64,000 bases of DNA, taken from NCBI RefSeq assembly GCF_022809115.1, contig NZ_JALGBH010000001.1, positions 1,364,001 to 1,428,000 of the forward strand. Reading direction: 5' to 3'. The DNA comes from Pedobacter montanisoli. Lineage in GTDB: Bacteria; Bacteroidota; Bacteroidia; Sphingobacteriales; Sphingobacteriaceae. Each line of letters starts with the position of its first letter. The first letter of the stretch is position 1. The notes under the pieces were generated by a model. That model saw only the letters and a list, made by a program, of their open reading frames with translations. It was not told the DNA's origin and made no database searches. Of the stretch, positions 1 through 64,000 are shown one piece after another. A program made the translations under genes and the position numbers.

Positions 1-219
1 GGACAAATGCAAGGTTTAGATACACGTAATGGTGCACAGGTAATCAAAGCAATCGTTCCTCTATCAGAAATGTTTGGTTATGTAACTCAATTACGTACAA
101 TCACTTCAGGTCGTGCAACTTCTACAATGGAATTTGATCACTATGCTGAAGCACCTCGTAACGTTCAAGAAGAGGTTATAGCTAAATCAAAAGGAAAAGT
201 TAAAGGAATTGAAGACTAA
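1..219 (+). CDS. fusA: Elongation factor G, C-terminal part (cut by window edge)
   Basis: The reading frame is open from base 1, so this is the 3' end of a longer gene; the last 72 or so residues are present. They match the C-terminal domain V of EF-G: the APLSEMFGY-type stretch (here VPLSEMFGY), then LRTITSGRA and the FDHYAEAP region. EF-G is the GTPase that drives ribosomal translocation in the cytoplasm; its GTPase domain lies outside the window. It lies directly upstream of rpsJ, the usual str-to-S10 operon junction, so co-transcription with rpsJ is likely. Identification is firm. Confidence 0.95.
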
Positions 220-228
220 TAATGTTTA

Positions 229-280
229 GCGGATAGCGTTTTGCGTGTGATATTTCTGTCATACGCAAAACGCTTAACGC
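229..280 (+). promoter_or_regulatory. Strong hairpin between fusA and rpsJ
   Basis: The arms GCGTTTTGCGT (236-246) and ACGCAAAACGC (263-273) pair perfectly. The stem extends by a G-T pair and TGA/TCA to about 15 pairs around an 8-base loop, and an outer GCG/CGC pair closes it at 229-231 and 278-280. No T-run follows, so it is not a standard terminator. It lies in the rpsJ 5' region and could be an RNA leader, a processing site or a pause site. The pairing is seen; the role is inferred. Confidence 0.6.
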
Positions 281-347
281 AATACCAAAATAAATCCGTC
301 GTTGGTTATTAATAGCTCTAACTTTCGACATTAATTAAATAAATACG

Positions 348-653
348 ATGAGCCAAAGAATTAGAATTAAATTAAAATCTTACGATTACAACTTGGTAGA
401 TAAATCTGCTGAGAAAATCGTAAAAACTGTAAAACCTACAGGAGCAGTTGTAAGCGGACCTATTCCATTACCAACAGAAAAGAAAATCTTTACTGTATTG
501 CGTTCGCCACACGTAAACAAAAAAGCTCGTGAGCAGTTTCAATTGTGTGCTTATAAACGTCTTTTAGATATTTATAGCTCAAACTCAAAAACTGTTGATG
601 CTTTAATGAAACTTGAATTACCAAGTGGAGTAGAAGTAGAAATCAAAGTTTAA
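348..653 (+). CDS. rpsJ: 30S ribosomal protein S10
   Basis: The 101-residue product has the normal S10 length and sequence, including IRIKLKSYD at the start, the ISGPIPLPT-type loop (here [11 protein letters not shown]) and [13 protein letters not shown]10 sits in the 30S head and also binds NusB in antitermination. It follows fusA and a strong hairpin. A terminator closes the unit right after the stop codon, so it is separated from rplC, which normally follows it. The ATG at 348 fits the family N-terminus. Confidence 0.98.
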
Positions 654-672
654 TGATTTTTAAAATATTCGA

Positions 673-704
673 AAAGGGTATCAAATAATTTGATACCCTT
701 TTTT
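673..704 (+). terminator. Intrinsic terminator after rpsJ
   Basis: AAAGGGTATCAAA pairs with TTTGATACCCTTT around a short TAA loop, and the right arm runs into a six-T stretch. It begins 20 bases after the rpsJ stop and should end the fusA-rpsJ transcript. Confidence 0.9.
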
Positions 705-855
705 GTTGAATAAGCTTTTGGTTTTCTTCAGAAGTTAAATTGTTACAACAGGAGAATAAAAGGTTTTATATATTGACGACTTAATTATTCCTATTCCTGA
801 GATTTGCAATAAAACAGGTAAAAATTAAGAAACTTAAATAAATAAGCAGAAAGCA

Positions 856-2076
856 ATGAAGATCAAACATTCTTTTTTCTATCTGACGCTCATTCCATTT
901 GTAATTTCATCCTGTGCCGTAAAAAGGCAGACAGGTGAGGTAAAAACAGCTAAAATTGATGAGGCTGCTATTAAAATAGCACGCCAGCAAAAACAGATTT
1001 TTACATTTAAAGATCAGGGTGTTTATTTTAGTAATAATTTTCCTTCTGCCCGTATCAATCAGCTGGAAAAAGAGAATGACAGTACTTATTCAATTACTAT
1101 CAAATCTGAAAACAGACCTATAAATCCTAGTCCATGGTTTGCATTTAAAGTTTGGGGCACCCCTCATAAAAATGTTTATATCAATTTAAAATATCCTGAA
1201 GATAAACACAGGTATGAGCCAAAGGTTACAACAAACTACGTGGATTGGAAAAATATTACCAATGTTAAATTGAGCACTGATAAAAAGCAGGCTAACTTTA
1301 AAGTACAGCTTTCAACAGATACATTAATTATAGCTGCTCAGGAAATTATTTCTGCTGCCCAATCTTACCAATGGATGGATAAGTTTGCAGAAGAAAGATC
1401 TTTAAATAAGCAGGTAATAGGATATAGTATAGGTGGCAAACCTATTGTAGCTTTAAATACAATCAAAAGCGATGGTAAAAAGATCATAGTTGTTTTAAGT
1501 AGGCAACATCCGCCTGAAGTTTCTGGTTATATGGCAATGGTTGAATTTGTAGAAACTTTAACTGGCAACACAGAAGAAGCTCGCAATTTTTTAAAGAATT
1601 ATGAACTTGTTATTATTCCAATGGTTAATCCCGATGGTGTAGATGAAGGAAACTGGCGTCATAGCTTTGCCGGAGTTGATCTGAATAGGGACTGGACAGA
1701 TTTTAAACAGCCGGAAACAAAAGCTGTTAAGGAATATTTATTAAATAAAGTAAAACAACAAAATGCAAAAGTTTATTTTGCACTTGATTTTCATTCTACT
1801 TATAATGATGTTCTTTATACTAATGAGTATAGAAAGGATACTAATAAGCCTGGGTTAGTTAATAACTGGATAAAAGGATTGCATGATTTTGAAGGCTCAA
1901 AAAAGACTGAGGTAAAACCTTCAGGTAATGGGGGAAATGTTTCGAAAGCCTGGTTAGGTAGAGTTTTAAACGCCGAGGCATTGACCTATGAAGTAGGTGA
2001 TAATACCCCAAGGCTTTATTTAAAACAGAAAGCCAAGAAAGTTGCAGAGGTTTTAATGAACGAATTAAATAAATAA
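856..2076 (+). CDS. M14-family zinc carboxypeptidase, lipoprotein
   Basis: The 406-residue protein has a lipoprotein signal: a hydrophobic stretch ends in SSC with Cys20 as the probable lipidation site. Residues 160-400 show the metallocarboxypeptidase pattern: zinc ligands HPPE (H218, E221) and H313 (DFHST), substrate-binding NR at 277-278 (VDLNRDW), and a catalytic Glu candidate at E379 (LTYEVGDN). Residues 30-155 form an N-terminal beta-rich domain like that seen before M14 domains. It probably trims peptides at the cell surface or in the periplasm; the substrate is unknown. It has no operon partner, since the next gene is convergent and ends 2 bases away. Confidence 0.85.
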   Translation: MKIKHSFFYLTLIPFVISSCAVKRQTGEVKTAKIDEAAIKIARQQKQIFTFKDQGVYFSNNFPSARINQLEKENDSTYSITIKSENRPINPSPWFAFKVWGTPHKNVYINLKYPEDKHRYEPKVTTNYVDWKNITNVKLSTDKKQANFKVQLSTDTLIIAAQEIISAAQSYQWMDKFAEERSLNKQVIGYSIGGKPIVALNTIKSDGKKIIVVLSRQHPPEVSGYMAMVEFVETLTGNTEEARNFLKNYELVIIPMVNPDGVDEGNWRHSFAGVDLNRDWTDFKQPETKAVKEYLLNKVKQQNAKVYFALDFHSTYNDVLYTNEYRKDTNKPGLVNNWIKGLHDFEGSKKTEVKPSGNGGNVSKAWLGRVLNAEALTYEVGDNTPRLYLKQKAKKVAEVLMNELNK

Positions 2077-2077
2077 T

Positions 2078-2761
2078 TTATTTACGATTTAACAGCTCGT
2101 CAAGTTTATTGCGTTCATCTTGCAATTCGCGTGCGAGCTTACGTTCTTTCTCATTAGCCTTACTTTTAAAATTCTGATATTCTTCAGCTATTTCATTATA
2201 GAGTTGCGTACGGTGTTTGGCTTCTGTAATGTTTTTTCCAGAGCGGGTTATTACGATGACCAAAGCCAGAATTAATATGCCTATAATACTCCATACCAAA
2301 ATGCTGTAACTACTCTTATTAAAAGATAATCCTAAAAGCTTTATTTCGTTTATTTTGTCAACGTTCTCGTTCAGAGAAGCTTCTTTGCCCGATATCTCAG
2401 TTTTTAAATAACTAATGGTTTTTTCGCTGTCGGCAATTTTTATTTTTAATCTTTTATTTTCATCTTTCTCTTTCCTTATACTATCTGTAACGTTTTTCCA
2501 AAGCGTAGTTAACCTGTTTGGATTGATCATTCTGTAACCATCTGCCGTACCTATAGATCTTGAGAGCATAAACTGGTACTGCCCGTTAAGACTGTTATCT
2601 TTATTTAAAATGGTATCATTCTTTAAACTGTAACTTCTTTTAGCAGGAGCTGTTGTTGCAGGTTTAGTCTGAATAGGAACAGGGGTAGTTTGGGCTTTGG
2701 CTTGAATACCTGTCAGGGTAAATGTTACTAAAAAGATAGCTAAGAAATTCTTGGTCTTCAT
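2078..2761 (-). CDS. Secreted or membrane coiled-coil protein of unknown function
   Basis: I chose the Met that opens MKTKNFLAIF, because a clear signal peptide ending near AKAQ follows; an upstream in-frame Met would add eight polar residues. After the signal come a Pro/Thr-rich linker, a conserved-looking block (LNGQYQFMLSRS), a long heptad-like region, one transmembrane segment (about SILVWSIIGILILALVIVI) and a charged C-terminal coiled coil. It looks like a small Bacteroidota envelope family; some relatives carry the label tRNA (guanine-N1)-methyltransferase, but no methyltransferase motif is visible here. Function unknown. Confidence 0.7.
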   Translation of the reverse strand: MKTKNFLAIFLVTFTLTGIQAKAQTTPVPIQTKPATTAPAKRSYSLKNDTILNKDNSLNGQYQFMLSRSIGTADGYRMINPNRLTTLWKNVTDSIRKEKDENKRLKIKIADSEKTISYLKTEISGKEASLNENVDKINEIKLLGLSFNKSSYSILVWSIIGILILALVIVITRSGKNITEAKHRTQLYNEIAEEYQNFKSKANEKERKLARELQDERNKLDELLNRK

Positions 2762-2977
2762 ACTTAATGATTCTCGGTTAAACAATTGTATTAGCCAGCA
2801 ATTGAAGCCTGTGTAAAACCAGGCAACCTTAAATAAAGCTTGCTCAATATAGGCGTTTTTTATAAACTACAAAATATTATGTCACTATTTTAAACAAAAC
2901 GAACGGTATTTTAGTATATGTTAAAGTAAGAACTTTGTTATTTTACTGATTTTTAAAACAGCGAGGAATCATAATTG

Positions 2978-2985
2978 TATATTTG
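2978..2985 (+). promoter_or_regulatory. Bacteroidota -7 promoter box of the TauE-like gene
   Basis: TATATTTG matches the TAnnTTTG consensus exactly and ends 5 bases before the ATG at 2991. Transcription would start at or next to the start codon, giving a leaderless mRNA. No good -33 TTG was found. Confidence 0.55.
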
Positions 2986-2990
2986 ATCTT

Positions 2991-3833
2991 ATGACCGCAT
3001 TGTTATTCACAATAATAGTTTTGCTTGGCTCATTCTTGGCTGGTTTTTTAGGCTCTTTAACAGGATTGGGTGGAGGAGTAATTATCATTCCTTTACTTAC
3101 TTTAGGTTTGGGTGTAGATATACATTATGCTATTGGTGCCTCCATTATATCTGTAATTGCAACATCAACCGGTTCTGCAGCAGCGTATGTGAAAGAAGGT
3201 TTAACCAATATGCGTATAGGAATGTTATTAGAAATCGCAACCACTATAGGGGCTATATTAGGGGCCGTGATAGCGGTTTATTTAAATGCATCTTATGTAG
3301 CTGTAATATTTGGATTGATTTTAATCTTTTCATCTGCTATGACCTTAAGGAAAAAGGTAGATCATGTTAATCAGGATTATAGCAGTAAGTTAGCCAAGTT
3401 CTTTAGATTGAACAGCTCTTACCCAAATCAGGGCGTAGAAACCCCTTATGCCGTAAGAAATGTGGGGGGAGGCTTTTTTATGATGCTTTTTGCTGGTACC
3501 TTATCAGGATTGTTAGGTATAGGCAGTGGAGCGTTAAAAGTAGTAGCGATGGATAATATTATGCGTTTACCTTTTAAGGTATCAACCACAACCAGTAATT
3601 TTATGATGGGTGTTACTGCTGCTGCAAGTGCCATTGTTTACTTACACAGAGGGCAAATAGATCCTACAATTGCAATGCCTGTTTGTTTAGGCGTATTGTG
3701 CGGAGCCACTGTAGGTGCAAAGGTTTTGGTTAATGCAAATACAACCAAACTTAAAATGGTATTTGCTGTAGTTGTTACCCTATTAGCCATACAAATGATC
3801 TATAAGGGATTAACCGGAGGTTTTGGAGGCTAA
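2991..3833 (+). CDS. TauE/SafE family sulfite or anion exporter (membrane permease)
   Basis: This 280-residue polytopic inner-membrane protein has the two-fold internal repeat of the TauE/SafE (DUF81) family. The first half carries GLTGLGGG (about 22-29), the second LLGIGSG (174-180), and a hydrophilic cytoplasmic segment of about 30 residues (122-155) joins them. Family members move sulfite, sulfonates or related organic anions; the substrate cannot be read from sequence. The next gene starts 1 base after the stop codon, so the two are almost certainly translationally linked. Confidence 0.88.
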   Translation: MTALLFTIIVLLGSFLAGFLGSLTGLGGGVIIIPLLTLGLGVDIHYAIGASIISVIATSTGSAAAYVKEGLTNMRIGMLLEIATTIGAILGAVIAVYLNASYVAVIFGLILIFSSAMTLRKKVDHVNQDYSSKLAKFFRLNSSYPNQGVETPYAVRNVGGGFFMMLFAGTLSGLLGIGSGALKVVAMDNIMRLPFKVSTTTSNFMMGVTAAASAIVYLHRGQIDPTIAMPVCLGVLCGATVGAKVLVNANTTKLKMVFAVVVTLLAIQMIYKGLTGGFGG

Positions 3834-3834
3834 T

Positions 3835-4215
3835 ATGAATAGAGTTACAGATAAAGATATTCAAACTGTTATAGGAAACTTGCTACGAATAGGGGTTGTT
3901 TTATCTATGGCAACGGTTTTAATAGGCGCTGTTATTTATTTATTTGGAAATGCGGGCAAAACAGTAGAGTATCATACGTTTGACGATGCAAAAGTACATC
4001 TCAAAAGCATCAAATCTATTTTTACTAACCTTCCTGCATTAGAAGGTATTACCATCATACAGCTGGGATTGCTCATGCTTATATTTACTCCAATTGCCAG
4101 AATAGTTATGGCTGCTGTTAGTTTTTTTATAGAAAAAGACTATCTTTACGTACTTATATGTATCATCGTATTGTTGATTATCGCGATGAGTTTAAGTGGG
4201 GGATTTGCTCATTAA
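3835..4215 (+). CDS. DUF1634 family small membrane protein
   Basis: The ATG at 3835 is preferred over an in-frame TTG at 3823 that overlaps the upstream gene. The 126-residue product has three hydrophobic segments: about 20-45, 70-95 and the last 25 residues. It matches the DUF1634 pattern, which is often found directly behind TauE/SafE permeases, as here with 1 base between genes. It may be an accessory subunit of the permease; that is inference from neighbourhood only. Confidence 0.75.
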   Translation: MNRVTDKDIQTVIGNLLRIGVVLSMATVLIGAVIYLFGNAGKTVEYHTFDDAKVHLKSIKSIFTNLPALEGITIIQLGLLMLIFTPIARIVMAAVSFFIEKDYLYVLICIIVLLIIAMSLSGGFAH

Positions 4216-4277
4216 AATCTCTATCTCAACCCTTCCTCAAAGAAGCTGAAATATTTTTAAAAAATTTTAGCTAACTA

Positions 4278-4308
4278 TTTGAAAATTAATATTTATTTTC
4301 TAATTTTG
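4278..4308 (+). promoter_or_regulatory. Promoter of the rplC (S10) operon
   Basis: TTTG at 4278-4281, a 19-base spacer, then TAATTTTG at 4301-4308: an exact match to the Bacteroidota -33/-7 consensus. It gives an mRNA leader of about 70 bases before the rplC ATG, including a short GAAGC/GCTTC hairpin near 4343-4358. This promoter allows rplC onward to be expressed apart from rpsJ. Confidence 0.85.
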
Positions 4309-4384
4309 CGGTCCCTTAGCGGGATTGTATATCCACCTTGAACGAAGCCCTACTGCTTCGATGGGTGTTAATTTAATTAAGAAA

Positions 4385-5002
4385 ATGTCAGGAATTATTG
4401 GAAAAAAAGTAGGAATGACCAGTATTTTCGATGCGGAAGGAAGAAACATTCCTTGTACAGTAATCGAAGCTGGGCCTTGTGTAGTTACGCAAGTTAAAAC
4501 CGAAGAAAACGATGGTTATTCATCAATCCAGTTGGGTTATGATGATGCCAAAGAAAAAAACACAAACCAACCATTAAAAGGCCATTTTGCTAAAGCAAGC
4601 ACAACTCCAAAACGTAAGTTGGTAGAGTTTAAAGGCTTTGAAGATGCTTTAAACCTTGGTGACACCATCACTGTAGATATCTTCAACGAAGGTGACTATG
4701 TTGATGTTGTGGGAACTTCAAAAGGTAAAGGTTTTCAAGGTGTGGTAAAACGTCATGGTTTCGCGGGTGTTGGTGGTCAGACCCACGGTCAGCACAACAG
4801 AATGCGTGCACCGGGTTCATTAGGAGCTTCATCTTGGCCTTCACGTGTATTCAAAGGAATGCGCATGGCAGGTAGAACAGGTGGAGATCGCGTAAAAATT
4901 CAGAACTTACAGATTTTGAAAGTTTATGCTGAGCAAAACTTATTAGTAGTTAGTGGTTCCGTACCAGGAGCTAAAGGATCTTACGTAATCTTAGATAAGT
5001 AA
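4385..5002 (+). CDS. rplC: 50S ribosomal protein L3
   Basis: The 205-residue product starts [15 protein letters not shown], typical of L3; an in-frame upstream extension from 4325 lies in the mRNA leader and is rejected. Family signatures are visible: [15 protein letters not shown], then the [16 protein letters not shown] loop that reaches the peptidyl-transferase region. L3 is an early-assembly 23S rRNA binder. It is the first gene after the strong promoter, 4 bases from rplD. Confidence 0.98.
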
Positions 5003-5006
5003 GCAG

Positions 5007-5636
5007 ATGGAAGTTAAAGTAGTAAATATTTCAGGAAAAGAGACAGGTGCCAAGGTGCAACTTCCTGAGTCGGTTTTTGGTGTTACGCCAAACGACCATG
5101 CGATTTATTTAGATGTGAAACAATACCTGGCTAACCAACGTCAAGGTACTCACAAATCTAAACAGCGTAATGAGATTGCGGGTTCAACTCGTAAATTATA
5201 CAAACAAAAAGGTACAGGTGGTGCACGTGCCGGAAGCATTAAATCTCCATTATTCAATGGTGGAGGTCGTGTTTTTGGTCCTCAACCAAGAGACTATAGT
5301 TTCAAATTAAACAAAAAATTAAAATCATTAGCACGTAAATCTGCTTTAGCATATAAAGCTCAGGATAATAACATCGTGGTTTTAGAAGATTTTACTTTTG
5401 ATACTATAAAAACTAAAAACTATATCAATTTAGTTAATGCGTTAAATTTAACTGGAGAGAAAACGTTATTAGTTCTACCTGCACAAAATAATAATATCTA
5501 TTTATCAAGCAGAAACATTCAGAAAGCTAAAGTAACTACTGCTGGTGATTTAAATACTTATGACGTATTAAACGCTGGTAAACTTTTAGTAACTGCTAGT
5601 TCGCTTAAAACTTTGGAGGAAGCATTCGCTAAGTAA
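5007..5636 (+). CDS. rplD: 50S ribosomal protein L4
   Basis: 209 residues, normal for L4. The conserved extended loop is present ([12 protein letters not shown], then [13 protein letters not shown]), which lines the exit tunnel in the 50S subunit. In E. coli L4 represses the S10 operon through its leader; whether that applies here is not known. It lies between rplC (4 bases) and rplW (1 base). Confidence 0.98.
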
Positions 5637-5637
5637 T

Positions 5638-5928
5638 ATGGAAATCTTACAAAAACCAATATTAACCGAGAAAGCATCTTTATTAACCGAAAAGACTAAT
5701 CGTTTTACCTTCAAGGTAAACCCTAAGGCAAATAAGTTGCAGATTAAACAAGCTATTGAGCAAATGTATGGTGTTAACATCGTATCATTAAACACAATGG
5801 TTGTTGTTGGTAAGACTAAAACCAGAAACACTAAAAGTGGTCTAGTTAGCGGTCGTAGCCCTAAATATAAAAAAGCTATTGTAACTCTTAAAGACGGAGA
5901 AACAATAGATTATTACGCAAATATTTAA
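5638..5928 (+). CDS. rplW: 50S ribosomal protein L23
   Basis: 96 residues with the L23 N-terminus (ILQKPILTEKAS) and the KTKTRN loop. L23 sits at the tunnel exit and is the docking site for trigger factor and SRP. The ATG begins 1 base after the rplD stop, implying coupled translation. Confidence 0.97.
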   Translation: MEILQKPILTEKASLLTEKTNRFTFKVNPKANKLQIKQAIEQMYGVNIVSLNTMVVVGKTKTRNTKSGLVSGRSPKYKKAIVTLKDGETIDYYANI

Positions 5929-5952
5929 TTTAAATAGAATATAATAATAACT

Positions 5953-6776
<824 letters not shown>

Positions 6777-6777
<1 letters not shown>

Positions 6778-7043
6778 TGGCTCGTTCAATTAAAAAAGGA
6801 CCTTATATTGACCATAACGTAGAGAAAAAAGTAAACTCTATGAATGATTCAGGCAAAAGGACTGTAATCAAAACTTGGTCTCGTAGATCAATGATTTCAC
6901 CAGATTTCGTAGGTCACACATTTGCAGTGCATAACGGCAATAAATTTATACCAGTATACGTAACAGAAAACATGGTTGGCCATAAATTAGGGGAGTTCGC
7001 TCCAACTAGAACATTTAGAGGTCACTCTGAAAAGAAAAAATAA
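6777..7043 (+). CDS. rpsS: 30S ribosomal protein S19
   Basis: 88 residues starting [12 protein letters not shown], with KTWSRRSMI and [16 protein letters not shown], all classic S19. It is located in the 30S head in complex with S13. The ATG shares one base with the end of rplB. Confidence 0.98.
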
Positions 7044-7050
7044 TTAAGAG

Positions 7051-7413
7051 ATGGAAGCAGTAGCAAAATTGAACAATTGTCCAACCTCGCCTCGTAAGAT
7101 GCGTTTGGTTGTAGATCTGATCAGAGGTGAGCGTGTTGAGAAAGCATTACATATTTTAAAATATACCAATAAAGAAGCAGCAATCAGAGTTGAGAAACTT
7201 TTATTATCTGCTATCAATAACTGGGAACAAAAAAATGCAGGTTCTCGCCCTGAGGAAAGCCAATTATTCGTTAAATCGGTAATGGTAGGCGGTGGTCGTC
7301 AGTTAAAAAGACTAAGACCAGCTCCACAAGGTCGTGGTTATAGAATTCGTAAACGTTCTAATCACGTAACCTTAGTAGTAGATAGTAAAAACGTTGAAAC
7401 TCAAACTAATTAA
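7051..7413 (+). CDS. rplV: 50S ribosomal protein L22
   Basis: 120 residues with the L22 start ([22 protein letters not shown]) and the beta-hairpin region ending [17 protein letters not shown], which lines the exit tunnel and binds all 23S domains. It lies 7 bases after rpsS and 5 bases before rpsC. Confidence 0.97.
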
Positions 7414-7418
7414 CAGAA

Positions 7419-8234
7419 ATGGGACAAAAAGCACATCCAATAGGTAACAGGTTAGGAATCATCAGAGGTTGGGATTCTAACTGGTTCGGAGGCAACAACT
7501 ATGCTGACAAATTAGTTGAGGACGAAAAAATAAGAAAATACCTTTCAGCACGTATTGCTAAGGGCGGTGTTTCTAAAGTAGTGATTGAGCGTACGTTGAA
7601 ACGTATTACTGTTACTATCCATACAGCACGTCCGGGAATCGTAATCGGTAAAGCGGGTCAAGAGGTTGATAAAATTAAAGAAGAGTTAAAGAAACTGACT
7701 AAAAAAGAAGTTCAGATCAATATCTTCGAAATTAAACGTCCTGAACTTGATGCGCAATTAGTAGCAGAAGGTGTTGCAAAACAATTAGAAGCTAGGATTT
7801 CTTTCCGTAGAGCAATGAAATCATCTATCGCATCAACCATGAGAATGGGAGCAGAAGGTATCAAAATCATGACTTCTGGCCGTTTAGGTGGTGCAGAGAT
7901 GGCTCGTACAGAACAGTATAAAGAAGGAAGAATTCCTTTGCATACTTTCCGTGCCGATATCGACTACGCTTTAGCAGAAGCTTTAACTACTTATGGTAAA
8001 ATAGGTATCAAAGTTTGGATCTGTAAAGGCGAAGTTTACGGTAAACGTGATCTTTCTCCAAACATCGGTGCAGCCAACAATGCTCCAGGCAAAGGTGGCA
8101 GACCAGAAGGTAACTTCGGTGGTCGTGATGGTGGCAGAGACAACAGAGGTGGCGACAGAAGAAACGATAAACGTGGTGGCGGTCGTCATGGAAGAGATAA
8201 TAAAGGTGGAAACAACAGAGGTCCACGTAAATAA
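7419..8234 (+). CDS. rpsC: 30S ribosomal protein S3 with RGG-rich C-terminal tail
   Basis: The first ~220 residues are ordinary S3, with a KH domain ([13 protein letters not shown]) and the S3 C-terminal domain ([21 protein letters not shown]). At 271 residues it is longer than the usual 206-235. The last ~50 residues are a Gly/Arg/Asn-rich tail of GGRDGG-like repeats. S3 forms the mRNA entry channel with S4 and S5 and contributes to helicase activity; the basic tail could add RNA contacts, which is inference. No sign of frameshift. Confidence 0.97.
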
Positions 8235-8267
8235 TTAACAGTCGTTCAACGATAATAATAAAATAAG

Positions 8268-8690
8268 ATGTTACAGCCAAAAAGAACCAAGTTCAGAAAG
8301 ATGCAAAAAGGCAGAATGAAAGGCCTGGCCACTCGTGGTTCAGAATTATCATTCGGGTCTTTCGGGATTAAGTCTTTAGAGGCAACTTGGATTACAAGTC
8401 GTCAGATAGAGGCTGCCCGTATTGCAGTAACTCGTTATATGAAACGTGAAGGTCAGGTTTGGATTAGAATTTTTCCGGATAAACCGGTAACTAAAAAACC
8501 TGCTGAAGTACGTATGGGTAAAGGTAAAGGTGCTCCAGAATATTGGGTTGCCGTTGTTAGACCCGGACGTATCATTTTTGAAGCAGAAGGCGTGCCATTG
8601 GCAATTGCTAAAGAAGCATTAAGACTTGCTGCTCAAAAATTACCAGTTCAAACAAAATTTGTAGTACGTAGAGATTACGTAGAAGCATAA
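8268..8690 (+). CDS. rplP: 50S ribosomal protein L16
   Basis: 140 residues beginning [19 protein letters not shown] and containing the [24 protein letters not shown] block that marks L16. It helps form the A-site tRNA pocket and central protuberance. A 71-base gap holding a nested hairpin separates it from rpmC. Confidence 0.98.
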
Positions 8691-8697
8691 AATAGGA

Positions 8698-8745
8698 TTA
8701 GGATCAATGTTGTAAGTAACTTGTTATTACAACCGCTAGACCTAA
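8698..8745 (+). promoter_or_regulatory. Nested hairpin between rplP and rpmC
   Basis: GTTGTAA (8709-8715) pairs with TTACAAC (8727-8733), with an inner TAA/TTA pair. TTAGG (8698-8702) pairs with CCTAA (8741-8745) outside it. No T-run follows. This is the only sizeable gap in the rplC-rpsN run and looks like an RNA element, but its role is unknown. Confidence 0.45.
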
Positions 8746-8761
8746 CATAAAATTTAATAAA

Positions 8762-8974
8762 ATGAAAAACTCAGAAATCAAAGGGCTTTCTCAAGAAGAA
8801 CTAGTAGCTAAGATTGCAGAAGAAAAGCAAAATTTAACTAAATTAAAATTTGCGCATACAATTTCGGCTATTGAAAATCCTAGTCGTATTAAAGCGATCA
8901 GAAAGGAAATAGCTCGATTAAACACTGAATTGACTAGCGTTAAAAAAGCTCAGTCAGCTACTGAAACTAAATAA
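8762..8974 (+). CDS. rpmC: 50S ribosomal protein L29
   Basis: 70 residues, two long helices, with [13 protein letters not shown] at the start and the [17 protein letters not shown] signature. L29 lies beside L23 at the tunnel exit. Slightly longer than the usual 60-65 because of a polar C-terminal extension. Confidence 0.95.
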
Positions 8975-8987
8975 CTTTAGAGTCGAA

Positions 8988-9242
8988 ATGGAAAGACAAT
9001 TAAGAAAAACGAGAACCGGGTTGGTAGTAAGCAATAAGATGGATAAATCTGTTGTTGTAGCGGTAGAGCGTAAAGTGAAACACCCGATTTATGGTAAGTT
9101 CGTTAAGAAAACTACCAAATTTATGGCTCATGACGAGAAAAACGAATGCGGTATCGGAGATACAGTATTAATCATGGAAACTCGTCCGCTGAGTAAAAAC
9201 AAGAACTGGAGATTAGTACAAATTTTAGAAAGAGCTAAATAA
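8988..9242 (+). CDS. rpsQ: 30S ribosomal protein S17
   Basis: 84 residues with the OB-fold S17 pattern: [38 protein letters not shown], and the [20 protein letters not shown] end. It binds 16S rRNA early in 30S assembly. The next gene, rplN, starts 1 base later. Confidence 0.97.
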
Positions 9243-9243
9243 G

Positions 9244-9612
9244 ATGGTACAACAGGAATCAAGATTAAACGTAGCCGATAATAGCGGCGCAAAACAAGTA
9301 TTGGTTATCCGTGTACTTGGTGGAACCGGCAAAAGATATGCTTCGATTGGTGACAAAGTTGTTGTAACCGTAAAAAGCGCATTGCCTTCTGGTAACATTA
9401 AAAAAGGAACTGTTTCTAAAGCAGTTGTTGTAAGAACGAAAAAAGAAATCCGTCGTAAAGATGGTTCATACATTCGTTTTGACGACAATGCAGCCGTGTT
9501 GTTAAACAACCAAGATGAGCCTCGTGGCACACGTATCTTTGGCCCGGTAGCAAGAGAACTGCGTGAAAAACAATTCATGAAAATTGTATCATTAGCACCG
9601 GAGGTATTATAA
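9244..9612 (+). CDS. rplN: 50S ribosomal protein L14
   Basis: 122 residues, exactly the family length. Begins [17 protein letters not shown] and ends [17 protein letters not shown]14 lies at the subunit interface and is the docking point for RsfS. Its last codons include GGAGGT at 9600-9605, which could serve as a Shine-Dalgarno for rplX. Confidence 0.98.
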
Positions 9613-9613
9613 A

Positions 9614-9955
9614 ATGGGAAACAAAGTTAACAAACCGGCAAAATTAAAGATCCGTAAAGGAGACCTTGTAAAAGTAATTGCAGGTGATTCTAAAGGACAA
9701 CAAGGTAAAGTACAAGAAGTACTTGTATCTAAAAGCAGAGTGGTGGTAGAAGGTGTAAACCTTGTATCAAAACACACTAAGCCAAGTGCTGCCGCACCTA
9801 ACGGCGGTATAATTAAAAAAGAAGCTGCTCTTCATATTTCAAACGTTCAGTTGGTTGATCCAAAATCTGGTAAAACTACTCGTGTTGGCCGTAAATTAAA
9901 TGCCGACGGAAAATTAGTTAGAGTTGCTAAAATTTCAGGGGAGGAAATTAAATAA
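9614..9955 (+). CDS. rplX: 50S ribosomal protein L24
   Basis: 113 residues with the KOW motif ([19 protein letters not shown]) and the [14 protein letters not shown] block. L24 is an assembly initiator near the tunnel exit. Its stop codon overlaps the rplE start. Confidence 0.97.
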
Positions 9956-10521
9956 TGGCATACGTACCAAGATTAAAAAGCAAATATAAAGAGGAGATTG
10001 TAGGCGCTCTTAAAGAAAAGTTCAACTACAAATCTGCCATGCAAGTGCCTAAGTTGAAAAAAATCTCTATCAACCAAGGTGTAGGTCGTTTTTCAGTAGC
10101 TGATAAAAAAGTTATTGACAGCGCTATTGCAGAATTATCAACCATAGCCGGACAACAGGCTGTACCTGCAAAATCTAAAAAAGATATCTCTAACTTTAAA
10201 TTACGTAAAGGTATGCCAATTGGTGTACGTGTAACTTTACGTGACAACAACATGTATGAGTTCTTAGATAGATTAATTGCTGTGGCTTTGCCTCGTATCC
10301 GTGATTTTAAAGGTATCAATGATAAAGGCTTTGACGGAAAAGGTAATTATACTTTAGGCGTTACAGAACAAATCATTTTCCCTGAGATCAACATCGATAA
10401 AATCAACAAGATTTTAGGTATGGATATTACTTTTGTAACTTCAGCTACCAACGATGTTGAGGCATTGGAACTTTTAAAACAATTTGGATTACCATTTAAA
10501 AATCAAAAAGCAGAACAATAA
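9955..10521 (+). CDS. rplE: 50S ribosomal protein L5
   Basis: 188 residues with L5 landmarks: [36 protein letters not shown], and [12 protein letters not shown]5 binds 5S rRNA in the central protuberance. It overlaps rplX by one base at its start and rpsN by one base at its end. Confidence 0.98.
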
Positions 10522-10790
10522 TGGCAAAAGAAGGAGTAAAAGCTCGCGAAATTAAACGCCAAAAATTGGTAGCTAAATATGCTGAGAAACGTGCAGCATT
10601 AAAAGCGGCCGGCGATTATGAAGCATTAGATAAATTACCTAAAAACTCTTCGGCTGTGCGTTTACACAACCGTTGCAAGTTAACAGGTCGTCCTCGCGGT
10701 TATATGCGTACTTTTGGTATCTCAAGGGTAACATTTCGTGAAATGGCTTTAGAAGGTAAGATACCGGGAGTTAGAAAAGCTAGCTGGTAA
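10521..10790 (+). CDS. rpsN: 30S ribosomal protein S14, zinc-free form
   Basis: 89 residues, the long S14 type. The C-terminal signature is complete ([19 protein letters not shown] through GVRKASW), but only one Cys is present, so the zinc ribbon of the short form is absent. This is the C-minus type. It is the last gene before the gap that holds the rpsH promoter. Confidence 0.97.
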
Positions 10791-10810
10791 GCAATAATTC
10801 TATATAAGTT

Positions 10811-10841
10811 TTTGAGTTATAAGTTGTAAGTTGTATTTTTG
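10811..10841 (+). promoter_or_regulatory. Internal promoter upstream of rpsH
   Basis: TTTG at 10811-10814, a 19-base spacer, then TATTTTTG at 10834-10841: an exact match to the Bacteroidota consensus, with the same spacing as the rplC promoter. It would drive rpsH onward with a leader of roughly 108 bases. Confidence 0.8.
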
Positions 10842-10896
10842 CAGCCCTTACAGCTTATGGCTCATTGACATATAGCAGCAAAACAGAATATTAACC

Positions 10897-10941
10897 GATA
10901 GCAGGTCCAGAAGTCGGGTGACGCGTACGGATACCACTATC
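10897..10941 (+). promoter_or_regulatory. Structured leader in front of rpsH
   Basis: GATAG (10897-10901) pairs with CTATC (10937-10941). Inside, GGT and CC (10904-10908) pair with the GGATACC stretch (10929-10935), leaving two bases unpaired, and GTC/GAC closes a small hairpin within. In E. coli S8 represses its operon by binding an RNA with a bulged helix, so an S8-binding leader is possible here. No alignment was done. Confidence 0.4.
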
Positions 10942-10955
10942 ACAACTCAATTATA

Positions 10956-11354
10956 ATGAATACAGATCCAATAGCGGACTATCTTACAAGATTGAGAAAT
11001 GCTATTAAAGCAAATCACAGAATCGTAGAAGTTCCCGCTTCTAACCTTAAAAAAGAAATTACTAAGGTTCTTTTTGACAAAGGTTACATCGCAAACTACA
11101 AGTTTGAAGACACTACAGCTCAAGGCGTAATTAAAATCGCGTTAAAATATAACGCTATTACTAAAGTTCCAGCAATCCGTACTTTAACCCGTATCAGTAA
11201 ACCAGGTTTAAGACAATATGCTGGTGTAGAAAACATGCCAAGAGTATTAAATGGTTTAGGTATCGCAATCTTATCTACTTCTAAAGGTGTAATGACTGAT
11301 AAAGAAGCAGCCAAATTAAACATTGGCGGTGAGGTATTGTGTCACGTTTATTAA
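10956..11354 (+). CDS. rpsH: 30S ribosomal protein S8
   Basis: 132 residues, standard length. Starts MNTDPIADYLTRLRNA and ends with the conserved TDKEAAKLNIGGEVLCHVY. S8 is a central-domain 16S binder and, in E. coli, the spc operon repressor. Preceded by its own promoter and structured leader, which is consistent with local control. Confidence 0.98.
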   Translation: MNTDPIADYLTRLRNAIKANHRIVEVPASNLKKEITKVLFDKGYIANYKFEDTTAQGVIKIALKYNAITKVPAIRTLTRISKPGLRQYAGVENMPRVLNGLGIAILSTSKGVMTDKEAAKLNIGGEVLCHVY

Positions 11355-11356
11355 TT

Positions 11357-11366
11357 AAAGGAGATC
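11357..11366 (+). promoter_or_regulatory. Strong Shine-Dalgarno-like site of rplF
   Basis: AAAGGAGATC, with GGAG 9 bases ahead of the rplF ATG, is a near-full complement of the 16S 3' end. Most start sites in this window lack such a motif, as is normal in Bacteroidota, so this site stands out. Confidence 0.6.
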
Positions 11367-11372
11367 AGTACA

Positions 11373-11930
11373 ATGTCAAGAATAGGAAAAAACCCAATTA
11401 ACATTCCAGCAGGTGTTACCGTTACTTTATCAAAAGATAATGTGGTTACTGTAAAAGGTCCTAAAGGAGAGTTAAACCAAGTTTTAGAAGGCGATATCAC
11501 TATTTCTCAAGAAGAAGGTGTTTTAACAGTAGTTCGTCCGTCAGATCAAAAAAGACATAAAGCCTTACACGGTCTTTATCGTTCTTTAATCAACAACATG
11601 GTTGTTGGCGTTACAAGTGGTTACAAAATTGAGCAAGAATTAGTAGGTGTTGGTTACCGTGCTTCAAATCAAGGTCAAACCTTAGATTTAGTATTAGGTT
11701 ATTCTCACCACTATGTGTTCCAGTTACCTCAAGAAGTTAAAGTAACTACTGTATCAGAGAAAGGTCAAAACCCTAAAATTGTGTTAGAAGGTATCGACAA
11801 ACAATTACTAGGTCAGGTAGCAGCGAAAATCCGTTCGTTACGTGCACCAGAGCCATACAAAGGTAAAGGTATCAAGTTTGTTGGTGAAGTGTTAAGAAGA
11901 AAAGCAGGTAAATCAGCTTCTAAAAAATAA
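11373..11930 (+). CDS. rplF: 50S ribosomal protein L6
   Basis: 185 residues with two L6 domains. Shows [30 protein letters not shown] and the C-terminal [13 protein letters not shown] signature. L6 lies near the factor-binding site of the 50S. It has an unusually strong Shine-Dalgarno site for this genome. Confidence 0.98.
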
Positions 11931-11935
11931 TTAAA

Positions 11936-12289
11936 ATGGCAGGAAAAAAATTATCACGCAGAGAGCGTATTAAAAAAGGTATCAGAAAAAGACTTACTGG
12001 TTCTGAAAACCGTCCACGTTTATCAGTTTATAGAAGCAATAAAGGTATTTATGCTCAAATCATTAACGATGAAACTGGTAACACAATAGCTTCGGCATCA
12101 TCTTTATCTAAAGATTTCAGTGCTAAAGGAACCAAAATCGAACAATCTGTAGCAGTAGGTAAGTTGGTTGCTGAAAAGGCAATCGCTGCTGGTGTTAAAG
12201 AAGTTGTTTTCGACAGAAATGGTTACTTGTACCATGGACGTGTTAAATCGTTGGCAGAAGGTGCCCGCGAAGGTGGTCTAGTGTTTTAA
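11936..12289 (+). CDS. rplR: 50S ribosomal protein L18
   Basis: 117 residues with [22 protein letters not shown] shortened N-terminal basic region, then the 5S-binding core and the [23 protein letters not shown] end, typical of L18. It acts with L5 in 5S rRNA binding. It lies 5 bases after rplF. Confidence 0.97.
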
Positions 12290-12306
12290 TCATTAAATAA
12301 GAGATA

Positions 12307-12825
12307 ATGTCAACTATCAATATAAAAAGAGTAAAAACTAGCGAAATTGAATTAAAAGATCGTTTAGTTAGCATACAGCGTGTTGCTAAAGTAACCAAAG
12401 GAGGTCGTACTTTCAGCTTTTCAGCTATCGTAGTTGTAGGTGATGAAAACGGCGTTGTAGGTTACGGTTTAGGTAAAGCTAAAGAGGTTACCGAAGCAAT
12501 TGCTAAAGGTGTGGATGATGCTAAAAAGAACTTGGTTAAAGTTCCAATTTTAAATGGCACCGTACCTCATGAGCAAATCGGTAAATTCTCTGGAGGTTTT
12601 GTTTTGGTAAAACCAGCTGCAGAAGGTACCGGAGTAATTGCTGGTGGTGCAATGCGTGCTGTATTAGAAAGTGCCGGTATACACAATGTATTGGCAAAGT
12701 CAAAAGGTTCATCAAACCCACACAACGTGGTAAAAGCAACTGTTGATGCATTAACTAAAATGCGTGATGCTTATACAGTAGCTCAAAACCGCGGTGTGGA
12801 TTTAAACAAAGTTTTTAACGGATAA
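12307..12825 (+). CDS. rpsE: 30S ribosomal protein S5
   Basis: 172 residues. The double-stranded RNA-binding N-terminal part ([31 protein letters not shown]) and the [11 protein letters not shown] and [12 protein letters not shown] motifs identify S5, which works in decoding accuracy and mRNA entry. Four bases separate it from rpmD. Confidence 0.98.
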
Positions 12826-12829
12826 TATC

Positions 12830-13009
12830 ATGGCTAAAATTAAAATTACCCAAATAAAAAGCGTGATCGATAGAAGCGAACGCCAAAAAAGAACCATGAA
12901 AGCTTTAGGTTTAACTAAATTAAACCAAAGTGTAGAGGTTGAGGCTAATGCTGCCATTATTGGGATGGTAAGAAAAGTTAATCACTTAGTAGCTATTGAA
13001 TCTATTTAA
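12830..13009 (+). CDS. rpmD: 50S ribosomal protein L30
   Basis: A 59-residue gene found by reading the gap after rpsE. The protein starts MAKIKITQIKSVIDRS and continues with RTMKALGLTKLNQ and GMVRKVNHLVAIE, which match L30. The position between rpsE and rplO is the canonical one. A terminator-like hairpin begins 11 bases after its stop codon. Confidence 0.96.
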   Translation: MAKIKITQIKSVIDRSERQKRTMKALGLTKLNQSVEVEANAAIIGMVRKVNHLVAIESI

Positions 13010-13019
13010 TTATTATAAG

Positions 13020-13052
13020 ATCTGTTTGCCTTTTGAGGTAAACAGATTTTTA
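13020..13052 (+). terminator. Terminator-like hairpin between rpmD and rplO
   Basis: ATCTGTTTGCC (13020-13030) pairs with GGTAAACAGAT (13037-13047), with one wobble, around a 6-base loop; TTTTTATTTG follows. It has the form of an intrinsic terminator but lies inside the spc operon. It may act as partial attenuation of rplO-secY onward; no clear promoter follows it. Confidence 0.65.
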
Positions 13053-13110
13053 TTTGTTTAACGTTGTTTCCTGATTAGTGAGAGCGAAGGGACAACACAA
13101 TTTTTTTAAA

Positions 13111-13557
13111 ATGAACTTAAGTAATTTAAAACCTGCAAAAGGTTCTGTTAAAACTAACAAAAGAATAGGTCGTGGTCAAGGTTCTGGACGTGGTGGTACT
13201 TCAACCCGCGGACATAAGGGTGCTGGTTCACGTTCTGGTACATCTACAAAAGTAGGTTTCGAAGGTGGTCAAATGCCTTTACAACGTCGTGTACCTAAAG
13301 TTGGTTTTAAACCTATTAACCGTGTTGAATACGTTGGTATCAATTTAGATGTATTACAAGGTTTAGCAGAAAAATTTAGCTTAAATACAATTGATTTTGC
13401 TACATTGCAACAGCATGGTTTAGCTTCTAAAAACGATTTAGTAAAAATTTTAGGTCGTGGTGAAGTTAAAGCAAAATTAAATGTAACAGCTCATGCTTTT
13501 TCTGCAAGTGCACAAAAAGCTATTGAAGCTGCCGGAGGCTCAATCGTAAAACTGTAA
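13111..13557 (+). CDS. rplO: 50S ribosomal protein L15
   Basis: 148 residues beginning [12 protein letters not shown]; an in-frame GTG at 13078 would add 11 unrelated residues and is rejected. Shows the glycine-rich [23 protein letters not shown] arm in split form and [18 protein letters not shown], which are L15 signatures. L15 is a late-assembly 50S protein. It is 8 bases ahead of secY. Confidence 0.97.
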
Positions 13558-13565
13558 TAAATTAA

Positions 13566-14906
13566 ATGAAGAAGCTATTTACTACTTTAAGTAATATTTG
13601 GAAAATAGAAGAATTGAAGAAGCGTATTTTATTTACGCTTTCGATTCTTATCATCTATCGCGTGGTTTGTCAGGTAGTACTACCAGGGGTAGATCCAAAT
13701 CAATTAGCACATACTGAAAAATCTGGTCTTTTAGGCCTGTTAGATATGTTTGCAGGTGGTGCATTTTCAAAAGCATCAATTGTAGCATTGGGTGTTATGC
13801 CTTATATTTCTGCATCTATCGTGGTTCAGTTGTTGGGTATTGCAGTTCCTTCTTTTCAAAAAATGCAAAAAGAAGGTGAGAGTGGTAGAAAGAAATTAAC
13901 ACAGTATACACGTTATTTAACAGTAGCCATTACAATTGTTCAGGCAATTGGTTATGTAAAAACACAGGTTCCCCAAAACGCAATCGTGATAGATCCTGCT
14001 ACTTTCTATATCATATCTGCTTTTGTATTAACCGCAGGTACATTATTTGTAATGTGGTTGGGTGAAAAAATTACAGATAAAGGTATAGGAAACGGAACAT
14101 CGTTAATTATCATGGTGGGTATTATTGCCCGTTTGCCATTGGCAATTCAACAAGAGGTTAACTCTGTATTTGCCGGTAATGATGGAGGTTTGATAAGATT
14201 AGTATTAGAAATTGTAGCATTATATGCTGTAGTGATGTTTACTATTCTTATCGTTCAAGGTGTGCGTAAAGTTCCTGTACAATATGCAAAAAGGGTAGTA
14301 GGTAACAGACAAGTTGGTGGCGTAAGACAGTACATTCCTTTAAAAGTGAATGCTGCAGGTGTAATGCCGATTATTTTTGCACAGGCTTTAATGTTTGTTC
14401 CAAGTGCATTAATAGGCGTATTTCCTAAGCTACAAGATAGCTGGTTACACCAATATGTAGATATTACTTCATTGACTTATAATTTAACATTCGCATTTTT
14501 AATTATAGCATTTACATTTTTCTATACTGCTATAACAGTTAACCCTATGCAAATGTCGGATGATATGAAGAAGAACGGAGGCTTTATCCCGGGTATTAAA
14601 CCAGGTCTGGCTACTTCGAATTTCATTGATGAGGTGATTTCTAAAATTACTTTCCCGGGAGCATTATTTCTTGCAATTATTGCAATATTACCTTCTTTAG
14701 CTATTAAAGTAGGTGTTCAGCAAGAATTTGCACATTTCTTTGGAGGAACTTCGTTATTGATTTTAGTAGGTGTTGTTTTAGATACTTTACAACAAATAGA
14801 AAGTTATCTGTTAATGCGCCACTATGATGGTTTAATGAAAACAGGTCGTGTAACTGGCCGTACAGGAATCCCTGCTGCTACTGGAACCACAGGCGCTGCA
14901 TTATAA
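13566..14906 (+). CDS. secY: Preprotein translocase subunit SecY
   Basis: 446 residues with about ten transmembrane segments. Landmarks include the plug region (LLDMFAGGAFSKASIVALGVMP, in part), MWLGEKITDKGIGNGTSLII and the cytoplasmic loop VRKVPVQYAKR. SecY is the pore of the SecYEG translocon in the inner membrane. It sits in the spc operon as usual; map follows 7 bases on, and adk, often found here in other phyla, is absent. Confidence 0.98.
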   Translation: MKKLFTTLSNIWKIEELKKRILFTLSILIIYRVVCQVVLPGVDPNQLAHTEKSGLLGLLDMFAGGAFSKASIVALGVMPYISASIVVQLLGIAVPSFQKMQKEGESGRKKLTQYTRYLTVAITIVQAIGYVKTQVPQNAIVIDPATFYIISAFVLTAGTLFVMWLGEKITDKGIGNGTSLIIMVGIIARLPLAIQQEVNSVFAGNDGGLIRLVLEIVALYAVVMFTILIVQGVRKVPVQYAKRVVGNRQVGGVRQYIPLKVNAAGVMPIIFAQALMFVPSALIGVFPKLQDSWLHQYVDITSLTYNLTFAFLIIAFTFFYTAITVNPMQMSDDMKKNGGFIPGIKPGLATSNFIDEVISKITFPGALFLAIIAILPSLAIKVGVQQEFAHFFGGTSLLILVGVVLDTLQQIESYLLMRHYDGLMKTGRVTGRTGIPAATGTTGAAL

Positions 14907-14913
14907 ATCAGGA

Positions 14914-15699
14914 ATGTCTAAAATTCATTACAAGTCTCAGGAAGAGATTGAATTAATTAGAGAAAGTTCGCTTTTGGTTTCAAAAACTTTGGCAGAAGTT
15001 GCTAAAGTAATTAAACCAGGAATAACAACACTATCATTAGATAAGCTGGCATATGAGTTCATACAAGATCATGGCGCAGTGCCAGCTTTCTTAAATTATG
15101 GTGGTTTTCCCAATTCTTTATGTATTTCACCTAACGAGCAGGTAGTACACGGTTTTCCAAATGACTATGTAATTAAAGAGGGAGATCTAATATCTGTTGA
15201 TTGTGGGGTAATTAAAAATAATTACTACGGTGATTCTGCATACACTTTTGCAATCGGAGAAATTAACGAAGAAAAGCAAAAGTTATGCAAAGTAACACAA
15301 GAGTGTTTGGCATTAGCCATTGAGAAAGCTGTGGTTGGTATGCGAATTGGAGATATAGGATTTGCTGTACAATATCATGCGGAACAACATGGTTTTGGTG
15401 TAGTAAGAGAATTAGTAGGACATGGTGTGGGGGTAAAACTGCACGAAAAACCGGAAGTGCCAAATTATGGCCGCAGAGGTAGTGGTATTAAATTGGAAGA
15501 AGGAATGGTAATTGCCATTGAACCAATGATTAATGCTGGTACTGCAGCGGTTAAATTCTGGGCTGATGGTTGGACCGTAACCTCTAAAGATAACCGCCCT
15601 TCTGCTCATTTTGAGCACACAGTGGCAGTAAAAAAAGGCAAAGCAGACGTTTTATCATCTTTTTCTCTGATTGAAGAAGTTTTAAAAGAAAAAAAGTAA
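14914..15699 (+). CDS. map: Methionine aminopeptidase, type I
   Basis: 261 residues with the pita-bread fold pattern. Metal ligands are visible in VDCGVIKNNYYGDSAY (two Asp), GHGVGVKLHEKP (His), AIEPMI (Glu) and FEHTVAV (Glu). The enzyme removes the initiator Met from nascent proteins in the cytosol. It lies between secY and infA, a common Bacteroidota order. Confidence 0.96.
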   Translation: MSKIHYKSQEEIELIRESSLLVSKTLAEVAKVIKPGITTLSLDKLAYEFIQDHGAVPAFLNYGGFPNSLCISPNEQVVHGFPNDYVIKEGDLISVDCGVIKNNYYGDSAYTFAIGEINEEKQKLCKVTQECLALAIEKAVVGMRIGDIGFAVQYHAEQHGFGVVRELVGHGVGVKLHEKPEVPNYGRRGSGIKLEEGMVIAIEPMINAGTAAVKFWADGWTVTSKDNRPSAHFEHTVAVKKGKADVLSSFSLIEEVLKEKK

Positions 15700-15710
15700 A
15701 AAAATAAAAA

Positions 15711-15760
15711 TTTTTACTTAATTTTGCAGCCTTGTTGTGTAGAAGCTAATTAAGTAAAAA
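15711..15760 (+). promoter_or_regulatory. infA promoter box inside a 13-base inverted repeat
   Basis: TAATTTTG (15719-15726) matches the -7 consensus exactly; no clear -33 was found. The box overlaps the left arm of a perfect inverted repeat, TTTTTACTTAATT (15711-15723) and AATTAAGTAAAAA (15748-15760). The repeat could be a protein operator or fold in the mRNA leader. Confidence 0.55.
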
Positions 15761-15770
15761 TCAAGATTAT

Positions 15771-15989
15771 ATGGCTAAACAAGCCTCAATTGAACAAGAC
15801 GGAGTAATAAAAGAAGCATTATCTAATGCCATGTTTAGGGTAGAACTTGAAAATGGACATGAGATAATTGCGCACATTTCGGGTAAAATGAGAATGCACT
15901 ACATTAAAATTTTACCTGGTGATAAAGTTAAATTAGAGATGTCTCCTTACGATTTAACGAAAGGAAGAATCACTTATAGATACAAATAA
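15771..15989 (+). CDS. infA: Translation initiation factor IF-1
   Basis: 72 residues, the exact family length, single OB fold: [15 protein letters not shown], then [20 protein letters not shown] and the basic end [10 protein letters not shown]-1 binds the 30S A site during initiation. It probably has its own promoter and is 1 base ahead of rpmJ. Confidence 0.97.
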
Positions 15990-15990
15990 A

Positions 15991-16107
15991 ATGAAAGTTA
16001 GGTCATCAATTAAAAAACGTAGCGCTGATTGCAAGGTTATTCGTCGTAAAGGAAAACTTTACGTTATCAACAAGAAAAACCCTAAATACAAGCAACGTCA
16101 GGGATAA
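15991..16107 (+). CDS. rpmJ: 50S ribosomal protein L36, zinc-free form
   Basis: A 38-residue gene found in the gap after infA. Starts [11 protein letters not shown] and ends NPKYKQRQG, both diagnostic of L36. Of the usual CCCH zinc ligands only one Cys (residue 14) remains; the others are Ser, Asn and Tyr. It is therefore a C-minus L36 that should not need zinc. Confidence 0.95.
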
Positions 16108-16118
16108 TTAAAACATTT

Positions 16119-16161
16119 GGAACGAAATTCCGTACAACGGTGGCCCGCCGTTCGGTCGTTC
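16119..16161 (+). promoter_or_regulatory. Nested hairpin leader of rpsM
   Basis: GAACGA (16120-16125) pairs with TCGTTC (16156-16161), and AACGG (16136-16140) pairs with CCGTT (16148-16152) within it. It lies 21 bases before the rpsM ATG. In E. coli the alpha operon leader at this position binds S4; a similar role here is a guess. Confidence 0.45.
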
Positions 16162-16182
16162 ATTTAAAAACAATTTATAAAT

Positions 16183-16560
16183 ATGGCAAGGATTTCAGGT
16201 ATTGATTTACCAAGAAACAAAAGAGGCGAGATTGGATTAACCTATATCTATGGTATAGGTAGATCAACTGCTCAAAGTATATTAACTCAGGCGGGTATCA
16301 GCCTTGATAAAAAAGTACAGGAATGGTCTGATGATGAGTTGGCTGCTATCCGTACTATCATTAATGACACTATCAAAGTTGAAGGTGCTTTACGTTCGGA
16401 AGTTCAATTGAACATTAAACGTTTAATGGATATTGGCTGTTACAGAGGTTTACGTCACAGAAAAGGTTTACCTTCTCGTGGTCAACGTACTAAAAACAAC
16501 TCTCGTACACGTAAAGGAAAGAGAAAAACAGTTGCTAACAAGAAAAAAGCATCTAAATAG
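16183..16560 (+). CDS. rpsM: 30S ribosomal protein S13
   Basis: 125 residues: [25 protein letters not shown] at the start in family form, [33 protein letters not shown] at the end, the S13 signature. S13 contacts P-site tRNA and the 50S subunit. First gene of the alpha operon; a repeat-containing 149-base gap follows. Confidence 0.98.
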
Positions 16561-16578
16561 TAGATAGATTTGAGATGA

Positions 16579-16700
16579 TAGATTTGAGATATGAGTTCAT
16601 ATCTTTTAATCTGCTCAGATTTGGAATAGAAAAAGAAAATTAAGATATAGAGTGCCGAGATGCGAAATTCTCAAATCTCACTTCTCATATCTAAAATCTA
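16579..16700. repeat. Repeat-rich gap between rpsM and rpsK
   Basis: The gap holds two direct copies of TAGATTTGAGAT-like sequence. A 17-base inverted repeat with one mismatch lies between 16579-16595 and 16684-16700, and a TCTCAAATCTCA block sits at 16669-16680. The same words recur at 54938-54955, so this looks like a small dispersed intergenic repeat. Confidence 0.6.
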
Positions 16701-16709
16701 AAAGAAAAA

Positions 16710-17099
16710 ATGGCTAAAAGTAAAAAAGTTACAAAAAAACGTATTGTTAATATTGAACCTGTTGGTCAGGCGCATATTAATGCTACGTTCAACAACATCA
16801 TTGTTACTTTAACTAATAACAATGGGCAAACCATCTCATGGTCTTCTGCAGGTAAAATGGGTTTTAAAGGTTCTAAAAAGAACACTCCATATGCTGCAGG
16901 ACAAGCTGCTCAGGATTGTGGTAAAGTAGCTTATGATTTAGGTTTACGTAAAGTTGAAGTATTTGTAAAAGGTCCTGGTTCAGGTCGTGAATCTGCTATC
17001 AGAACTTTACAAGTTGCAGGATTAGAAGTGACATCTATTAAAGATATTACTCCACTTCCTCACAACGGATGTCGTCCTCCTAAAAAGAGAAGAGTTTAA
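16710..17099 (+). CDS. rpsK: 30S ribosomal protein S11
   Basis: 129 residues with [34 protein letters not shown] and the C-terminal [15 protein letters not shown], the S11 signature. It forms the 30S platform with S18 and contacts mRNA upstream of the start codon. The 66-base gap to rpsD contains a structured element. Confidence 0.98.
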
Positions 17100-17110
17100 T
17101 CAATTAATTT

Positions 17111-17154
17111 TTTAAAGCTAAGAGTCTCCCAATGCGTTGGGATGATACTTTAAA
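17111..17154 (+). promoter_or_regulatory. Candidate S4-binding leader before rpsD
   Basis: TTTAAAG (17111-17117) pairs perfectly with CTTTAAA (17148-17154), and TCCCAA (17127-17132) pairs with TTGGGA (17137-17142) around TGCG. AGT/ACT adds pairs between them. It ends 11 bases before the rpsD ATG. A ribosomal leader upstream of S4 has been proposed in Bacteroidia; whether this is that family needs a covariance-model search. Confidence 0.6.
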
Positions 17155-17165
17155 ATCAACAACAA

Positions 17166-17774
17166 ATGGCAAGATATACCGGACCAAAGTCCAAAATCGC
17201 CCGTAAATTCAGAGAACCTATTTTTGGTCCTGATAAAGTATTAGAAAGAAAAAATTATCCTCCAGGCCAACATGGCGCTTCTAAAAGAAGAGGAAAACAA
17301 TCTGAATACGCTATTCAGTTACAGGAAAAACAAAAAGTAAAATATACTTATGGTGTATTAGAAAAACAATTCCGTAACTTATTTACAAGAGCTTCAGCTC
17401 GTCAAGGTATCACAGGTGATAACTTGTTGAAATTATTAGAAGCACGTTTAGACAATACAGTTTACAGATTAGGTATTGCGCCTAGCCGTTCTGGTGCTCG
17501 TCAATTAGTTAGCCATAAGCACATTACAGTTAACGGTGAAGTTGTAAACATTCCCTCATATCAATTAAAATCTGGAGATGTGATTGCTGTTCGTGAGAAA
17601 TCTAAATCATTAGAAGCAATTACAAACTCAGTAGGTGGTAAAGCGATCAACAAACACACTTGGTTAGAGTGGAACGCTAGCGAGTTAAGCGGTAAATTTT
17701 TAAATTACCCTAACCGTGATGAGATACCAGAAAACATTAAGGAAAACCTTATAGTAGAGTTGTACTCTAAGTAA
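17166..17774 (+). CDS. rpsD: 30S ribosomal protein S4
   Basis: 202 residues: [38 protein letters not shown] and the S4 RNA-binding domain [21 protein letters not shown]4 nucleates 16S folding and in many bacteria represses its own operon. Its gene lies between a structured leader and an intrinsic terminator. Confidence 0.98.
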
Positions 17775-17782
17775 TCATATTG

Positions 17783-17812
17783 GTTAAAGCCTGTAAAGGC
17801 TTTAACTTTTTT
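17783..17812 (+). terminator. Intrinsic terminator between rpsD and rpoA
   Basis: GTTAAAGCCT and AGGCTTTAAC form a perfect 10-base stem with a GTAA tetraloop, followed directly by six T. It should end or reduce transcription ahead of rpoA. No consensus promoter was found between it and rpoA, so partial read-through is likely. Confidence 0.85.
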
Positions 17813-17851
17813 AGTTACACAACATTAATAAACGATCTAAAAACATTATAA

Positions 17852-18844
17852 ATGGCAATTTTAGCATTTCAGAAACCAGATAAGGTAATCATGCAGAAAT
17901 CAACTGATTTCGATGGTCAATTTGAATTTCGTCCTTTAGAGCCCGGTTTCGGTGTAACAATTGGTAATGCCCTAAGAAGAATTTTACTTTCTTCATTAGA
18001 AGGTTTTGCTATTACAAGCATTCGTTTTTCAGGCGTTTCACATGAGTTTTCTACAATTAAAGGTGTAGTTGAAGATTTAACTGAGATTATCCTTAACTTA
18101 AAACAAGTTCGTTTTAAAAAAGTAGGTGAATCAGGTGATTCAGAAAAAGTGTTTATCGTAATTAATGGCCAGGAGCAGTTTTTGGCCGGTGATATCACTA
18201 AATTCTCAAATAATTTTGAGGTTTTAAATCCTGAATTAGTGGTTTGCAATATGGAAAAATCAGTTACTTTAGAGGTAGAATTAACTATCAATAAAGGACG
18301 TGGTTATGTTCCTGCAGAAGAAAATAAAGTTAATGATTCTGTAGTAGGTGTGATCGCTATCGATTCGATCTTCACGCCAATGAAGAACGTTAAATATACG
18401 ATTGAAAACTATCGTGTTGAACAAAAAACGGACTACGAGAAATTAATCTTAGATATTTCTACAGACGGTTCTATTCACCCTGAAGAAGCTTTAAAAGAGG
18501 CAGCTAAAATTTTGATACAACACTTTATGCTATTCTCTGATGAGAATTTAGTGTTAGAATCTCAAGCTAAAGAAGAGACTAAAGAAGTTGATGAGGAAAT
18601 CTTACATATGCGTAAAATCCTTAAAACAGAATTAGTTGATTTAGATCTTTCTGTACGTGCATTAAACTGCTTAAAAGCAGCTGATATCCGTACTTTAGCT
18701 GATCTTGTTTCTTATGATGTTGCTGATATGTTAAAATTCAGAAACTTTGGTAAGAAATCTTTAACTGAAATTCAGGAACTGGTTAAATCTAAACAATTAT
18801 CGTTTGGAATGAACCTTTCTAAATATAAGTTAGACGAAGAATAA
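17852..18844 (+). CDS. rpoA: RNA polymerase alpha subunit
   Basis: 330 residues. The N-terminal domain shows [23 protein letters not shown], where dimerisation occurs; the C-terminal domain (about 255-330) has [23 protein letters not shown] and FGKKSLTEI, which bind UP elements and activators. It assembles the core polymerase. It lies between rpsD and rplQ as usual, with a terminator upstream and a related hairpin downstream. Confidence 0.98.
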
Positions 18845-18851
18845 AATTAAG

Positions 18852-18911
18852 TTCCTGTAAAGGAATTTAAAGCTTTAAGCTTACGGTTGTGAAACTGCAT
18901 CTTAAGGCTTA
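18852..18911 (+). promoter_or_regulatory. Structured leader of rplQ with two GNRA hairpins
   Basis: TTCCT-GTAA-AGGAA (18852-18865) is a perfect hairpin with a GNRA loop. TAAGCTT (18876-18882) pairs with AGGCTTA (18905-18911), enclosing CGGTT-GTGA-AACTG, a second GNRA hairpin. The 150-base gap has no clear promoter. L17 autoregulation is possible but unproven. Confidence 0.45.
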
Positions 18912-18994
18912 GAATATAAACAATTCAATATTCACTGTGCATAATTCCCTCAGATTAAGTTCAAAGAGACGGTATGCACTTTAAAAATTAAAAA

Positions 18995-19522
18995 ATGAGA
19001 CACGGAAAAAAAGTTAACCATTTAGGCAGAACTGCATCGCACAGAAAAGCGATGTTAGCAAACATGGCCTCTTCGTTAATTAAACACAAAAGAATTACTA
19101 CTACATTAGCTAAAGCAAAAGCTTTACGTGTTTATGTAGAGCCGATCATTACAAAATCTAAAAACGATACTACTCACTCACGTCGTACAGTTTTTGCTTA
19201 CTTACAAGACAAAGAAGTAGTAACAGAATTGTTCCGTGATGTAGCAGCTAAAGTTGCAAACCGCCCAGGTGGTTACACCCGTATCATCAAATTAAACAAT
19301 CGTTTAGGTGATAATGCTGAAATGGCTTTAATCGAACTTGTTGATTACAACGAAGTTTACGGTAAAAATGCTTCAACAGAAGAGAAGAAAACTACTCGTA
19401 GAGGTAGAAGCAAATCTACAGCAAAAAAAGCTGATGCCCCTGTTGCTGAAGCAAAAGTTGAAGAAACTCCTGCTGTTGAAGAAGCTCCTGCAGCTGATGC
19501 TACTGAGGAAGAAGCAAAATAA
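18995..19522 (+). CDS. rplQ: 50S ribosomal protein L17 with acidic C-terminal tail
   Basis: The first ~120 residues are standard L17 ([54 protein letters not shown]). The protein is 175 residues; the extra ~50 at the C-terminus are a basic patch ([11 protein letters not shown]) followed by an Ala/Glu/Pro-rich acidic tail. Such tails occur in Bacteroidota L17. It closes the alpha operon and is followed by a strong terminator. Confidence 0.97.
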
Positions 19523-19556
19523 TTTTTCAGCTATTAGTAGAAAAATTTTTATACAA

Positions 19557-19590
19557 AAAAGCCCTTTAGTTTTACTAAGGGGCTTTTGCT
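19557..19590 (+). terminator. Terminator of the ribosomal cluster after rplQ
   Basis: AAAAGCCCTTTAGT pairs with ACTAAGGGGCTTTT around a TTT loop, with one G-T pair, and runs into T-rich sequence. Confidence 0.88.
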
Positions 19591-19624
19591 TTTAAAGAAG
19601 CGAATGACCAATTTTGTATTTAAT

Positions 19625-20806
19625 ATGACAAATGACCCTAATTTGATATCCTTTATACAACAGCTTGAACAGGCTCTAGCTAATAAGCATTTTGTTAAGC
19701 TGTCGCTAGGAAATTATAAAGGCCAAGAAGATTATCTTAAAAATATCTATGTTAAACCAGTTTTGATTAAGAAGATAGAGAAATTGTCTTTTACTTATCG
19801 TTATAAAACAAAAGATATCGTTAAGAATTATGATCTGAATGAAGGTGTAAATTTAATAGCCGATTATCTGCAAAATGGTTTCAGAATAGCTACTATATTT
19901 ACTTTACAGGAAGAAATCATAGGAGAATACAATAACAAGTATCTTTTTAAGATCAGAAATAAAATTTTAGATAAAGTTCTTACGGCCAGCTTATCCCATG
20001 ATAAAGAAAAGAAGCGGATGATTGAAAGAAAAAGCAGCTATTTACAGGCTTTAGGACTTACAGGCAAGGAAGGTAATGTTTTTAAAAATGCGCAAGACAA
20101 GTATCGACAGATTAATCAGTACATTGAGATCTTAAGTAGCTTGATTAAGGAATTTCCACTTGGAACAATTAAAAATGTAGTGGATATGGGGTCAGGAAAA
20201 GGTTATTTAACCTTTGCATTATATGATTATTTATTGAACCATCAACAAAAGGCTAAGGTAACTGGAGTAGAGTTTAGAAAGGATATGGTTGATTTATGTA
20301 ATGATATTGCCATTAATGCAGGCTTTAACCAACTTTCTTTTGTGCAGGGGACTATTGAAAACTATCATAGTTCCAATATAAATTTACTGATTGCTCTGCA
20401 CGCCTGCGATACGGCCACTGACGATGCTATTTATAAAGGTATAAAAACCAGTGCTGATTTGATTGTAGTTGCCCCTTGCTGTCACAAGCAAATACGTAGA
20501 GAAATAGAAAAGGGTAAGGCAAAAAACGAGTTAAACTTTCTAACCAAGCATGGTATATTTTTGGAAAGACAGTCTGAAATGGTTACTGATGGTTTACGTG
20601 CTTTAATTCTCGAGTACTTTGGTTATAAAACAAAGGTTTTTGAATTTGTATCTGACGTGCATACGCCTAAAAATGTATTGATAGTAGGAATTAAGACTAA
20701 AAACCAAAATATCAAAACTAAAGATGAGATCTTGCAGAAGATTAAAGCAACAAAGGCTTATTTTGGTATAGGTTATCATCATTTAGAACGTTTATTGGGA
20801 CTTTAA
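19625..20806 (+). CDS. SAM-dependent methyltransferase (Methyltransf_32-like)
   Basis: I prefer the ATG at 19625 because a box CAATTTTG (one mismatch to the -7 consensus) ends 8 bases earlier; an ATG at 19604 is an alternative. The N-terminal ~180 residues are helical and unassigned. The class I Rossmann motif I, VVDMGSGKGYLTF, lies near residue 190, followed by LIALHACDTATDD and APCCHKQ. This pattern matches the family once annotated as protein or RNA methyltransferases of unknown substrate. Convergent with the next gene; the 3' ends overlap by 4 bases. Confidence 0.75.
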   Translation: MTNDPNLISFIQQLEQALANKHFVKLSLGNYKGQEDYLKNIYVKPVLIKKIEKLSFTYRYKTKDIVKNYDLNEGVNLIADYLQNGFRIATIFTLQEEIIGEYNNKYLFKIRNKILDKVLTASLSHDKEKKRMIERKSSYLQALGLTGKEGNVFKNAQDKYRQINQYIEILSSLIKEFPLGTIKNVVDMGSGKGYLTFALYDYLLNHQQKAKVTGVEFRKDMVDLCNDIAINAGFNQLSFVQGTIENYHSSNINLLIALHACDTATDDAIYKGIKTSADLIVVAPCCHKQIRREIEKGKAKNELNFLTKHGIFLERQSEMVTDGLRALILEYFGYKTKVFEFVSDVHTPKNVLIVGIKTKNQNIKTKDEILQKIKATKAYFGIGYHHLERLLGL

Positions 20807-21366
20807 TTATATATCCAAAGTAGGACCGCTTTTCTTTTTCTAATAAGTAATTTGTCGATTTTTGACATGGTATCATCCGATATGACCGGACAACCTGCAC
20901 TTTGGCCGAATAAAGTTTGTGGATGGATTTCATAGTTTGGAACCGGAGTGTAAGAATGTAGTACGACTATTCGTTTAAAAGCATTGCTATTCGTTTTTTC
21001 CAAACCATACATTTTGTAGTGGATGTTAATACCCCAGTTACTATAAGCTCTGTTATTTACCTTATACTTCCCTAAAGACGTGCAATTACTACCTACTTTG
21101 TTACTAAAAACAGGTTTTGTAGGAGTACTACCACCACCAACTCCATGTGCACATAAACCCGAAATGATAACTTTCTTTTGTTTAAAATCGTAAACAAATA
21201 ATCTGTTCTTCCCTGAAGGAATGCTCATATCTACCATGATGCAAATGGCTGTATCTAATTGGTTTTTCTTGCAAAAGATATAAGCTTCTTCAAGCTTTTC
21301 ACTTTTAATGGCTGTTGGAGATGCCCAAATATTTAAGAAAAGTAGCAGTAATTTAAGATTCATCAC
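20803..21366 (-). CDS. Murein L,D-transpeptidase family protein (YkuD_2-like)
   Basis: 187 residues with an N-terminal signal peptide. The catalytic region shows an HSYTPVPNYEIHP segment (H137, H148) and SAGCPV with the candidate nucleophile Cys159, as in the L,D-transpeptidase catalytic family seen across Bacteroidota. Such enzymes form 3-3 cross-links or attach proteins in peptidoglycan; which reaction applies here is unknown. It acts in the periplasm. A single gene, opposite to dnaK. Confidence 0.82.
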   Translation of the reverse strand: MMNLKLLLLFLNIWASPTAIKSEKLEEAYIFCKKNQLDTAICIMVDMSIPSGKNRLFVYDFKQKKVIISGLCAHGVGGGSTPTKPVFSNKVGSNCTSLGKYKVNNRAYSNWGINIHYKMYGLEKTNSNAFKRIVVLHSYTPVPNYEIHPQTLFGQSAGCPVISDDTMSKIDKLLIRKRKAVLLWIYN

Positions 21367-21495
21367 TTTTAAAGGTAACTATTGTTTCTTTATTTTTTAC
21401 ACAAATTATAGCTCTACTGCTCTTTTAATTTCTGCCAAGCTGTCATTTGTTAATAAGTCAAATTTTACATTTTAACAGGGTTTTTGACTGAAAAT

Positions 21496-21533
21496 CTGCC
21501 AAAACCCAATTGGCACATTGCTTGTTAATCTTG
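21496..21533 (+). promoter_or_regulatory. Possible dnaK promoter region
   Basis: TGCCA/TGGCA form an inverted repeat. TGGCAC (21511-21516), five bases, then TTGT resembles a sigma-54 site with one base off at the -12 element. Overlapping it, TAATCTTG (21526-21533) is one base off the usual -7 box. Which is used cannot be decided from sequence. Confidence 0.3.
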
Positions 21534-21571
21534 TATAACAATCAATAAAAAGTAAAAAATATTAAAATCAT

Positions 21572-23485
21572 ATGGGAAAAATAATTGGTATTGACTTAGG
21601 TACAACAAACTCTTGTGTTGCAGTAATGGAGGGTAACGAACCTGTTGTTATTGCTAACGCAGAAGGTAAACGTACAACGCCATCTATTGTTGCTTTTGCA
21701 GAAAATGGCGAGCGTAAAGTTGGGGAGCCTGCAAAACGCCAGGCAATTACAAACCCAACTAAAACTATATATTCTATTAAACGCTTTATGGGAAGCAGCT
21801 ATGCTGAAGTTGAGAAAGAAATTTCTCGCGTTCCTTATAAAGTTGTAAAAGGAGATAATAATACTCCTCGTGTTGAAATTGATGACCGTAAATATACACC
21901 TCAGGAAATTTCAGCAATGATTTTACAGAAGATGAAGAAAACTGCCGAAGATTTCTTAGGTCAGGAAGTAACAGAAGCTGTAATTACCGTTCCTGCATAT
22001 TTTAATGATGCCCAACGTCAGGCAACTAAAGAAGCCGGAGAAATTGCCGGATTACAAGTAAAACGTATCATCAATGAGCCTACAGCAGCAGCTTTGGCTT
22101 ACGGCTTAGATAAGGCCCATAAAGACATGAAAATTGTGGTGTTTGACTGTGGTGGTGGTACACATGACGTATCAGTGTTAGAATTAGGTGATGGCGTTTT
22201 TGAAGTAAAATCAACTGATGGTGATACACACTTAGGTGGTGACGACTTTGACCATGTAATTATCGAGTGGTTGGCAGAAGAATTTAAAAACGAGAACGGC
22301 ATGGATTTACATAAAGATCCTATGGCGTTACAACGTTTAAAAGAAGCTGCTGAAAAAGCTAAAATTGAGCTTTCAAGCACTACTTCTACAGAAATCAATT
22401 TACCTTACATCACTGCTGATGCCAGCGGTCCAAAACACTTGGTTAGAACTTTAAGCAGAGCCAAATTTGAGCAATTGGTATCTGATCTAGTTAAACGTAC
22501 TATAGATCCTTGTAAATCAGCATTAAAAAATGCAGGTTTATCAGTTGGTGATATTGATGAAATTATTTTAGTAGGTGGTTCTACCCGTATTCCTGCTATA
22601 CAGGAAGCAGTTAAAAACTTCTTTGGAAAAGAGCCTTCTAAAGGTGTAAACCCTGATGAGGTTGTTGCTATTGGCGCAGCTATTCAAGGTGGCGTATTAA
22701 CAGGAGATGTTAAAGATGTGTTATTGTTAGATGTTACCCCACTTTCATTAGGTATTGAAACTATGGGTGGTGTAATGACTAAATTAATCGAGGCTAATAC
22801 AACTATCCCAACTAAAAAAACAGAAACTTTCTCTACTGCGGCTGATAACCAACCTTCTGTAGAGATCCATATTTTACAAGGTGAGCGTCCGATGGCAGCT
22901 CAAAACCGTACAATTGGACGTTTCATGTTAGATGGTATTCCACCAGCACCTCGCGGTGTGCCTCAAATTGAAGTGGCTTTTGATATCGATGCTAACGGTA
23001 TTTTACATGTAAGTGCAAAAGATAAAGCTACTGGCAAAGAACAAAAAATCCGTATCGAAGCTTCTTCAGGTTTAACTGATGCGGAGATTCAGAAAATGAA
23101 ACAAGAAGCTGAAGCAAATGCTGAAGCAGATGCTAAAGCTAAAGAAGAAGCAGATAAAATAAACAGCGCTGATGCATTGATTTTCTCAACCGAAAAACAA
23201 TTGAAAGAGTTTGGAGATAAGTTATCTGCTGATAAAAAAGCTCCGATTGAAGAAGGTTTGAAAAAATTAAAAGATGCACATGCAGCCCGTAATTTTGCAG
23301 ATATCGAAGCGGCACAAACTGAATTACAAAATGCATGGAATGCAGCTTCTGAAGAAATGTATAAAGCCGGACAGGATGCTCAGCAACCTCAGGGTGATGC
23401 TTCTCAGGCAGAGCCTCAACAAGGAAGTGGTGATAGCGTAACCGACGTAGATTTTGAAGAAGTTAAAGATGACGATAAGAAGTAA
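21572..23485 (+). CDS. dnaK: Molecular chaperone DnaK (Hsp70)
   Basis: 637 residues, full length. Nucleotide-binding domain: [15 protein letters not shown], the phosphate-2 loop [11 protein letters not shown] (His replaces the usual Phe, a form seen in Bacteroidota) and [11 protein letters not shown]. Substrate-binding domain follows from about 390, and the C-terminal lid ends in an acidic [15 protein letters not shown] tail. DnaK folds and protects cytosolic proteins. It stands alone, with no grpE or dnaJ next to it, and has its own terminator. Confidence 0.98.
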
Positions 23486-23507
23486 TCATAACTGTTTCTA
23501 AGAGAAT

Positions 23508-23542
23508 AAAAAAGCCCCCGGTGATATCACTGGGGCTTTTTT
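23508..23542 (+). terminator. Terminator after dnaK (probably bidirectional)
   Basis: A GC-rich stem around GTGATATCAC is flanked by AAAAAA on the left and TTTTTT on the right, so it can serve both dnaK and the convergent gene ending at 23564. Confidence 0.88.
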
Positions 23543-23563
23543 ATTTAGTTAAATGCAACTTTT

Positions 23564-24259
23564 CTATTTCCTGTGCCGTGTTTTAGGCTTTTCATGATAC
23601 TCTAAGTGGTTTGCTTTACCAAAATAGTGGTTGAGCATAAAAATGGCCGGCCATATCAGAGCCGGAGTAAACCTGCTCAGCATATTTAAGCCATTTTGTT
23701 TAGGTAATACCATATCAATAAGAGCGCCTAAAAGAAAGATTACAGGTACAATCAAGGTTCGTGAACGGGCCAGTTGCCGTGCTTTTAGATCATCAAATCC
23801 ATTTGAAATTCTTCCTTTGTGTTTAATAATATAGGCAAGCATCCGGTAATTTAAAAAGCCCGTTAAAGCGATATTAAACGAGTAAAACCAAAAAGGTAAG
23901 CTGTAACTGGTATTATCACTATAATATGCAGAACTAAAAGGCATTAAAATAATTGAAAATAAAAAAGCGAAATTTTGCCAGATTAGTTTGTCGTCGTAGT
24001 CTTTTACAAAAGAAAAAAGACGATGATGTGAACGCCAATAAATGGCAATAACAAAAAAGCTGATAAAAAAGCCAATAAATTTAGGAGTTAGTATTAGTAG
24101 CTGATCTGCCATTTCGGCGATGGTCATGCCCTTGTGAACTTCAGGCGATTTGATTTCTATAATTAAAAGGGTAATGGCGATGGCAAAAACAGCATCTGTA
24201 AATAGGATCATCCTTTCGATTTGGAACTCTTTTTTTAATTCGTTACCGGCTTGCGACAT
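23564..24259 (-). CDS. TMEM175-like potassium channel family protein (DUF1211)
   Basis: 231 residues with about six hydrophobic segments. Near the start, ERMILFTDAVFAIAITLL is the signature of the DUF1211/TMEM175 family, with FTD where FSD is more usual. Bacterial members form tetrameric K+-permeable channels in the inner membrane. The C-terminus is basic. Last gene of a four-gene minus-strand group, 7 bases after the kinase-like gene. Confidence 0.82.
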   Translation of the reverse strand: MSQAGNELKKEFQIERMILFTDAVFAIAITLLIIEIKSPEVHKGMTIAEMADQLLILTPKFIGFFISFFVIAIYWRSHHRLFSFVKDYDDKLIWQNFAFLFSIILMPFSSAYYSDNTSYSLPFWFYSFNIALTGFLNYRMLAYIIKHKGRISNGFDDLKARQLARSRTLIVPVIFLLGALIDMVLPKQNGLNMLSRFTPALIWPAIFMLNHYFGKANHLEYHEKPKTRHRK

Positions 24260-24266
24260 TTTGTAT

Positions 24267-25337
24267 TTATATTAGATAACTTTCTATAATATCTTGTAAT
24301 TCTTTTTCATTAATATTCAGTTCGTGTAAAAGCCTGAATTGATTTTTCGCTCTGTCTAAATTTTGTGTAGCATATTTTATCGGATAATAAATGTTTCCGT
24401 TTAAATAATCGGTTAAAAATCTGAGTGCCTGCATATAGATAATATACTTGCCACTAAATAAGATTAATTCTTTCTCTACAGAAGTTAAAATGTCTTTCAT
24501 TTCTGATAAATAACCTTCTATCATTGCTGAAAAATAAGGTAATCTGATATTGATTTTATCTAGATCGGTTTCATTCTCAGAAAAAGCGCATAGATAAGTT
24601 CGCATCATATCTCCCAGATCAGAAATAAATTTCCCTGGCATAAGCGTATCCAAATCTATTACACATACACCATTAAAAGTTTGCGCATCAAGCAGAACAT
24701 TGCTGATCTTGGTATCGTGGTGCATAACCCTATCCTGAAAATCGGGATTGTTTTGATATGAATTGAAATAATTTAGGATATAATGATGATGAAGGGCCTG
24801 CTCAATTTCTTTTTCACAACTTTGCTTTAAGAAAGTAGGAGCAAGATCTAAAGCCTGCGTGAACTGCACATACCTTAATTCGAGATCATGAAAACCTGGT
24901 ATGGTAAGCTGAAGTTGGCTGCTATCAAAATGATTAAGTAATCTGCTTAATTTCCCAAATTGCTTTGCTGCTTCGTAGGCCTGTTTAGGATCACTTAATG
25001 TATCTAAAGCTACAGTATGAGGTACATAAGGCATTAAACGCCAATATTCATTTTCATATTGAACCATTTCCTGATCTTGTGCTGTTTTTATAGAAGAAGG
25101 GAAAAGATACTCGGGATAATGCGTATGTAGATATTGGGCAACAACACTAATATTGTGCGCTATTGCTTCGGGTTGTTTAAAGACTTCAGGATTGATATTC
25201 TGAAGGATATATTTTTGATCAGAGGTACTAAGTAAATAGGTTCTGTTGATGTGTCCAGAACCTATTTGATGGATTTGTACATCAGCTGTAGAAAATCCGT
25301 ATTCTTTTAAAATATTTTCAGCAATTTCTAACTCCAT
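24267..25337 (-). CDS. Aminoglycoside-phosphotransferase-fold sugar kinase
   Basis: 356 residues with the APH/choline-kinase fold: HINRTYLL near the start (ATP loop), the catalytic loop VMHHDTKISNVLL and the metal-binding VIDLDTLMPG. Of this superfamily, N-acetylhexosamine 1-kinase or AmgK-type enzymes are the most likely because the gene overlaps, by 10 bases, a nucleotidyltransferase. Together they could turn a free amino sugar into a nucleotide sugar. Substrate is inferred only. Confidence 0.75.
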   Translation of the reverse strand: MELEIAENILKEYGFSTADVQIHQIGSGHINRTYLLSTSDQKYILQNINPEVFKQPEAIAHNISVVAQYLHTHYPEYLFPSSIKTAQDQEMVQYENEYWRLMPYVPHTVALDTLSDPKQAYEAAKQFGKLSRLLNHFDSSQLQLTIPGFHDLELRYVQFTQALDLAPTFLKQSCEKEIEQALHHHYILNYFNSYQNNPDFQDRVMHHDTKISNVLLDAQTFNGVCVIDLDTLMPGKFISDLGDMMRTYLCAFSENETDLDKINIRLPYFSAMIEGYLSEMKDILTSVEKELILFSGKYIIYMQALRFLTDYLNGNIYYPIKYATQNLDRAKNQFRLLHELNINEKELQDIIESYLI

Positions 25338-26227
25338 AAACTGGTAGGGTATTCGCCGTTATTAATTAATTTGTTGATACTTTCCTGCACTAAAGGTTTA
25401 TCTTCTTTATAGGTAACGCCAAACCACTGACTGTTGGTTGGAATTACTTTAAATTTGGCTGCATCTGTTTTGATTAGATTTTCACCGATTAAAGGAATAA
25501 AGAATTCAGCCTTAGGTTTATCTTTGTTTTCGATAGCAAAAGCCCTGAATAGTTCTTCGGTTGTTTTAAAAACAGCAGGTGTAAATCCCCAAAAATTCAT
25601 AGATACAGGTGTGTCAAATGTAAGAGGGGTTTCTGTTTCATTTTCTTCAAAAACGATAGCAGCGTCTTTTTTGTAGATTTTTGTACGTTCGGTAATATTG
25701 GTCAGGTTTTGGGCCTGATCTACCTCACATACACCTCTTGATACTGATCCATATTCAGATAAGGTCTTGCCTAACTGATAACCGATGATTGCATAATTCT
25801 CGTCATTGGCTTCAGTGGTTAAAAATGTCATCATTTTTTTAAATGAATCATAACCATAAAAATCATCTGCATTGATTACACAAAAAGGTTCTTTGATTAC
25901 ATTTCGTGCAGAGAGTATGGCGTGGGCGGTTCCCCATGGTTTTTCTCTATAAATTTCTTCGTCAATGCCGAATTGTTTCAGATCAAAATTCTGAAAAACA
26001 TAATCAACCTCTATTTTTCCATTTAATTTAGCATTAAAACGTTCTTTAAAACTATCTGCAAATTCTTCTTTAATGATAAATACAACTTTACCAAAGCCTG
26101 CTTTGATGGCATCGTAAATAGAATAATCTATAATAGTTTCATTATTGGGGCCAAAACCATCAATTTGTTTCATGCTACCATACCTGCTGGCCATTCCCGC
26201 AGCTAAAATTAATAAGGTGGGTTTCAT
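25328..26227 (-). CDS. Sugar-phosphate nucleotidyltransferase family protein
   Basis: 299 residues. The N-terminus LILAAGMASRYGSMKQIDGFG is a form of the GxGxR nucleotide-binding loop of NTP transferases, and VINADDFYGYDSF holds the metal-binding Asp. Such enzymes make NDP-sugars from sugar 1-phosphates. Its overlap with the downstream kinase-like gene points to a shared salvage pathway, possibly cell-wall amino sugars (MurU-like role), though it is longer than typical MurU. Confidence 0.78.
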   Translation of the reverse strand: MKPTLLILAAGMASRYGSMKQIDGFGPNNETIIDYSIYDAIKAGFGKVVFIIKEEFADSFKERFNAKLNGKIEVDYVFQNFDLKQFGIDEEIYREKPWGTAHAILSARNVIKEPFCVINADDFYGYDSFKKMMTFLTTEANDENYAIIGYQLGKTLSEYGSVSRGVCEVDQAQNLTNITERTKIYKKDAAIVFEENETETPLTFDTPVSMNFWGFTPAVFKTTEELFRAFAIENKDKPKAEFFIPLIGENLIKTDAAKFKVIPTNSQWFGVTYKEDKPLVQESINKLINNGEYPTSLWS

Positions 26228-26279
26228 TAAAAGATATAATAATTTAAAATTCGTTAATTAGTTTGATTTGTAATATTGC

Positions 26280-27827
26280 TTAGCTTCTTGGTTTTTTACC
26301 CGTAAGCATACCGAATATTCCTCTTACAATTTCACGACCTATCTGACGTGTCATTGTAGAATTCATAACCTGTTCAATAAATGTTTTTTCGCCCGGTTTA
26401 CGTTTGCTTTCCTGTTCTTCGCGTTTTGCTTCTTCCTGCTGGGCTTTGATCTGATTGTCTTCTGCCTGTTTCTGATTGATTTTATCTGTTAAAATTTCAA
26501 AAGCACTTACCGGATCTATTTTTTCCTGGTATTTTTTATAAAGTGGACTGGCCATGAAAAGCTTTTCACAATCTGCACTGGTCATAGGACCCATTATAGA
26601 TTTAGGTGAAGCCAGCATAGTTGCAGAAACTTCGGTAGGTGCACCTTTTTCATTCAATACTGTGATTAATGCCTGACCTGTACCTAAAGAAGTTAATACC
26701 TTATCTATCTGATAGAATTCTGAGTGTGGGTAAGTATTAACGGTTTTTTTAAGTGCATCAACATCATTTGGCGTAAAAGCACGTAAAGCATGTTGTACAC
26801 GATTACCTAATTGGGCCAGAACACTCTCAGGAACATCTATAGGTGATTGGGTACAGAAAAATACACCGATACCTTTAGACCTGATCAATCGAATAATGGT
26901 GTTTACCTGATCTAAGAATGCTTTTGAGGCACCGTTAAATAACAAGTGGGCCTCATCAAAGAAAAATACCAATTTAGGTTTATCCAAATCACCTACTTCA
27001 GGCATCGACTGGAAGATTTCTGCCAAAAGACTTAATAAGAAAGTTGAATAGAGAACAGGCTGATTCTGAACATCTGATATGTTCAATAGACTGATCAGAC
27101 CTTTTCCATCAACTTTGTTAAATAAATCATCTATATCAAAAGATTTTTCGCCAAACATAGCGCCCAGGCCCTGTTGTTCGATTGCTACGATTTTACGTAA
27201 AATAGTACTTGCCGTAGCAGGAGATATAGAACCATAACTGGCTTTTATTTCGGCTGCGCCATCACCTTCAGATAAATAGGAAAGTAATTTTTTAAGGTCG
27301 CCTAAATCAACAACAGGCATTTGATTGTCATCTGCATATTTAAAAATAACAGCCAAAACACCTGTTTGCGTATCATTTAATTCGAGAATTTTAGCTAATA
27401 AGATTGGGCCAAACTCTGTTACCGTTGCCCGCATCTGCGCGCCAAGTTTACCACTTAGAGAATATAGTTCAACAGGGTAACTACTAGGTGTAAAAGGTTT
27501 ATTCAACTGTGTGGCACGATCTTCAAGCTTAGGATTAGAAGAGCCTTCCTGGTTTAAACCCGATAGATCTCCCTTAACATCAAGCATAAAAACAGGTACG
27601 CCAGCATCAGAAAGTTGCTCTGCTAAAAGCTGTAAAGTACGGGTTTTTCCGGTTCCGGTTGCTCCGGCAACCAGTCCATGACGGTTCATCATACGTAAGG
27701 GCAGATTGATTTCTGCCTCAGCAATTACTTCGCCATCAAGAATACCTGCGCCTAAATAAATGAACTCACCAGAAGGTGCATAAGAAGCTTTTATTTTTTG
27801 GGTAAAATTTTCTTTGTTGCTACTCAT
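26280..27827 (-). CDS. HerA-like ATPase, DUF853/YjgR family
   Basis: 515 residues. Walker A GATGTGKT lies at 55-62 and FFFDEAHLLF, the Walker B, near residue 290; CTQSPIDVPESVLAQLGNRVQHALRAF in split form matches YjgR. The C-terminus is rich in charged residues (about 440-480), then a conserved end with RQIGREIVRGIFG. The family is related to HerA translocases; its role is unknown. First gene of the minus-strand group, 52 bases ahead of the nucleotidyltransferase. Confidence 0.88.
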   Translation of the reverse strand: MSSNKENFTQKIKASYAPSGEFIYLGAGILDGEVIAEAEINLPLRMMNRHGLVAGATGTGKTRTLQLLAEQLSDAGVPVFMLDVKGDLSGLNQEGSSNPKLEDRATQLNKPFTPSSYPVELYSLSGKLGAQMRATVTEFGPILLAKILELNDTQTGVLAVIFKYADDNQMPVVDLGDLKKLLSYLSEGDGAAEIKASYGSISPATASTILRKIVAIEQQGLGAMFGEKSFDIDDLFNKVDGKGLISLLNISDVQNQPVLYSTFLLSLLAEIFQSMPEVGDLDKPKLVFFFDEAHLLFNGASKAFLDQVNTIIRLIRSKGIGVFFCTQSPIDVPESVLAQLGNRVQHALRAFTPNDVDALKKTVNTYPHSEFYQIDKVLTSLGTGQALITVLNEKGAPTEVSATMLASPKSIMGPMTSADCEKLFMASPLYKKYQEKIDPVSAFEILTDKINQKQAEDNQIKAQQEEAKREEQESKRKPGEKTFIEQVMNSTMTRQIGREIVRGIFGMLTGKKPRS

Positions 27828-28115
27828 AAGCTAAAGTTTTCAGGGTTTTAAGTTAGTAAAGAAATGTGGTAAATAAGCTATTAAATGGTTAAATTTTTAA
27901 GTATTTCAACAAAAACTTTTGTATTCCCACAAGTTGACAAGCTTTATGCCAAAAAAGCATTTAGTGTTTTGGCTACATTAATAATGGATTAATTTTACTG
28001 TAATTATGATGCTAATATGCCCTAAATTTAATTGCTTTATTTTATCTTTAGCGAGTTTTAATATAAGCTGCTAAAAGTTTAGCGCTAATTCTTTAACGTT
28101 TAATACCATAAATAA

Positions 28116-30338
<2,223 letters not shown>

Positions 30339-30357
30339 CAGAAATTAGCTGTTAGTT

Positions 30358-30394
30358 AAAGTCCGGTTATTTTAAAATGGCCGGACTTTTTTTA
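30358..30394 (+). terminator. Terminator after icd
   Basis: AAAGTCCGG (30358-30366) pairs with CCGGACTTT around a 14-base loop, followed by a long T-run. A similar sequence occurs at 31853-31897. Confidence 0.88.
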
Positions 30395-30503
30395 TGTTTT
30401 TTGATTATGCTTATTCGCTTTCACCCATAAAGAAACTTTATCAAAATAAGCTAGCTACTACCATAAAGAGCGTGAGATATATGTTTTGTTTTGTAACAAT
30501 ATA

Positions 30504-30534
30504 TTGTTTTATTTTGAAGCAAATGTTATCTTTG
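30504..30534 (+). promoter_or_regulatory. Promoter of the toxin-antitoxin module
   Basis: TTG (30504-30506), 20 bases, then TATCTTTG (30527-30534), an exact -7 match. It ends 27 bases before the antitoxin ATG. The antitoxin has its own HTH domain, so autoregulation is likely. Confidence 0.75.
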
Positions 30535-30561
30535 TAGAATAATACCGAAACAGAAGTGAAT

Positions 30562-31353
30562 ATGAGTTTAGAATTGTCGAAAAGCGTAATTGGTCAGAGA
30601 ATAGCTGCCCTTCGTAAAGCGAAAGGCTTGTCTCAGGAAGATTTGGCCAAGAGCATTGAAGTTTCCCGTCCGGTTTTAGCTCAAATTGAGTTGGGAAACA
30701 GAAGTCTTGATGTTCTTGAATTGCAAAAACTGTCAATGATCTTGAAATTTTCAGTTGATGATTTTATGTCTAAGGATTTTCTTATAAAGGAAGTTGTTGG
30801 TGTACAAGAAGAAAAGAAAGTAAAGAAAGAAGTAGAAGAACGTGTTTCCGTGCCAACCTTACAGATCAATAAGTTTAAAAATGTTTTGTTATATATCCTT
30901 GAACGATGTGCAGGCAAGCCCAATGTTGGTGAAACGGTTCTTTACAAATTGCTCTATTTTTCTGATTTCAATTATTATGAATTGTATGAAGAACATCTAA
31001 CCGGGGCTAAATATCGAAAACTGCCTTATGGACCTGTGCCACAAAATTTAGATGCTATTATTTTACAAATGATTGAGGATGGACAATTACAAAAGGTAAA
31101 AACAAAGTACCATGATTTTATCCAAACACGTTATTTGCCATTAGAGAAAGCTGATTTGACTGACCTACTGGCAAGTGAAAAGGAAGTCATCGATAAGGTT
31201 GTTGAACAGATGAGCGACTGGTCTGCTGCTTCGATCAGCGACTATTCTCATAAGGATATGCCTTGGCTGGCTTCAAAAGAAGGAGAGGAAATAAATTATG
31301 AATTGGCTTTTTATAGGGATGCTCCTTTTTCTGTAAGAAACTATGGTGATTAA
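30562..31353 (+). CDS. Panacea-domain antitoxin with N-terminal XRE helix-turn-helix (PanA-like)
   Basis: The ATG at 30562 is chosen over a GTG two codons earlier. Residues 5-65 are a Cro/C1-type HTH (IGQRIAALRKAKGLSQEDLAKSIEV in part, with RPVLAQIELGNRSL). A charged linker follows. Residues ~105-255 match DUF4065, the SocA-like or Panacea domain, with KLLYFSDFNYYELY and GAKYRKLPYGPVP. Panacea proteins are neutralising partners in type II toxin-antitoxin systems. The next gene starts 11 bases on and looks like the toxin. Confidence 0.85.
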   Translation: MSLELSKSVIGQRIAALRKAKGLSQEDLAKSIEVSRPVLAQIELGNRSLDVLELQKLSMILKFSVDDFMSKDFLIKEVVGVQEEKKVKKEVEERVSVPTLQINKFKNVLLYILERCAGKPNVGETVLYKLLYFSDFNYYELYEEHLTGAKYRKLPYGPVPQNLDAIILQMIEDGQLQKVKTKYHDFIQTRYLPLEKADLTDLLASEKEVIDKVVEQMSDWSAASISDYSHKDMPWLASKEGEEINYELAFYRDAPFSVRNYGD

Positions 31354-31364
31354 ATTGAAGCGTA

Positions 31365-31709
31365 ATGACCTTTAACGAATTAATCGAGTTTAAAAAAGAT
31401 CTGAAATACCTTTTAAAAAAATACAGAACACTAAATGATGATTTAGAGGTCGTAAAACAAGTGTTGGAAGTTACTCCGGATGAAAGACCTCCATTTAGTT
31501 TTCGTATCGATAACTTAGGTTTAGAAACCTGTATCATAAAGGTTAAGAAAATAGCTTGTAAGGCGTTAAAAGGAAAAGGGATAAATTCGGGATTGAGATT
31601 AATTTATGCTCATTTTCCTGAGGAAAAGAAAATTACGTTCATTGAATTGTATCATAAGAACGATAAGGAAAGTGAAGACAAGAGAAGAATAACAGATCAT
31701 TTCAGATAG
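31365..31709 (+). CDS. RelE/HigB-like toxin, partner of the Panacea antitoxin
   Basis: 114 residues. It has the RelE-superfamily layout: N-terminal helices (FNELIEFKKDLKYLLKKY), a beta-strand with a basic segment (CIIKVKKIACKALKGKG), then SGLRLIYAHFPEEKKITFIELYHKNDKE, matching the yRviY...I.lieiY.K core. Catalytic Lys and Arg candidates are K67-K80 region and R84. It would cut mRNA on the ribosome if active. Close linkage behind the antitoxin supports the call; toxin activity is not shown by sequence. Confidence 0.75.
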   Translation: MTFNELIEFKKDLKYLLKKYRTLNDDLEVVKQVLEVTPDERPPFSFRIDNLGLETCIIKVKKIACKALKGKGINSGLRLIYAHFPEEKKITFIELYHKNDKESEDKRRITDHFR

Positions 31710-31895
31710 GGAAAAATGAAACAATAGAAAAAGCATTAAAACTACACAGGATTTTAACATTTACATATACGATTAATAAATCTTCTATTTGCTTTTTGTT
31801 CATACCTGCCTTAATTGATTTATTATATAAAATCTTTAATGCAGCTTTGTCTAGTTCGGGTAAATTAAAATGACCGGACTTTTTTTGTGTTTTTA
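31705..31895 (-). pseudogene. Possible gene fragment between toxin and next gene
   Basis: On the minus strand about 60 codons are open without a proper start; the peptide includes LPELDKAALKILYNKSIKAG and NKKQIEDLL, which reads like real protein. It overlaps the decayed terminator copy. I cannot name a parent family. It may be chance. Confidence 0.2.
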
Positions 31896-31897
31896 TA
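31853..31897 (+). repeat. Second, decayed copy of the icd terminator
   Basis: About 37 of 46 positions agree with the sequence at 30358-30403, including an unbroken ACCGGAC/CCGGAC plus T-run and TTAAAATG in the loop. The left arm is mutated, so the hairpin is weaker. With the first copy it brackets the toxin-antitoxin genes. Confidence 0.7.
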
Positions 31898-32383
31898 GTT
31901 TTGTTTTAGTAAGATAAGTCTTGAAATGATAAAACCTAGAAGAAGAGCAATGATGTAAATAAATATGAATACCGAAAAGTTAAAAGGTTTGTTTATACGT
32001 TCATAAACAATCTTGTCATCTGCACTAATGCGGTACACTTTTGGCTTTACCTTATTAAAATCTGATTTTTTGATCCAGACGTAAATTATACCTGCGTAAT
32101 GCATATCTGAATTAACACCCTGCAAAATATTGAAACCTTGATATACATTAGTGATATCTAATTTTAAGAGATAGTACTTATTACTGTTCTTTAATATGAA
32201 ACTTAAACAAGCATATTTGGTAGAATCCTTGTTGTTATTTTTTTCGAATCGGGTATAGCTGTTTGTCTTGAGAAGACTACCTTTAATTTTTATTAAATCG
32301 TTATCACCAAAAATATACGGGATAAACGCTATATAAAATACACTTGTGGCTATTATAATTAAGTATGGATATAAGCGTTTCAT
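31865..32383 (-). CDS. Hypothetical protein with two membrane segments
   Basis: 172 residues. A hydrophobic N-terminal segment (LYPYLIIIATSVFYIAFIP) and a second one near the C-terminus (about 138-160) enclose an extracytoplasmic region of ~110 residues that looks beta-rich. I do not recognise the family. The last codons lie inside the decayed terminator copy, so the C-terminus (KNTKKVRSF) may be a recent product of that rearrangement. Confidence 0.5.
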   Translation of the reverse strand: MKRLYPYLIIIATSVFYIAFIPYIFGDNDLIKIKGSLLKTNSYTRFEKNNNKDSTKYACLSFILKNSNKYYLLKLDITNVYQGFNILQGVNSDMHYAGIIYVWIKKSDFNKVKPKVYRISADDKIVYERINKPFNFSVFIFIYIIALLLGFIISRLILLKQNYKNTKKVRSF

Positions 32384-32469
32384 TAAACTATATTTTTAGT
32401 TAATTTAACTTAATATCTTTTAAAAACAAAAGAATGCTTTAAGTCGTTTTAAACGAAAAGAGTAGAGAC

Positions 32470-32871
32470 ATGGATAACAAAGCAAACAAAGATGCAAAAG
32501 ATAAATTGCATGATGAGCTTCGCGCATCGCAGGATATAGATAATCTGGCTTTTAATGAAGAGAAGCAAAGTTTTGAGTACGATACTGAAAGTACTGATGA
32601 TACATATCGACATCCCTTAGATTATGATACGGTTTCAACAGGAGCGGTAAATGACGATTCAAGCTACGATGAAGCCAATCCTTATGTAGGAGATGAATAT
32701 GATGATAATGATGCTTTAATACATGATGAGTTGGAGGAGAACGCTATGCATATAGATGAAACAGGCGAAAGTGTAAATTTAAACATGGAAGATAAAATTT
32801 TAGGCCGAACAGATGAAGACCTGAGAGATGACCTAGATGAAGAAGGTTATCCTAAAAAAGATACTCAATAG
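32470..32871 (+). CDS. Acidic hypothetical protein
   Basis: 133 residues, about a third Asp or Glu, with no hydrophobic segment or recognisable domain. Repeated tyrosine-containing acidic patches (FEYDTESTDD, YDEANPYVGDEYDD) suggest a mostly disordered cytosolic protein. It is convergent with dnaX, whose 3' end lies 9 bases away. I do not know its function; a regular codon pattern and proper length support a real gene. Confidence 0.6.
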   Translation: MDNKANKDAKDKLHDELRASQDIDNLAFNEEKQSFEYDTESTDDTYRHPLDYDTVSTGAVNDDSSYDEANPYVGDEYDDNDALIHDELEENAMHIDETGESVNLNMEDKILGRTDEDLRDDLDEEGYPKKDTQ

Positions 32872-32880
32872 AAATTAGCC

Positions 32881-34770
32881 TTAAGGCAAGAGGTCTAAGT
32901 TAAATCTGCGGCGCAATTCTTCAAGTTGCGGATTTTTTTCTACCATGTAATTGTACTTATCTTTATTAGTATAAATCCTGTTGCTTTGCTTGCTTGCAAT
33001 CCTTTTGGCTTGGATTTGCAGATCGAAATTTTTTAGGCTGGCTCTTAGAAAGTTTAATAAATCAATTTTTTCATCATGAAAGGTGCCTTCCAAAGCAAGA
33101 TTTTCTACCAATATGGTGATTTCAGTACCTTCAATTAAAGGCTTATTTGAGCTTAATAAAGTGAAGAGGTTAATCTTATCTTCATTTTTAGCCTTAATAC
33201 TTAGTTGCTCCCAGTAAAAATAAAACTGCTCTTCCGTAAAGTGTTCGCGATCTGTTCCATATATATACTGAGGTTCATTTACTTCTTGTCCGTTTACTGC
33301 TCGGTCTAAATCTGTTAAAGAAGGAACTAGTGCGGTGGCTTTGGTATTTGTGCCTGTGCTAAGCTTAATAGAATTGCTTACGGGTATATGACTGATATCT
33401 ATAGACGAAAGATAATTCACAGGTTCAGGCTTTTCTCTCTCTTCAACAGGTACAGTTTTGTTTAAAGAGATAGGATTGGGTAAATCCTGTGTTTTGTTTT
33501 TTTCGACAGAGGTATTATCTGTATTTTTTTTGGGCCCGGGCTGCTCAGTATGATTTGGGGTTATCGGTTTGGTATTAGTGATAAGATCATGTACAACAGG
33601 TTCCGGCGATTTAATTAAAGTTTTTTTTTTATCCTGATCTTCGTCAGTTGCTTTAATCGTATTCGCTAATTGTATGACCGAAGGAATGTGGCACATTTTG
33701 ATGAGCGCAAGCTCCACCTGTAAACGCTGATTTTTACTGTTTTTGTAGTTCAGATCGCATTGATTGGCCAAATTAAGTGCTGTTAACACAAAACCCAGCT
33801 CAATGCTGTTACTTTGTGCAAGGTAATTTTGTTTGATGGTTTCGCTAACTTCCAACAGGCTGATGGTCTGCTTGTCTTTGGCTACCAATAGGTTCCTAAA
33901 ATGGCTGGCTAATCCGTTAATGAAATTATTTCCATCAAAACCATTATTTAAGATCTCGTTGAATAATAGCAAAGTATTGCTTACATCGCCTTTGATCAGG
34001 TAATCTGTCAGTTTGAAATAATAGTCGTAATCTAAAATATTAAGGTTATCGATTACAGATTTGTAGGTAACGTTACGGTTAGTATAACTTACAATCTGAT
34101 CAAACATAGAGAGGGCATCACGTAAGCCTCCATCAGCTTTTTGTGCAATGATATGTAAACCATCATTGTCAAAACTGATGTTTTCACGACCCGCAATCTT
34201 AGCCAGATGTCCTGAAATATCATCAACCTGAATGCGATTAAAATCAAATATCTGACAACGGGATAAGATAGTAGGGAGTATTTTATGCTTTTCGGTAGTA
34301 GCTAAAATAAAAATAGCATATGAAGGCGGTTCTTCTAAGGTTTTTAGAAAAGCATTAAATGCACTTGCAGAAAGCATATGCACCTCATCTATGATATACG
34401 TTTTAAACTTACCTGCCTGAGGCGGTATGCGTACTTGCTCTATCAAACTTCTAATATCGTCAACCGAGTTATTAGAAGCCGCATCCAATTCATGGAAATT
34501 AAAAGAATGCCCACTTTGAAAAGAAACACATGATTCGCAGGTACCGCAAGCTTCCTGTTCAGGAGTTAAATTGGTACAGTTTATGGTTTTTGCTAAAATC
34601 CTTGCGCAGGTAGTTTTGCCTACTCCACGAGGTCCACAAAATAAAAAGGCTTGAGCCAATTGATTGTTTTTGATAGCATTTTTAAGAGTTCCGGTAATAT
34701 GTTGCTGGCCAACTACGGTTTCAAATGTAGCTGGTCTGTATTTTCTGGCCGAAACAATAAAATTTTCCAT
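32881..34770 (-). CDS. dnaX: DNA polymerase III subunit gamma/tau
   Basis: 629 residues. The N-terminal AAA+ clamp-loader module has Walker A GPRGVGKT (46-53), a zinc-binding Cys set (C65, C75, C78, C81), YIIDEVHML and the ILSRCQ sensor. Domain III follows to about 365. The Pro/Lys/Thr-rich linker (370-500) and a C-terminal region match the tau-like tail of Bacteroidota. It loads the beta clamp and holds the replisome together. Single gene; 343 bases lie upstream before the next annotated gene. Confidence 0.96.
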   Translation of the reverse strand: MENFIVSARKYRPATFETVVGQQHITGTLKNAIKNNQLAQAFLFCGPRGVGKTTCARILAKTINCTNLTPEQEACGTCESCVSFQSGHSFNFHELDAASNNSVDDIRSLIEQVRIPPQAGKFKTYIIDEVHMLSASAFNAFLKTLEEPPSYAIFILATTEKHKILPTILSRCQIFDFNRIQVDDISGHLAKIAGRENISFDNDGLHIIAQKADGGLRDALSMFDQIVSYTNRNVTYKSVIDNLNILDYDYYFKLTDYLIKGDVSNTLLLFNEILNNGFDGNNFINGLASHFRNLLVAKDKQTISLLEVSETIKQNYLAQSNSIELGFVLTALNLANQCDLNYKNSKNQRLQVELALIKMCHIPSVIQLANTIKATDEDQDKKKTLIKSPEPVVHDLITNTKPITPNHTEQPGPKKNTDNTSVEKNKTQDLPNPISLNKTVPVEEREKPEPVNYLSSIDISHIPVSNSIKLSTGTNTKATALVPSLTDLDRAVNGQEVNEPQYIYGTDREHFTEEQFYFYWEQLSIKAKNEDKINLFTLLSSNKPLIEGTEITILVENLALEGTFHDEKIDLLNFLRASLKNFDLQIQAKRIASKQSNRIYTNKDKYNYMVEKNPQLEELRRRFNLDLLP

Positions 34771-34931
34771 CAGGCACGAAAATAAGGAAAATTTAGCGGG
34801 AAGCTAAAAATAACGGAAATCTGTTGAAAAATAATTTTTGAGTAAGCTTACTCTTTGACTCAAGGAAGAAATGTTTCTCGCTTTAAAACAATCAGATACA
34901 ACAAATAGTTTTATAAGCAGGAATATATTTC

Positions 34932-34939
34932 TACCTTTG
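34932..34939 (+). promoter_or_regulatory. Promoter box upstream of a small ORF
   Basis: TACCTTTG is an exact -7 match; the -33 region is weak (TTTT). Transcription would start near 34946, about 20 bases before the small ORF at 34965. Confidence 0.5.
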
Positions 34940-34964
34940 CCGCTTCAAAGCAAGAGCGCTCAGG

Positions 34965-35060
34965 ATGAAAAAAATAGCTGAATTTTCGAAATTTGTAGGA
35001 GGTTTCCTAACCTATCTTTATAGTTTAACCAAGATCATCTGCTCAATTTATTTTCTCTAA
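34965..35060 (+). CDS. Possible 31-residue membrane peptide
   Basis: The ORF reads MKKIAEFSKFVGGF, then LTYLYSLTKIICSIYFL, a basic start and a hydrophobic remainder able to span a membrane. AGGATG includes a partial Shine-Dalgarno, and a promoter box sits 26 bases upstream. The gap has no other gene. It may be a small membrane protein, a leader peptide of the following gene, or chance. Confidence 0.35.
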   Translation: MKKIAEFSKFVGGFLTYLYSLTKIICSIYFL

Positions 35061-35113
35061 ATTTATTGTAACTGGAGTTTTCTTTGTTGATCTAATAATT
35101 AAAATCACAACAA

Positions 35114-35860
35114 ATGAAAAAATACCTCTTTTTAGCCCTGATTATTTGTAGCTATTTAAGCCATGCTCAGGAAAGGATTACACCCGTTAATGCTCAAAAC
35201 AAACAATTAAAAATAAATCGTTTAAAATACGGAGAGACAGAGTATCTGGTTTATCTCACAGATACGAACTTTAATCGTATAGGTAATAGTGAAATCTGGA
35301 AGCGGAAAACTTCAAAAGCCATGTTTCATGGCAAAGAAGCAGTAAAATTTGATTTTATACGATATCATAAAGATAGTCTGTTAATACATACAGTTAATTA
35401 TTGTGATCTTGAAACATTAGCGCCAATTTATCATGTTGCGCAAGTTTATGGCAAAGGAGTAGTGGCATACAATTTTGAAGGTGCACAAATGAAACCTGCA
35501 GATACTGTTGCGCATAATGGGGCGTTAAAGCGTGTACCTGTTAATCTTACTATTCCTGTAATAAGCTGGGAACAAGATATGGAAACCTATCCGTTATTGC
35601 CTATTACCAAAGTTGGTCAGAAGTTTAATATTGCTTTTTTTGATCCAAATGAGCAAAGTCCTTCTTATCATACTTATGAGGTATATGCTAAGGAAGATCT
35701 TACTATTGGGCAAGGAATTAAAGCTAAATGCTGGATTTTAAAAATTGATTATGGAAAGGGCAATTATGCTTTGTTCTGGCTGCATGAAAATGATCTGGAG
35801 GTGTTAAAGATGAAAGAATATTTTAACGGAAAGTACAGGTTTAAAGTTAAATTGTACTAA
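35114..35860 (+). CDS. Secreted protein of unknown function
   Basis: 248 residues with a clear signal peptide (LFLALIICSYLSHAQ). The mature part is rich in beta-strand-like stretches with repeated W, Y and F; the pattern resembles DUF3108-type outer-envelope proteins but I cannot assign it. It probably acts in the periplasm. It is 99 bases ahead of the rpsF ATG, which has its own promoter. Confidence 0.55.
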   Translation: MKKYLFLALIICSYLSHAQERITPVNAQNKQLKINRLKYGETEYLVYLTDTNFNRIGNSEIWKRKTSKAMFHGKEAVKFDFIRYHKDSLLIHTVNYCDLETLAPIYHVAQVYGKGVVAYNFEGAQMKPADTVAHNGALKRVPVNLTIPVISWEQDMETYPLLPITKVGQKFNIAFFDPNEQSPSYHTYEVYAKEDLTIGQGIKAKCWILKIDYGKGNYALFWLHENDLEVLKMKEYFNGKYRFKVKLY

Positions 35861-35876
35861 AACTTGTTTTAAGTGC

Positions 35877-35907
35877 TTGTTAAATAGAAAATTATTATCT
35901 AAATTTG
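35877..35907 (+). promoter_or_regulatory. Promoter of rpsF-rpsR-rplI
   Basis: TTG (35877-35879), a 20-base spacer, then TAAATTTG (35900-35907), an exact -7 match. It gives a leader of about 45 bases before rpsF. Confidence 0.75.
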
Positions 35908-35959
35908 CAACCCGTTTTAAGTGGCGGATAATAAATTAAAAATCAATTAAATAACAACA

Positions 35960-36322
35960 ATGAATCAGTACGAAACTGTTATCGTTCTTACCCCGTTGTT
36001 GTCAGAAGATGCTGCAAAAGAAGCACTTGCTAAATTTAAAAGCATTCTTACTGATGGCGGAGCCGAAATTATCGCAGAAGATAATTGGGGTTTGAGAAAA
36101 TTAGCATATCCGATTGACAAAAAAGTTAATGGATATTTTCACCTTACAGAATACAAAACTGGTGGTGAATTAATAAGTAAGTTAGAGCTAGAATTAAAAC
36201 GCGATGAGCGTGTTTTACGTTTCTTAACTGTAAAATTAGATCGTCATGCGGTTGCCTACAACGAGAAAAAACGTAGTGGGGCCTTTAACAAAAAACCTAA
36301 GAAAGAGGAGGCTACAGCATAA
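35960..36322 (+). CDS. rpsF: 30S ribosomal protein S6
   Basis: 120 residues: [22 protein letters not shown] start, the [25 protein letters not shown] block split over the core, and a basic C-terminal tail. S6 pairs with S18 on the 30S platform. First gene of a three-gene operon; it shares one base with rpsR. Confidence 0.97.
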
Positions 36323-36585
36323 TGGCAAAAGAACAAATTCAATATGTTACTGCTCCAAAAGTGGACGATAACAGAAAAAAATATTGCCGTTTTAAAAAGA
36401 ACGGTATCAAATACATTGATTATAAAGACGCAAACTTTTTATTAAAGTTTGTTAATGAGCAAGGTAAAATTTTACCTCGTCGCTTAACCGGTACTTCTTT
36501 AAAGTTCCAACGTAAAGTGGCTCAAGCTGTAAAACGTGCTCGTCATATCGGTTTATTACCTTTTGTTACAGACCAATTAAAATAG
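36322..36585 (+). CDS. rpsR: 30S ribosomal protein S18
   Basis: 87 residues with [23 protein letters not shown] (in family form), [34 protein letters not shown], the S18 signature. It binds 16S rRNA with S6. A good Shine-Dalgarno for rplI (AGGAG at 36584-36588) overlaps its stop. Confidence 0.97.
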
Positions 36586-36595
36586 GAGTTGAGCA

Positions 36596-37039
36596 ATGGA
36601 AGTTATTTTAAAACAAGATATCAAATCACTAGGTGAGAAAGATGATATCGTTACGGTGAAGCCTGGTTATGGTCGTAACTATTTAATCCCGCAAGGTTTT
36701 GCTATTTTAGCAACTCCATCTGCAAAAAAAGTATTAGCAGAAAACTTGAAACAAGCAGCTTTCAAACAGGAGAAAGTTAAGAAAGATGCTGAAGCTATTG
36801 CTACACAATTAGCGGAGGTAAAATTAACTATTGGTGCTAAAGCAGGTGAAACAGGAAAGATTTTTGGTGCAGTAAACACTATTATGATTTCTGACGCTTT
36901 AAAAGCTAAAGGTTTTGAAGTAGATCGTCGTCGTATCACTTTTGAAACTGAGCCTAAAACTTTAGGTGAATATGTAGCTAACTTAAACTTACACAAAGAA
37001 GTTAAAGTTAAAGTACCTTTTGAGGTTGTTGCTGAGTAA
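36596..37039 (+). CDS. rplI: 50S ribosomal protein L9
   Basis: 147 residues with MEVILKQDIKSLGEKDDIVTVKPGYGRNYLIPQG in the N domain, a long helix, and a C domain containing GKIFGAVNT. L9 helps keep the reading frame. It is preceded by AGGAG at a 7-base spacing, a stronger site than most in this window, and followed by a strong terminator. Confidence 0.97.
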   Translation: MEVILKQDIKSLGEKDDIVTVKPGYGRNYLIPQGFAILATPSAKKVLAENLKQAAFKQEKVKKDAEAIATQLAEVKLTIGAKAGETGKIFGAVNTIMISDALKAKGFEVDRRRITFETEPKTLGEYVANLNLHKEVKVKVPFEVVAE

Positions 37040-37060
37040 TTCAGTTTAATATACATGAGA

Positions 37061-37091
37061 GCCCTTCAGGAAATATTCTGAAGGGCTTTTT
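37061..37091 (+). terminator. Terminator after rplI
   Basis: GCCCTTCAG pairs with CTGAAGGGC around an 8-base loop, followed by TTTTT. Confidence 0.9.
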
Positions 37092-37223
37092 GTTTTTTAT
37101 AAAGAGCAAGGTGAATTGCGGTGTATTTAGTCTGGGGAGGGCTTTTTGCTAAATAATTCATAATCAATAAACTATATCTTGTTTTTATTTATGGGTTGCG
37201 CTTAAAATCTGGAAAAATAACCG

Positions 37224-37231
37224 TACCTTTG
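37224..37231 (+). promoter_or_regulatory. Promoter box of the DEAD-box helicase gene
   Basis: TACCTTTG, exact -7 match, 23 bases before the ATG. The nearest TTG is too far upstream for a good -33 element. Confidence 0.55.
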
Positions 37232-37254
37232 CACCTTAATTTCAAAAAAATAGA

Positions 37255-39105
37255 ATGACGAACCCATTTAGTAAATTGGGGATAAGTGATGATGTCGTTA
37301 ATGCCGTTAAAGCGTTAGGTTTCGAAAACCCAACGCCGATTCAGGAACAAGCCATTCCTGTACTGTTAGAGGGTAGTAACGATTTTGTTGGTTTGGCCCA
37401 AACAGGAACAGGAAAAACAGCCGCTTTCGGATTGCCGCTGTTAGAATTAATCAATTTTAAAGTTAATAAACCGCAGGCATTGATTTTATGCCCTACGCGT
37501 GAACTTTGCTTGCAGATAGCTAACGATATTAGAAATTTCTCTAAAAACCTAGCCAATGCGCATGTGGTTGCAGTATACGGCGGAGCCAGTATTGTACAGC
37601 AATTACGTGAAATCAGAAACGGAGTACAGATTGTAGTTGCTACTCCGGGCCGTATGTTAGATATTATTGATAGAAAAGCTATCGATTTTTCTAATGTAAA
37701 TTATGTGGTGTTAGATGAGGCTGATGAGATGTTAAACATGGGTTTCCAGGAAGACATCAACAGCATTTTATCAACAACACCAGATGATAAAAAAACCTGG
37801 TTATTTTCGGCAACTATGCCGCCTGAAGTACGCAGGATAGCCAAAAATTACATGGAAAACCCTACGGAGTTAACCATGGGAACCAAAAATACAGGTAATG
37901 CAAATATTGAGCATGAATATTATGTGGTAAGAGCCCGTGATAAATATGCTGCTTTGAAACGCATTGTTGATTACAATCCTGATATTTTTGGTGTGGTTTT
38001 TTGTAAAACCAAAATGGATACACAGGATGTTGCCGAACACTTAATTAAAGACGGTTATAATGCAGATGCTTTACATGGAGATTTATCTCAACAACAACGT
38101 GATAAAGTAATGAAGCGTTTCCGTGAGCGCAGTATGCAACTTTTAATTGCTACGGATGTAGCGGCAAGAGGAATTGATGTTAATGACGTAACACACGTAA
38201 TTAACTTTGCACTGCCTGATGAGATAGAAAGTTACACCCATAGAAGTGGCCGTACTGCCCGTGCAGGAAAAACCGGTACTTCAATTTGTATCATCAACTC
38301 AAAAGAAATCGGTAAGATCAGACAAATTGAGAAAATAATTGGTAAAAAGTTTACTAAAGCTGAATTGCCAACTGGTTTTGATGTTTGTGAAAAACAGTTA
38401 TTTGGCTTGATTCATCGTGTACATAATGTAGAGGTAAATGAAGAGCAGATTGATAAGTACATGTCTCGTATTAATGATGAATTTGCTGATCTGACCAAAG
38501 AAGAAGTAATCAAGAAATTTGCTTCACTTGAATTTAACCGCTTTTTAGAATATTATCAAAATGCTCCTGATCTGAATATCAGAGAAGATGAAAAATTTGA
38601 GCGAAACAGCCGTAATGGATCAAGAACTTTTGAAAACAATGGTGGTTATACCCGTTTATTTATTAATGTTGGATCTGTAGATGACTTTACCAGAGGAGAT
38701 TTATTGGGCTTTGTGTGCAATAATGGTAAAATCAGTGGTAAAACCATTGGTAAGATAGACTTAAAAGGCGTATTTTCTTTTGTTGAAGTAGAAAACAGCC
38801 AGGTAGATACCTTGTTCACTAACTTTAAAGATGTTAGCTACAATGGCAGAGAGGTAAGGATTGAAGTGAGCGGAGAGCCAAGCACAAGCAGAGGTAGTGG
38901 AGATCGTAGAAGAGGCAGCGGAGGTTTTGGATCTGAACGCAGAAGAGAAGGCAGCGGAGAAAGAAGAACCGACAGACGTAGCAGTGGAAGACGTGAAGGT
39001 GGTAACAGCGGAGGTGGATTTAGAGATTTTTCAGGTCGTAAACGTGAAGAGAGAAGTGGAGGTGGCAGGAGAGAAGGCGGTAACGATAGAAAAAGAAGAT
39101 CATAA
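37255..39105 (+). CDS. DEAD-box RNA helicase with DbpA-type RNA-binding domain and RG-rich tail
   Basis: 616 residues. Q motif region at 4-30, motif I AQTGTGKT (48-55), motif II DEAD (154-157), motif III SAT (185-187), HRSGRTARAG motif VI near 330. A DbpA/CsdA-like RNA-binding domain lies about 455-540. The last ~75 residues are Arg/Gly/Ser-rich. The protein should unwind RNA during ribosome assembly or cold growth, as CsdA/DeaD do. Single gene with its own promoter box and terminator. Confidence 0.92.
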   Translation: MTNPFSKLGISDDVVNAVKALGFENPTPIQEQAIPVLLEGSNDFVGLAQTGTGKTAAFGLPLLELINFKVNKPQALILCPTRELCLQIANDIRNFSKNLANAHVVAVYGGASIVQQLREIRNGVQIVVATPGRMLDIIDRKAIDFSNVNYVVLDEADEMLNMGFQEDINSILSTTPDDKKTWLFSATMPPEVRRIAKNYMENPTELTMGTKNTGNANIEHEYYVVRARDKYAALKRIVDYNPDIFGVVFCKTKMDTQDVAEHLIKDGYNADALHGDLSQQQRDKVMKRFRERSMQLLIATDVAARGIDVNDVTHVINFALPDEIESYTHRSGRTARAGKTGTSICIINSKEIGKIRQIEKIIGKKFTKAELPTGFDVCEKQLFGLIHRVHNVEVNEEQIDKYMSRINDEFADLTKEEVIKKFASLEFNRFLEYYQNAPDLNIREDEKFERNSRNGSRTFENNGGYTRLFINVGSVDDFTRGDLLGFVCNNGKISGKTIGKIDLKGVFSFVEVENSQVDTLFTNFKDVSYNGREVRIEVSGEPSTSRGSGDRRRGSGGFGSERRREGSGERRTDRRSSGRREGGNSGGGFRDFSGRKREERSGGGRREGGNDRKRRS

Positions 39106-39107
39106 AT

Positions 39108-39136
39108 AAAAAAGCGAAGTTTAACTTCGCTTTTTT
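39108..39136 (+). terminator. Bidirectional terminator after the helicase gene
   Basis: AAAAAAGCGAAGT pairs with ACTTCGCTTTTTT around TTA. It lies between convergent genes and fits both. Confidence 0.9.
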
Positions 39137-39144
39137 ATTTTCTT

Positions 39145-39504
39145 TTAATTGTTATCTTTTTTAGGTCTGTTTTTAATCTGGCTTGATTTTAAATAGATTT
39201 TAGCACCTTTCTTGTTTACATAATACTTTCTGTTTTTACTGTCTATATAAACATCACTACCATCAGGAGCCATTTTGCCTTCCCATACTTTATCTGCTAC
39301 TTTTGCTGTTCCTTTTACAGCTACTTCTGCAGTTTTATCGCCCACGGCTTTGGCACCTTTTTCAATCGCATTACCTGTTTTTTGTAAAGCCTTACCTACC
39401 TCTGTCTTTTTCTTTTCCTGTTTTTTTTCCTGAGCATAAGAGGCAGAAGAAACACTGCAAATCATAACAGCAGCTATGATGCTCATTAAATATTTCCTTT
39501 TCAT
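39145..39504 (-). CDS. Small secreted protein of unknown function
   Basis: 119 residues with a signal peptide ending near SYAQ. The middle is Lys/Ala-rich and helical (EVGKALQKTGNAIEKGAKAVG). The end holds a short basic motif, YIDSKNRKYYVNKKGAKIYL, like the short basic adaptor motifs found in many predicted proteins. Function unknown. Single gene facing the helicase. Confidence 0.6.
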   Translation of the reverse strand: MKRKYLMSIIAAVMICSVSSASYAQEKKQEKKKTEVGKALQKTGNAIEKGAKAVGDKTAEVAVKGTAKVADKVWEGKMAPDGSDVYIDSKNRKYYVNKKGAKIYLKSSQIKNRPKKDNN

Positions 39505-39578
39505 AGGGTTAGATTTTAGAATTGAAACCTTAATTTACCCTATATAACAAGCTATAAAACAAAAAGTTTGTAAGCAAT

Positions 39579-40577
39579 TTAGCTTAATTTTTCAGTTAAA
39601 AGTTTAATGCTTTGCTGAGGAATTTCTTTTTCATAAAGAATACTATATACGGCGCTGAGTATAGGCATATTTACTCCGAAATTTTTGTTGATCTGGTACA
39701 TGCTATGCGTAGCATAATAACCTTCTGCAATCATGTTCATTTCTAACTGTGCAGATTTCACGGTATAGCCTTTGCCAATCATATTGCCAAAAGTACGGTT
39801 CCTGCTAAATTGTGAATAAGCTGTTACGAGCAAATCGCCCAGATAAGCAGATTCTTTAATGTCTCTTTCAATAGGGTGTACAGCATCTACAAAATCTTTG
39901 ATTTCTCTGATAGCATTAGAAATTAAAACAGCTTGAAAATTATCTCCATAACCTAAGCCATGACAAATGCCACTGGCAACAGCATAAATATTTTTGAGTA
40001 CTGCTGCGTATTCTGTTCCGAATATGTCATCAGATGTAATTGTCTTGATATAGCGGTTGCTTAAAAAATCAGAGAAAACAGCAGCCAATTTTTTATCTGT
40101 TCCTGCAATAGTAAGATAGGATAGTTTTTCAAGAGCTACTTCTTCGGCATGGCAAGGCCCGCTGATTACTAAAATATTATGATACGGAACATCAAAATTT
40201 TCATTTAGAAAAGTAGCAATGATCTGATTATATTCAGGTACCATTCCTTTGATAGCAGAAATGATTTTTTTACCTTTTAACTGCTCAGGTTTTAAATCAG
40301 AAAGAGTACTCCTTAAAAAGGCAGCAGGAACATTAAGGATGATATAGTCTGCATGATCAACTATAAAATTTAAATCAGCTGAAACATTTGAAGAAGGAAT
40401 ACTAATCTCTACTGCGCTTAAGTATTTAGGATTATGTTTGAAATTTTTAATGTAAGATATGGCTTCAGTATCACGCATCCACCAAAAAATTTCTTTTGGT
40501 GAAGTATTATCTGAAAGCATTTTTATAATTGCGGTGGCCCAGCTGCCACCACCTATAACGGCTATTTTGTTAGTCAT
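39579..40577 (-). CDS. gpsA: NAD(P)-dependent glycerol-3-phosphate dehydrogenase
   Basis: 332 residues. The N-terminal Rossmann loop IAVIGGGSWATAI, the ISGPCHAEEVA motif, catalytic-region Lys in AAVLKNIYAVASGICHGLGYGDN, and GKGYTVKSAQLEMNMIAEGYY define GpsA. It reduces dihydroxyacetone phosphate to sn-glycerol 3-phosphate for phospholipid synthesis. It follows the efflux pair on the same strand, but a terminator hairpin separates them. Confidence 0.95.
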   Translation of the reverse strand: MTNKIAVIGGGSWATAIIKMLSDNTSPKEIFWWMRDTEAISYIKNFKHNPKYLSAVEISIPSSNVSADLNFIVDHADYIILNVPAAFLRSTLSDLKPEQLKGKKIISAIKGMVPEYNQIIATFLNENFDVPYHNILVISGPCHAEEVALEKLSYLTIAGTDKKLAAVFSDFLSNRYIKTITSDDIFGTEYAAVLKNIYAVASGICHGLGYGDNFQAVLISNAIREIKDFVDAVHPIERDIKESAYLGDLLVTAYSQFSRNRTFGNMIGKGYTVKSAQLEMNMIAEGYYATHSMYQINKNFGVNMPILSAVYSILYEKEIPQQSIKLLTEKLS

Positions 40578-40593
40578 GTCTTTAATTAATTCT

Positions 40594-40626
40594 TTTAACC
40601 AGATTTGTTTCTTTTGTCTGGTTAAA
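40594..40626. repeat. Inverted repeat upstream of gpsA
   Basis: TTTAACCAGA (40594-40603) and TCTGGTTAAA (40617-40626), 10 bases each, 13 apart. It lies 17 bases upstream of the gpsA start on the minus strand, in its probable 5' untranslated region. Confidence 0.5.
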
Positions 40627-40650
40627 GCAAGCTGCTTATTAACAACTTTA

Positions 40651-40703
40651 AAAAAGCGAAAAGGTTTAAATTAACCATTTGTTAACAGTCAATTTAAACC
40701 TTT
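40651..40703 (-). terminator. Terminator of the efflux pair (minus strand)
   Basis: Arms AAAGGTTTAAATT (40660-40672) and AATTTAAACCTTT (40691-40703) pair over 13 bases with a further TTAAC/GTTAA inside. Read on the minus strand, T-rich sequence follows. It separates the efflux genes from gpsA. Confidence 0.7.
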
Positions 40704-40737
40704 CCAAAATTAATTAAATATTTAAGATAAAGTAAGA

Positions 40738-42099
40738 TTACTTTTTATTGTCTGAAGTAAACAGTTTGTCTTTTGTTGTTTTCTCTACTTTAGCACCATC
40801 TTTTAATTTATTCTGAATTGCCGAGTAAGGGCCAGATACAATTTCCTGATTTGCTTTTAAACCAGATTTAACAATAATAAACTGATCGTTTTGAATACCG
40901 GTAGTTACTTCCTGTTTTTTCACGGTACTGGTTTTGGCATCAAAAAGATATACATATTGTTTTACTTTCTTATCAGTTAATCTGCTTTTCTGCTTTTCGT
41001 TATTAGAGTTGGTGTTGTTATTGCCAGAAGAATTTGTTTCAGGTTTATCATTGCCTGTAAATACCGCCTGAATAGGAACGGCCAAGCCTTTTACGCTTTC
41101 AGTTTCGATATCTACGGTAGCAGATAAACCTGGTCTGAAAGGAGAGGGAAGATCTTTGGCACCACCTTTTACTTTTTCATATGAATCTGCTGAAAGTCTA
41201 ACTTTTACAGAGAAATTGGTAACCTGATCAACGGATGTTGTAGCTGAACCAACTGCATTTGATGAGCTTGCAATTTCAGTTACTACACCTCTGAATTTTT
41301 TATCACTGAAAGCGTCAATCTCAACAGTAGCGCTATCGCCAATACTTACACGATTAATATCATTCTCATTAACATCCACATTTGCTTCCATATTGCTCAG
41401 ATTAGAAATACGCATAATTTCAGTTCCAGCCATTTGTGCGGTACCTAATATACGATCACCAAGTTCAATAGATAGTTTTGAAACCACACCATTAACAGGA
41501 GCGTAAATGGTGGTCTTAGCTAAATTAGCACCTGCCTCTTTAACATTTGCACCCGTTTGCTCTAATCCAAATTTTGTGCCCACAACATTTTCTTTAGCGC
41601 TCGCTAAAGATGATTTTGAAGTTAAATAGGCAGCTTTTGCGGCATCAAATTCTGAAGCCGATATCACTTTTCTGTTATATAATTCCACATTACGTTTATA
41701 GGTAGCGTTGGCGTTATCATAATTTGCCTGAGCCTGTATTAACTGCTGTTCTGCAGATGCTACACTGGCTTTTTGTGCATTATATGAGGCAACTGCTCTT
41801 TCGTAACCCGATTGTAATACATCCGGACGCACTTTACAAAGCAACTGGCCTTTTTTAACTACATCGCCTTCTTTTACTAAAAGCTCAATCACCTCGCCCG
41901 ATACTTCGGAACTTAATTTTACTTCTGTTTCAGGTTGTATTTTACCACTGGCAGTAACAGTTTCAGTAATTTTGTTCTCTGTTACTTTATCAACGGTAAC
42001 TTTTTCGAGCTGCTCTTTGCCTATTACACCCGTTACTTTAAGTACAATTAATAACACCAGTATGGCGCCAATTGCTATCAAAATGTGCTTTAATTTCAT
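40738..42099 (-). CDS. Efflux adaptor subunit (HlyD/MacA-type membrane fusion protein)
   Basis: 453 residues with an N-terminal membrane anchor (LIAIGAILVLLIVL). A lipoyl-like half (ETEVKLSSEVSGEVIELLVKEG in part) precedes a long helical hairpin (about 95-195), then TTIYAPVNGVVSKL and beta-barrel regions. An Asn/Ser-rich insert lies near 355-375. It should bridge an inner-membrane pump to the TolC-like protein encoded 28 bases upstream. No pump gene is adjacent. Confidence 0.9.
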   Translation of the reverse strand: MKLKHILIAIGAILVLLIVLKVTGVIGKEQLEKVTVDKVTENKITETVTASGKIQPETEVKLSSEVSGEVIELLVKEGDVVKKGQLLCKVRPDVLQSGYERAVASYNAQKASVASAEQQLIQAQANYDNANATYKRNVELYNRKVISASEFDAAKAAYLTSKSSLASAKENVVGTKFGLEQTGANVKEAGANLAKTTIYAPVNGVVSKLSIELGDRILGTAQMAGTEIMRISNLSNMEANVDVNENDINRVSIGDSATVEIDAFSDKKFRGVVTEIASSSNAVGSATTSVDQVTNFSVKVRLSADSYEKVKGGAKDLPSPFRPGLSATVDIETESVKGLAVPIQAVFTGNDKPETNSSGNNNTNSNNEKQKSRLTDKKVKQYVYLFDAKTSTVKKQEVTTGIQNDQFIIVKSGLKANQEIVSGPYSAIQNKLKDGAKVEKTTKDKLFTSDNKK

Positions 42100-42127
42100 G
42101 TTAAATGATATGGATATTTTGTTTCGT

Positions 42128-43474
42128 TTAAAATACTATTTGTTTGCCTAAATAATAATCAATAACCTTAGCCTTAAACAACAGATCATATTTAGCCTGT
42201 ATCATGTCAATTTCAGCCTTATTTTTATTGGTTAATGCCGTGCTGTAGTCCAAAGAATTTACTAAACCTACCTGGTAGCGCTGATCTATTACATAAAAAG
42301 CATCTTTTTGTGCATCAAATGCATTCTTTGTTGAGGTATAGCGACTTTCGGCTGCTTTTAGATCGGCAACAGCCTGATGGATTACTTTGCTTAGATTGTT
42401 TTTGGTTAATTGCTCCTGTATACGTGTGTTTTCATAGCTTATTCTTGCTTTTCTAACACTTGATCTTGCATTAAAACCATTGAAAATAGGGACAGAAAGG
42501 CTAAGACCTACATATTGACCAAAGTTGTCTTTTATTTGGGATGAGAAACTCTGACTTGTAAAACTACTTGAATAATTACTTCCTAAACCTCCACCCATTG
42601 ATAAGCGTGGGAAATATGAACCTTTGGCAACATCAATTGCTTTAGCTGCTGCAAGGGTTCTAAAAGAAGCTAATTTCACATCAGGGAAATTACCTGCGGC
42701 AGTATTATATACTTCGGTGGCAGAATAAGCATTTAACACCGAGAGTTGATCTACCAAAGGAGCCTGAACTTCAAAAGTATAACTTGCAGGTTTTTCCATT
42801 AACTGAGTTAATGAAAGGAAAGATATATTCAGATTGTTCTCTGCATTTGTAACGTTAAGCTCTGAAGTTGCAACCTGAGATTTTGCCTGAGAGATATCAG
42901 CTAAAGTTTTATTGCCAACTTCAAGCAATTGTTGCTGTTGGTTGAGTTGTTGTTTAGCCACACCAAGCTGATCTTTGGCTACTTTTAGTAGATCTTTGTT
43001 GTACAAAACCTGCATATACGCTGTAACAACCTGAAGAATTAAATCATTTTTGATTTTATCTACATTCGTTTTATCTACATCTAATAACAGCTTATTCTGT
43101 TTAATCTGATTTAATTTTTGCCATCCTGAAAATAAATCTACACCGGCAGATAAATTTCCGTTTAGTGAGTTAAACTGTTGACTGATGTACTGATTTGTTG
43201 AAGGGTCAATACTTCTACCAAAGTTTTTATTGAAACCGCTGCTGGCATTTAAAGTAGGTAATAAAGCATTTTTGGATTGTTTTAAATTTTCATCGCTTAA
43301 TGCATAATTAAACTGTGCTTGTTTGATCTGTAAATTGTTTTTTAATGTACTGTCAATAGCCTGCTGAATGGTAATAACTTCCTGCGCTTTGGATTGTCCG
43401 ATAAAGCCAAATAAAGGCATGCCGGTTAATAAACATAATTGCGCCAGATAAATAAATTTTTTGTTTTTTTTCAT
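42128..43474 (-). CDS. TolC-family outer-membrane efflux protein
   Basis: 448 residues with a signal peptide (LCLLTGMPLFGFIGQSKAQ). Two related halves, each with QIKQAQFNYALSDENLKQSKNALLPTLNAS-type repeats shown in part, are the outer-membrane factor pattern. It forms a trimeric channel across the outer membrane. First gene of a two-gene operon with the adaptor; divergent from the deacetylase gene. Confidence 0.92.
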   Translation of the reverse strand: MKKNKKFIYLAQLCLLTGMPLFGFIGQSKAQEVITIQQAIDSTLKNNLQIKQAQFNYALSDENLKQSKNALLPTLNASSGFNKNFGRSIDPSTNQYISQQFNSLNGNLSAGVDLFSGWQKLNQIKQNKLLLDVDKTNVDKIKNDLILQVVTAYMQVLYNKDLLKVAKDQLGVAKQQLNQQQQLLEVGNKTLADISQAKSQVATSELNVTNAENNLNISFLSLTQLMEKPASYTFEVQAPLVDQLSVLNAYSATEVYNTAAGNFPDVKLASFRTLAAAKAIDVAKGSYFPRLSMGGGLGSNYSSSFTSQSFSSQIKDNFGQYVGLSLSVPIFNGFNARSSVRKARISYENTRIQEQLTKNNLSKVIHQAVADLKAAESRYTSTKNAFDAQKDAFYVIDQRYQVGLVNSLDYSTALTNKNKAEIDMIQAKYDLLFKAKVIDYYLGKQIVF

Positions 43475-43559
43475 AAATTACTGTTGTACCATGTAAAATA
43501 AAACCCTCAGGTTTTCATAAATTTTTAAAGCACAGCACTAAAATTTTTACTTTTATGCC

Positions 43560-44177
43560 ATGTACTTAGTCAGGCCACCTTTCTTTTTAAAATGGTACTA
43601 TTCAAGTTTAGTCTGGAATAAAGATACCACTAAAAAAACAATCTACTTAACATTTGACGATGGCCCTATACCAAATGTTACAGATTTTGTATTAAATACC
43701 TTAAAAAGGTTTAACATCAAGGCAACTTTTTTCTGTATTGGTGATAATATTAGCAAACATCCGCATATTTATGAACGTTTAAAAACAGAGGGGCATGCTG
43801 TTGGTAATCATACCTTTAATCATTTAAAAGGATGGAAAACAGATAACCAGGCTTACCTGGAAAATTTTTTAAAATGTCAGGAGTTTACCCAAAGCCATTT
43901 ATTTCGTCCGCCATATGGCAGAATCAGGAAATCTCAAATCGCAGAACTTAAATCACATATACCCAAACTCCATATCATAATGTGGGATGTGCTAAGTGGC
44001 GATTTTGATCTTTCCCTATCACCAGAAAAATGTTACCAGAACGTTGTTAAAAATGTTAGAAACGGATCCATCATTGTTTTTCATGATAGTTTGAAAGCCT
44101 GGGACAGGTTAGAATATGCATTGCCTAAAGCTATTGAAACACTCATCAATAAGGGTTATCAGTTTGAAACGTTATAA
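43560..44177 (+). CDS. Polysaccharide deacetylase (NodB homology domain)
   Basis: 205 residues. NodB motif 1 TFDDGP (D33, D34), metal ligands H84 and H88 in GNHTFNHL, motif 3 RPPYGR, and WDVLSGDFD as motif 4. No signal peptide is evident. It would remove N- or O-acetyl groups from a polysaccharide, perhaps peptidoglycan or chitin fragments; the substrate is not known. A near-consensus box TACTTTTA ends 4 bases before the ATG. Single gene. Confidence 0.88.
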   Translation: MYLVRPPFFLKWYYSSLVWNKDTTKKTIYLTFDDGPIPNVTDFVLNTLKRFNIKATFFCIGDNISKHPHIYERLKTEGHAVGNHTFNHLKGWKTDNQAYLENFLKCQEFTQSHLFRPPYGRIRKSQIAELKSHIPKLHIIMWDVLSGDFDLSLSPEKCYQNVVKNVRNGSIIVFHDSLKAWDRLEYALPKAIETLINKGYQFETL

Positions 44178-44263
44178 CGTTGCCTTTTGAGCTATTGCTA
44201 TGCCAAAAAGTTAATTAATTCTCAAACTGTATGTAAATGTTATTCGTTATAAATATGGCTGTC

Positions 44264-44294
44264 CGTTTTTGTACTAAGGTGTTCGTTTTTGTAC
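44264..44294 (+). repeat. Direct repeat CGTTTTTGTAC, 20-base period
   Basis: CGTTTTTGTAC at 44264-44274 and again at 44284-44294. A period of about two helical turns suggests a protein bound to one face. It lies ~190 bases upstream of the aconitase gene. Confidence 0.5.
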
Positions 44295-44363
44295 AATTTG
44301 ATGTGGGTAAGAAATAGATAGAATAAGCTCTTTACTATGCTTGTAGGCCTTTCATTAGAGTTG

Positions 44364-44380
44364 TTTGGAATTATTCCAAA
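44364..44380 (+). promoter_or_regulatory. Perfect 17-base palindrome upstream of aconitase gene
   Basis: TTTGGAA-TTA-TTCCAAA. It lies 97 bases before the ATG of the aconitase gene and has the form of a dimeric repressor or activator site. Confidence 0.5.
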
Positions 44381-44476
44381 TAATATAATGAGATTAAGAT
44401 TATCTTCATAGCCCTATTTTTTTTGTAAATTCGCTCGGAAATAAGATTTTATAACCTTTTAATAAAAAGACGATCA

Positions 44477-46756
44477 ATGGCATTTGATATAGAAATGATT
44501 AAAAAGGTTTATGCAAACTTTAGCAGTCGTGTAGATGCGGCTCGTAATGTAGTTGGTAAACCTTTAACACTTGCAGAGAAAATTTTATATGCTCACTTAT
44601 GGGACGGAAATGCTACTAAGGCATTTGTAAGAGGAACGGATTATGTAGATTTTGCCCCAGACAGAGTAGCCATGCAGGATGCAACTGCGCAAATGGCTTT
44701 ACTACAATTTATGCAAGCTGGCAGACCTAAGGTTGCAGTTCCTTCTACTGTTCATTGCGATCACTTGATTACTGCAAAAGAAGGTGCTGATATTGATTTG
44801 CCAAGAGCAAAAACAGAAAGTGCCGAAGTATTTGATTTTTTATCATCGGTATCTAATAAATACGGAATTGGTTTCTGGAAACCGGGTGCAGGTATTATAC
44901 ACCAGGTAGTTCTTGAAAATTATGCATTCCCAGGCGGAATGATGATAGGTACAGATAGTCATACGGTAAACGCAGGAGGTTTAGGTATGGTTGCTATTGG
45001 CGTTGGTGGTGCAGATGCCTGCGACGTAATGGCTGGCTTACCTTGGGAACTTAAATTTCCTAAACTAATTGGTGTTAAATTAACCGGTAAACTAAACGGT
45101 TGGACTTCAGCTAAAGATGTGATCTTAAAAGTAGCTGGTATTTTAACTGTAAAAGGTGGTACCGGTTCTATTGTAGAATATTTTGGAGAGGGTGCAAAAA
45201 ACCTGAGCTGTACAGGTAAAGGCACAATCTGTAACATGGGAGCAGAGATTGGTGCTACTACTTCAACTTTTGGATATGATGATAGTATGGAGCGTTACTT
45301 GCGTGCTACCAATCGTGCAGATGTAGCAGATGCGGCAAATGCAATTAAAGGTCACTTAACAGGCGATCCAGAAGTTTATGCAAACCCAGAGCAATATTTT
45401 GATCAGGTTATAGAAATTGACCTTAATGAATTAGAACCTTATTTGAATGGTCCGTTTACACCTGATCTGGCTACGCCTATTTCTAAAATGAAAGAGATTG
45501 CTGCAGCTAACGGATGGCCATCTAAAGTAGAATGGGGTTTAATTGGTTCGTGTACCAACTCTTCTTACGAAGATTTATCACGTGCAGCATCTGTTGCTAA
45601 ACAAGCTATAGCTAAAGGTTTGGGTAAAAAAGCAGAATTTGGTATTAACCCAGGTTCTGAGCAAGTGCGTTATACGGCCAACAGAGATGGCCTGCTTGAA
45701 ACTTTTGAAGATTTAGATGCGACTATTTTTACCAATGCCTGTGGTCCTTGTATCGGTATGTGGGATCGTGTAGGGGCTGAGAAACAAGAGAAGAATACAA
45801 TTGTACATTCATTTAACCGCAACTTCGCTAAACGTGCAGACGGTAATCCTAATACTTACGCTTTTGTAACTTCACCTGAACTGGTGGCGGCTTTAGCAAT
45901 TGCAGGTGATTTAGGTTTTAACCCAATTACAGATACTTTAACTAACGATAAAGGTGAACAGGTAAAATTAGATCCGCCAGTAGGTGATGAATTACCTGTA
46001 AAAGGATATGCCGTAGAAGATGCAGGTTATCAGGCACCGGCAGAAGATGGCTCTAAAGTAGAGGTATTGGTTTCTCCAACTTCACATCGTTTACAATTAT
46101 TAGATCCGTTTGCAGCATGGGAAGGTACAGATCTTAAAGGCTTAAAATTATTAATTAAAGCTAAAGGTAAATGTACTACCGATCATATTTCAATGGCAGG
46201 CCCTTGGTTAAAATTCCGTGGTCACTTAGATAATATCTCTAATAACATGTTAATTGGAGCTGTAAACTTCTTTAATGATAAAACAGACAGCGTTAAAAAC
46301 CAATTGACAGGAGAATACGGTGCAGTTCCGGCTACACAACGTGCTTATAAAGCTGTAGGTATTGGTTCAATTGTGGTGGGTGATGAAAATTATGGAGAGG
46401 GATCTTCACGTGAACATGCAGCTATGGAGCCTCGTCATTTAGGTGTACGTGCGGTATTGGTAAAATCTTTTGCCCGTATTCACGAAACTAACCTTAAAAA
46501 ACAAGGTATGTTAGCATTAACCTTTGCTGATAAAGACGATTACAATAAGATCAAAGAAGATGATATCATTGATATTATCGGTTTAACAGAATTTGCTCCT
46601 AACAAACCTTTAAATGTGGTATTGCACCACACTGATGGCTCAGAAGATACAATTGTGGTGAACCATAGTTATAATGATCAACAGATAGAATGGTTTAAAG
46701 CAGGAGGCGCTTTAAATATCATCAGAAGAGAAGCTGCTGCTAAAGCAGGGAAATAA
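44477..46756 (+). CDS. acnA: Aconitate hydratase
   Basis: 759 residues, similar in length and layout to the mitochondrial-type aconitases. The three [4Fe-4S] Cys ligands are C359 (GSCTNSS), C422 and C425 (NACGPCIG). [10 protein letters not shown] and GTDSHT are active-site regions, and [17 protein letters not shown] marks the swivel domain. It interconverts citrate and isocitrate in the TCA cycle, which links it to icd in this window. Upstream repeat elements suggest regulation; it ends with a strong terminator. Confidence 0.95.
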
Positions 46757-46773
46757 AAATAATTTTTCTGGAT

Positions 46774-46810
46774 AAATCCCTCTTGGTTTTGAACTGAGAG
46801 GGATTTTTTA
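46774..46810 (+). terminator. Terminator after aconitase
   Basis: AATCCCTCT (46775-46783) pairs with AGAGGGATT (46797-46805), then a T-run. Confidence 0.88.
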
Positions 46811-46861
46811 TTTTGTATAAGGCTTGTTATTGATTTAAAGAGTGTTAGCTACTCTTTTTTG

Positions 46862-46891
46862 TTGTATTAATTAAAAATATCAGTAGCTTTG
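46862..46891 (+). promoter_or_regulatory. Promoter of the small outer-membrane protein gene
   Basis: TTG (46862-46864), a 19-base spacer and TAGCTTTG (46884-46891), exact -7 match, 26 bases before the ATG. Confidence 0.7.
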
Positions 46892-46917
46892 CCGGTTAAC
46901 CAGAAATTACAAATTAT

Positions 46918-47442
46918 ATGAAGAAACTTTTATTAGTTGCGTTCTCTTTATTGATCTTAACGAACGCTAAAGCACAAGATGCTCAAAACACTATCAAAAT
47001 CAATCCTTTAAGTGCACTTATCAGAGTGGGATCTGTTTTTTATGAAAGAAAATTAGATGATAATAGTTCTCTACAATTAGGTGTTGCTTACACCGGCTTA
47101 AAACTGGATGATGTTAAATTTACAGGGATAGCGATTACACCCGAGTACAGATTCTATTTTAAACAAAAAGCAATTAGCGGAGTATATGCAGCGCCTTATT
47201 TAAGATATCAGAACTATAATGTAAAAAGTGGTGATGATGAAGGTTCTTACTCATCTGTAGGTGGGGGAGCTCTTATTGGTCGCCAATGGGTATATGGTAG
47301 TGGCTTTACTTTAGACTTATTCTTTGGACCATCTTATAACAGTGGAAATTATAAGGTAAAAAGCGGAACAGAACCTGAATTTAAAGCTGGAATTGATGGA
47401 ATGGGTATCAGAACTGGTATTGCATTAGGTTTTGGTTTTTAA
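46918..47442 (+). CDS. Small outer-membrane beta-barrel protein (DUF3575-like)
   Basis: 174 residues, signal peptide ending at NAKAQ, followed by alternating hydrophobic strands. It starts with INPLSALIRVGSVFYERKL and ends in RTGIALGFGF, a barrel-type C-terminus ending in Phe. The pattern resembles DUF3575 proteins of Bacteroidota. It probably spans the outer membrane; no substrate is known. Single gene with its own promoter and palindromic terminator. Confidence 0.72.
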   Translation: MKKLLLVAFSLLILTNAKAQDAQNTIKINPLSALIRVGSVFYERKLDDNSSLQLGVAYTGLKLDDVKFTGIAITPEYRFYFKQKAISGVYAAPYLRYQNYNVKSGDDEGSYSSVGGGALIGRQWVYGSGFTLDLFFGPSYNSGNYKVKSGTEPEFKAGIDGMGIRTGIALGFGF

Positions 47443-47453
47443 AAAAACAATAG

Positions 47454-47495
47454 ATTAAACAAAAAAGGAGGCAATTGCCTCCTTTTTTGTTTAAT
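47454..47495 (+). terminator. Perfect palindromic bidirectional terminator
   Basis: A 42-base perfect palindrome, with AAAAAAGGAGGCAA as the inner left arm and TTGCCTCCTTTTTT as the right. It serves both convergent genes, and its right end covers the stop codon of the minus-strand gene ending at 47491. Confidence 0.92.
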
Positions 47496-47724
47496 CTTCT
47501 AAAGGAAGATCTTCCTGCAAAAATCTGCTAATCTCAGACACATCTTTTTCAAATACATGCAATTGTATGCCGCTTATTGAAGCGTCTAACATAGGACGTA
47601 ACCAGGCTGTATTTTCTCCTGAAAGAAAACATTCGAAACCCGCATCCCGCAAACGGGTAAGGGTCATCTGCGCTTCAATCGGGTTTTCATAATTTTTATA
47701 TATTATTATTTTATCTGCTCCCAT
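47491..47724 (-). CDS. DUF2007 family small protein
   Basis: 77 residues: IIIYKNYENPIEAQMTLTRLRDAGFECFLSGENTAW, broken here as the N- and mid-section, then LHVFEKDVSEISRFLQ, the alpha-beta DUF2007 (putative signal transducing) pattern. Cytosolic. It lies 23 bases downstream of the GH1 gene on the same strand and might be co-transcribed. Confidence 0.78.
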   Translation of the reverse strand: MGADKIIIYKNYENPIEAQMTLTRLRDAGFECFLSGENTAWLRPMLDASISGIQLHVFEKDVSEISRFLQEDLPLED

Positions 47725-47747
47725 AAATTCTAAAATAACGTTTTATT

Positions 47748-49082
47748 TTACTTTTTCAAAAAATTCTGCCACCAGTATCCCGAGTTTTTTATGGTTCTTT
47801 TTTGAGTTTTAAAATCATTGTGAACCAATCCGAATTTAGCCTTATAGCCTTCAGCCCATTCAAAGTTATCAATAAGAGTCCAGACAAGATACCCTGTTAC
47901 AGGGGCTCCGTCTTTTTTGGCTTTTAATAAAGCTGCTAAATAAGCTTTAAAGTAATTGATACGTTCCTGATCATGAATTGCACCATTCATCATTTTGTCG
48001 TTAAACGCAGCGCCATTTTCTGTAATGATGATGTTCTTTATCGCAGGGTAGGAAGCAAACTGCATAATGATATCATAAAAGCTGTCAGCATTAATTTCCC
48101 AACCCATGGCAGTATAAGGTTTATGCCTGCTTTTGGCTTTTACTTCCCAGGCATTAACAACGGGCACAAACGTATTGTACTTGATTACCAAGGGAAAATA
48201 ATTTTGTAAGCCAATGAAATCAAAATCGAAGGCCATTTTTTCTTTGTAGCGCCAGATTGAATTACTAATTGCAAACTTTTCGAGAATATCCCAATTTGCC
48301 GTAGGAAAATCCAGTCCTAAAGCAGGTTCGATAAAAAGCCTGTTCATTAGACAGTTTACCCGCTCTGCAGCCATGAGGTCTGCCTGCTTATCGGTATAAG
48401 GAATTATTTTAGAACAAGAAAAAGTGGTGCTAATATTTGCATTGATAACTTCTGAACGTAATATTTTTCCACCTTCGGCCTGCGCAATTGCAGTATGTTT
48501 AACCGCATTCAAAAAATTATCGAGACCAGTTAATCCCGGTGCGTGCACGCCCAGCATATAACCTAAAGAAGTATAACCGAAAGGTTCATTCAGCACAATC
48601 CAGTTTTTTACTTTGTAGCCGTATTCTACAGCGCAAAGCCTTACAAACTCGTTAAAAGCTTCGTTTATAGAATAAACAGTCCAGCCTCCTTCTTTAGAAA
48701 GGGCTTCGGGTAAATCCCAATGGTATAGTGTAACATATGGTGTAAGGTCTAAGGCAAGGCAAGCATCAATTACATCATGGTAAAACTTTAAACCTTCTTT
48801 GTTGATCTTTCCTCTTCCTAAAGGTAAAACACGCGACCAGGCTATTGAAAATCTGAAGGCTTTAAACCCCAGTAATTTGACGAGAGCCAGATCTTCGGAA
48901 TATTTATGGTAAAAGTCACAGGCAATTTTTGGATTTCCGCCGTTTTTGATTTTGCCTAGTTTTCCTGCAAAAGTATCCCAAATGGATAATCCTTTACCAT
49001 AATTGTTGGCAGCGCCTTCAATTTGTGTGGCTGCGGTTGCTATACCCCATGTAAAATCCGGGCCAAAATCTGATGAATGCAT
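47748..49082 (-). CDS. Glycoside hydrolase family 1 beta-glucosidase
   Basis: 444 residues, usual GH1 length. FTWGIATAATQIEGA start, acid/base E166 in LNEP, nucleophile E355 in ITENGAAF, and the DNFEWAEGY aglycone region. No signal peptide, so it acts in the cytosol on glucosides or phosphoglucosides. Its precise substrate is unknown. It precedes a DUF2007 gene. Confidence 0.94.
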   Translation of the reverse strand: MHSSDFGPDFTWGIATAATQIEGAANNYGKGLSIWDTFAGKLGKIKNGGNPKIACDFYHKYSEDLALVKLLGFKAFRFSIAWSRVLPLGRGKINKEGLKFYHDVIDACLALDLTPYVTLYHWDLPEALSKEGGWTVYSINEAFNEFVRLCAVEYGYKVKNWIVLNEPFGYTSLGYMLGVHAPGLTGLDNFLNAVKHTAIAQAEGGKILRSEVINANISTTFSCSKIIPYTDKQADLMAAERVNCLMNRLFIEPALGLDFPTANWDILEKFAISNSIWRYKEKMAFDFDFIGLQNYFPLVIKYNTFVPVVNAWEVKAKSRHKPYTAMGWEINADSFYDIIMQFASYPAIKNIIITENGAAFNDKMMNGAIHDQERINYFKAYLAALLKAKKDGAPVTGYLVWTLIDNFEWAEGYKAKFGLVHNDFKTQKRTIKNSGYWWQNFLKK

Positions 49083-49154
49083 ATGTATTCTTAGATCGAC
49101 AATTTGCCATAACTAAGTTAATGTGATGTTAACTATTTGTGAAATTTTCGAAAG

Positions 49155-50969
49155 TTAACTTAAATCTAATCCAATCTGTTTTAACAATACAGCAGCATTA
49201 AAGGTTTTACATGGTCCCTTTTTAATTAAATAATCAAATTCCATTTCATCATGTGAAATCTGGATATCAAAATGGTAATTGCGTACAGATTGCGGATATT
49301 GATCTTCAAGTTCAGAAAGCTGTAAGTCGTGGGTAGCAAAAAGAGTAGGGGTTTTAAGAGTAATCATTTTTTCAATGAACACTTTTGAACCTGAGAATTT
49401 GTCTTTGCTATTTGTTCCTCTTAACATTTCATCTATCAATACTAAAGCATTGCCATGTTCTATTACATTAGCCAAAATCATTTTTAAGCGGTTAAGCTCT
49501 GCTTTAAAAGTAGAAGTATTCTCATTTAAATTGTCTTTTATGCGCATATAGGTTAATATTTTAAATATGCTGATTTGCATTTGGCCTGCACATACATTTG
49601 CACCTGCATAAGCTAAAACCATGTTGATGCCTATCGTTCTCAAAAAAGTACTTTTACCGGCCATATTAGAACCGGTAATGATATCAGTAGTTGGATGTGT
49701 TTCAAATTCGTAATCGTTTTTAATACATTTTTCAGGTGCAATTAGCGGGTGACCTACAGCTTTAGCTTTAAAGATGAAATCATCCTCAATCTGAGGAGTT
49801 TTCCATTCAGGATGGTTAAAATGTAAGGTAGCAAAAGCAATGATTTCTTCGCAATGGCTGATTGATTCGAGCCCTTCAACGACATTATCCGAAGCTTTAT
49901 CACACCATTTTTGTAAATCAATGCAGCACTTTATATCCCAGAGAAAAAAGTAGTTCAGGATGATAACCATTACCATATTTAGACGGGCATCAAAAGCCTG
50001 AATGATCTTTGATAAATCTTTGATTTGCACGCTTAATTTGTTTTTTCTTGAGAGATATCGAGCCAGATAAGGGCTTTGCCATTCTTTTTCTTCTGTCCAG
50101 TTAATTACATCAGCATAATTACTGATGAGGCCTGAGCTGCCGCTGAAACCAAAATAAACCTGATTGATTTTCTTCATAAAGCCGAAAATGAGCGAAGCAT
50201 TTAAAATGGCGATAAGACTTAGCAAAGACCAGAACTTGCCTCCAAATACGATAGCAATAAGTAGGATGCCAAATGAAAGAAACGGAATGATGTTTAAATA
50301 GAAGCGCAGGTAGATGTTTTTAGTAAATTGTAACTGCTCCTGTAAAGAATGATTGAGCTTTTGCTTGATCAGTTTGATCTTATTGCCATCATGTTCTTTT
50401 AATTTTGCCCTGAATTCAAATGTTTTTTTAATGACACCATTCATTTCGGCTATAGCTTCTTGCCTTTCTATAATCTCGCGCTTATTTTTTTCTGTATCCA
50501 GATTCCGTGCTAACTCGTCTTTGCCTTTTTGGGTTGCACAACGGTTAATGAGCTGGTATAATGAACCTGGCCCGAAAATATCGAGATCTGAACTGTAAGG
50601 ATGATGCTCATTATTATAATCCTGCCCATTTCCATAACCATTACCTTGAGCGGTTAAAACATTAATTTCATTCTCAAAAACCCATTTAAGGTGCCTTTCA
50701 TATTCTTCTTGGCTAATTAACTTATTTTGCTTTTTTACAATTAGGATAAACCCAATAACAGGAAATAATAACGTTATACTCCAAAATACAATAACTGTAT
50801 TATTTTTTGAACTTAGCAAAAGCACAAAGAAGAGTATTTCTATACCCATTGCTATTAAACGGGCTACAGAATGCCGGTTAATTTGTTTTTTTAATAATCC
50901 GATTTGTTGTGTACACTGATTAATCTGTTCTTTATAATAGGCTAATACTTCAGACTGCGTTTTAAACAT
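49155..50969 (-). CDS. Membrane-anchored MutS-like ATPase
   Basis: 604 residues from the ATG at 50969; an upstream TTG would add 15 residues and lies in the promoter region. The N-terminal half has paired hydrophobic segments (about 30-75 and 210-260). The C-terminal ~210 residues hold the MutS ATPase: Walker A GSNMAGKST, LIDEMLRGTNSKDK (Walker B and following), and ATHDLQLSEL. It lacks the mismatch-reading and clamp domains of true MutS. The role of this Bacteroidota group is unknown. Confidence 0.85.
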   Translation of the reverse strand: MFKTQSEVLAYYKEQINQCTQQIGLLKKQINRHSVARLIAMGIEILFFVLLLSSKNNTVIVFWSITLLFPVIGFILIVKKQNKLISQEEYERHLKWVFENEINVLTAQGNGYGNGQDYNNEHHPYSSDLDIFGPGSLYQLINRCATQKGKDELARNLDTEKNKREIIERQEAIAEMNGVIKKTFEFRAKLKEHDGNKIKLIKQKLNHSLQEQLQFTKNIYLRFYLNIIPFLSFGILLIAIVFGGKFWSLLSLIAILNASLIFGFMKKINQVYFGFSGSSGLISNYADVINWTEEKEWQSPYLARYLSRKNKLSVQIKDLSKIIQAFDARLNMVMVIILNYFFLWDIKCCIDLQKWCDKASDNVVEGLESISHCEEIIAFATLHFNHPEWKTPQIEDDFIFKAKAVGHPLIAPEKCIKNDYEFETHPTTDIITGSNMAGKSTFLRTIGINMVLAYAGANVCAGQMQISIFKILTYMRIKDNLNENTSTFKAELNRLKMILANVIEHGNALVLIDEMLRGTNSKDKFSGSKVFIEKMITLKTPTLFATHDLQLSELEDQYPQSVRNYHFDIQISHDEMEFDYLIKKGPCKTFNAAVLLKQIGLDLS

Positions 50970-51058
50970 TATATATTTGAATTGTTTTAGGATAAAGATA
51001 AACAATAACCTCAAATTTGATTTTTAAAAGGGCTTATTGTTACTTGTAATTAATTTTA

Positions 51059-51532
51059 ATGAAGATCACTTTAATAGCAATTGGTAAAACAGAAGATAAA
51101 TACCTGATTGAAGGTATGGAGAAATATTTAACCCGATTAAAGCACTATATCAACTTTACACTGGTTATTATTCCTGATATTAAGAATACTAAAAACCTAA
51201 CACAAGCTCAACAAAAGGCAAAAGAGGCCGAGCTTATCTTAAAGCAATTAAGTAATAGTGATACAGTAGTGCTATTGGATGAGAAAGGTAAAAAGTATAC
51301 TTCTGTAAAATTTGCCGATTACCTGAATAAACAGATGGTAGGTAGTATTCAGCATCTGGTTTTTATTATTGGCGGGCCTTATGGTTTTGACCAAAGCATT
51401 TACCAGCGGGCTAACGGAAATTTGTCTTTATCGGATATGACTTTCTCTCATCAAATGGTAAGATTGTTTTTTATAGAACAGTTGTATAGAGCTTTTACCA
51501 TTTTAAAAAATGAGCCCTATCACCATGAGTAA
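51059..51532 (+). CDS. rlmH: 23S rRNA (pseudouridine-1915 N3) methyltransferase
   Basis: 157 residues, SPOUT fold: MKITLIAIGKTEDKYLIEGMEKY, LVFIIGGPYGFDQSIY and LSDMTFSHQMVRLFFIEQLYRAF, split here, give the RlmH pattern with the trefoil-knot SAM site. It methylates pseudouridine 1915 in helix 69 of mature ribosomes. A 42-residue gene follows. Confidence 0.95.
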   Translation: MKITLIAIGKTEDKYLIEGMEKYLTRLKHYINFTLVIIPDIKNTKNLTQAQQKAKEAELILKQLSNSDTVVLLDEKGKKYTSVKFADYLNKQMVGSIQHLVFIIGGPYGFDQSIYQRANGNLSLSDMTFSHQMVRLFFIEQLYRAFTILKNEPYHHE

Positions 51533-51579
51533 TTATGGAAATTATAAAAAATTAGCATCTTTAAACAAAAGCCGTTTTT

Positions 51580-51708
51580 ATGTTACCAAGCGATTATAAA
51601 CGTAAGTATAGGTTTAGAACTGATACTGCGAATGAAAGAAAATATATGAAAGCCGTATTATATGTTACCGTTATAGTTCTGGCAGTTTTATGGTATTTAA
51701 TGAAATAA
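51580..51708 (+). CDS. 42-residue single-pass membrane protein
   Basis: The ORF begins MLPSDYKRKYRFRTDT and ends with a transmembrane stretch (AVLYVTVIVLAVLWYLM) and a final Lys. Basic N-terminus, C-out orientation. It lies between rlmH and a strong terminator, which supports a real gene. Unrecognised family. Confidence 0.55.
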   Translation: MLPSDYKRKYRFRTDTANERKYMKAVLYVTVIVLAVLWYLMK

Positions 51709-51722
51709 AATCTTTATTGAAT

Positions 51723-51760
51723 AAAAAGGAGGCCTTATTTTTATATAAGGCCTCCTTTTT
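51723..51760 (+). terminator. Bidirectional terminator
   Basis: A 16-base perfect stem, AAAAAGGAGGCCTTAT with ATAAGGCCTCCTTTTT, around TTTTAT. It serves the small membrane protein gene and the convergent DUF4293 gene. Confidence 0.9.
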
Positions 51761-51771
51761 TTATAGAGTTG

Positions 51772-52227
51772 TTATCTTAATCTGTCAGCAGATCTGATCA
51801 ATTTTTCATCGTGATTAATCCCTCTGATGGCTAAGAAATTAAAAATAATGGCAATTAAAGGCAATCCTATACCAATCCCTAGATTAATACTGGTTAAAGT
51901 GCCTGGAATCTGTTTGGTTAATTGCGAAAACCAAAAAGAAAGAACAACAATTAAAAAAATATTCAGAAAAATAATCCTTTTTTGCAAAGTACGGTTCCTA
52001 TAATTAAAAATGTTTACAAGGTTAATTAATCCAGCTAATACGGTACTGGCAAGGAGCAGAATATTAGTTGTACTTTCAGTTGTATTGCCTACGTGTTTTT
52101 CTATGCTTTTAACCATTACAACATAAGTGGCATCGGTAGTTATTGCTGTAAAAAGAGGAGCAAAGCATAAGCATGCTAGTGTGATGGCGGCCATAAGAAG
52201 CCATACAGACTGTATTCTTTGTATCAT
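51772..52227 (-). CDS. DUF4293 family membrane protein
   Basis: I start at the Met of MIQRIQSVWLLMA, the usual DUF4293 N-terminus; 17 upstream in-frame residues look untranslated. The 151-residue protein has four membrane segments and ends DEKLIRSADRLR, characteristic of this Bacteroidota family. Inner membrane; function unknown. Confidence 0.82.
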   Translation of the reverse strand: MIQRIQSVWLLMAAITLACLCFAPLFTAITTDATYVVMVKSIEKHVGNTTESTTNILLLASTVLAGLINLVNIFNYRNRTLQKRIIFLNIFLIVVLSFWFSQLTKQIPGTLTSINLGIGIGLPLIAIIFNFLAIRGINHDEKLIRSADRLR

Positions 52228-52315
52228 AGAGTTTCTTTTTTCTTCAAAAGTAATCAAAATAAGCTGTTTGATTAACAAGCTTAATATGTAAAAATGTTTT
52301 TAGATAAATAACTTT

Positions 52316-52323
52316 TAACTTTG
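52316..52323 (+). promoter_or_regulatory. Promoter box of truA
   Basis: TAACTTTG, exact -7 match, ending 4 bases before the GTG start of truA, implying a leaderless mRNA. Confidence 0.55.
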
Positions 52324-52327
52324 CAGA

Positions 52328-53095
52328 GTGTTACTCAAAAGGTTTTTTATAGAGATCAGTTATGATGGAACTGATTTTCATGGCTGGCAAATACAGCCCA
52401 ATGCAATTACCGTACAATCTTGTTTAGATAAGGCTTTAAGTACATTTTTTAGGCAAGAAGTAATCACTGTAGGTTGCGGGCGTACAGATACAGGAGTACA
52501 CGCGACACAATTTTTTGCGCATTTTGATCTGAAAGAAACCCCTGAGTTTAAATCTGAGGCTGCAGTTACGGGCATTAACGCTTTATTACCTTTTAGTATT
52601 GCAGTTAAAAATGTTTTTGAGGTTGATTTAGGTGCCAATTCACGCTTTGATGCGGTTTCAAGAACCTATAAATATTATATCCATTTTAATAAAGATCCTT
52701 TTAAGGTTAACAGATCCTGGCTGTATAAGTGGTCGTTGTTAGATTTGCCTAAGATGAACGAAGCAGCTGCCACTTTGATGGAGTATACAGATTTTTCCTG
52801 TTTCAGTAAAAGTAAAACGCAAACATTTACCAATAACTGCAAATTAATGCATGCAAAATTTGAAGAAACAGATGGAGGATTGGTCTTTACCATAAAAGCC
52901 GATCGTTTTTTGCGCAATATGGTAAGAGCAATTGTAGGAACTTTAATTATGGTAGGTAAAGGAGATATTGGAATTGATGAAGTTAGAAAAATTGTAGAAA
53001 GCAAAAGCAGGAGTAATGCAGGGCAATCGGTTCCGGCATGTGGACTATATCTTATTAACATAGCTTACCCCTCAACAGAAGAAGCAGAAATATAG
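52328..53095 (+). CDS. truA: tRNA pseudouridine synthase A
   Basis: 255 residues. KRFFIEISYDGTDFHGWQIQPN opens the protein, with the catalytic Asp in GRTDTGVHA (D54) and RTYKYYI later. The enzyme makes pseudouridine at 38-40 of tRNA. GTG is the only plausible start; there is no in-frame ATG near. A promoter box ends 4 bases before it. Confidence 0.95.
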   Translation: MLLKRFFIEISYDGTDFHGWQIQPNAITVQSCLDKALSTFFRQEVITVGCGRTDTGVHATQFFAHFDLKETPEFKSEAAVTGINALLPFSIAVKNVFEVDLGANSRFDAVSRTYKYYIHFNKDPFKVNRSWLYKWSLLDLPKMNEAAATLMEYTDFSCFSKSKTQTFTNNCKLMHAKFEETDGGLVFTIKADRFLRNMVRAIVGTLIMVGKGDIGIDEVRKIVESKSRSNAGQSVPACGLYLINIAYPSTEEAEI

Positions 53096-53114
53096 ATACA
53101 AATCTCCTTTTTTG

Positions 53115-53122
53115 TATATTTG
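53115..53122 (+). promoter_or_regulatory. Promoter box of the RlpA-like gene
   Basis: TATATTTG, exact -7 match, 22 bases before the ATG at 53145; no good -33 element seen. Confidence 0.5.
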
Positions 53123-53144
53123 TTCGTTTACCCAATATCATGTT

Positions 53145-53516
53145 ATGAGGTTAATACTTTTATTTTGTTTGTTTAGCTTTGGTGCTTATGCCCAGGATAT
53201 ACAAACAAAACAGCCTGATACAGTAGTTCAAACCATTTTTACTACTTATTATGCTAAAAAATTTGAAGGTAGAAAAACTACAAGCGGAGAACGGTACAGA
53301 TCTTCTAAATTTACCGCAGCACACCGAACCCTGCCATTTGGAACCATCATAAAAGTGAAAAACTTACATAATGGTAAAACAGTAGAAGTACGTGTTAATG
53401 ACCGCGGCCCTTTCAGCAAAAAATTTGCTTTAGATATCTCAAAAGCAGCAGCTAAAGCCCTAGGTATTTTCAATTTAGGTTATGCCAGGGTAGAGATCTC
53501 TTATGTGACAAAATAA
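53145..53516 (+). CDS. RlpA-family septal lytic transglycosylase-like protein
   Basis: 123 residues from the ATG at 53145, where a signal peptide (LILLFCLFSFGAYAQ) begins. The double-psi beta-barrel shows TTSGERYRSSKFTAAHRTLPFG in family form and VRVNDRGPF with the catalytic Asp. Related RlpA proteins cleave denuded glycan strands at the septum. It lacks a SPOR domain. Periplasmic or outer-membrane side. Confidence 0.85.
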   Translation: MRLILLFCLFSFGAYAQDIQTKQPDTVVQTIFTTYYAKKFEGRKTTSGERYRSSKFTAAHRTLPFGTIIKVKNLHNGKTVEVRVNDRGPFSKKFALDISKAAAKALGIFNLGYARVEISYVTK

Positions 53517-53687
53517 CATGCTTAAACTGCCTTCTCAAAATTATTAACACCCTAAAAAAAATGCTAAGTACTTAAAATTAATTAATTAGTATTTTTTTGC
53601 GCAGGTCTTCACTCTAAAAAGCGCTAAAATCAACACTTCGCCAGAGTCATGTTAACAACTTTAAAAGTTATTCAGTAAGGTAAGTTT

Positions 53688-53695
53688 TATATTTG
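53688..53695 (+). promoter_or_regulatory. Promoter box of nrdB
   Basis: TATATTTG is an exact -7 match. A transcript from here would have an untranslated leader of about 215 bases before nrdB. Confidence 0.45.
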
Positions 53696-53762
53696 TTAAG
53701 CAGAGTTCTTTAATAGAAAGCATCCCATTTATTTTATAAATATTTAGGCATTAACAGGTTAC

Positions 53763-53876
53763 AAAGTTTAGCGATTTAAACTTTTTAAATCCGGTTGAAT
53801 GTGCCTGCTTCGATGCGCTATAAAGCTGCGATAAGGTAAATAAAAGTGATCATGAAATAAACTTCATGTCCGCTTT
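53763..53876 (+). promoter_or_regulatory. Structured nrdB leader
   Basis: Of the 400-base gap between the RlpA-like gene and nrdB, this part folds. AAAGTTTA (53763-53770) pairs with TAAACTTT (53777-53784). CATGAA (53851-53856) pairs with TTCATG (53863-53868), extended by AAAGTG (53843-53848) with CGCTTT (53871-53876). The rest of the gap shows no gene. It may be a regulatory RNA element. Confidence 0.45.
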
Positions 53877-53916
53877 CTGAAAATAGCTATTTCTAAACGT
53901 TAAAAAATTTATACAT

Positions 53917-54891
53917 ATGGAGCAAGATGAGTTACTACTAAGAGAAAATAAAGACCGCTTTGTTTTATTACCCATTAAGTACCCGGCAGTTTGGGAAATG
54001 TATAAAAAAGCTGAAGCAAGTTTTTGGACGGCCGAAGAAATTGACCTGTCTGATGACCTTAAACATTGGGAGAATCTGAACAGCGGTGAGCGTCATTTCA
54101 TTTCGCATATTCTAGCATTTTTTGCTGCTAGCGATGGTATTGTGAATGAGAATCTTGCTGTTAACTTTATGAGTGAGGTACAGATTCCTGAAGCCCGTTG
54201 TTATTACGGATTTCAGATTATGATGGAGAATATCCACTCAGAAACCTATGCTTTGTTAATAGATACTTATGTTAAAGATCCGGAAGAAAAAGATCGCTTA
54301 TTCCACGCCATAGAAACCGTTCCGGCTGTAAAGAGAAAAGCAGAATGGGCTTTAAGATGGATAGAGAACGGTTCTTTTGCTGAACGTCTGGTTGCTTTCG
54401 CAGCAGTGGAAGGTATTTTCTTTAGCGGTAGTTTCTGCTCTATTTTCTGGCTTAAAAAGCGTGGGCTGATGCCAGGATTAACTTTTAGTAACGAATTGAT
54501 TTCGAGAGATGAAGGATCTCACTGTGAGTTTGCTTGTTTATTATATAGTATGTTGAAAAACAAACTGAGTCAGGAACAAGTACATACGCTTATTAAAGAT
54601 GCAGTAGAGATTGAAAAAATGTTCATTACCGATGCTTTACCAGTAGCGTTAATTGGTATGAATGCCAAATTAATGAGCCAGTATATAGAATTTGTAGCCG
54701 ATAGATGGTTAACTGAACTGGGCTATGCAAAAATCTATAACTCTACTAATCCGTTTGATTTTATGGAAATGATTTCTTTACAAGGGAAAACCAATTTCTT
54801 TGAGAAACGTGTGGGAGATTACCAAAAAAGTGGTGTGTTAACCGCTTCAGAAGATAAAGCTCAGGCTTTTTCTTTAGATGAAGATTTTTAA
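53917..54891 (+). CDS. nrdB: Ribonucleotide reductase class Ia, beta subunit
   Basis: 324 residues, close to the eukaryotic R2 type. Iron ligands: D73, E104, H107, E165, E199 and H202; the radical Tyr is probably Y111 in SETYALL. The sequence [19 protein letters not shown], cut here, shows this region. It makes the tyrosyl radical for deoxynucleotide synthesis. It is followed by nrdA after 132 bases that include a dispersed repeat. Confidence 0.97.
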
Positions 54892-54937
54892 ATTAAGGCA
54901 AAAGGTATAAGGTTTTAGATATAGGTTAAGTTTCTTA

Positions 54938-54955
54938 TCTCAAATCTCATATCTC
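54938..54955. repeat. Copy of a dispersed intergenic repeat
   Basis: TCTCAAATCTCATATCTC between nrdB and nrdA matches words in the rpsM-rpsK gap (16669-16690). Both lie between genes of one operon. Confidence 0.5.
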
Positions 54956-55023
54956 GATACTTATAATAATATATTTTAAAACTGATGCCGCTATTTAAAA
55001 TATGCATCATAAATTTTTAAAGG

Positions 55024-57402
55024 ATGTTTGTAATAAAAAGAGACGGCCGCAAAGAAGCGGTAAAATTTGATAAAATTACAGCTCGTATAGAGAAGCTGTG
55101 CTATGGTTTTAATGCTGATCTGGTAGATCCTATCGATGTAGCCAGAAAAGTAATTGAAGGTTTATATGATGGCGTAACCACATCTGAACTGGATAACCTG
55201 GCAGCAGAAACAGCAGCATCTTTAACAACCAAACATCCTGATTATGCATTGCTGGCATCCCGTATTGCTGTTTCTAACTTACATAAGAATACCTTAAAGT
55301 CTTTCTCTAAAACCATGGAGATGCTTTATAACTATGTGGATCCAAAAACAGGAAAAGATTCGGCTTTAATTGCTGACGATGTATGGAAAGTTATCGAAGA
55401 GAATGCAGAAATTTTGGATAGTACCATTATTTATGACAGAGACTTCGGCTTCGATTATTTTGGTTTTAAAACTTTAGAAAAATCATATTTACTAAAAGTT
55501 AATGGTAAAATTGTTGAGCGTCCTCAACATTTATTTATGCGTGTTGCTGTTGGTATTCATAAAGAAGATATTGATAGTGCAATTGCTACTTATAATTTAA
55601 TGAGTGAGCGTTGGTTTACGCATGCAACACCTACTTTGTTCAATGCTGCAACACCAAAACCGCAAATGTCTTCATGCTTCTTGTTAACTATGCAGGATGA
55701 CAGTATTGAGGGTATTTATGATACATTGAAACAAACGGCTAAGATTTCTCAAAGTGCAGGTGGTATTGGTTTAAGCATACACAATATCCGTGCTACAGGT
55801 GCTTATATTGGCGGTACAAACGGAACAAGTAATGGTATTGTACCTATGTTACGTGTTTTCAATGACACTGCCCGCTATGTAGATCAGGGTGGTGGTAAAC
55901 GTAAAGGTGCGTTTGCTATTTATTTAGAGCCTTGGCATGCTGATATTTTTGAATTCTTAGACCTGCGTAAAAACCATGGTAAAGAAGAAATGCGTGCCCG
56001 TGATTTATTCTATGCACTTTGGATCAACGATTTGTTTATGCAACGTGTAGAAGAAAATGGAGATTGGAGCCTATTCTCTCCAGATGAGGCACCAGGCTTA
56101 GCAGATTGCCATAGTGAAGAATTTAACAAATTATATGTTAAATACGAGCAGGAAGGCAGAGCCCGTAAAACAGTTAAAGCACAAGAGTTATGGTTTGCTA
56201 TTTTAGATGCTCAGATTGAGACAGGTACGCCATATTTGTTGTATAAAGATGCCGCAAACAGTAAATCTAACCAGCAAAATTTAGGTACGATTAAGTCTTC
56301 AAACTTATGTACTGAAATTATTGAATACACTTCTAAAGACGAGGTGGCGGTTTGTAATCTGGCTTCGTTGGCATTACCTCGCTTTGTAATCAATGGAGAA
56401 TTTGACCATCAGAAATTATATGATGTAACTTATCAGGCTACTTTGAACCTGAATAGAATTATCGACCATAACTATTATCCGGTTAAAGAAGCAGAGAATT
56501 CAAATTTGCGTCACCGTCCGGTTGGTTTAGGTGTACAAGGATTAGCTGATGCGTTTATTTTAATGCGTTATCCTTTTGAAAGCGATGCCGCTAAAAGATT
56601 GAATAAAGATATCTTTGAAACGATTTATTTTGCTGCAATGACTGCTTCAGCAGATTTAGCAGAGAAACATGGTGCTTACAAAACCTTTAAAGGTTCTCCT
56701 TTATCAAAAGGACAATTCCAGTTTGATTTATGGAATGTAACACCAGACAGCAATCGTTGGGATTGGGAAAGCTTAAGGAAACGCGTGGTGAAAAAAGGTG
56801 TTTACAACTCGTTGTTAGTAGCTCCGATGCCTACAGCTTCAACTTCACAAATTTTAGGTAACAATGAATGTTTTGAGCCATATACTTCTAACATTTACAC
56901 ACGTCGTGTATTAAGCGGTGAGTTTATTGTGGTAAACAAACATTTATTAAAAGATTTGGTAGCTTTAGGTTTATGGAGCCCGCAAATGAAAGATAGAATT
57001 ATCTTAGCTAACGGTTCTATTCAAGATATACCTGAAATTCCAGATTATATCAAAGAATTGTATAAAACAGTTTGGGAGATCAAGATGCGTAATATTATAG
57101 ATATGGCAGCTGATAGAGGTGCTTATATCTGTCAATCGCAATCATTGAATTTATTCGTGAACTCGCCAAATACTTCAAAACTAACTTCAATGCACTTCTA
57201 TGCATGGAAAAAAGGTTTAAAAACCGGTATGTATTATCTACGTACACAAGCAGCCGGACAGGCAGTTAAGTTTACGGTAGAGAACCAGGCTGGTAAAGCT
57301 ATGGAGGCGGTTATTCCTGAAGTAATTGAAAACGCAGCTGAGGAAATCATCTCAGGTCCGGTTTGTACAATGGAAGAAGGATGTATCAGTTGTTCAGGAT
57401 AA
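55024..57402 (+). CDS. nrdA: Ribonucleotide reductase class Ia, alpha subunit
   Basis: 792 residues. An ATP-cone lies at about 1-92 (allosteric activity site), then the 10-stranded barrel with [17 protein letters not shown] region, NLCTEI and [23 protein letters not shown] in family form. The C-terminus carries the redox Cys pair CISC that thioredoxin or glutaredoxin reduces. It reduces ribonucleoside diphosphates with NrdB. Confidence 0.97.
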
Positions 57403-57491
57403 TATCTTAAAGATTAATTTTAACAAATCGTTATAATGTAAGGTTTTGCAACAAAATGCAAAACCTTATTTTTTGTCTGTATTTTTACATT

Positions 57492-57704
57492 ATGTCAGCT
57501 CATGAAAAACATGAAACAATCAGTTGCGAACGCTGCGGTACAGCTATGGTATGTAAAGCCAACGCGTATACTAAATGCCAATGCAGTGTGGTACCGTTAA
57601 ATCTTAATGAAACACAATACATTAGCGAATTATATGACGGCTGTTTATGTGCTGCGTGTTTATTTTCTTTAAAAGAGGAATTTAATGAAGATTATAAGGG
57701 CTGA
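57492..57704 (+). CDS. Cysteine-rich CWC-family small protein
   Basis: I start at MSAHEK; an upstream in-frame extension is hydrophobic and lies in the promoter. The 70-residue protein has CERCGTAMVC, then KCQC (Trp replaced by Gln in the CWC motif) and GCLCAACL, eight Cys in all, probably a zinc ribbon. Cytosolic; function unknown. Follows nrdA by 89 bases. Confidence 0.7.
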   Translation: MSAHEKHETISCERCGTAMVCKANAYTKCQCSVVPLNLNETQYISELYDGCLCAACLFSLKEEFNEDYKG

Positions 57705-58004
57705 TCGTGGCTGGCATATCTTTATATTAAACCTCTTCTTATAAGTTTTATTATCTAAATTGTTACAATACAGTATATTCTTTTGTGTTTAGGAATGTTA
57801 GGTTTGTAATAAGAAGGCTGTATTATATATATGCTTTCTAAAAAACCAGACCAAATATTTAAGGGGTATCAGGCCACCTATTATCTGTAGGCTTATATTC
57901 ATACAAATCATTTCTGATTAAAGAAAGGTCAAAAAAATCGCTCTTTACTATTTATTGATGATTATATAACAATAATTTATATTAGTCTTAATTAATAAAC
58001 AAGA
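57705..58004. other. 300-base gap, nothing recognised
   Basis: AT-rich, no convincing gene, terminator or consensus promoter. It should hold the promoter of the sigma-factor gene. Confidence 0.5.
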
Positions 58005-58613
58005 ATGTCGGCTTATCACAGCTATAGCGAAGACCAGTTAATTGCCTTTTTACGGATGGGCGATCATGCCGCATTTACTGAAATATACAATAGGTACTGG
58101 GAGATGTTGGCGGATGCAGCATATCAACGTTTACGTTCTCGTGAAGATGCGGAAGAAGTGGTGCAAAGCGTATTTGTAAGCCTGTACACACGCAGACAGG
58201 ATTTTTTTCCTAAATCTACATTGGAAGCTTATTTAAAGGCTTCTCTGAAATATAAAGTAATAGATGCTTACCGTTCTCAGCAATTGTATTATCGACATCT
58301 GGATGGATTAATAGCAGAACATAACCTCCGTAGTTCTTCTACACCTCATGAACAGGTAGAAGTAAAACAAATTAAAGAACAGGTATTGTTAGCAACCCAT
58401 AAGCTTCCTGATAAATGTAAGGAGGTGTTTATTCTGAGTCGTTTTGAGCAACTTTCAAACCAGGAAATTGCTGATCGGACGGGGACCTCTGTAAGTACGG
58501 TTAAAAAACATATTCATAAAGCGCTTTTAACTTTAAGAACTACGTTTAAGAATAACCTGTTTAACCTGTTCCTGATTAAAATTGTACTTGTAAAAATAAT
58601 TTCTCCTTTCTGA
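58005..58613 (+). CDS. ECF RNA polymerase sigma factor (FecI-like)
   Basis: 202 residues. Region 2 (EIYNRYWEMLADAAYQRL, EDAEEVVQSVFVSLY) and region 4 (LPDKCKEVFILSRFEQLSNQEIADRTGTSVSTVKKHIHKAL, in parts) are intact. The last 25 residues are unusually hydrophobic (FNLFLIKIVLVKII). Directly upstream of a FecR anti-sigma and a SusC with an STN domain, so it should transcribe that uptake locus. Start Met is typical. Confidence 0.92.
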   Translation: MSAYHSYSEDQLIAFLRMGDHAAFTEIYNRYWEMLADAAYQRLRSREDAEEVVQSVFVSLYTRRQDFFPKSTLEAYLKASLKYKVIDAYRSQQLYYRHLDGLIAEHNLRSSSTPHEQVEVKQIKEQVLLATHKLPDKCKEVFILSRFEQLSNQEIADRTGTSVSTVKKHIHKALLTLRTTFKNNLFNLFLIKIVLVKIISPF

Positions 58614-58720
58614 TAAAATATCATTCTGATAATCAGTGTTTTGTGTTTTTGTTCAGAATATTTTCTATTTTGGATAGAACCATATAAGCTTTTCTTCGAA
58701 TACATTATATATACGCATAT

Positions 58721-59923
58721 ATGAATTTTGACGAAGAAAAATATAAAGCACATATTCTAGAGGTTATGGAACGCTTTGCAAAAGGCGAAGCATCTGAAGT
58801 TGATAAACAGGAGCTGGATAACTGGTATAATCATTTTCCGTCATTTGAAAGATATGCTGAAGGGATGCCTTCATCTGAAAAGCTGTTGGCTAAAGATAAA
58901 ATGCTTCATAACATCAACAAGCAGATTTATCTGGAGGCGGTACCCGTTAAACAATCCCAAAGTAATCGTATGCTCCGTAGGGTAATGTGGGCAGCTATGA
59001 TAGCGATTATTAGTTGTAGCGGATTACTCTTTTACCGTTCAGAGATTAAGCGTGCGAATACTAAACAGCTTACCCAAAATCAAGTTATCATTCCGGGAGG
59101 AAACAGAGCCTTTTTAACGCTGGCTGATGGAAGTCGCATTTCGCTTACTGATGCTGCTAATGGAAACATAGCAAAACAAGCAGGAGTTACCATTAGTAAG
59201 ACAACAAACGGTCAGCTGATTTATACCGCTCATCATGTACAGGGCAATACTGTAGAAAAAAATGATGGCTATAATACCATAGAAACACCAAGCGGAGGTC
59301 AATATCAATTACAGCTACCCGATGGTACGGTTGTATGGCTTAACGCTGCTTCGAGTTTAAAATATCCAGTCAGTTTTTCGAAAAAAAAACAACGTCATGT
59401 GCAACTTAAGGGTGAGGCGTATTTTGAAGTGGCTAAAAATAAAAGCCTTCCTTTTGTGGTAAGTGTGCATTCAGTAAATGGTGATAAAAAAGAGCAAGAT
59501 GTTGAAGTATTAGGGACTCATTTTAATATTAATGCTTATCATGATGATAATACCATTAAAACAACTTTACTGGAAGGAAGTATAAAAGTAAGTCTGCCTT
59601 CTGCTTCAACCATACAACTCAGCCCGGGTCAGCAATCGGTAAATAAAAATAATGCCTTGCAGGTTACTGAAGTAAATGCAGAATACGCTGTGGCTTGGAA
59701 AGATGGTTATTTCCGTTTTAATGATAAAACGTTAGGCATGGCTATGAAAGAAATTGCCCGTTGGTACAATGTAGATGTGCAGTATAAAGATCCGGCTTTG
59801 AGAAATGAGCCTTTGGCTGGTACAATCAGTAAATACAGCAGTATTACACAGGTATTAAAAAAGATGGAGCTTACAGGCGCTTTCCGCTTTACGGTTAAAT
59901 CAAGAGAGATTATTGTAGAGTAA
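58721..59923 (+). CDS. FecR-family anti-sigma regulator
   Basis: 400 residues: cytoplasmic N-terminal ~85 residues, one membrane segment (VMWAAMIAIISCSGLLFY), and a periplasmic FecR domain with IETPSGGQYQLQLPDGT, VWLNAASSLKYP and GEAYFEV. The C-terminal ~70 residues match DUF4974. It holds the sigma factor and releases it on signal from the STN domain of SusC. 107 bases after the sigma gene. Confidence 0.94.
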   Translation: MNFDEEKYKAHILEVMERFAKGEASEVDKQELDNWYNHFPSFERYAEGMPSSEKLLAKDKMLHNINKQIYLEAVPVKQSQSNRMLRRVMWAAMIAIISCSGLLFYRSEIKRANTKQLTQNQVIIPGGNRAFLTLADGSRISLTDAANGNIAKQAGVTISKTTNGQLIYTAHHVQGNTVEKNDGYNTIETPSGGQYQLQLPDGTVVWLNAASSLKYPVSFSKKKQRHVQLKGEAYFEVAKNKSLPFVVSVHSVNGDKKEQDVEVLGTHFNINAYHDDNTIKTTLLEGSIKVSLPSASTIQLSPGQQSVNKNNALQVTEVNAEYAVAWKDGYFRFNDKTLGMAMKEIARWYNVDVQYKDPALRNEPLAGTISKYSSITQVLKKMELTGAFRFTVKSREIIVE

Positions 59924-60029
59924 TTAAAAAGATAAATAAACTGATTAACATATTAACCAAACCTAAATGAAACATGAAAGAAAAGAGAAACTATCCTTAA
60001 CCAAATGTCTGTAGGTAGAAAAAACCGAA

Positions 60030-60166
60030 ACTCCGACGGCCATCGGAGTCCGGTAGATGTCCTGCCTGATTAAACAAATGTGTAAACTATTTTTTGACCA
60101 ACAACAAGACAGACAAACTTAGGAAATATTGCCGGAATAAACTACCCTGGACCTGGTCTAGGGTAG
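60030..60166 (+). promoter_or_regulatory. Two strong hairpins in the susC leader
   Basis: The 300-base gap between fecR and susC has no gene. ACTCCGA (60030-60036) pairs with TCGGAGT (60043-60049). CTACCCT (60142-60148) pairs with AGGGTAG (60160-60166), extended inwards to 11 pairs with one wobble. Neither is followed by a T-run, so they are not standard terminators. They may be RNA regulators. Confidence 0.5.
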
Positions 60167-60223
60167 GGTGATATGAAAAGCTTTTCGTAGGCTGCTAAGC
60201 TCTGTTCTACAACTAATTACGAA

Positions 60224-63200
60224 ATGAATAAAAATTATCCAAAAACATGCTTTATACCTAAACTCCTGCTTATAATGAAACTAACGACTTTATTATTAAT
60301 CGTTACCATCATACAGGTTAGCGCAGCCGGCTATGCACAAAAACTAACATTAAAGCAAAAAGGTGCAAATATTAGTCTGGTGTTTGATGAAATCAAGAAA
60401 CAAACCGGTTATGATGTGTTCTATCTACCTAAAATCTTAAATACCAGTAAAAAGATCAATGCGAACTTTAAAGATGCTTCACTTGATGAAGTGATGAAAG
60501 CCTGTCTGCAAGATCAGCCGGTAAAATACACTATAGATGAAAAAACAATAGTGATAACCAAGACTGGAGATATACAGGAATTAATTAACAGTTCTATGTC
60601 TCTTTCTGCTATTGATATAAAGGGCAAGATAGTGGATGAAAAAGGTCTGCCTTTACCCGGCGCCAATGTAAGTGTTAAAGGGAAAAAAATCGGGACGTCA
60701 GCAGATACACAGGGGGAATTCACTCTTAAAAATGTATCAGAAGGAGATATCCTTGTTATTTCTTTTTTGGGCTACCAAACCAAAGAGCTTACTGCTAATG
60801 CAAATATGGGAACCATTGTTTTAAAAGAGGTGAACAATGAGCTGGAAGAAATTGTAGTGCAGGCTTATGGAGTAACAAAAAAGAAATCGTTAACTAATGC
60901 TGTTTCTACCATTTCAGTAAAAGAAATTGAGAATAGACAGATTTCTAATGTGACTACTGCATTGGTAGGAGCCGCACCTGGCATACAGACCACAACCGGA
61001 AGTGGGCAACCTGGCGAAGGACCTGCTATAAGGATCAGAGGTTTCGGAAGTATTAATGGAGGAGTAGATCCTTTATACGTAGTTGATGGAGCACCTTTTG
61101 ATGGTACTTTAAATCACATTAATCCTGATGATATAGAAACTATTTCTATTCTTAAAGATGCCTCAGCTACAGCTTTGTATGGCTCAAGAGCATCTAATGG
61201 TATTGTATTGATTACCACAAAAAAAGGTAAAAAGGGAGAGCCTGTACTTACGGCCAAAGTAACGCAAGGGTTAAACTCAAGAGGATTACAAGATTACGAG
61301 ACCGTTAGCGCTTATCAGTATTATCCTTTGCTATGGGAATCAATGCGAAATACTTACCTCGCAGCTGGTAATACAGGCAGTGTAGCGGCAAATAAAGCTA
61401 CCAATGAAATTGTTGCTGCTTTAGGTTACAACCCTTTTAATGTTCCCGATAATCAGGTGGTATTGGAAAATGGAACAATTAATCCTAATGCCAAATTGCT
61501 AAATCCCGACGCTCTGGACTGGAAAAAGAACATCAGAAAAACAGGGTTACGTAGTGAGTACAATTTGAACTATAAAGGCGGAAGCGATAAGAGTGATTTT
61601 TTTGCTTCGGCAGGTTACTTAAAAGATGAGGGTTATTCAGTACTAACAGATTTTAGTCGTTTTAACGGCAGGGTAAATATAAACAGCCAGATCAAAGAAT
61701 GGTTAAAAACCGGTGCTAATTTATACGGTACTTTTCAGAAAACCAGAATAGGAAATGAAGATAGTGGCACATGGGAAAATCCATTTTATGTAGATATGAT
61801 ATTTGCACCTATCTATCCGGTTTACAAACTTAATGCCGATGGATCTTATAAACTGGATGCCACAGGAGAAAAAATCTTTGATGATGGACTTACAAGAGCG
61901 ATTGCTCCTGGTAAAAATGTTTTGGCCGAAACTACTTTTAACGACAACTTTACAGAAAGAACCTTGTTTAGTGGTAAAACATATCTGGAAGCAAGATTTT
62001 TGAAGAGCTTTAAATTTACGACGAACTTCAGTATTGATCTGAATAATTACAGATACAACATTTTTGATAACCCGATAATTGGTGATGGTGTAGCCAATGG
62101 AGGTCTTTCGGTAAGATCAATATCTACTACCAGAACCATTAACGTTAACCAGTTATTAAATTACAATAAAAGCATAGACAAGCATAATATTGATGTACTT
62201 GTTGGCCATGAAACCTATCAGAAAAGATATGATTACAGTTATGGTCGTGCTACAGGACAAATCGTAAGTGGCTCTACTGAATTAAAGAACTTTAATACCA
62301 TAACTAATCTTTATTCATACCAAGACAATTATAATCTAGAATCATATTTTGGCCGTGCAGAATACTCGTTTGATAATAAGTATTTCTTCTCTACCTCTTT
62401 CAGGAGAGACGGTTCCTCAAGATTCTCGCCAAGTTCAAGATGGGGTAATTTCTGGTCTGTAGGTGCTGGCTGGACTATTAGTAACGAGAAGTTTTTTGAT
62501 GTAAAAGCGATTAATAACTTAAAATTGAGAGCTTCTTATGGTTTAGTAGGTTCTGATGATCTGGGAAGCTATTATTTATACCAAACTTTTTATGATACAG
62601 GCTTTAAAAATGGTAATGAACCTGGTTTAAAACAGTCTTTAACATTAGGTAACGAAAACCTGATCTGGGAAACCAATAAGAATATGGATATAGCGCTTGA
62701 ATTTGGTCTCTTTAAAAATCGTATTAACGGTGCCGTTGAGGTATTTAAACGTCATACAGATAATCTGCTTTTTAGTGTTCCACTGGCAGTATCTTCTGGT
62801 CTGAATTACCAATATCAAAATTTTGGGCGCTTAGAAAATAGTGGGATAGAAATTCAATTGGATGGAGTAGCTATACAAAGCCCTAACTTTAAATGGAATG
62901 TAGGCGTAAATCTTACTTCTTTCAAGAACGTTATTGCCAAACTTCCTTTTGATGAGTATATCGATGGAACCAAAAAATACATGGTAGGTAAATCACGCTA
63001 TGATTATTGGTTAAGGCAATGGTACGGTGTTGACCCAGCCACCGGAAGTGAACTCTATGTGGCTAGCAGTCCAACCGTGGCTGGTGCAAAAACAATGCCC
63101 GATGGTACGATAGTAACACCAAACGGGACAGATGCCAAATTTGATTATTCAGGGCAGTCAATACCAGATTTTTACGGGAGCTTAAACAATACCTTAACCT

Positions 63201-63637
63201 ATAAGAACTTCAGCTTAGATTTTAGATTTATTTATCAGATCGGTGGTGTTGCTATGGATAAGGATTATCAATCGTTAATGTACAGCGGTACTTATGGGCG
63301 TAATTTACATGTTGATGCTCTAAATCCTTGGAGAAATCCAGGAGATGTTACCGATATCCCTAAAAGGATAACTGGTACAACCATGTACGATAGCAATAAA
63401 TGGTTAGTAGATGCATCATATCTATATTTAAGATCGGCAAGTCTGAGCTATGATCTGCCAAAATCATTCATCCAAAAATTAAATATTGGTCCAACCAAAG
63501 TTTACCTCACAGGAGAAAATATGTTCATGTTATCTAAACGTAAAGGATTTGATCCGTCTCAGGCGTTTAATGGTAACAGCTCTTACACCTACGCTCCGGT
63601 AAGAATAATCTCTCTTGGCCTTAATTTGACACTATAA
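60224..63637 (+). CDS. SusC/RagA TonB-dependent outer-membrane transporter with STN domain
   Basis: 1137 residues. Signal region 18-38 within a longer N-terminus, STN domain about 45-115, carboxypeptidase-regulatory-like domain about 130-205, TonB-box-like EEIVVQAYG (209-216), then the plug (LYVVDGAPFDGTLNHINP in part, ATALYGSRASNGIVLITTKKG) and barrel to the end. It should import a glycan or peptide with SusD and signal through FecR. The substrate is unknown. Confidence 0.95.
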   Translation: MNKNYPKTCFIPKLLLIMKLTTLLLIVTIIQVSAAGYAQKLTLKQKGANISLVFDEIKKQTGYDVFYLPKILNTSKKINANFKDASLDEVMKACLQDQPVKYTIDEKTIVITKTGDIQELINSSMSLSAIDIKGKIVDEKGLPLPGANVSVKGKKIGTSADTQGEFTLKNVSEGDILVISFLGYQTKELTANANMGTIVLKEVNNELEEIVVQAYGVTKKKSLTNAVSTISVKEIENRQISNVTTALVGAAPGIQTTTGSGQPGEGPAIRIRGFGSINGGVDPLYVVDGAPFDGTLNHINPDDIETISILKDASATALYGSRASNGIVLITTKKGKKGEPVLTAKVTQGLNSRGLQDYETVSAYQYYPLLWESMRNTYLAAGNTGSVAANKATNEIVAALGYNPFNVPDNQVVLENGTINPNAKLLNPDALDWKKNIRKTGLRSEYNLNYKGGSDKSDFFASAGYLKDEGYSVLTDFSRFNGRVNINSQIKEWLKTGANLYGTFQKTRIGNEDSGTWENPFYVDMIFAPIYPVYKLNADGSYKLDATGEKIFDDGLTRAIAPGKNVLAETTFNDNFTERTLFSGKTYLEARFLKSFKFTTNFSIDLNNYRYNIFDNPIIGDGVANGGLSVRSISTTRTINVNQLLNYNKSIDKHNIDVLVGHETYQKRYDYSYGRATGQIVSGSTELKNFNTITNLYSYQDNYNLESYFGRAEYSFDNKYFFSTSFRRDGSSRFSPSSRWGNFWSVGAGWTISNEKFFDVKAINNLKLRASYGLVGSDDLGSYYLYQTFYDTGFKNGNEPGLKQSLTLGNENLIWETNKNMDIALEFGLFKNRINGAVEVFKRHTDNLLFSVPLAVSSGLNYQYQNFGRLENSGIEIQLDGVAIQSPNFKWNVGVNLTSFKNVIAKLPFDEYIDGTKKYMVGKSRYDYWLRQWYGVDPATGSELYVASSPTVAGAKTMPDGTIVTPNGTDAKFDYSGQSIPDFYGSLNNTLTYKNFSLDFRFIYQIGGVAMDKDYQSLMYSGTYGRNLHVDALNPWRNPGDVTDIPKRITGTTMYDSNKWLVDASYLYLRSASLSYDLPKSFIQKLNIGPTKVYLTGENMFMLSKRKGFDPSQAFNGNSSYTYAPVRIISLGLNLTL

Positions 63638-63649
63638 TTTTTGAGTAAC

Positions 63650-64000
63650 ATGAAAAATAAGATATATATATTTATGCTGGCCGGAAGTTTAATGGCTTCT
63701 GTTGGCTGCAAAAAAGAATTTTTAAATACATTCCCAACAGATCAGGTGGCTCAAACTACCGTTTTTGAAAACATCACCAATGCTAAATTAGCTGTAAACG
63801 GTATGTACCGTTTGCTTTATCTTCAAATCAGTAACCAGTCGCAGGATGGGCATGCAGCCATGATGATTAATATGGATGCAATGGGAGAAGATCTGGTATG
63901 GTCTGGAAATACCTATACTTATCATAAGCCTGCTTTACGTTGGGAAGATCACAGGAATGCTGCCAGTGCGCTGGCTAAATATCCTTATATGCTTTACTAT
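63650..64000 (+). CDS. SusD/RagB surface lipoprotein, N-terminal part (cut by window edge)
   Basis: 117 codons are visible. Lipoprotein signal ends SVGC with Cys20, followed by KKEFLNTFPTDQVAQ, the usual SusD mature start, and ITNAKLAVNGMYRLL. SusD binds substrate over the SusC barrel at the cell surface. It starts 12 bases after the susC stop, so the two are one transcription unit. Confidence 0.9.
   Translation, partial: MKNKIYIFMLAGSLMASVGCKKEFLNTFPTDQVAQTTVFENITNAKLAVNGMYRLLYLQISNQSQDGHAAMMINMDAMGEDLVWSGNTYTYHKPALRWEDHRNAASALAKYPYMLYY

Follow-up and report, generated by a model that had tools for sequence, protein, structure and literature searches.

In higBA operons the toxin gene comes first and the antitoxin has no Panacea domain, and SocA of the type VI system SocAB is the protein that gave the Panacea domain its name. 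PanAT systems have been published (PMC8832971; NetFlax 2023, PMC10440598), and Kurata et al. 2022 (PMC8832971) list 343 HTH-bearing PanAs, with ParE among the partner domains. PanAT systems, HTH-PanAs and ParE-type partners are therefore already known, and the gene pair described here, located in a window of 64,000 nucleotides (the whole stretch of Pedobacter montanisoli DNA that was analysed), is a further member. It resembles the PanAT systems of these two papers (PMC8832971, PMC10440598) in the Panacea antitoxin with N-terminal HTH, the first position of the antitoxin gene, the close spacing of the two genes, the variable partner toxin and the horizontal mobility. It differs in that the window toxin belongs to a divergent RelE/HigB2 family that is invisible to Pfam, NCBIfam and PADLOC as a single sequence, and in that a tandem operator and a pairing fixed across the phylum are described for it below from data.

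The closest solved toxin by both profile and fold is HigB2 of V. cholerae HigBA2 (PDB 5ja8, 8a0x), which is likewise paired with an operator-binding antitoxin (binding is predicted for the window antitoxin), although its identity to the window toxin is about 17–20% over the fold. With SocAB the locus has the Panacea domain in common, but the window antitoxin carries an added HTH, scores 13.7 bits in the NCBIfam SocA equivalog model against a cut-off of 190, and has a RelE-like partner rather than SocB; action as a ClpXP adaptor is not implied. The Bacteroidota RelE toxins of loci L025–L031, from the same bacterial order, are 27–33% identical to the window toxin, but they lack the insertion near residues 46–63 and are accompanied by a small Phd/RelB-like partner of about 66–75 aa instead of an HTH-Panacea protein. 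Such small antitoxin-like proteins (one weak Phd/RelB match) are encoded upstream of the more distant toxin relatives from the order, and this partner swapping is expected of RelE-type toxins. The features of the locus are the following (positions in the window).

30358–30389, + strand: intrinsic terminator of icd (14-bp stem; fold −18.1 kcal/mol, z −6.35)
30360–30401, + strand: left-hand member of a 42-nt direct repeat, overlapping the icd terminator
30482–30498, + strand: putative operator palindrome 1, TGTTTTGTTTTGTAACA (tandem arrangement conserved in the alignment)
30505–30521, + strand: putative operator palindrome 2, TGTTTTATTTTGAAGCA, 23 bp after palindrome 1 and overlapping the expected −33 region
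30527–30534, + strand: Bacteroidota −7 element TATCTTTG (TAnnTTTG), from motif conservation in the modules
30562–31353, + strand: PanA-type antitoxin gene (263 aa, ATG start; HTH_3 and SocA_Panacea matches)
31365–31709, + strand: predicted toxin gene of the RelE/HigB2 superfamily (114 aa; from profile, fold and family scan)
31853–31894, + strand: second, degenerate icd terminator copy (86% identical across 42 nt; weak fold, z −1.25)

The two genes and their products

The initial annotation had claimed an HTH-DUF4065 (Panacea) protein starting at 30562 and, 11 bases behind it, a second ORF guessed by eye to be RelE-like. Both ORFs were found at these positions with a gap of 11 nt; the program-made ORF list puts the antitoxin start at GTG 30556, and the ATG at 30562 was used here. 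The domain content of the first protein was confirmed as well, since its HTH_3 domain (residues 14–68) was matched in Pfam with E 2.9e-12 and its Panacea domain (residues 127–235) by PF13274 SocA_Panacea above the cut-off with E 3.5e-22. A variable linker (about 73–98) lies between them and a C-terminal tail (236–263) follows. The AF2 model of the antitoxin was weak overall (pLDDT 64, pTM 0.47) and insufficient for placing the toxin interface.

As a single sequence the toxin stayed without a hit in Pfam, NCBIfam and PADLOC within the thresholds applied, and its sole match in such scans was phrog_5869, an unnamed phage family (1.2e-5). The profile of the toxin family (40 relatives), by contrast, found V. 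cholerae HigB-2 with E 5e-8, and PF06296 RelE was matched at E≤0.1, mostly weakly, by 29/40 aligned members. The AlphaFold2 model was moderate (pLDDT 77, pTM 0.73), and Foldseek returned HigB2 as its best solved match with a probability of 1.00, followed mostly by RelE, YoeB, YafQ and HigB. Since the Foldseek E-values were modest (about 1e-3), the call of a RelE fold rests on profile and fold combined. On these grounds the guess made by eye holds, also in structure prediction, and the second gene product is taken as a protein of the RelE/HigB2-superfamily fold. Residues K14, P38, K69, G70, G72, G76, R78 and K98 remain invariant with the 27–33% identical relatives added to the alignment; the basic ones lie at positions typical of RelE nucleases, and their catalytic roles are presumably those of the RelE motif.

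The toxin is presumably a ribosome-dependent mRNA interferase. However, the fold alone does not settle the target, as gyrase inhibitors (ParE) are also found among RelE-fold proteins, and the same operon might encode a ParE-type gyrase inhibitor instead. The superfamily fold is common to both kinds of toxin and PF05016 ParE_toxin was matched weakly by 3/40 family members, but this stands against the 29/40 for RelE and against the conserved basic residues, whose positions we take to be those of RelE nucleases. ParE is named among the Panacea partners in Kurata 2022 (PMC8832971), whereas HigB2, the closest match by profile and fold, is reported as a ribosome-dependent mRNase in the title of reference 60 of PMC10440598, and a gyrase inhibitor is accordingly improbable.

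Promoter and operator

Both 17-bp palindromes upstream of the antitoxin gene are of the TGTTTT...AAAACA type, and a high-scoring pair of them exactly 23 bp apart was present in 95% of 91 modules but in 0.5% of shuffles. The −7 element occurred in 78/91 modules (about 14 in shuffles), and in 65/91 it lay at a fixed offset, 22 nt from the start of palindrome 2. E. coli sigma-70-type promoters were not enriched (11 sigma-70-like sites vs 16 expected). The “consensus promoter” read earlier at this place is real insofar as the module has a promoter of its own, but it is of the Bacteroidota type (TATCTTTG at 30527–30534) and not an E. coli sigma-70 promoter.

The tandem operator overlaps the window promoter, so that by sequence the locus has the palindromic operator over the promoter that is characteristic of type II toxin–antitoxin operons. 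Because the upstream DNA outside the operator and promoter is mostly dissimilar between modules, the conservation of the operator is most likely functional. The tandem palindrome site occurs only once in the host genome, which indicates pure autoregulation, and a wider regulon of the operator was rejected on the same count. It can be suggested from these sequences that the HTH of the antitoxin binds the tandem palindromes and represses its own promoter.

In loci L006–L020, which belong to the hom-locus clade described below, the −7 box is situated only a few nt before the antitoxin ATG, unlike in the other modules; the antitoxin transcript of these loci would therefore be leaderless or nearly leaderless.

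Pairing, insertion and decay of the module

Relatives of the module were gathered from Bacteroidota genomes and from the host's order, and both genes are present at 95 loci, always on one strand and with the toxin gene directly behind the Panacea gene. Over all loci checked, identity was 52–81% for the antitoxin and 58–89% for the toxin. The partner lies well within 100 nt across species, the intergenic gap being mostly −4 to +11 nt; the 4-nt overlap usual in the modules (gap −4 in most) is lost in the window copy (gap +11). In 301 genomes of the order, intact antitoxin and intact toxin were never found apart from the partner or its remnant, and no close antitoxin relative without a toxin gene or toxin remnant was detected. 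The module was present in 16/395 genomes of the class, spread over many families, that is, in about 4% of the species sampled. Phage or plasmid carriage was rejected after 50,697 phage records, 72,556 plasmids and viral contigs had yielded no toxin match.

As cases of an intact toxin with a broken antitoxin, two loci were rejected. L090 looked like an intact toxin with a broken antitoxin, but around 3197–3236 its antitoxin gene contains sequencing-adapter-like sequence and a run of unknown bases, an artefact of the public assembly. In L177 an otherwise intact toxin has no adjacent antitoxin, which counts against the toxin–antitoxin reading, but an IS21-type (IstB-like) element sits directly upstream, where the antitoxin and the promoter should be.

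About a tenth of the modules have a third gene, for a protein of the DUF2188 family (PF09954, 4.9e-21), behind the toxin gene, for example, 7 nt downstream of it in L044 (about 1686–1922) and also in L036, L038, L045, L102, L003 and L004. It is decayed in L041, L080, L108 and L109 and absent from the window.

The 42-nt repeat with the icd terminator has only two copies in the host genome, and these bracket the module. The first insulates the module from icd read-through, while the second, at 31853–31894, is probably the right-hand boundary of the insertion. The icd gene of congeners has a terminator behind it, many of these genomes then carry a 133-aa gene and dnaX, and the module is absent there, which bears out the earlier proposal of an insertion at the 3′ end of icd. 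The absence of phage or transposon genes also held, as none was seen among the neighbouring ORFs at 26–37 kb. The insertion had been called recent, too, and this was not supported, given a dS of about 0.8–1 to the nearest known copies and the 86% identity of the flanking terminator copies. Flanking direct repeats were found in 9/91 modules vs 8/1509 control windows in a first control, but they were rejected as a general signature of module insertion, as the intergenic-only control gave 3/30 vs 15/198 (Fisher p 0.71); the repeat of the icd terminator thus stands as a local feature of the window.

A gene for a 172-aa hypothetical protein without family match (31865–32383, − strand) overlaps the degenerate terminator copy. 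One congener (L125) has a weak relative near icd, thus the gene is probably resident and lies outside the insertion.

Other members of the host's genus carry the module at a different site, between the homoserine dehydrogenase (hom) gene and a transporter gene (L006–L024). The hom-locus copies form one clade in the tree (100/100) and the window copy falls outside it, indicating a separate acquisition; the insertion of the window copy is independent of the hom-locus copy of the congeners. At the hom locus, the ancestral site in the genus, the module is a long-standing resident passed on vertically, and part of this lineage is in decay, graded down to bare toxin remnants. We propose that horizontal transfer carries the module in one piece of about 1.25 kb, from the operator to the toxin stop.

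Loci with a single broken gene have lost the toxin gene, the antitoxin remaining intact (stops in L005 and L008, a frameshift in L022 and a truncation in L186), while in L015 both genes are decayed and in L021, L023 and L024 only toxin remnants are left. Toxin-first loss is the order expected if the antitoxin is needed as long as the toxin is active, and it speaks indirectly for a toxic second product neutralised by the first, but such loci are few. Comparison with the nearest known copies gave a dN/dS of about 0.07–0.11 on both genes, both of which are under purifying selection. These data bear on the question of whether the window module itself is a decaying, inactive toxin–antitoxin remnant, as the hom-locus remnants of several congeners (L015, L021, L023, L024) and the lost 4-nt overlap might suggest. 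This is very unlikely, since both window frames are intact, the invariant residues are kept, dN/dS is about 0.1, and the promoter and operators are undamaged. Hardly credible is a pair retained for its regulatory function, with a transcription regulator and a small partner that is not toxic (a two-gene sensor, for instance), which would agree with the very conserved operator of the HTH protein, with a Panacea core more conserved than the HTH domain and with the maintenance of the pair at one chromosomal locus in the genus, but not with the RelE/HigB2 fold and conserved basic residues of the second protein, the onset of decay in the second gene, or the single tandem operator in the genome, which leaves no wider regulon.

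The proposed operon and the role of the Panacea domain

The locus is very probably a type II PanAT operon, in which a self-repressing HTH-Panacea antitoxin neutralises a RelE/HigB2-type toxin. The gene pair, its fold class, the fixed pairing, the conservation of the operator, the purifying selection and the independent insertion are established computationally; toxicity, neutralisation, RNase activity and the trigger are inferred. The first gene product would occupy the two 17-bp palindromes over its own promoter through its HTH domain, shutting down the operon, and it would also bind and neutralise the product of the second gene, a RelE/HigB2-fold enzyme that most likely acts as a ribosome-dependent mRNA interferase. 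If the antitoxin were lost or disturbed, the toxin would be freed and translation would stop; by analogy, phage infection is a candidate trigger of this release. In the window, the module is inserted between icd and its downstream neighbours, presumably as a horizontally moved unit.

A sensor role for Panacea was proposed in PMC10440598. Over 35 pairs, conservation was 0.77 in the Panacea core and 0.83 in the stretch just before it, compared with 0.64 in the HTH, 0.69 in the tail and 0.72 in the toxin. The divergence of the toxin followed that of the HTH (r 0.61) and the tail (r 0.54) and hardly that of the Panacea core, for which r was 0.34 and the regression weight about 0, but these correlations are exploratory, with ancestry shared among the pairs, low variance in the core and no significance test. 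The pattern weakly favours a sensor role for Panacea. Tentatively, and with less than even likelihood, the Panacea core of this family may be a strongly conserved sensor of a common trigger rather than the neutralising part, with the HTH and the C-terminal tail holding the HigB2-like toxin.

The toxin, blank in the annotation libraries tried, gains a sequence family, an operator and conserved residues by this analysis, and the control region of this Panacea–toxin module is unusually well conserved. A HigB2-like member is added to the folds paired with Panacea, which may be among the unnamed toxin clusters of PMC8832971. Since the pair is fixed across Bacteroidota (about 4% of the species sampled), it makes a good natural series on the role of Panacea, and if the sensor reading is true, this phylum-wide module would allow the sensor hypothesis for Panacea to be tested.

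Follow-up and report, generated by a model that had tools for sequence, protein, structure and literature searches.

A structured leader before nrdB in Pedobacter, most likely the successor of a cobalamin riboswitch

Why does the class I ribonucleotide reductase operon of Pedobacter carry a long untranslated leader, and what might that leader do? A sequence-only reading of the locus had proposed that a promoter box gives a leader of 215 nt with two hairpins, that no known riboswitch is recognizable in it and that it may sense nucleotide or cofactor levels. We examined these proposals in the window, a stretch of 64,000 nt from the 3.29 Mb genome of Pedobacter montanisoli, and in nrdB leaders from the genus and from related genera.

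The nrdB locus and its leader

In the window, nrdB (53917–54891, forward strand; PF00268, 3.1e-120) encodes the small subunit of the class I reductase and is followed by nrdA (55024–57402, forward strand; PF02867, PF03477 and TIGR02506), which encodes the large subunit with its ATP-cone. A small Cys-rich CWC protein (PF14375) is encoded at 57456–57704, directly 3′ of nrdA. Upstream of the two reductase genes, an rlpA-type gene (TIGR00413) ends at 53516, and the stretch at 53517–53687, which lies outside the leader, holds a hairpin with a T-run and the promoter region. The hairpin, an inverted repeat (21 nt, 86%) at 53555–53598 on the forward strand that leads into the T-run, is a probable intrinsic terminator of the rlpA-type gene, and a comparable hairpin with a T-run is visible by eye after this gene in relatives. 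It is absent from the list of the terminator consensus scan. A terminator or attenuator was also considered and set aside, with no terminator-like site in 53400–54000 by a scan that is insensitive, having likewise missed the hairpin at 53555–53598.

The promoter is marked by the −7 box TATATTTG (53688–53695, forward strand), which we take to be of the Bacteroidetes type. The pattern TAnnTTTG is present in 95 of 95 Pedobacter rows at a distance of 93–281 nt from the ATG (L154 apart), and the long leader is thus conserved in the genus. Neither a sigma-70 scan nor a scan for TTTG-18N-TAnnTTTG lists the nrdB promoter. Judging by the position of the box, transcription would start near 53700 and yield a leader RNA of ~215 nt (53701–53916, forward strand) ahead of the nrdB ATG at 53917, in agreement with the earlier proposal. 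Further upstream lies TGTTAACAACTT (53650–53661, forward strand), a candidate regulator site with a single copy in the window's genome and two copies in the backward control; by eye, the same or a similar site precedes the nrdB promoter in relatives. Some relatives (among L220, L228 and L204) show TGTGGATAACTT or TGTTTAAAACTT at this position, the first of which, as we take it, resembles a DnaA box. Because TGTTAACAACTT occurs only once in the genome, we rejected it as a general DnaA site.

The two predicted hairpins are both present in the window and in its closest relative, a sister genome (L003) whose leader is 92% identical. The first pairs GATTTAAA with TTTAAATC over eight base pairs (53773–53780/53784–53791 within 53773–53791, forward strand; inverted-repeat scan). 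The second, of 12 pairs with a symmetric 2x2 internal loop, spans 53843–53876 on the forward strand (53843–53848 and 53851–53856 with 53863–53868 and 53871–53876) and ends 40 nt before nrdB. In a consensus structure of window and sister, four base pairs change and all are still paired, one of them through a two-sided change (53848–53871 in the 12-pair hairpin, G-C in the window and A-U in the sister); this consensus is fitted to the same two sequences on which it is judged. It contains a central rod (53748–53802, forward strand) in which 53748–53758 pairs with 53791–53802, and it prefers an inner hairpin at 53763–53771/53776–53784 to the 8-pair hairpin, which is missing from the consensus and forms an alternative to this inner part of the rod. 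The position of the rod matches, by eye, that of the covarying middle helix of relatives. A closing helix is also proposed for window and sister only, with a 5′ strand at 53703–53719 (forward strand) and a partner at 53890–53910 just before the start codon (53703–53707/53906–53910, 53709–53713/53900–53904 and 53714–53719/53890–53895); it shows one consistent change and none that breaks it.

Close to the start codon, the motif TGTCCGCTTTCTG (53867–53879, forward strand) bears a by-eye likeness to TTGTCGGCTCTG of the Pedobacter leaders termed group B and to TTTTGTCAATTCCTG of cobalamin leaders, and profile searches for this pre-start motif and platform did not reach the window. A block like TTTCTAAACGTTAAAAAA stands before the nrdB start in the window (53890–53908) and in several group 7 leaders (L004, L017, L040, L139 and L141). 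Such a block could pair with the 5′ end in place of the rod's own partner, and a switch between the two pairings is possible.

No Rfam family matches the window at the gathering cut-off, which bears out the earlier remark that no known riboswitch could be recognized. In 53500–54000, RF00174 is not found at E ≤ 10 and all Rfam matches at that level are sub-threshold, so that a known family for the leader was rejected. Against dinucleotide shuffles, 229 nt of the window fold with a z of −0.89 (31 of 200 shuffles equally good) and 400 nt with a z of −1.53 (9 of 100 equally good); the first 150 nt of the leader give −1.1 in the window and 0.07 in the sister. As the fold of the window alone does not rise above its shuffles, we collected the nrdB leaders of the genus, and it is only through comparison with relatives that the structure exceeds chance.

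Covarying structure in the leaders of relatives

The gene was found in 98 of 99 genomes of the genus, and 90 leaders were taken (30 loci plus 60). Adding the named-contig copies gave 95 distinct rows, and dropping L154, whose start is mis-assigned, left 94 leaders; L085 (Pedobacter segetis) lies outside this set. Over their first 150 nt, the 94 leaders have a mean folding z of −2.07, and 52 of them fall below −2, as against means of −0.65 in the 150 nt upstream of the box (14 of 93 below −2) and −0.25 in 150 nt inside nrdB (5 of 94). The leaders split by sequence into groups, between which divergence within Pedobacter is strong, and it is the middle of the leader that differs, most of all in the window. 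When the window was aligned with 17 relatives (alignment A3), RNAalifold returned five consensus pairs and no covarying ones; we claim no covariation on A3 because the sequence alignment breaks mid-leader. Alignment A5, which includes antisense matches and was fitted to the model, was excluded as evidence, and A4 omits six of the 37 leaders that make up group B.

The covariation sought in the nrdB leaders of relatives is present in group B and in a second group. In group B, the largest of the groups, RNAalifold on alignment A2 (37 leaders) gives a long rod that begins at the transcript 5′ end, where AAAG-UUC-UUUAACUU pairs with GGGUUAGCACUUU ~130 nt downstream. Across the 43 pairs of this rod, 97.7% of cells are paired, compared to 28.7–56.4% in slid controls, and two-sided changes occur at 8 pairs in 27 cells, for a shuffle mean of 7.1. 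None of 500 shuffles reaches any of five measures, and we give most weight to the slid control because relatedness inflates shuffle tests. The helix adjoining the start codon (A2 columns 177–190 with 224–236) is 92.9% paired versus at most 40.8% when slid; it has 10 two-sided cells, and two of its five measures fail to beat the shuffles. The second group (23 of 24 leaders; alignment A1, which omits L047) was not structure-fitted, its structure having been read from single folds. Here 78.6% of cells are paired versus 29.1–50.5% in slid controls, with 92.8% in the helix UAUUUAGUU/AACUAAGUA; the two-sided pairs number 13, barely above the slid versions (up to 12), and RNAalifold on A1 by itself gives 12 pairs.

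Upstream peptides were also considered. By eye, no uORF frame is kept across the leader groups, and a Cys-rich upstream peptide in group B (TGCCTTTGTCGGCTCTG read as codons, by eye and without a statistic) was dropped because neither its reading frame nor its stops are constant and because its bases coincide with the riboswitch platform motif described below.

Within the covarying helices of group B lies a nearly invariant unpaired stretch, AAATATAAAA, an arrangement that would suit a new riboswitch for a nucleotide, a dNTP or another cofactor, possibly seated on an old expression platform, as would the position of the leader before a dNTP-making operon. This explanation appears rather unlikely to us. 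In all 19 of the group B genomes searched, a covariance model built from 31 group B leaders (R1) matched nrdB, and it matched only one further place, at E 0.85; these searches scored 150 candidates per genome, such that weak copies could be missed, and the one genome of another genus gave no match. The variation of the mid-leader between groups, greatest in the window, also speaks against this explanation. Among 88 sources, R1 picked up a further 15 Pedobacter leaders at E ≤ 1 (best 0.0017); it missed the leader of the window, where it gave one chance match elsewhere.

A cobalamin riboswitch at nrdB in related genera

Outside the genus, a first survey placed the cobalamin riboswitch (RF00174) in the nrdB leader of two of 20 loci, which score 68.6 and 59.8 bits where the cut-off is 31.5. 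The family survey found nrdB in 65 of 121 genomes, 51 of them from other genera (L198–L248, with L224 a 233-nt contig end). Among these 51, RF00174 is above cut-off in 23 nrdB leaders, and NrdJ (TIGR02504) is above cut-off in 35 genomes (27 of 40 plus 8 of 11). The riboswitch stands at nrdB in 23 of 35 genomes with NrdJ versus 0 of 16 without it (Fisher 6e-6, a value that is indicative only because the genomes are related and not independent). At nrdB of the other 12 genomes with NrdJ no riboswitch was seen, one of these loci being on a contig too short to tell.

Within Pedobacter, cobalamin riboswitches are found in 96 of 97 genomes, with none at nrdB among the matches listed. RF00174 is absent at E ≤ 10 from the 13 Pedobacter nrdB loci scanned (that of the window and 12 others), and no Rfam family is above cut-off in 12 other Pedobacter nrdB leaders. 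NrdJ is present in 11 of 60 tested Pedobacter genomes (4 of 16 plus 7 of 44) as an open frame of 851–889 aa, compared to 1100–1152 aa in the riboswitch genomes, and no riboswitch was seen at nrdB in these 11. The genome of the window has no NrdJ above cut-off, only NrdA, which scores below it. The suggestion of a cofactor is near the mark for the evolution of the site, since a cobalamin riboswitch occupies the same place in related genera. The window itself has no RF00174 match at E ≤ 10 and its genome no NrdJ above cut-off. In family members with NrdJ, the cobalamin riboswitch presumably shuts off the class I nrdBA operon when B12 is present, by analogy with Streptomyces, for which PMC4991794 (citing Borovok 2006) describes AdoCbl acting on a B12 riboswitch before the class I nrdABS genes in an organism that also has the class II NrdJ.

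A second link to the riboswitch comes from the expression platform. A profile built from the expression platforms of the 23 riboswitch leaders matched 23 of 37 leaders in group B at the corresponding place, 16 of them at E < 0.05 and the best at 0.0013, whereas the best of 585 shuffles reached E 2.9. The match rests on the motif ACTTTCAC..GTTTTGATAAAAG..TTTGTC..TCTG. One other Pedobacter leader was listed at E 6.2, which is chance level, and the platform profiles reach neither the window nor its sister, nor does any cobalamin profile reach the window. The B3 profile matched one of 57 other Pedobacter leaders and one of 570 shuffles; its matches to 12 of the 51 family leaders, nine with the riboswitch, at E 0.98–6.3 lend weak support. 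Many riboswitch leaders allow pairing between the pre-start bases CUUUUGUCAA and UUGACGAAAG, which stands behind the loop CUUUCACG, and by eye the CGUG of L5 could kiss the CACG of this loop, where group B has CACA.

Some leaders of the family resemble stages between these forms. L227, from a genome with NrdJ, matches the platform at 7.6e-5 and has no RF00174 match at E ≤ 10, and its sequence is that of a possible intermediate, a platform without a recognized aptamer. Six leaders from genomes without NrdJ (L199–L203 and L218) have, to the eye, the appearance of decayed aptamers; RF00174 misses all of them at E ≤ 10, and the full-length profile gives L218 an E of 0.18 but a shuffled sequence 0.07. 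As read from these alignments and profiles, the family seems to form a natural series for riboswitch loss, made up of a riboswitch together with NrdJ, a platform in which no aptamer is recognized and, where NrdJ is lacking, a covarying structure.

Such a series could also end in a functionless relic, with the riboswitch decayed along with NrdJ and the remainder drifting. The absence of both aptamer and NrdJ is compatible with this, as are the window's fold, no better than its shuffles, and the strong divergence between Pedobacter groups. Conservation cuts both ways. In the pair formed by window and sister, leader identity is 0.92, nrdB 4-fold sites are 0.67 identical and the spacer upstream of the promoter 0.91; leader and spacer compare as 0.84 versus 0.83 in group B, 0.64 versus 0.56 in cluster 8 and 0.65 versus 0.74 in cluster 7. 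In two groups spacer and leader are about equally conserved, and in a third the spacer is ahead. Against drift stand the compensatory changes and the 97.7% pairing across 37 leaders, together with a leader identity above that of nrdB 4-fold sites in 173 of the 178 pairs sampled across the four groups. The first 70 nt of the leader are 0.77–0.97 identical within groups and exceed the spacer in four of four. A relic is, of all the explanations weighed here, the one in which we place the least confidence.

The transcript 5′ end and the origin of the leader

The transcript carries near its 5′ end, shortly after the promoter box, GTTCTTTAA (53705–53713, forward strand), a boxA-like element; this call, and that of the GUUCUUUAA(CA) core, leans on a boxA consensus that we assume. 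Across the family, many nrdB leaders, with and without the riboswitch, have the GTTCTTTAA(CA) core a few bases behind this box, and the first block of the window leader, GTTCTTTAATAGAAAGCA included, is nearly identical in some other leaders. In the window's genome, TATATTTG+N4-13+GTTCTTTA occurs once, as it does in the backward control. The leader before the 16S gene (L181, G000 C3) holds AAGTTCATTAAAAAG, which is close to the core of the nrdB element.

An element of this type raises the question of a protein route, in which a 5′ boxA-type site would bind NusB–NusE (S10) and protect the leader from Rho, with the rod presenting or hiding the site. The sequence GTTCTT, or one that differs from it by a single base (GTTATT, GTTCAT), is found at most 22 nt after TAnnTTT[GA] in 20 of 23 riboswitch leaders, 17 of 28 other leaders and 73 of 94 Pedobacter leaders, which are raw counts without a chance control. 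Roles for boxA in 5′ UTRs have been described: a boxA placed upstream keeps a long noncoding 5′ UTR from causing Rho-dependent repression, as outlined in PMC4807359, and boxA is active in the suhB 5′ UTR according to PMC10931766. The latter source, as excerpted, has uS10–NusB binding single-stranded boxA, whereas the group B motif lies partly inside helices 1–2. In addition, the rRNA leader of the window's genome (L181) has GTTCATTAA at the boxA-looking place, as judged by eye. As the main explanation of the leader, we consider this route improbable.

The reading that we prefer, at a probability of roughly 0.55, takes the nrdB leader to be a structured 5′ UTR under selection. It would descend, in remodelled form, from an AdoCbl-riboswitch leader, would have lost the aptamer and would now control nrdBA without B12. 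This reading is supported by the conserved position, the covarying structure in relatives, the absence of the aptamer, the co-occurrence of riboswitch and NrdJ and the likeness of the platform in group B. Most likely, the cobalamin riboswitch either gave way to the structured leader or developed into it, and the leader of the window is probably a remnant, or a rebuilt form, left after loss of the B12 sensor; for the window RNA itself, we infer descent from a riboswitch by orthology and the shared 5′ block. In the lineage of the window, NrdJ and the aptamer would have gone and B12 control would have been lost, and the promoter, the boxA-like 5′ end GUUCUUUAA, the long rod and the hairpin or pre-start element would have been kept. 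The leader would now set nrdBA output at translation start or in early elongation, independently of B12. Likely handles would be the pre-start hairpin, acting on translation start, and the boxA, which may recruit Nus factors and shield the long leader from Rho. Only tentatively do we entertain the possibility that, after the loss of NrdJ, the riboswitch was rebuilt and not deleted: a new rod would have taken the place of the aptamer and would use parts of the old platform to sense something else, for example growth rate or dNTP state.

Despite its likeness to several known systems, the leader differs from each of them. With the RF00174 leaders before class I reductases (Streptomyces nrdABS and nrdB of the family), it shares the operon, the place and a similar promoter-proximal 5′ block, and the RF00174 leaders have an expression-platform sequence like that of group B; it differs in the lack of a cobalamin match in the window and 12 other Pedobacter loci and of NrdJ above cut-off in the window's genome. 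Near the nrdB transcript start, the GUUCUUUAA(CA) core recalls the boxA (NusB–NusE) of rRNA and suhB leaders, but in group B part of the motif is helical, and NusB–NusE binding is putative here. The Pedo-repair RNA (RF01715) is, as described in PMC2864571, another structured RNA candidate from Pedobacter, and it has no match in the window. Titles and the opening lines of abstracts, with few subscription journals among them, held nothing on a Pedobacter nrdB leader or on cobalamin riboswitches at nrdB in the family.

The loss or conversion of a riboswitch is rarely visible, and here one family seems to show a series of such states at one gene, in which the fate of a riboswitch that has lost its physiological reason becomes directly testable. 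For these bacteria, we propose a structured leader of a class I reductase that is absent from Rfam. If the leader is indeed a rebuilt sensor, it would be a riboswitch whose input has changed with site and output remaining the same.
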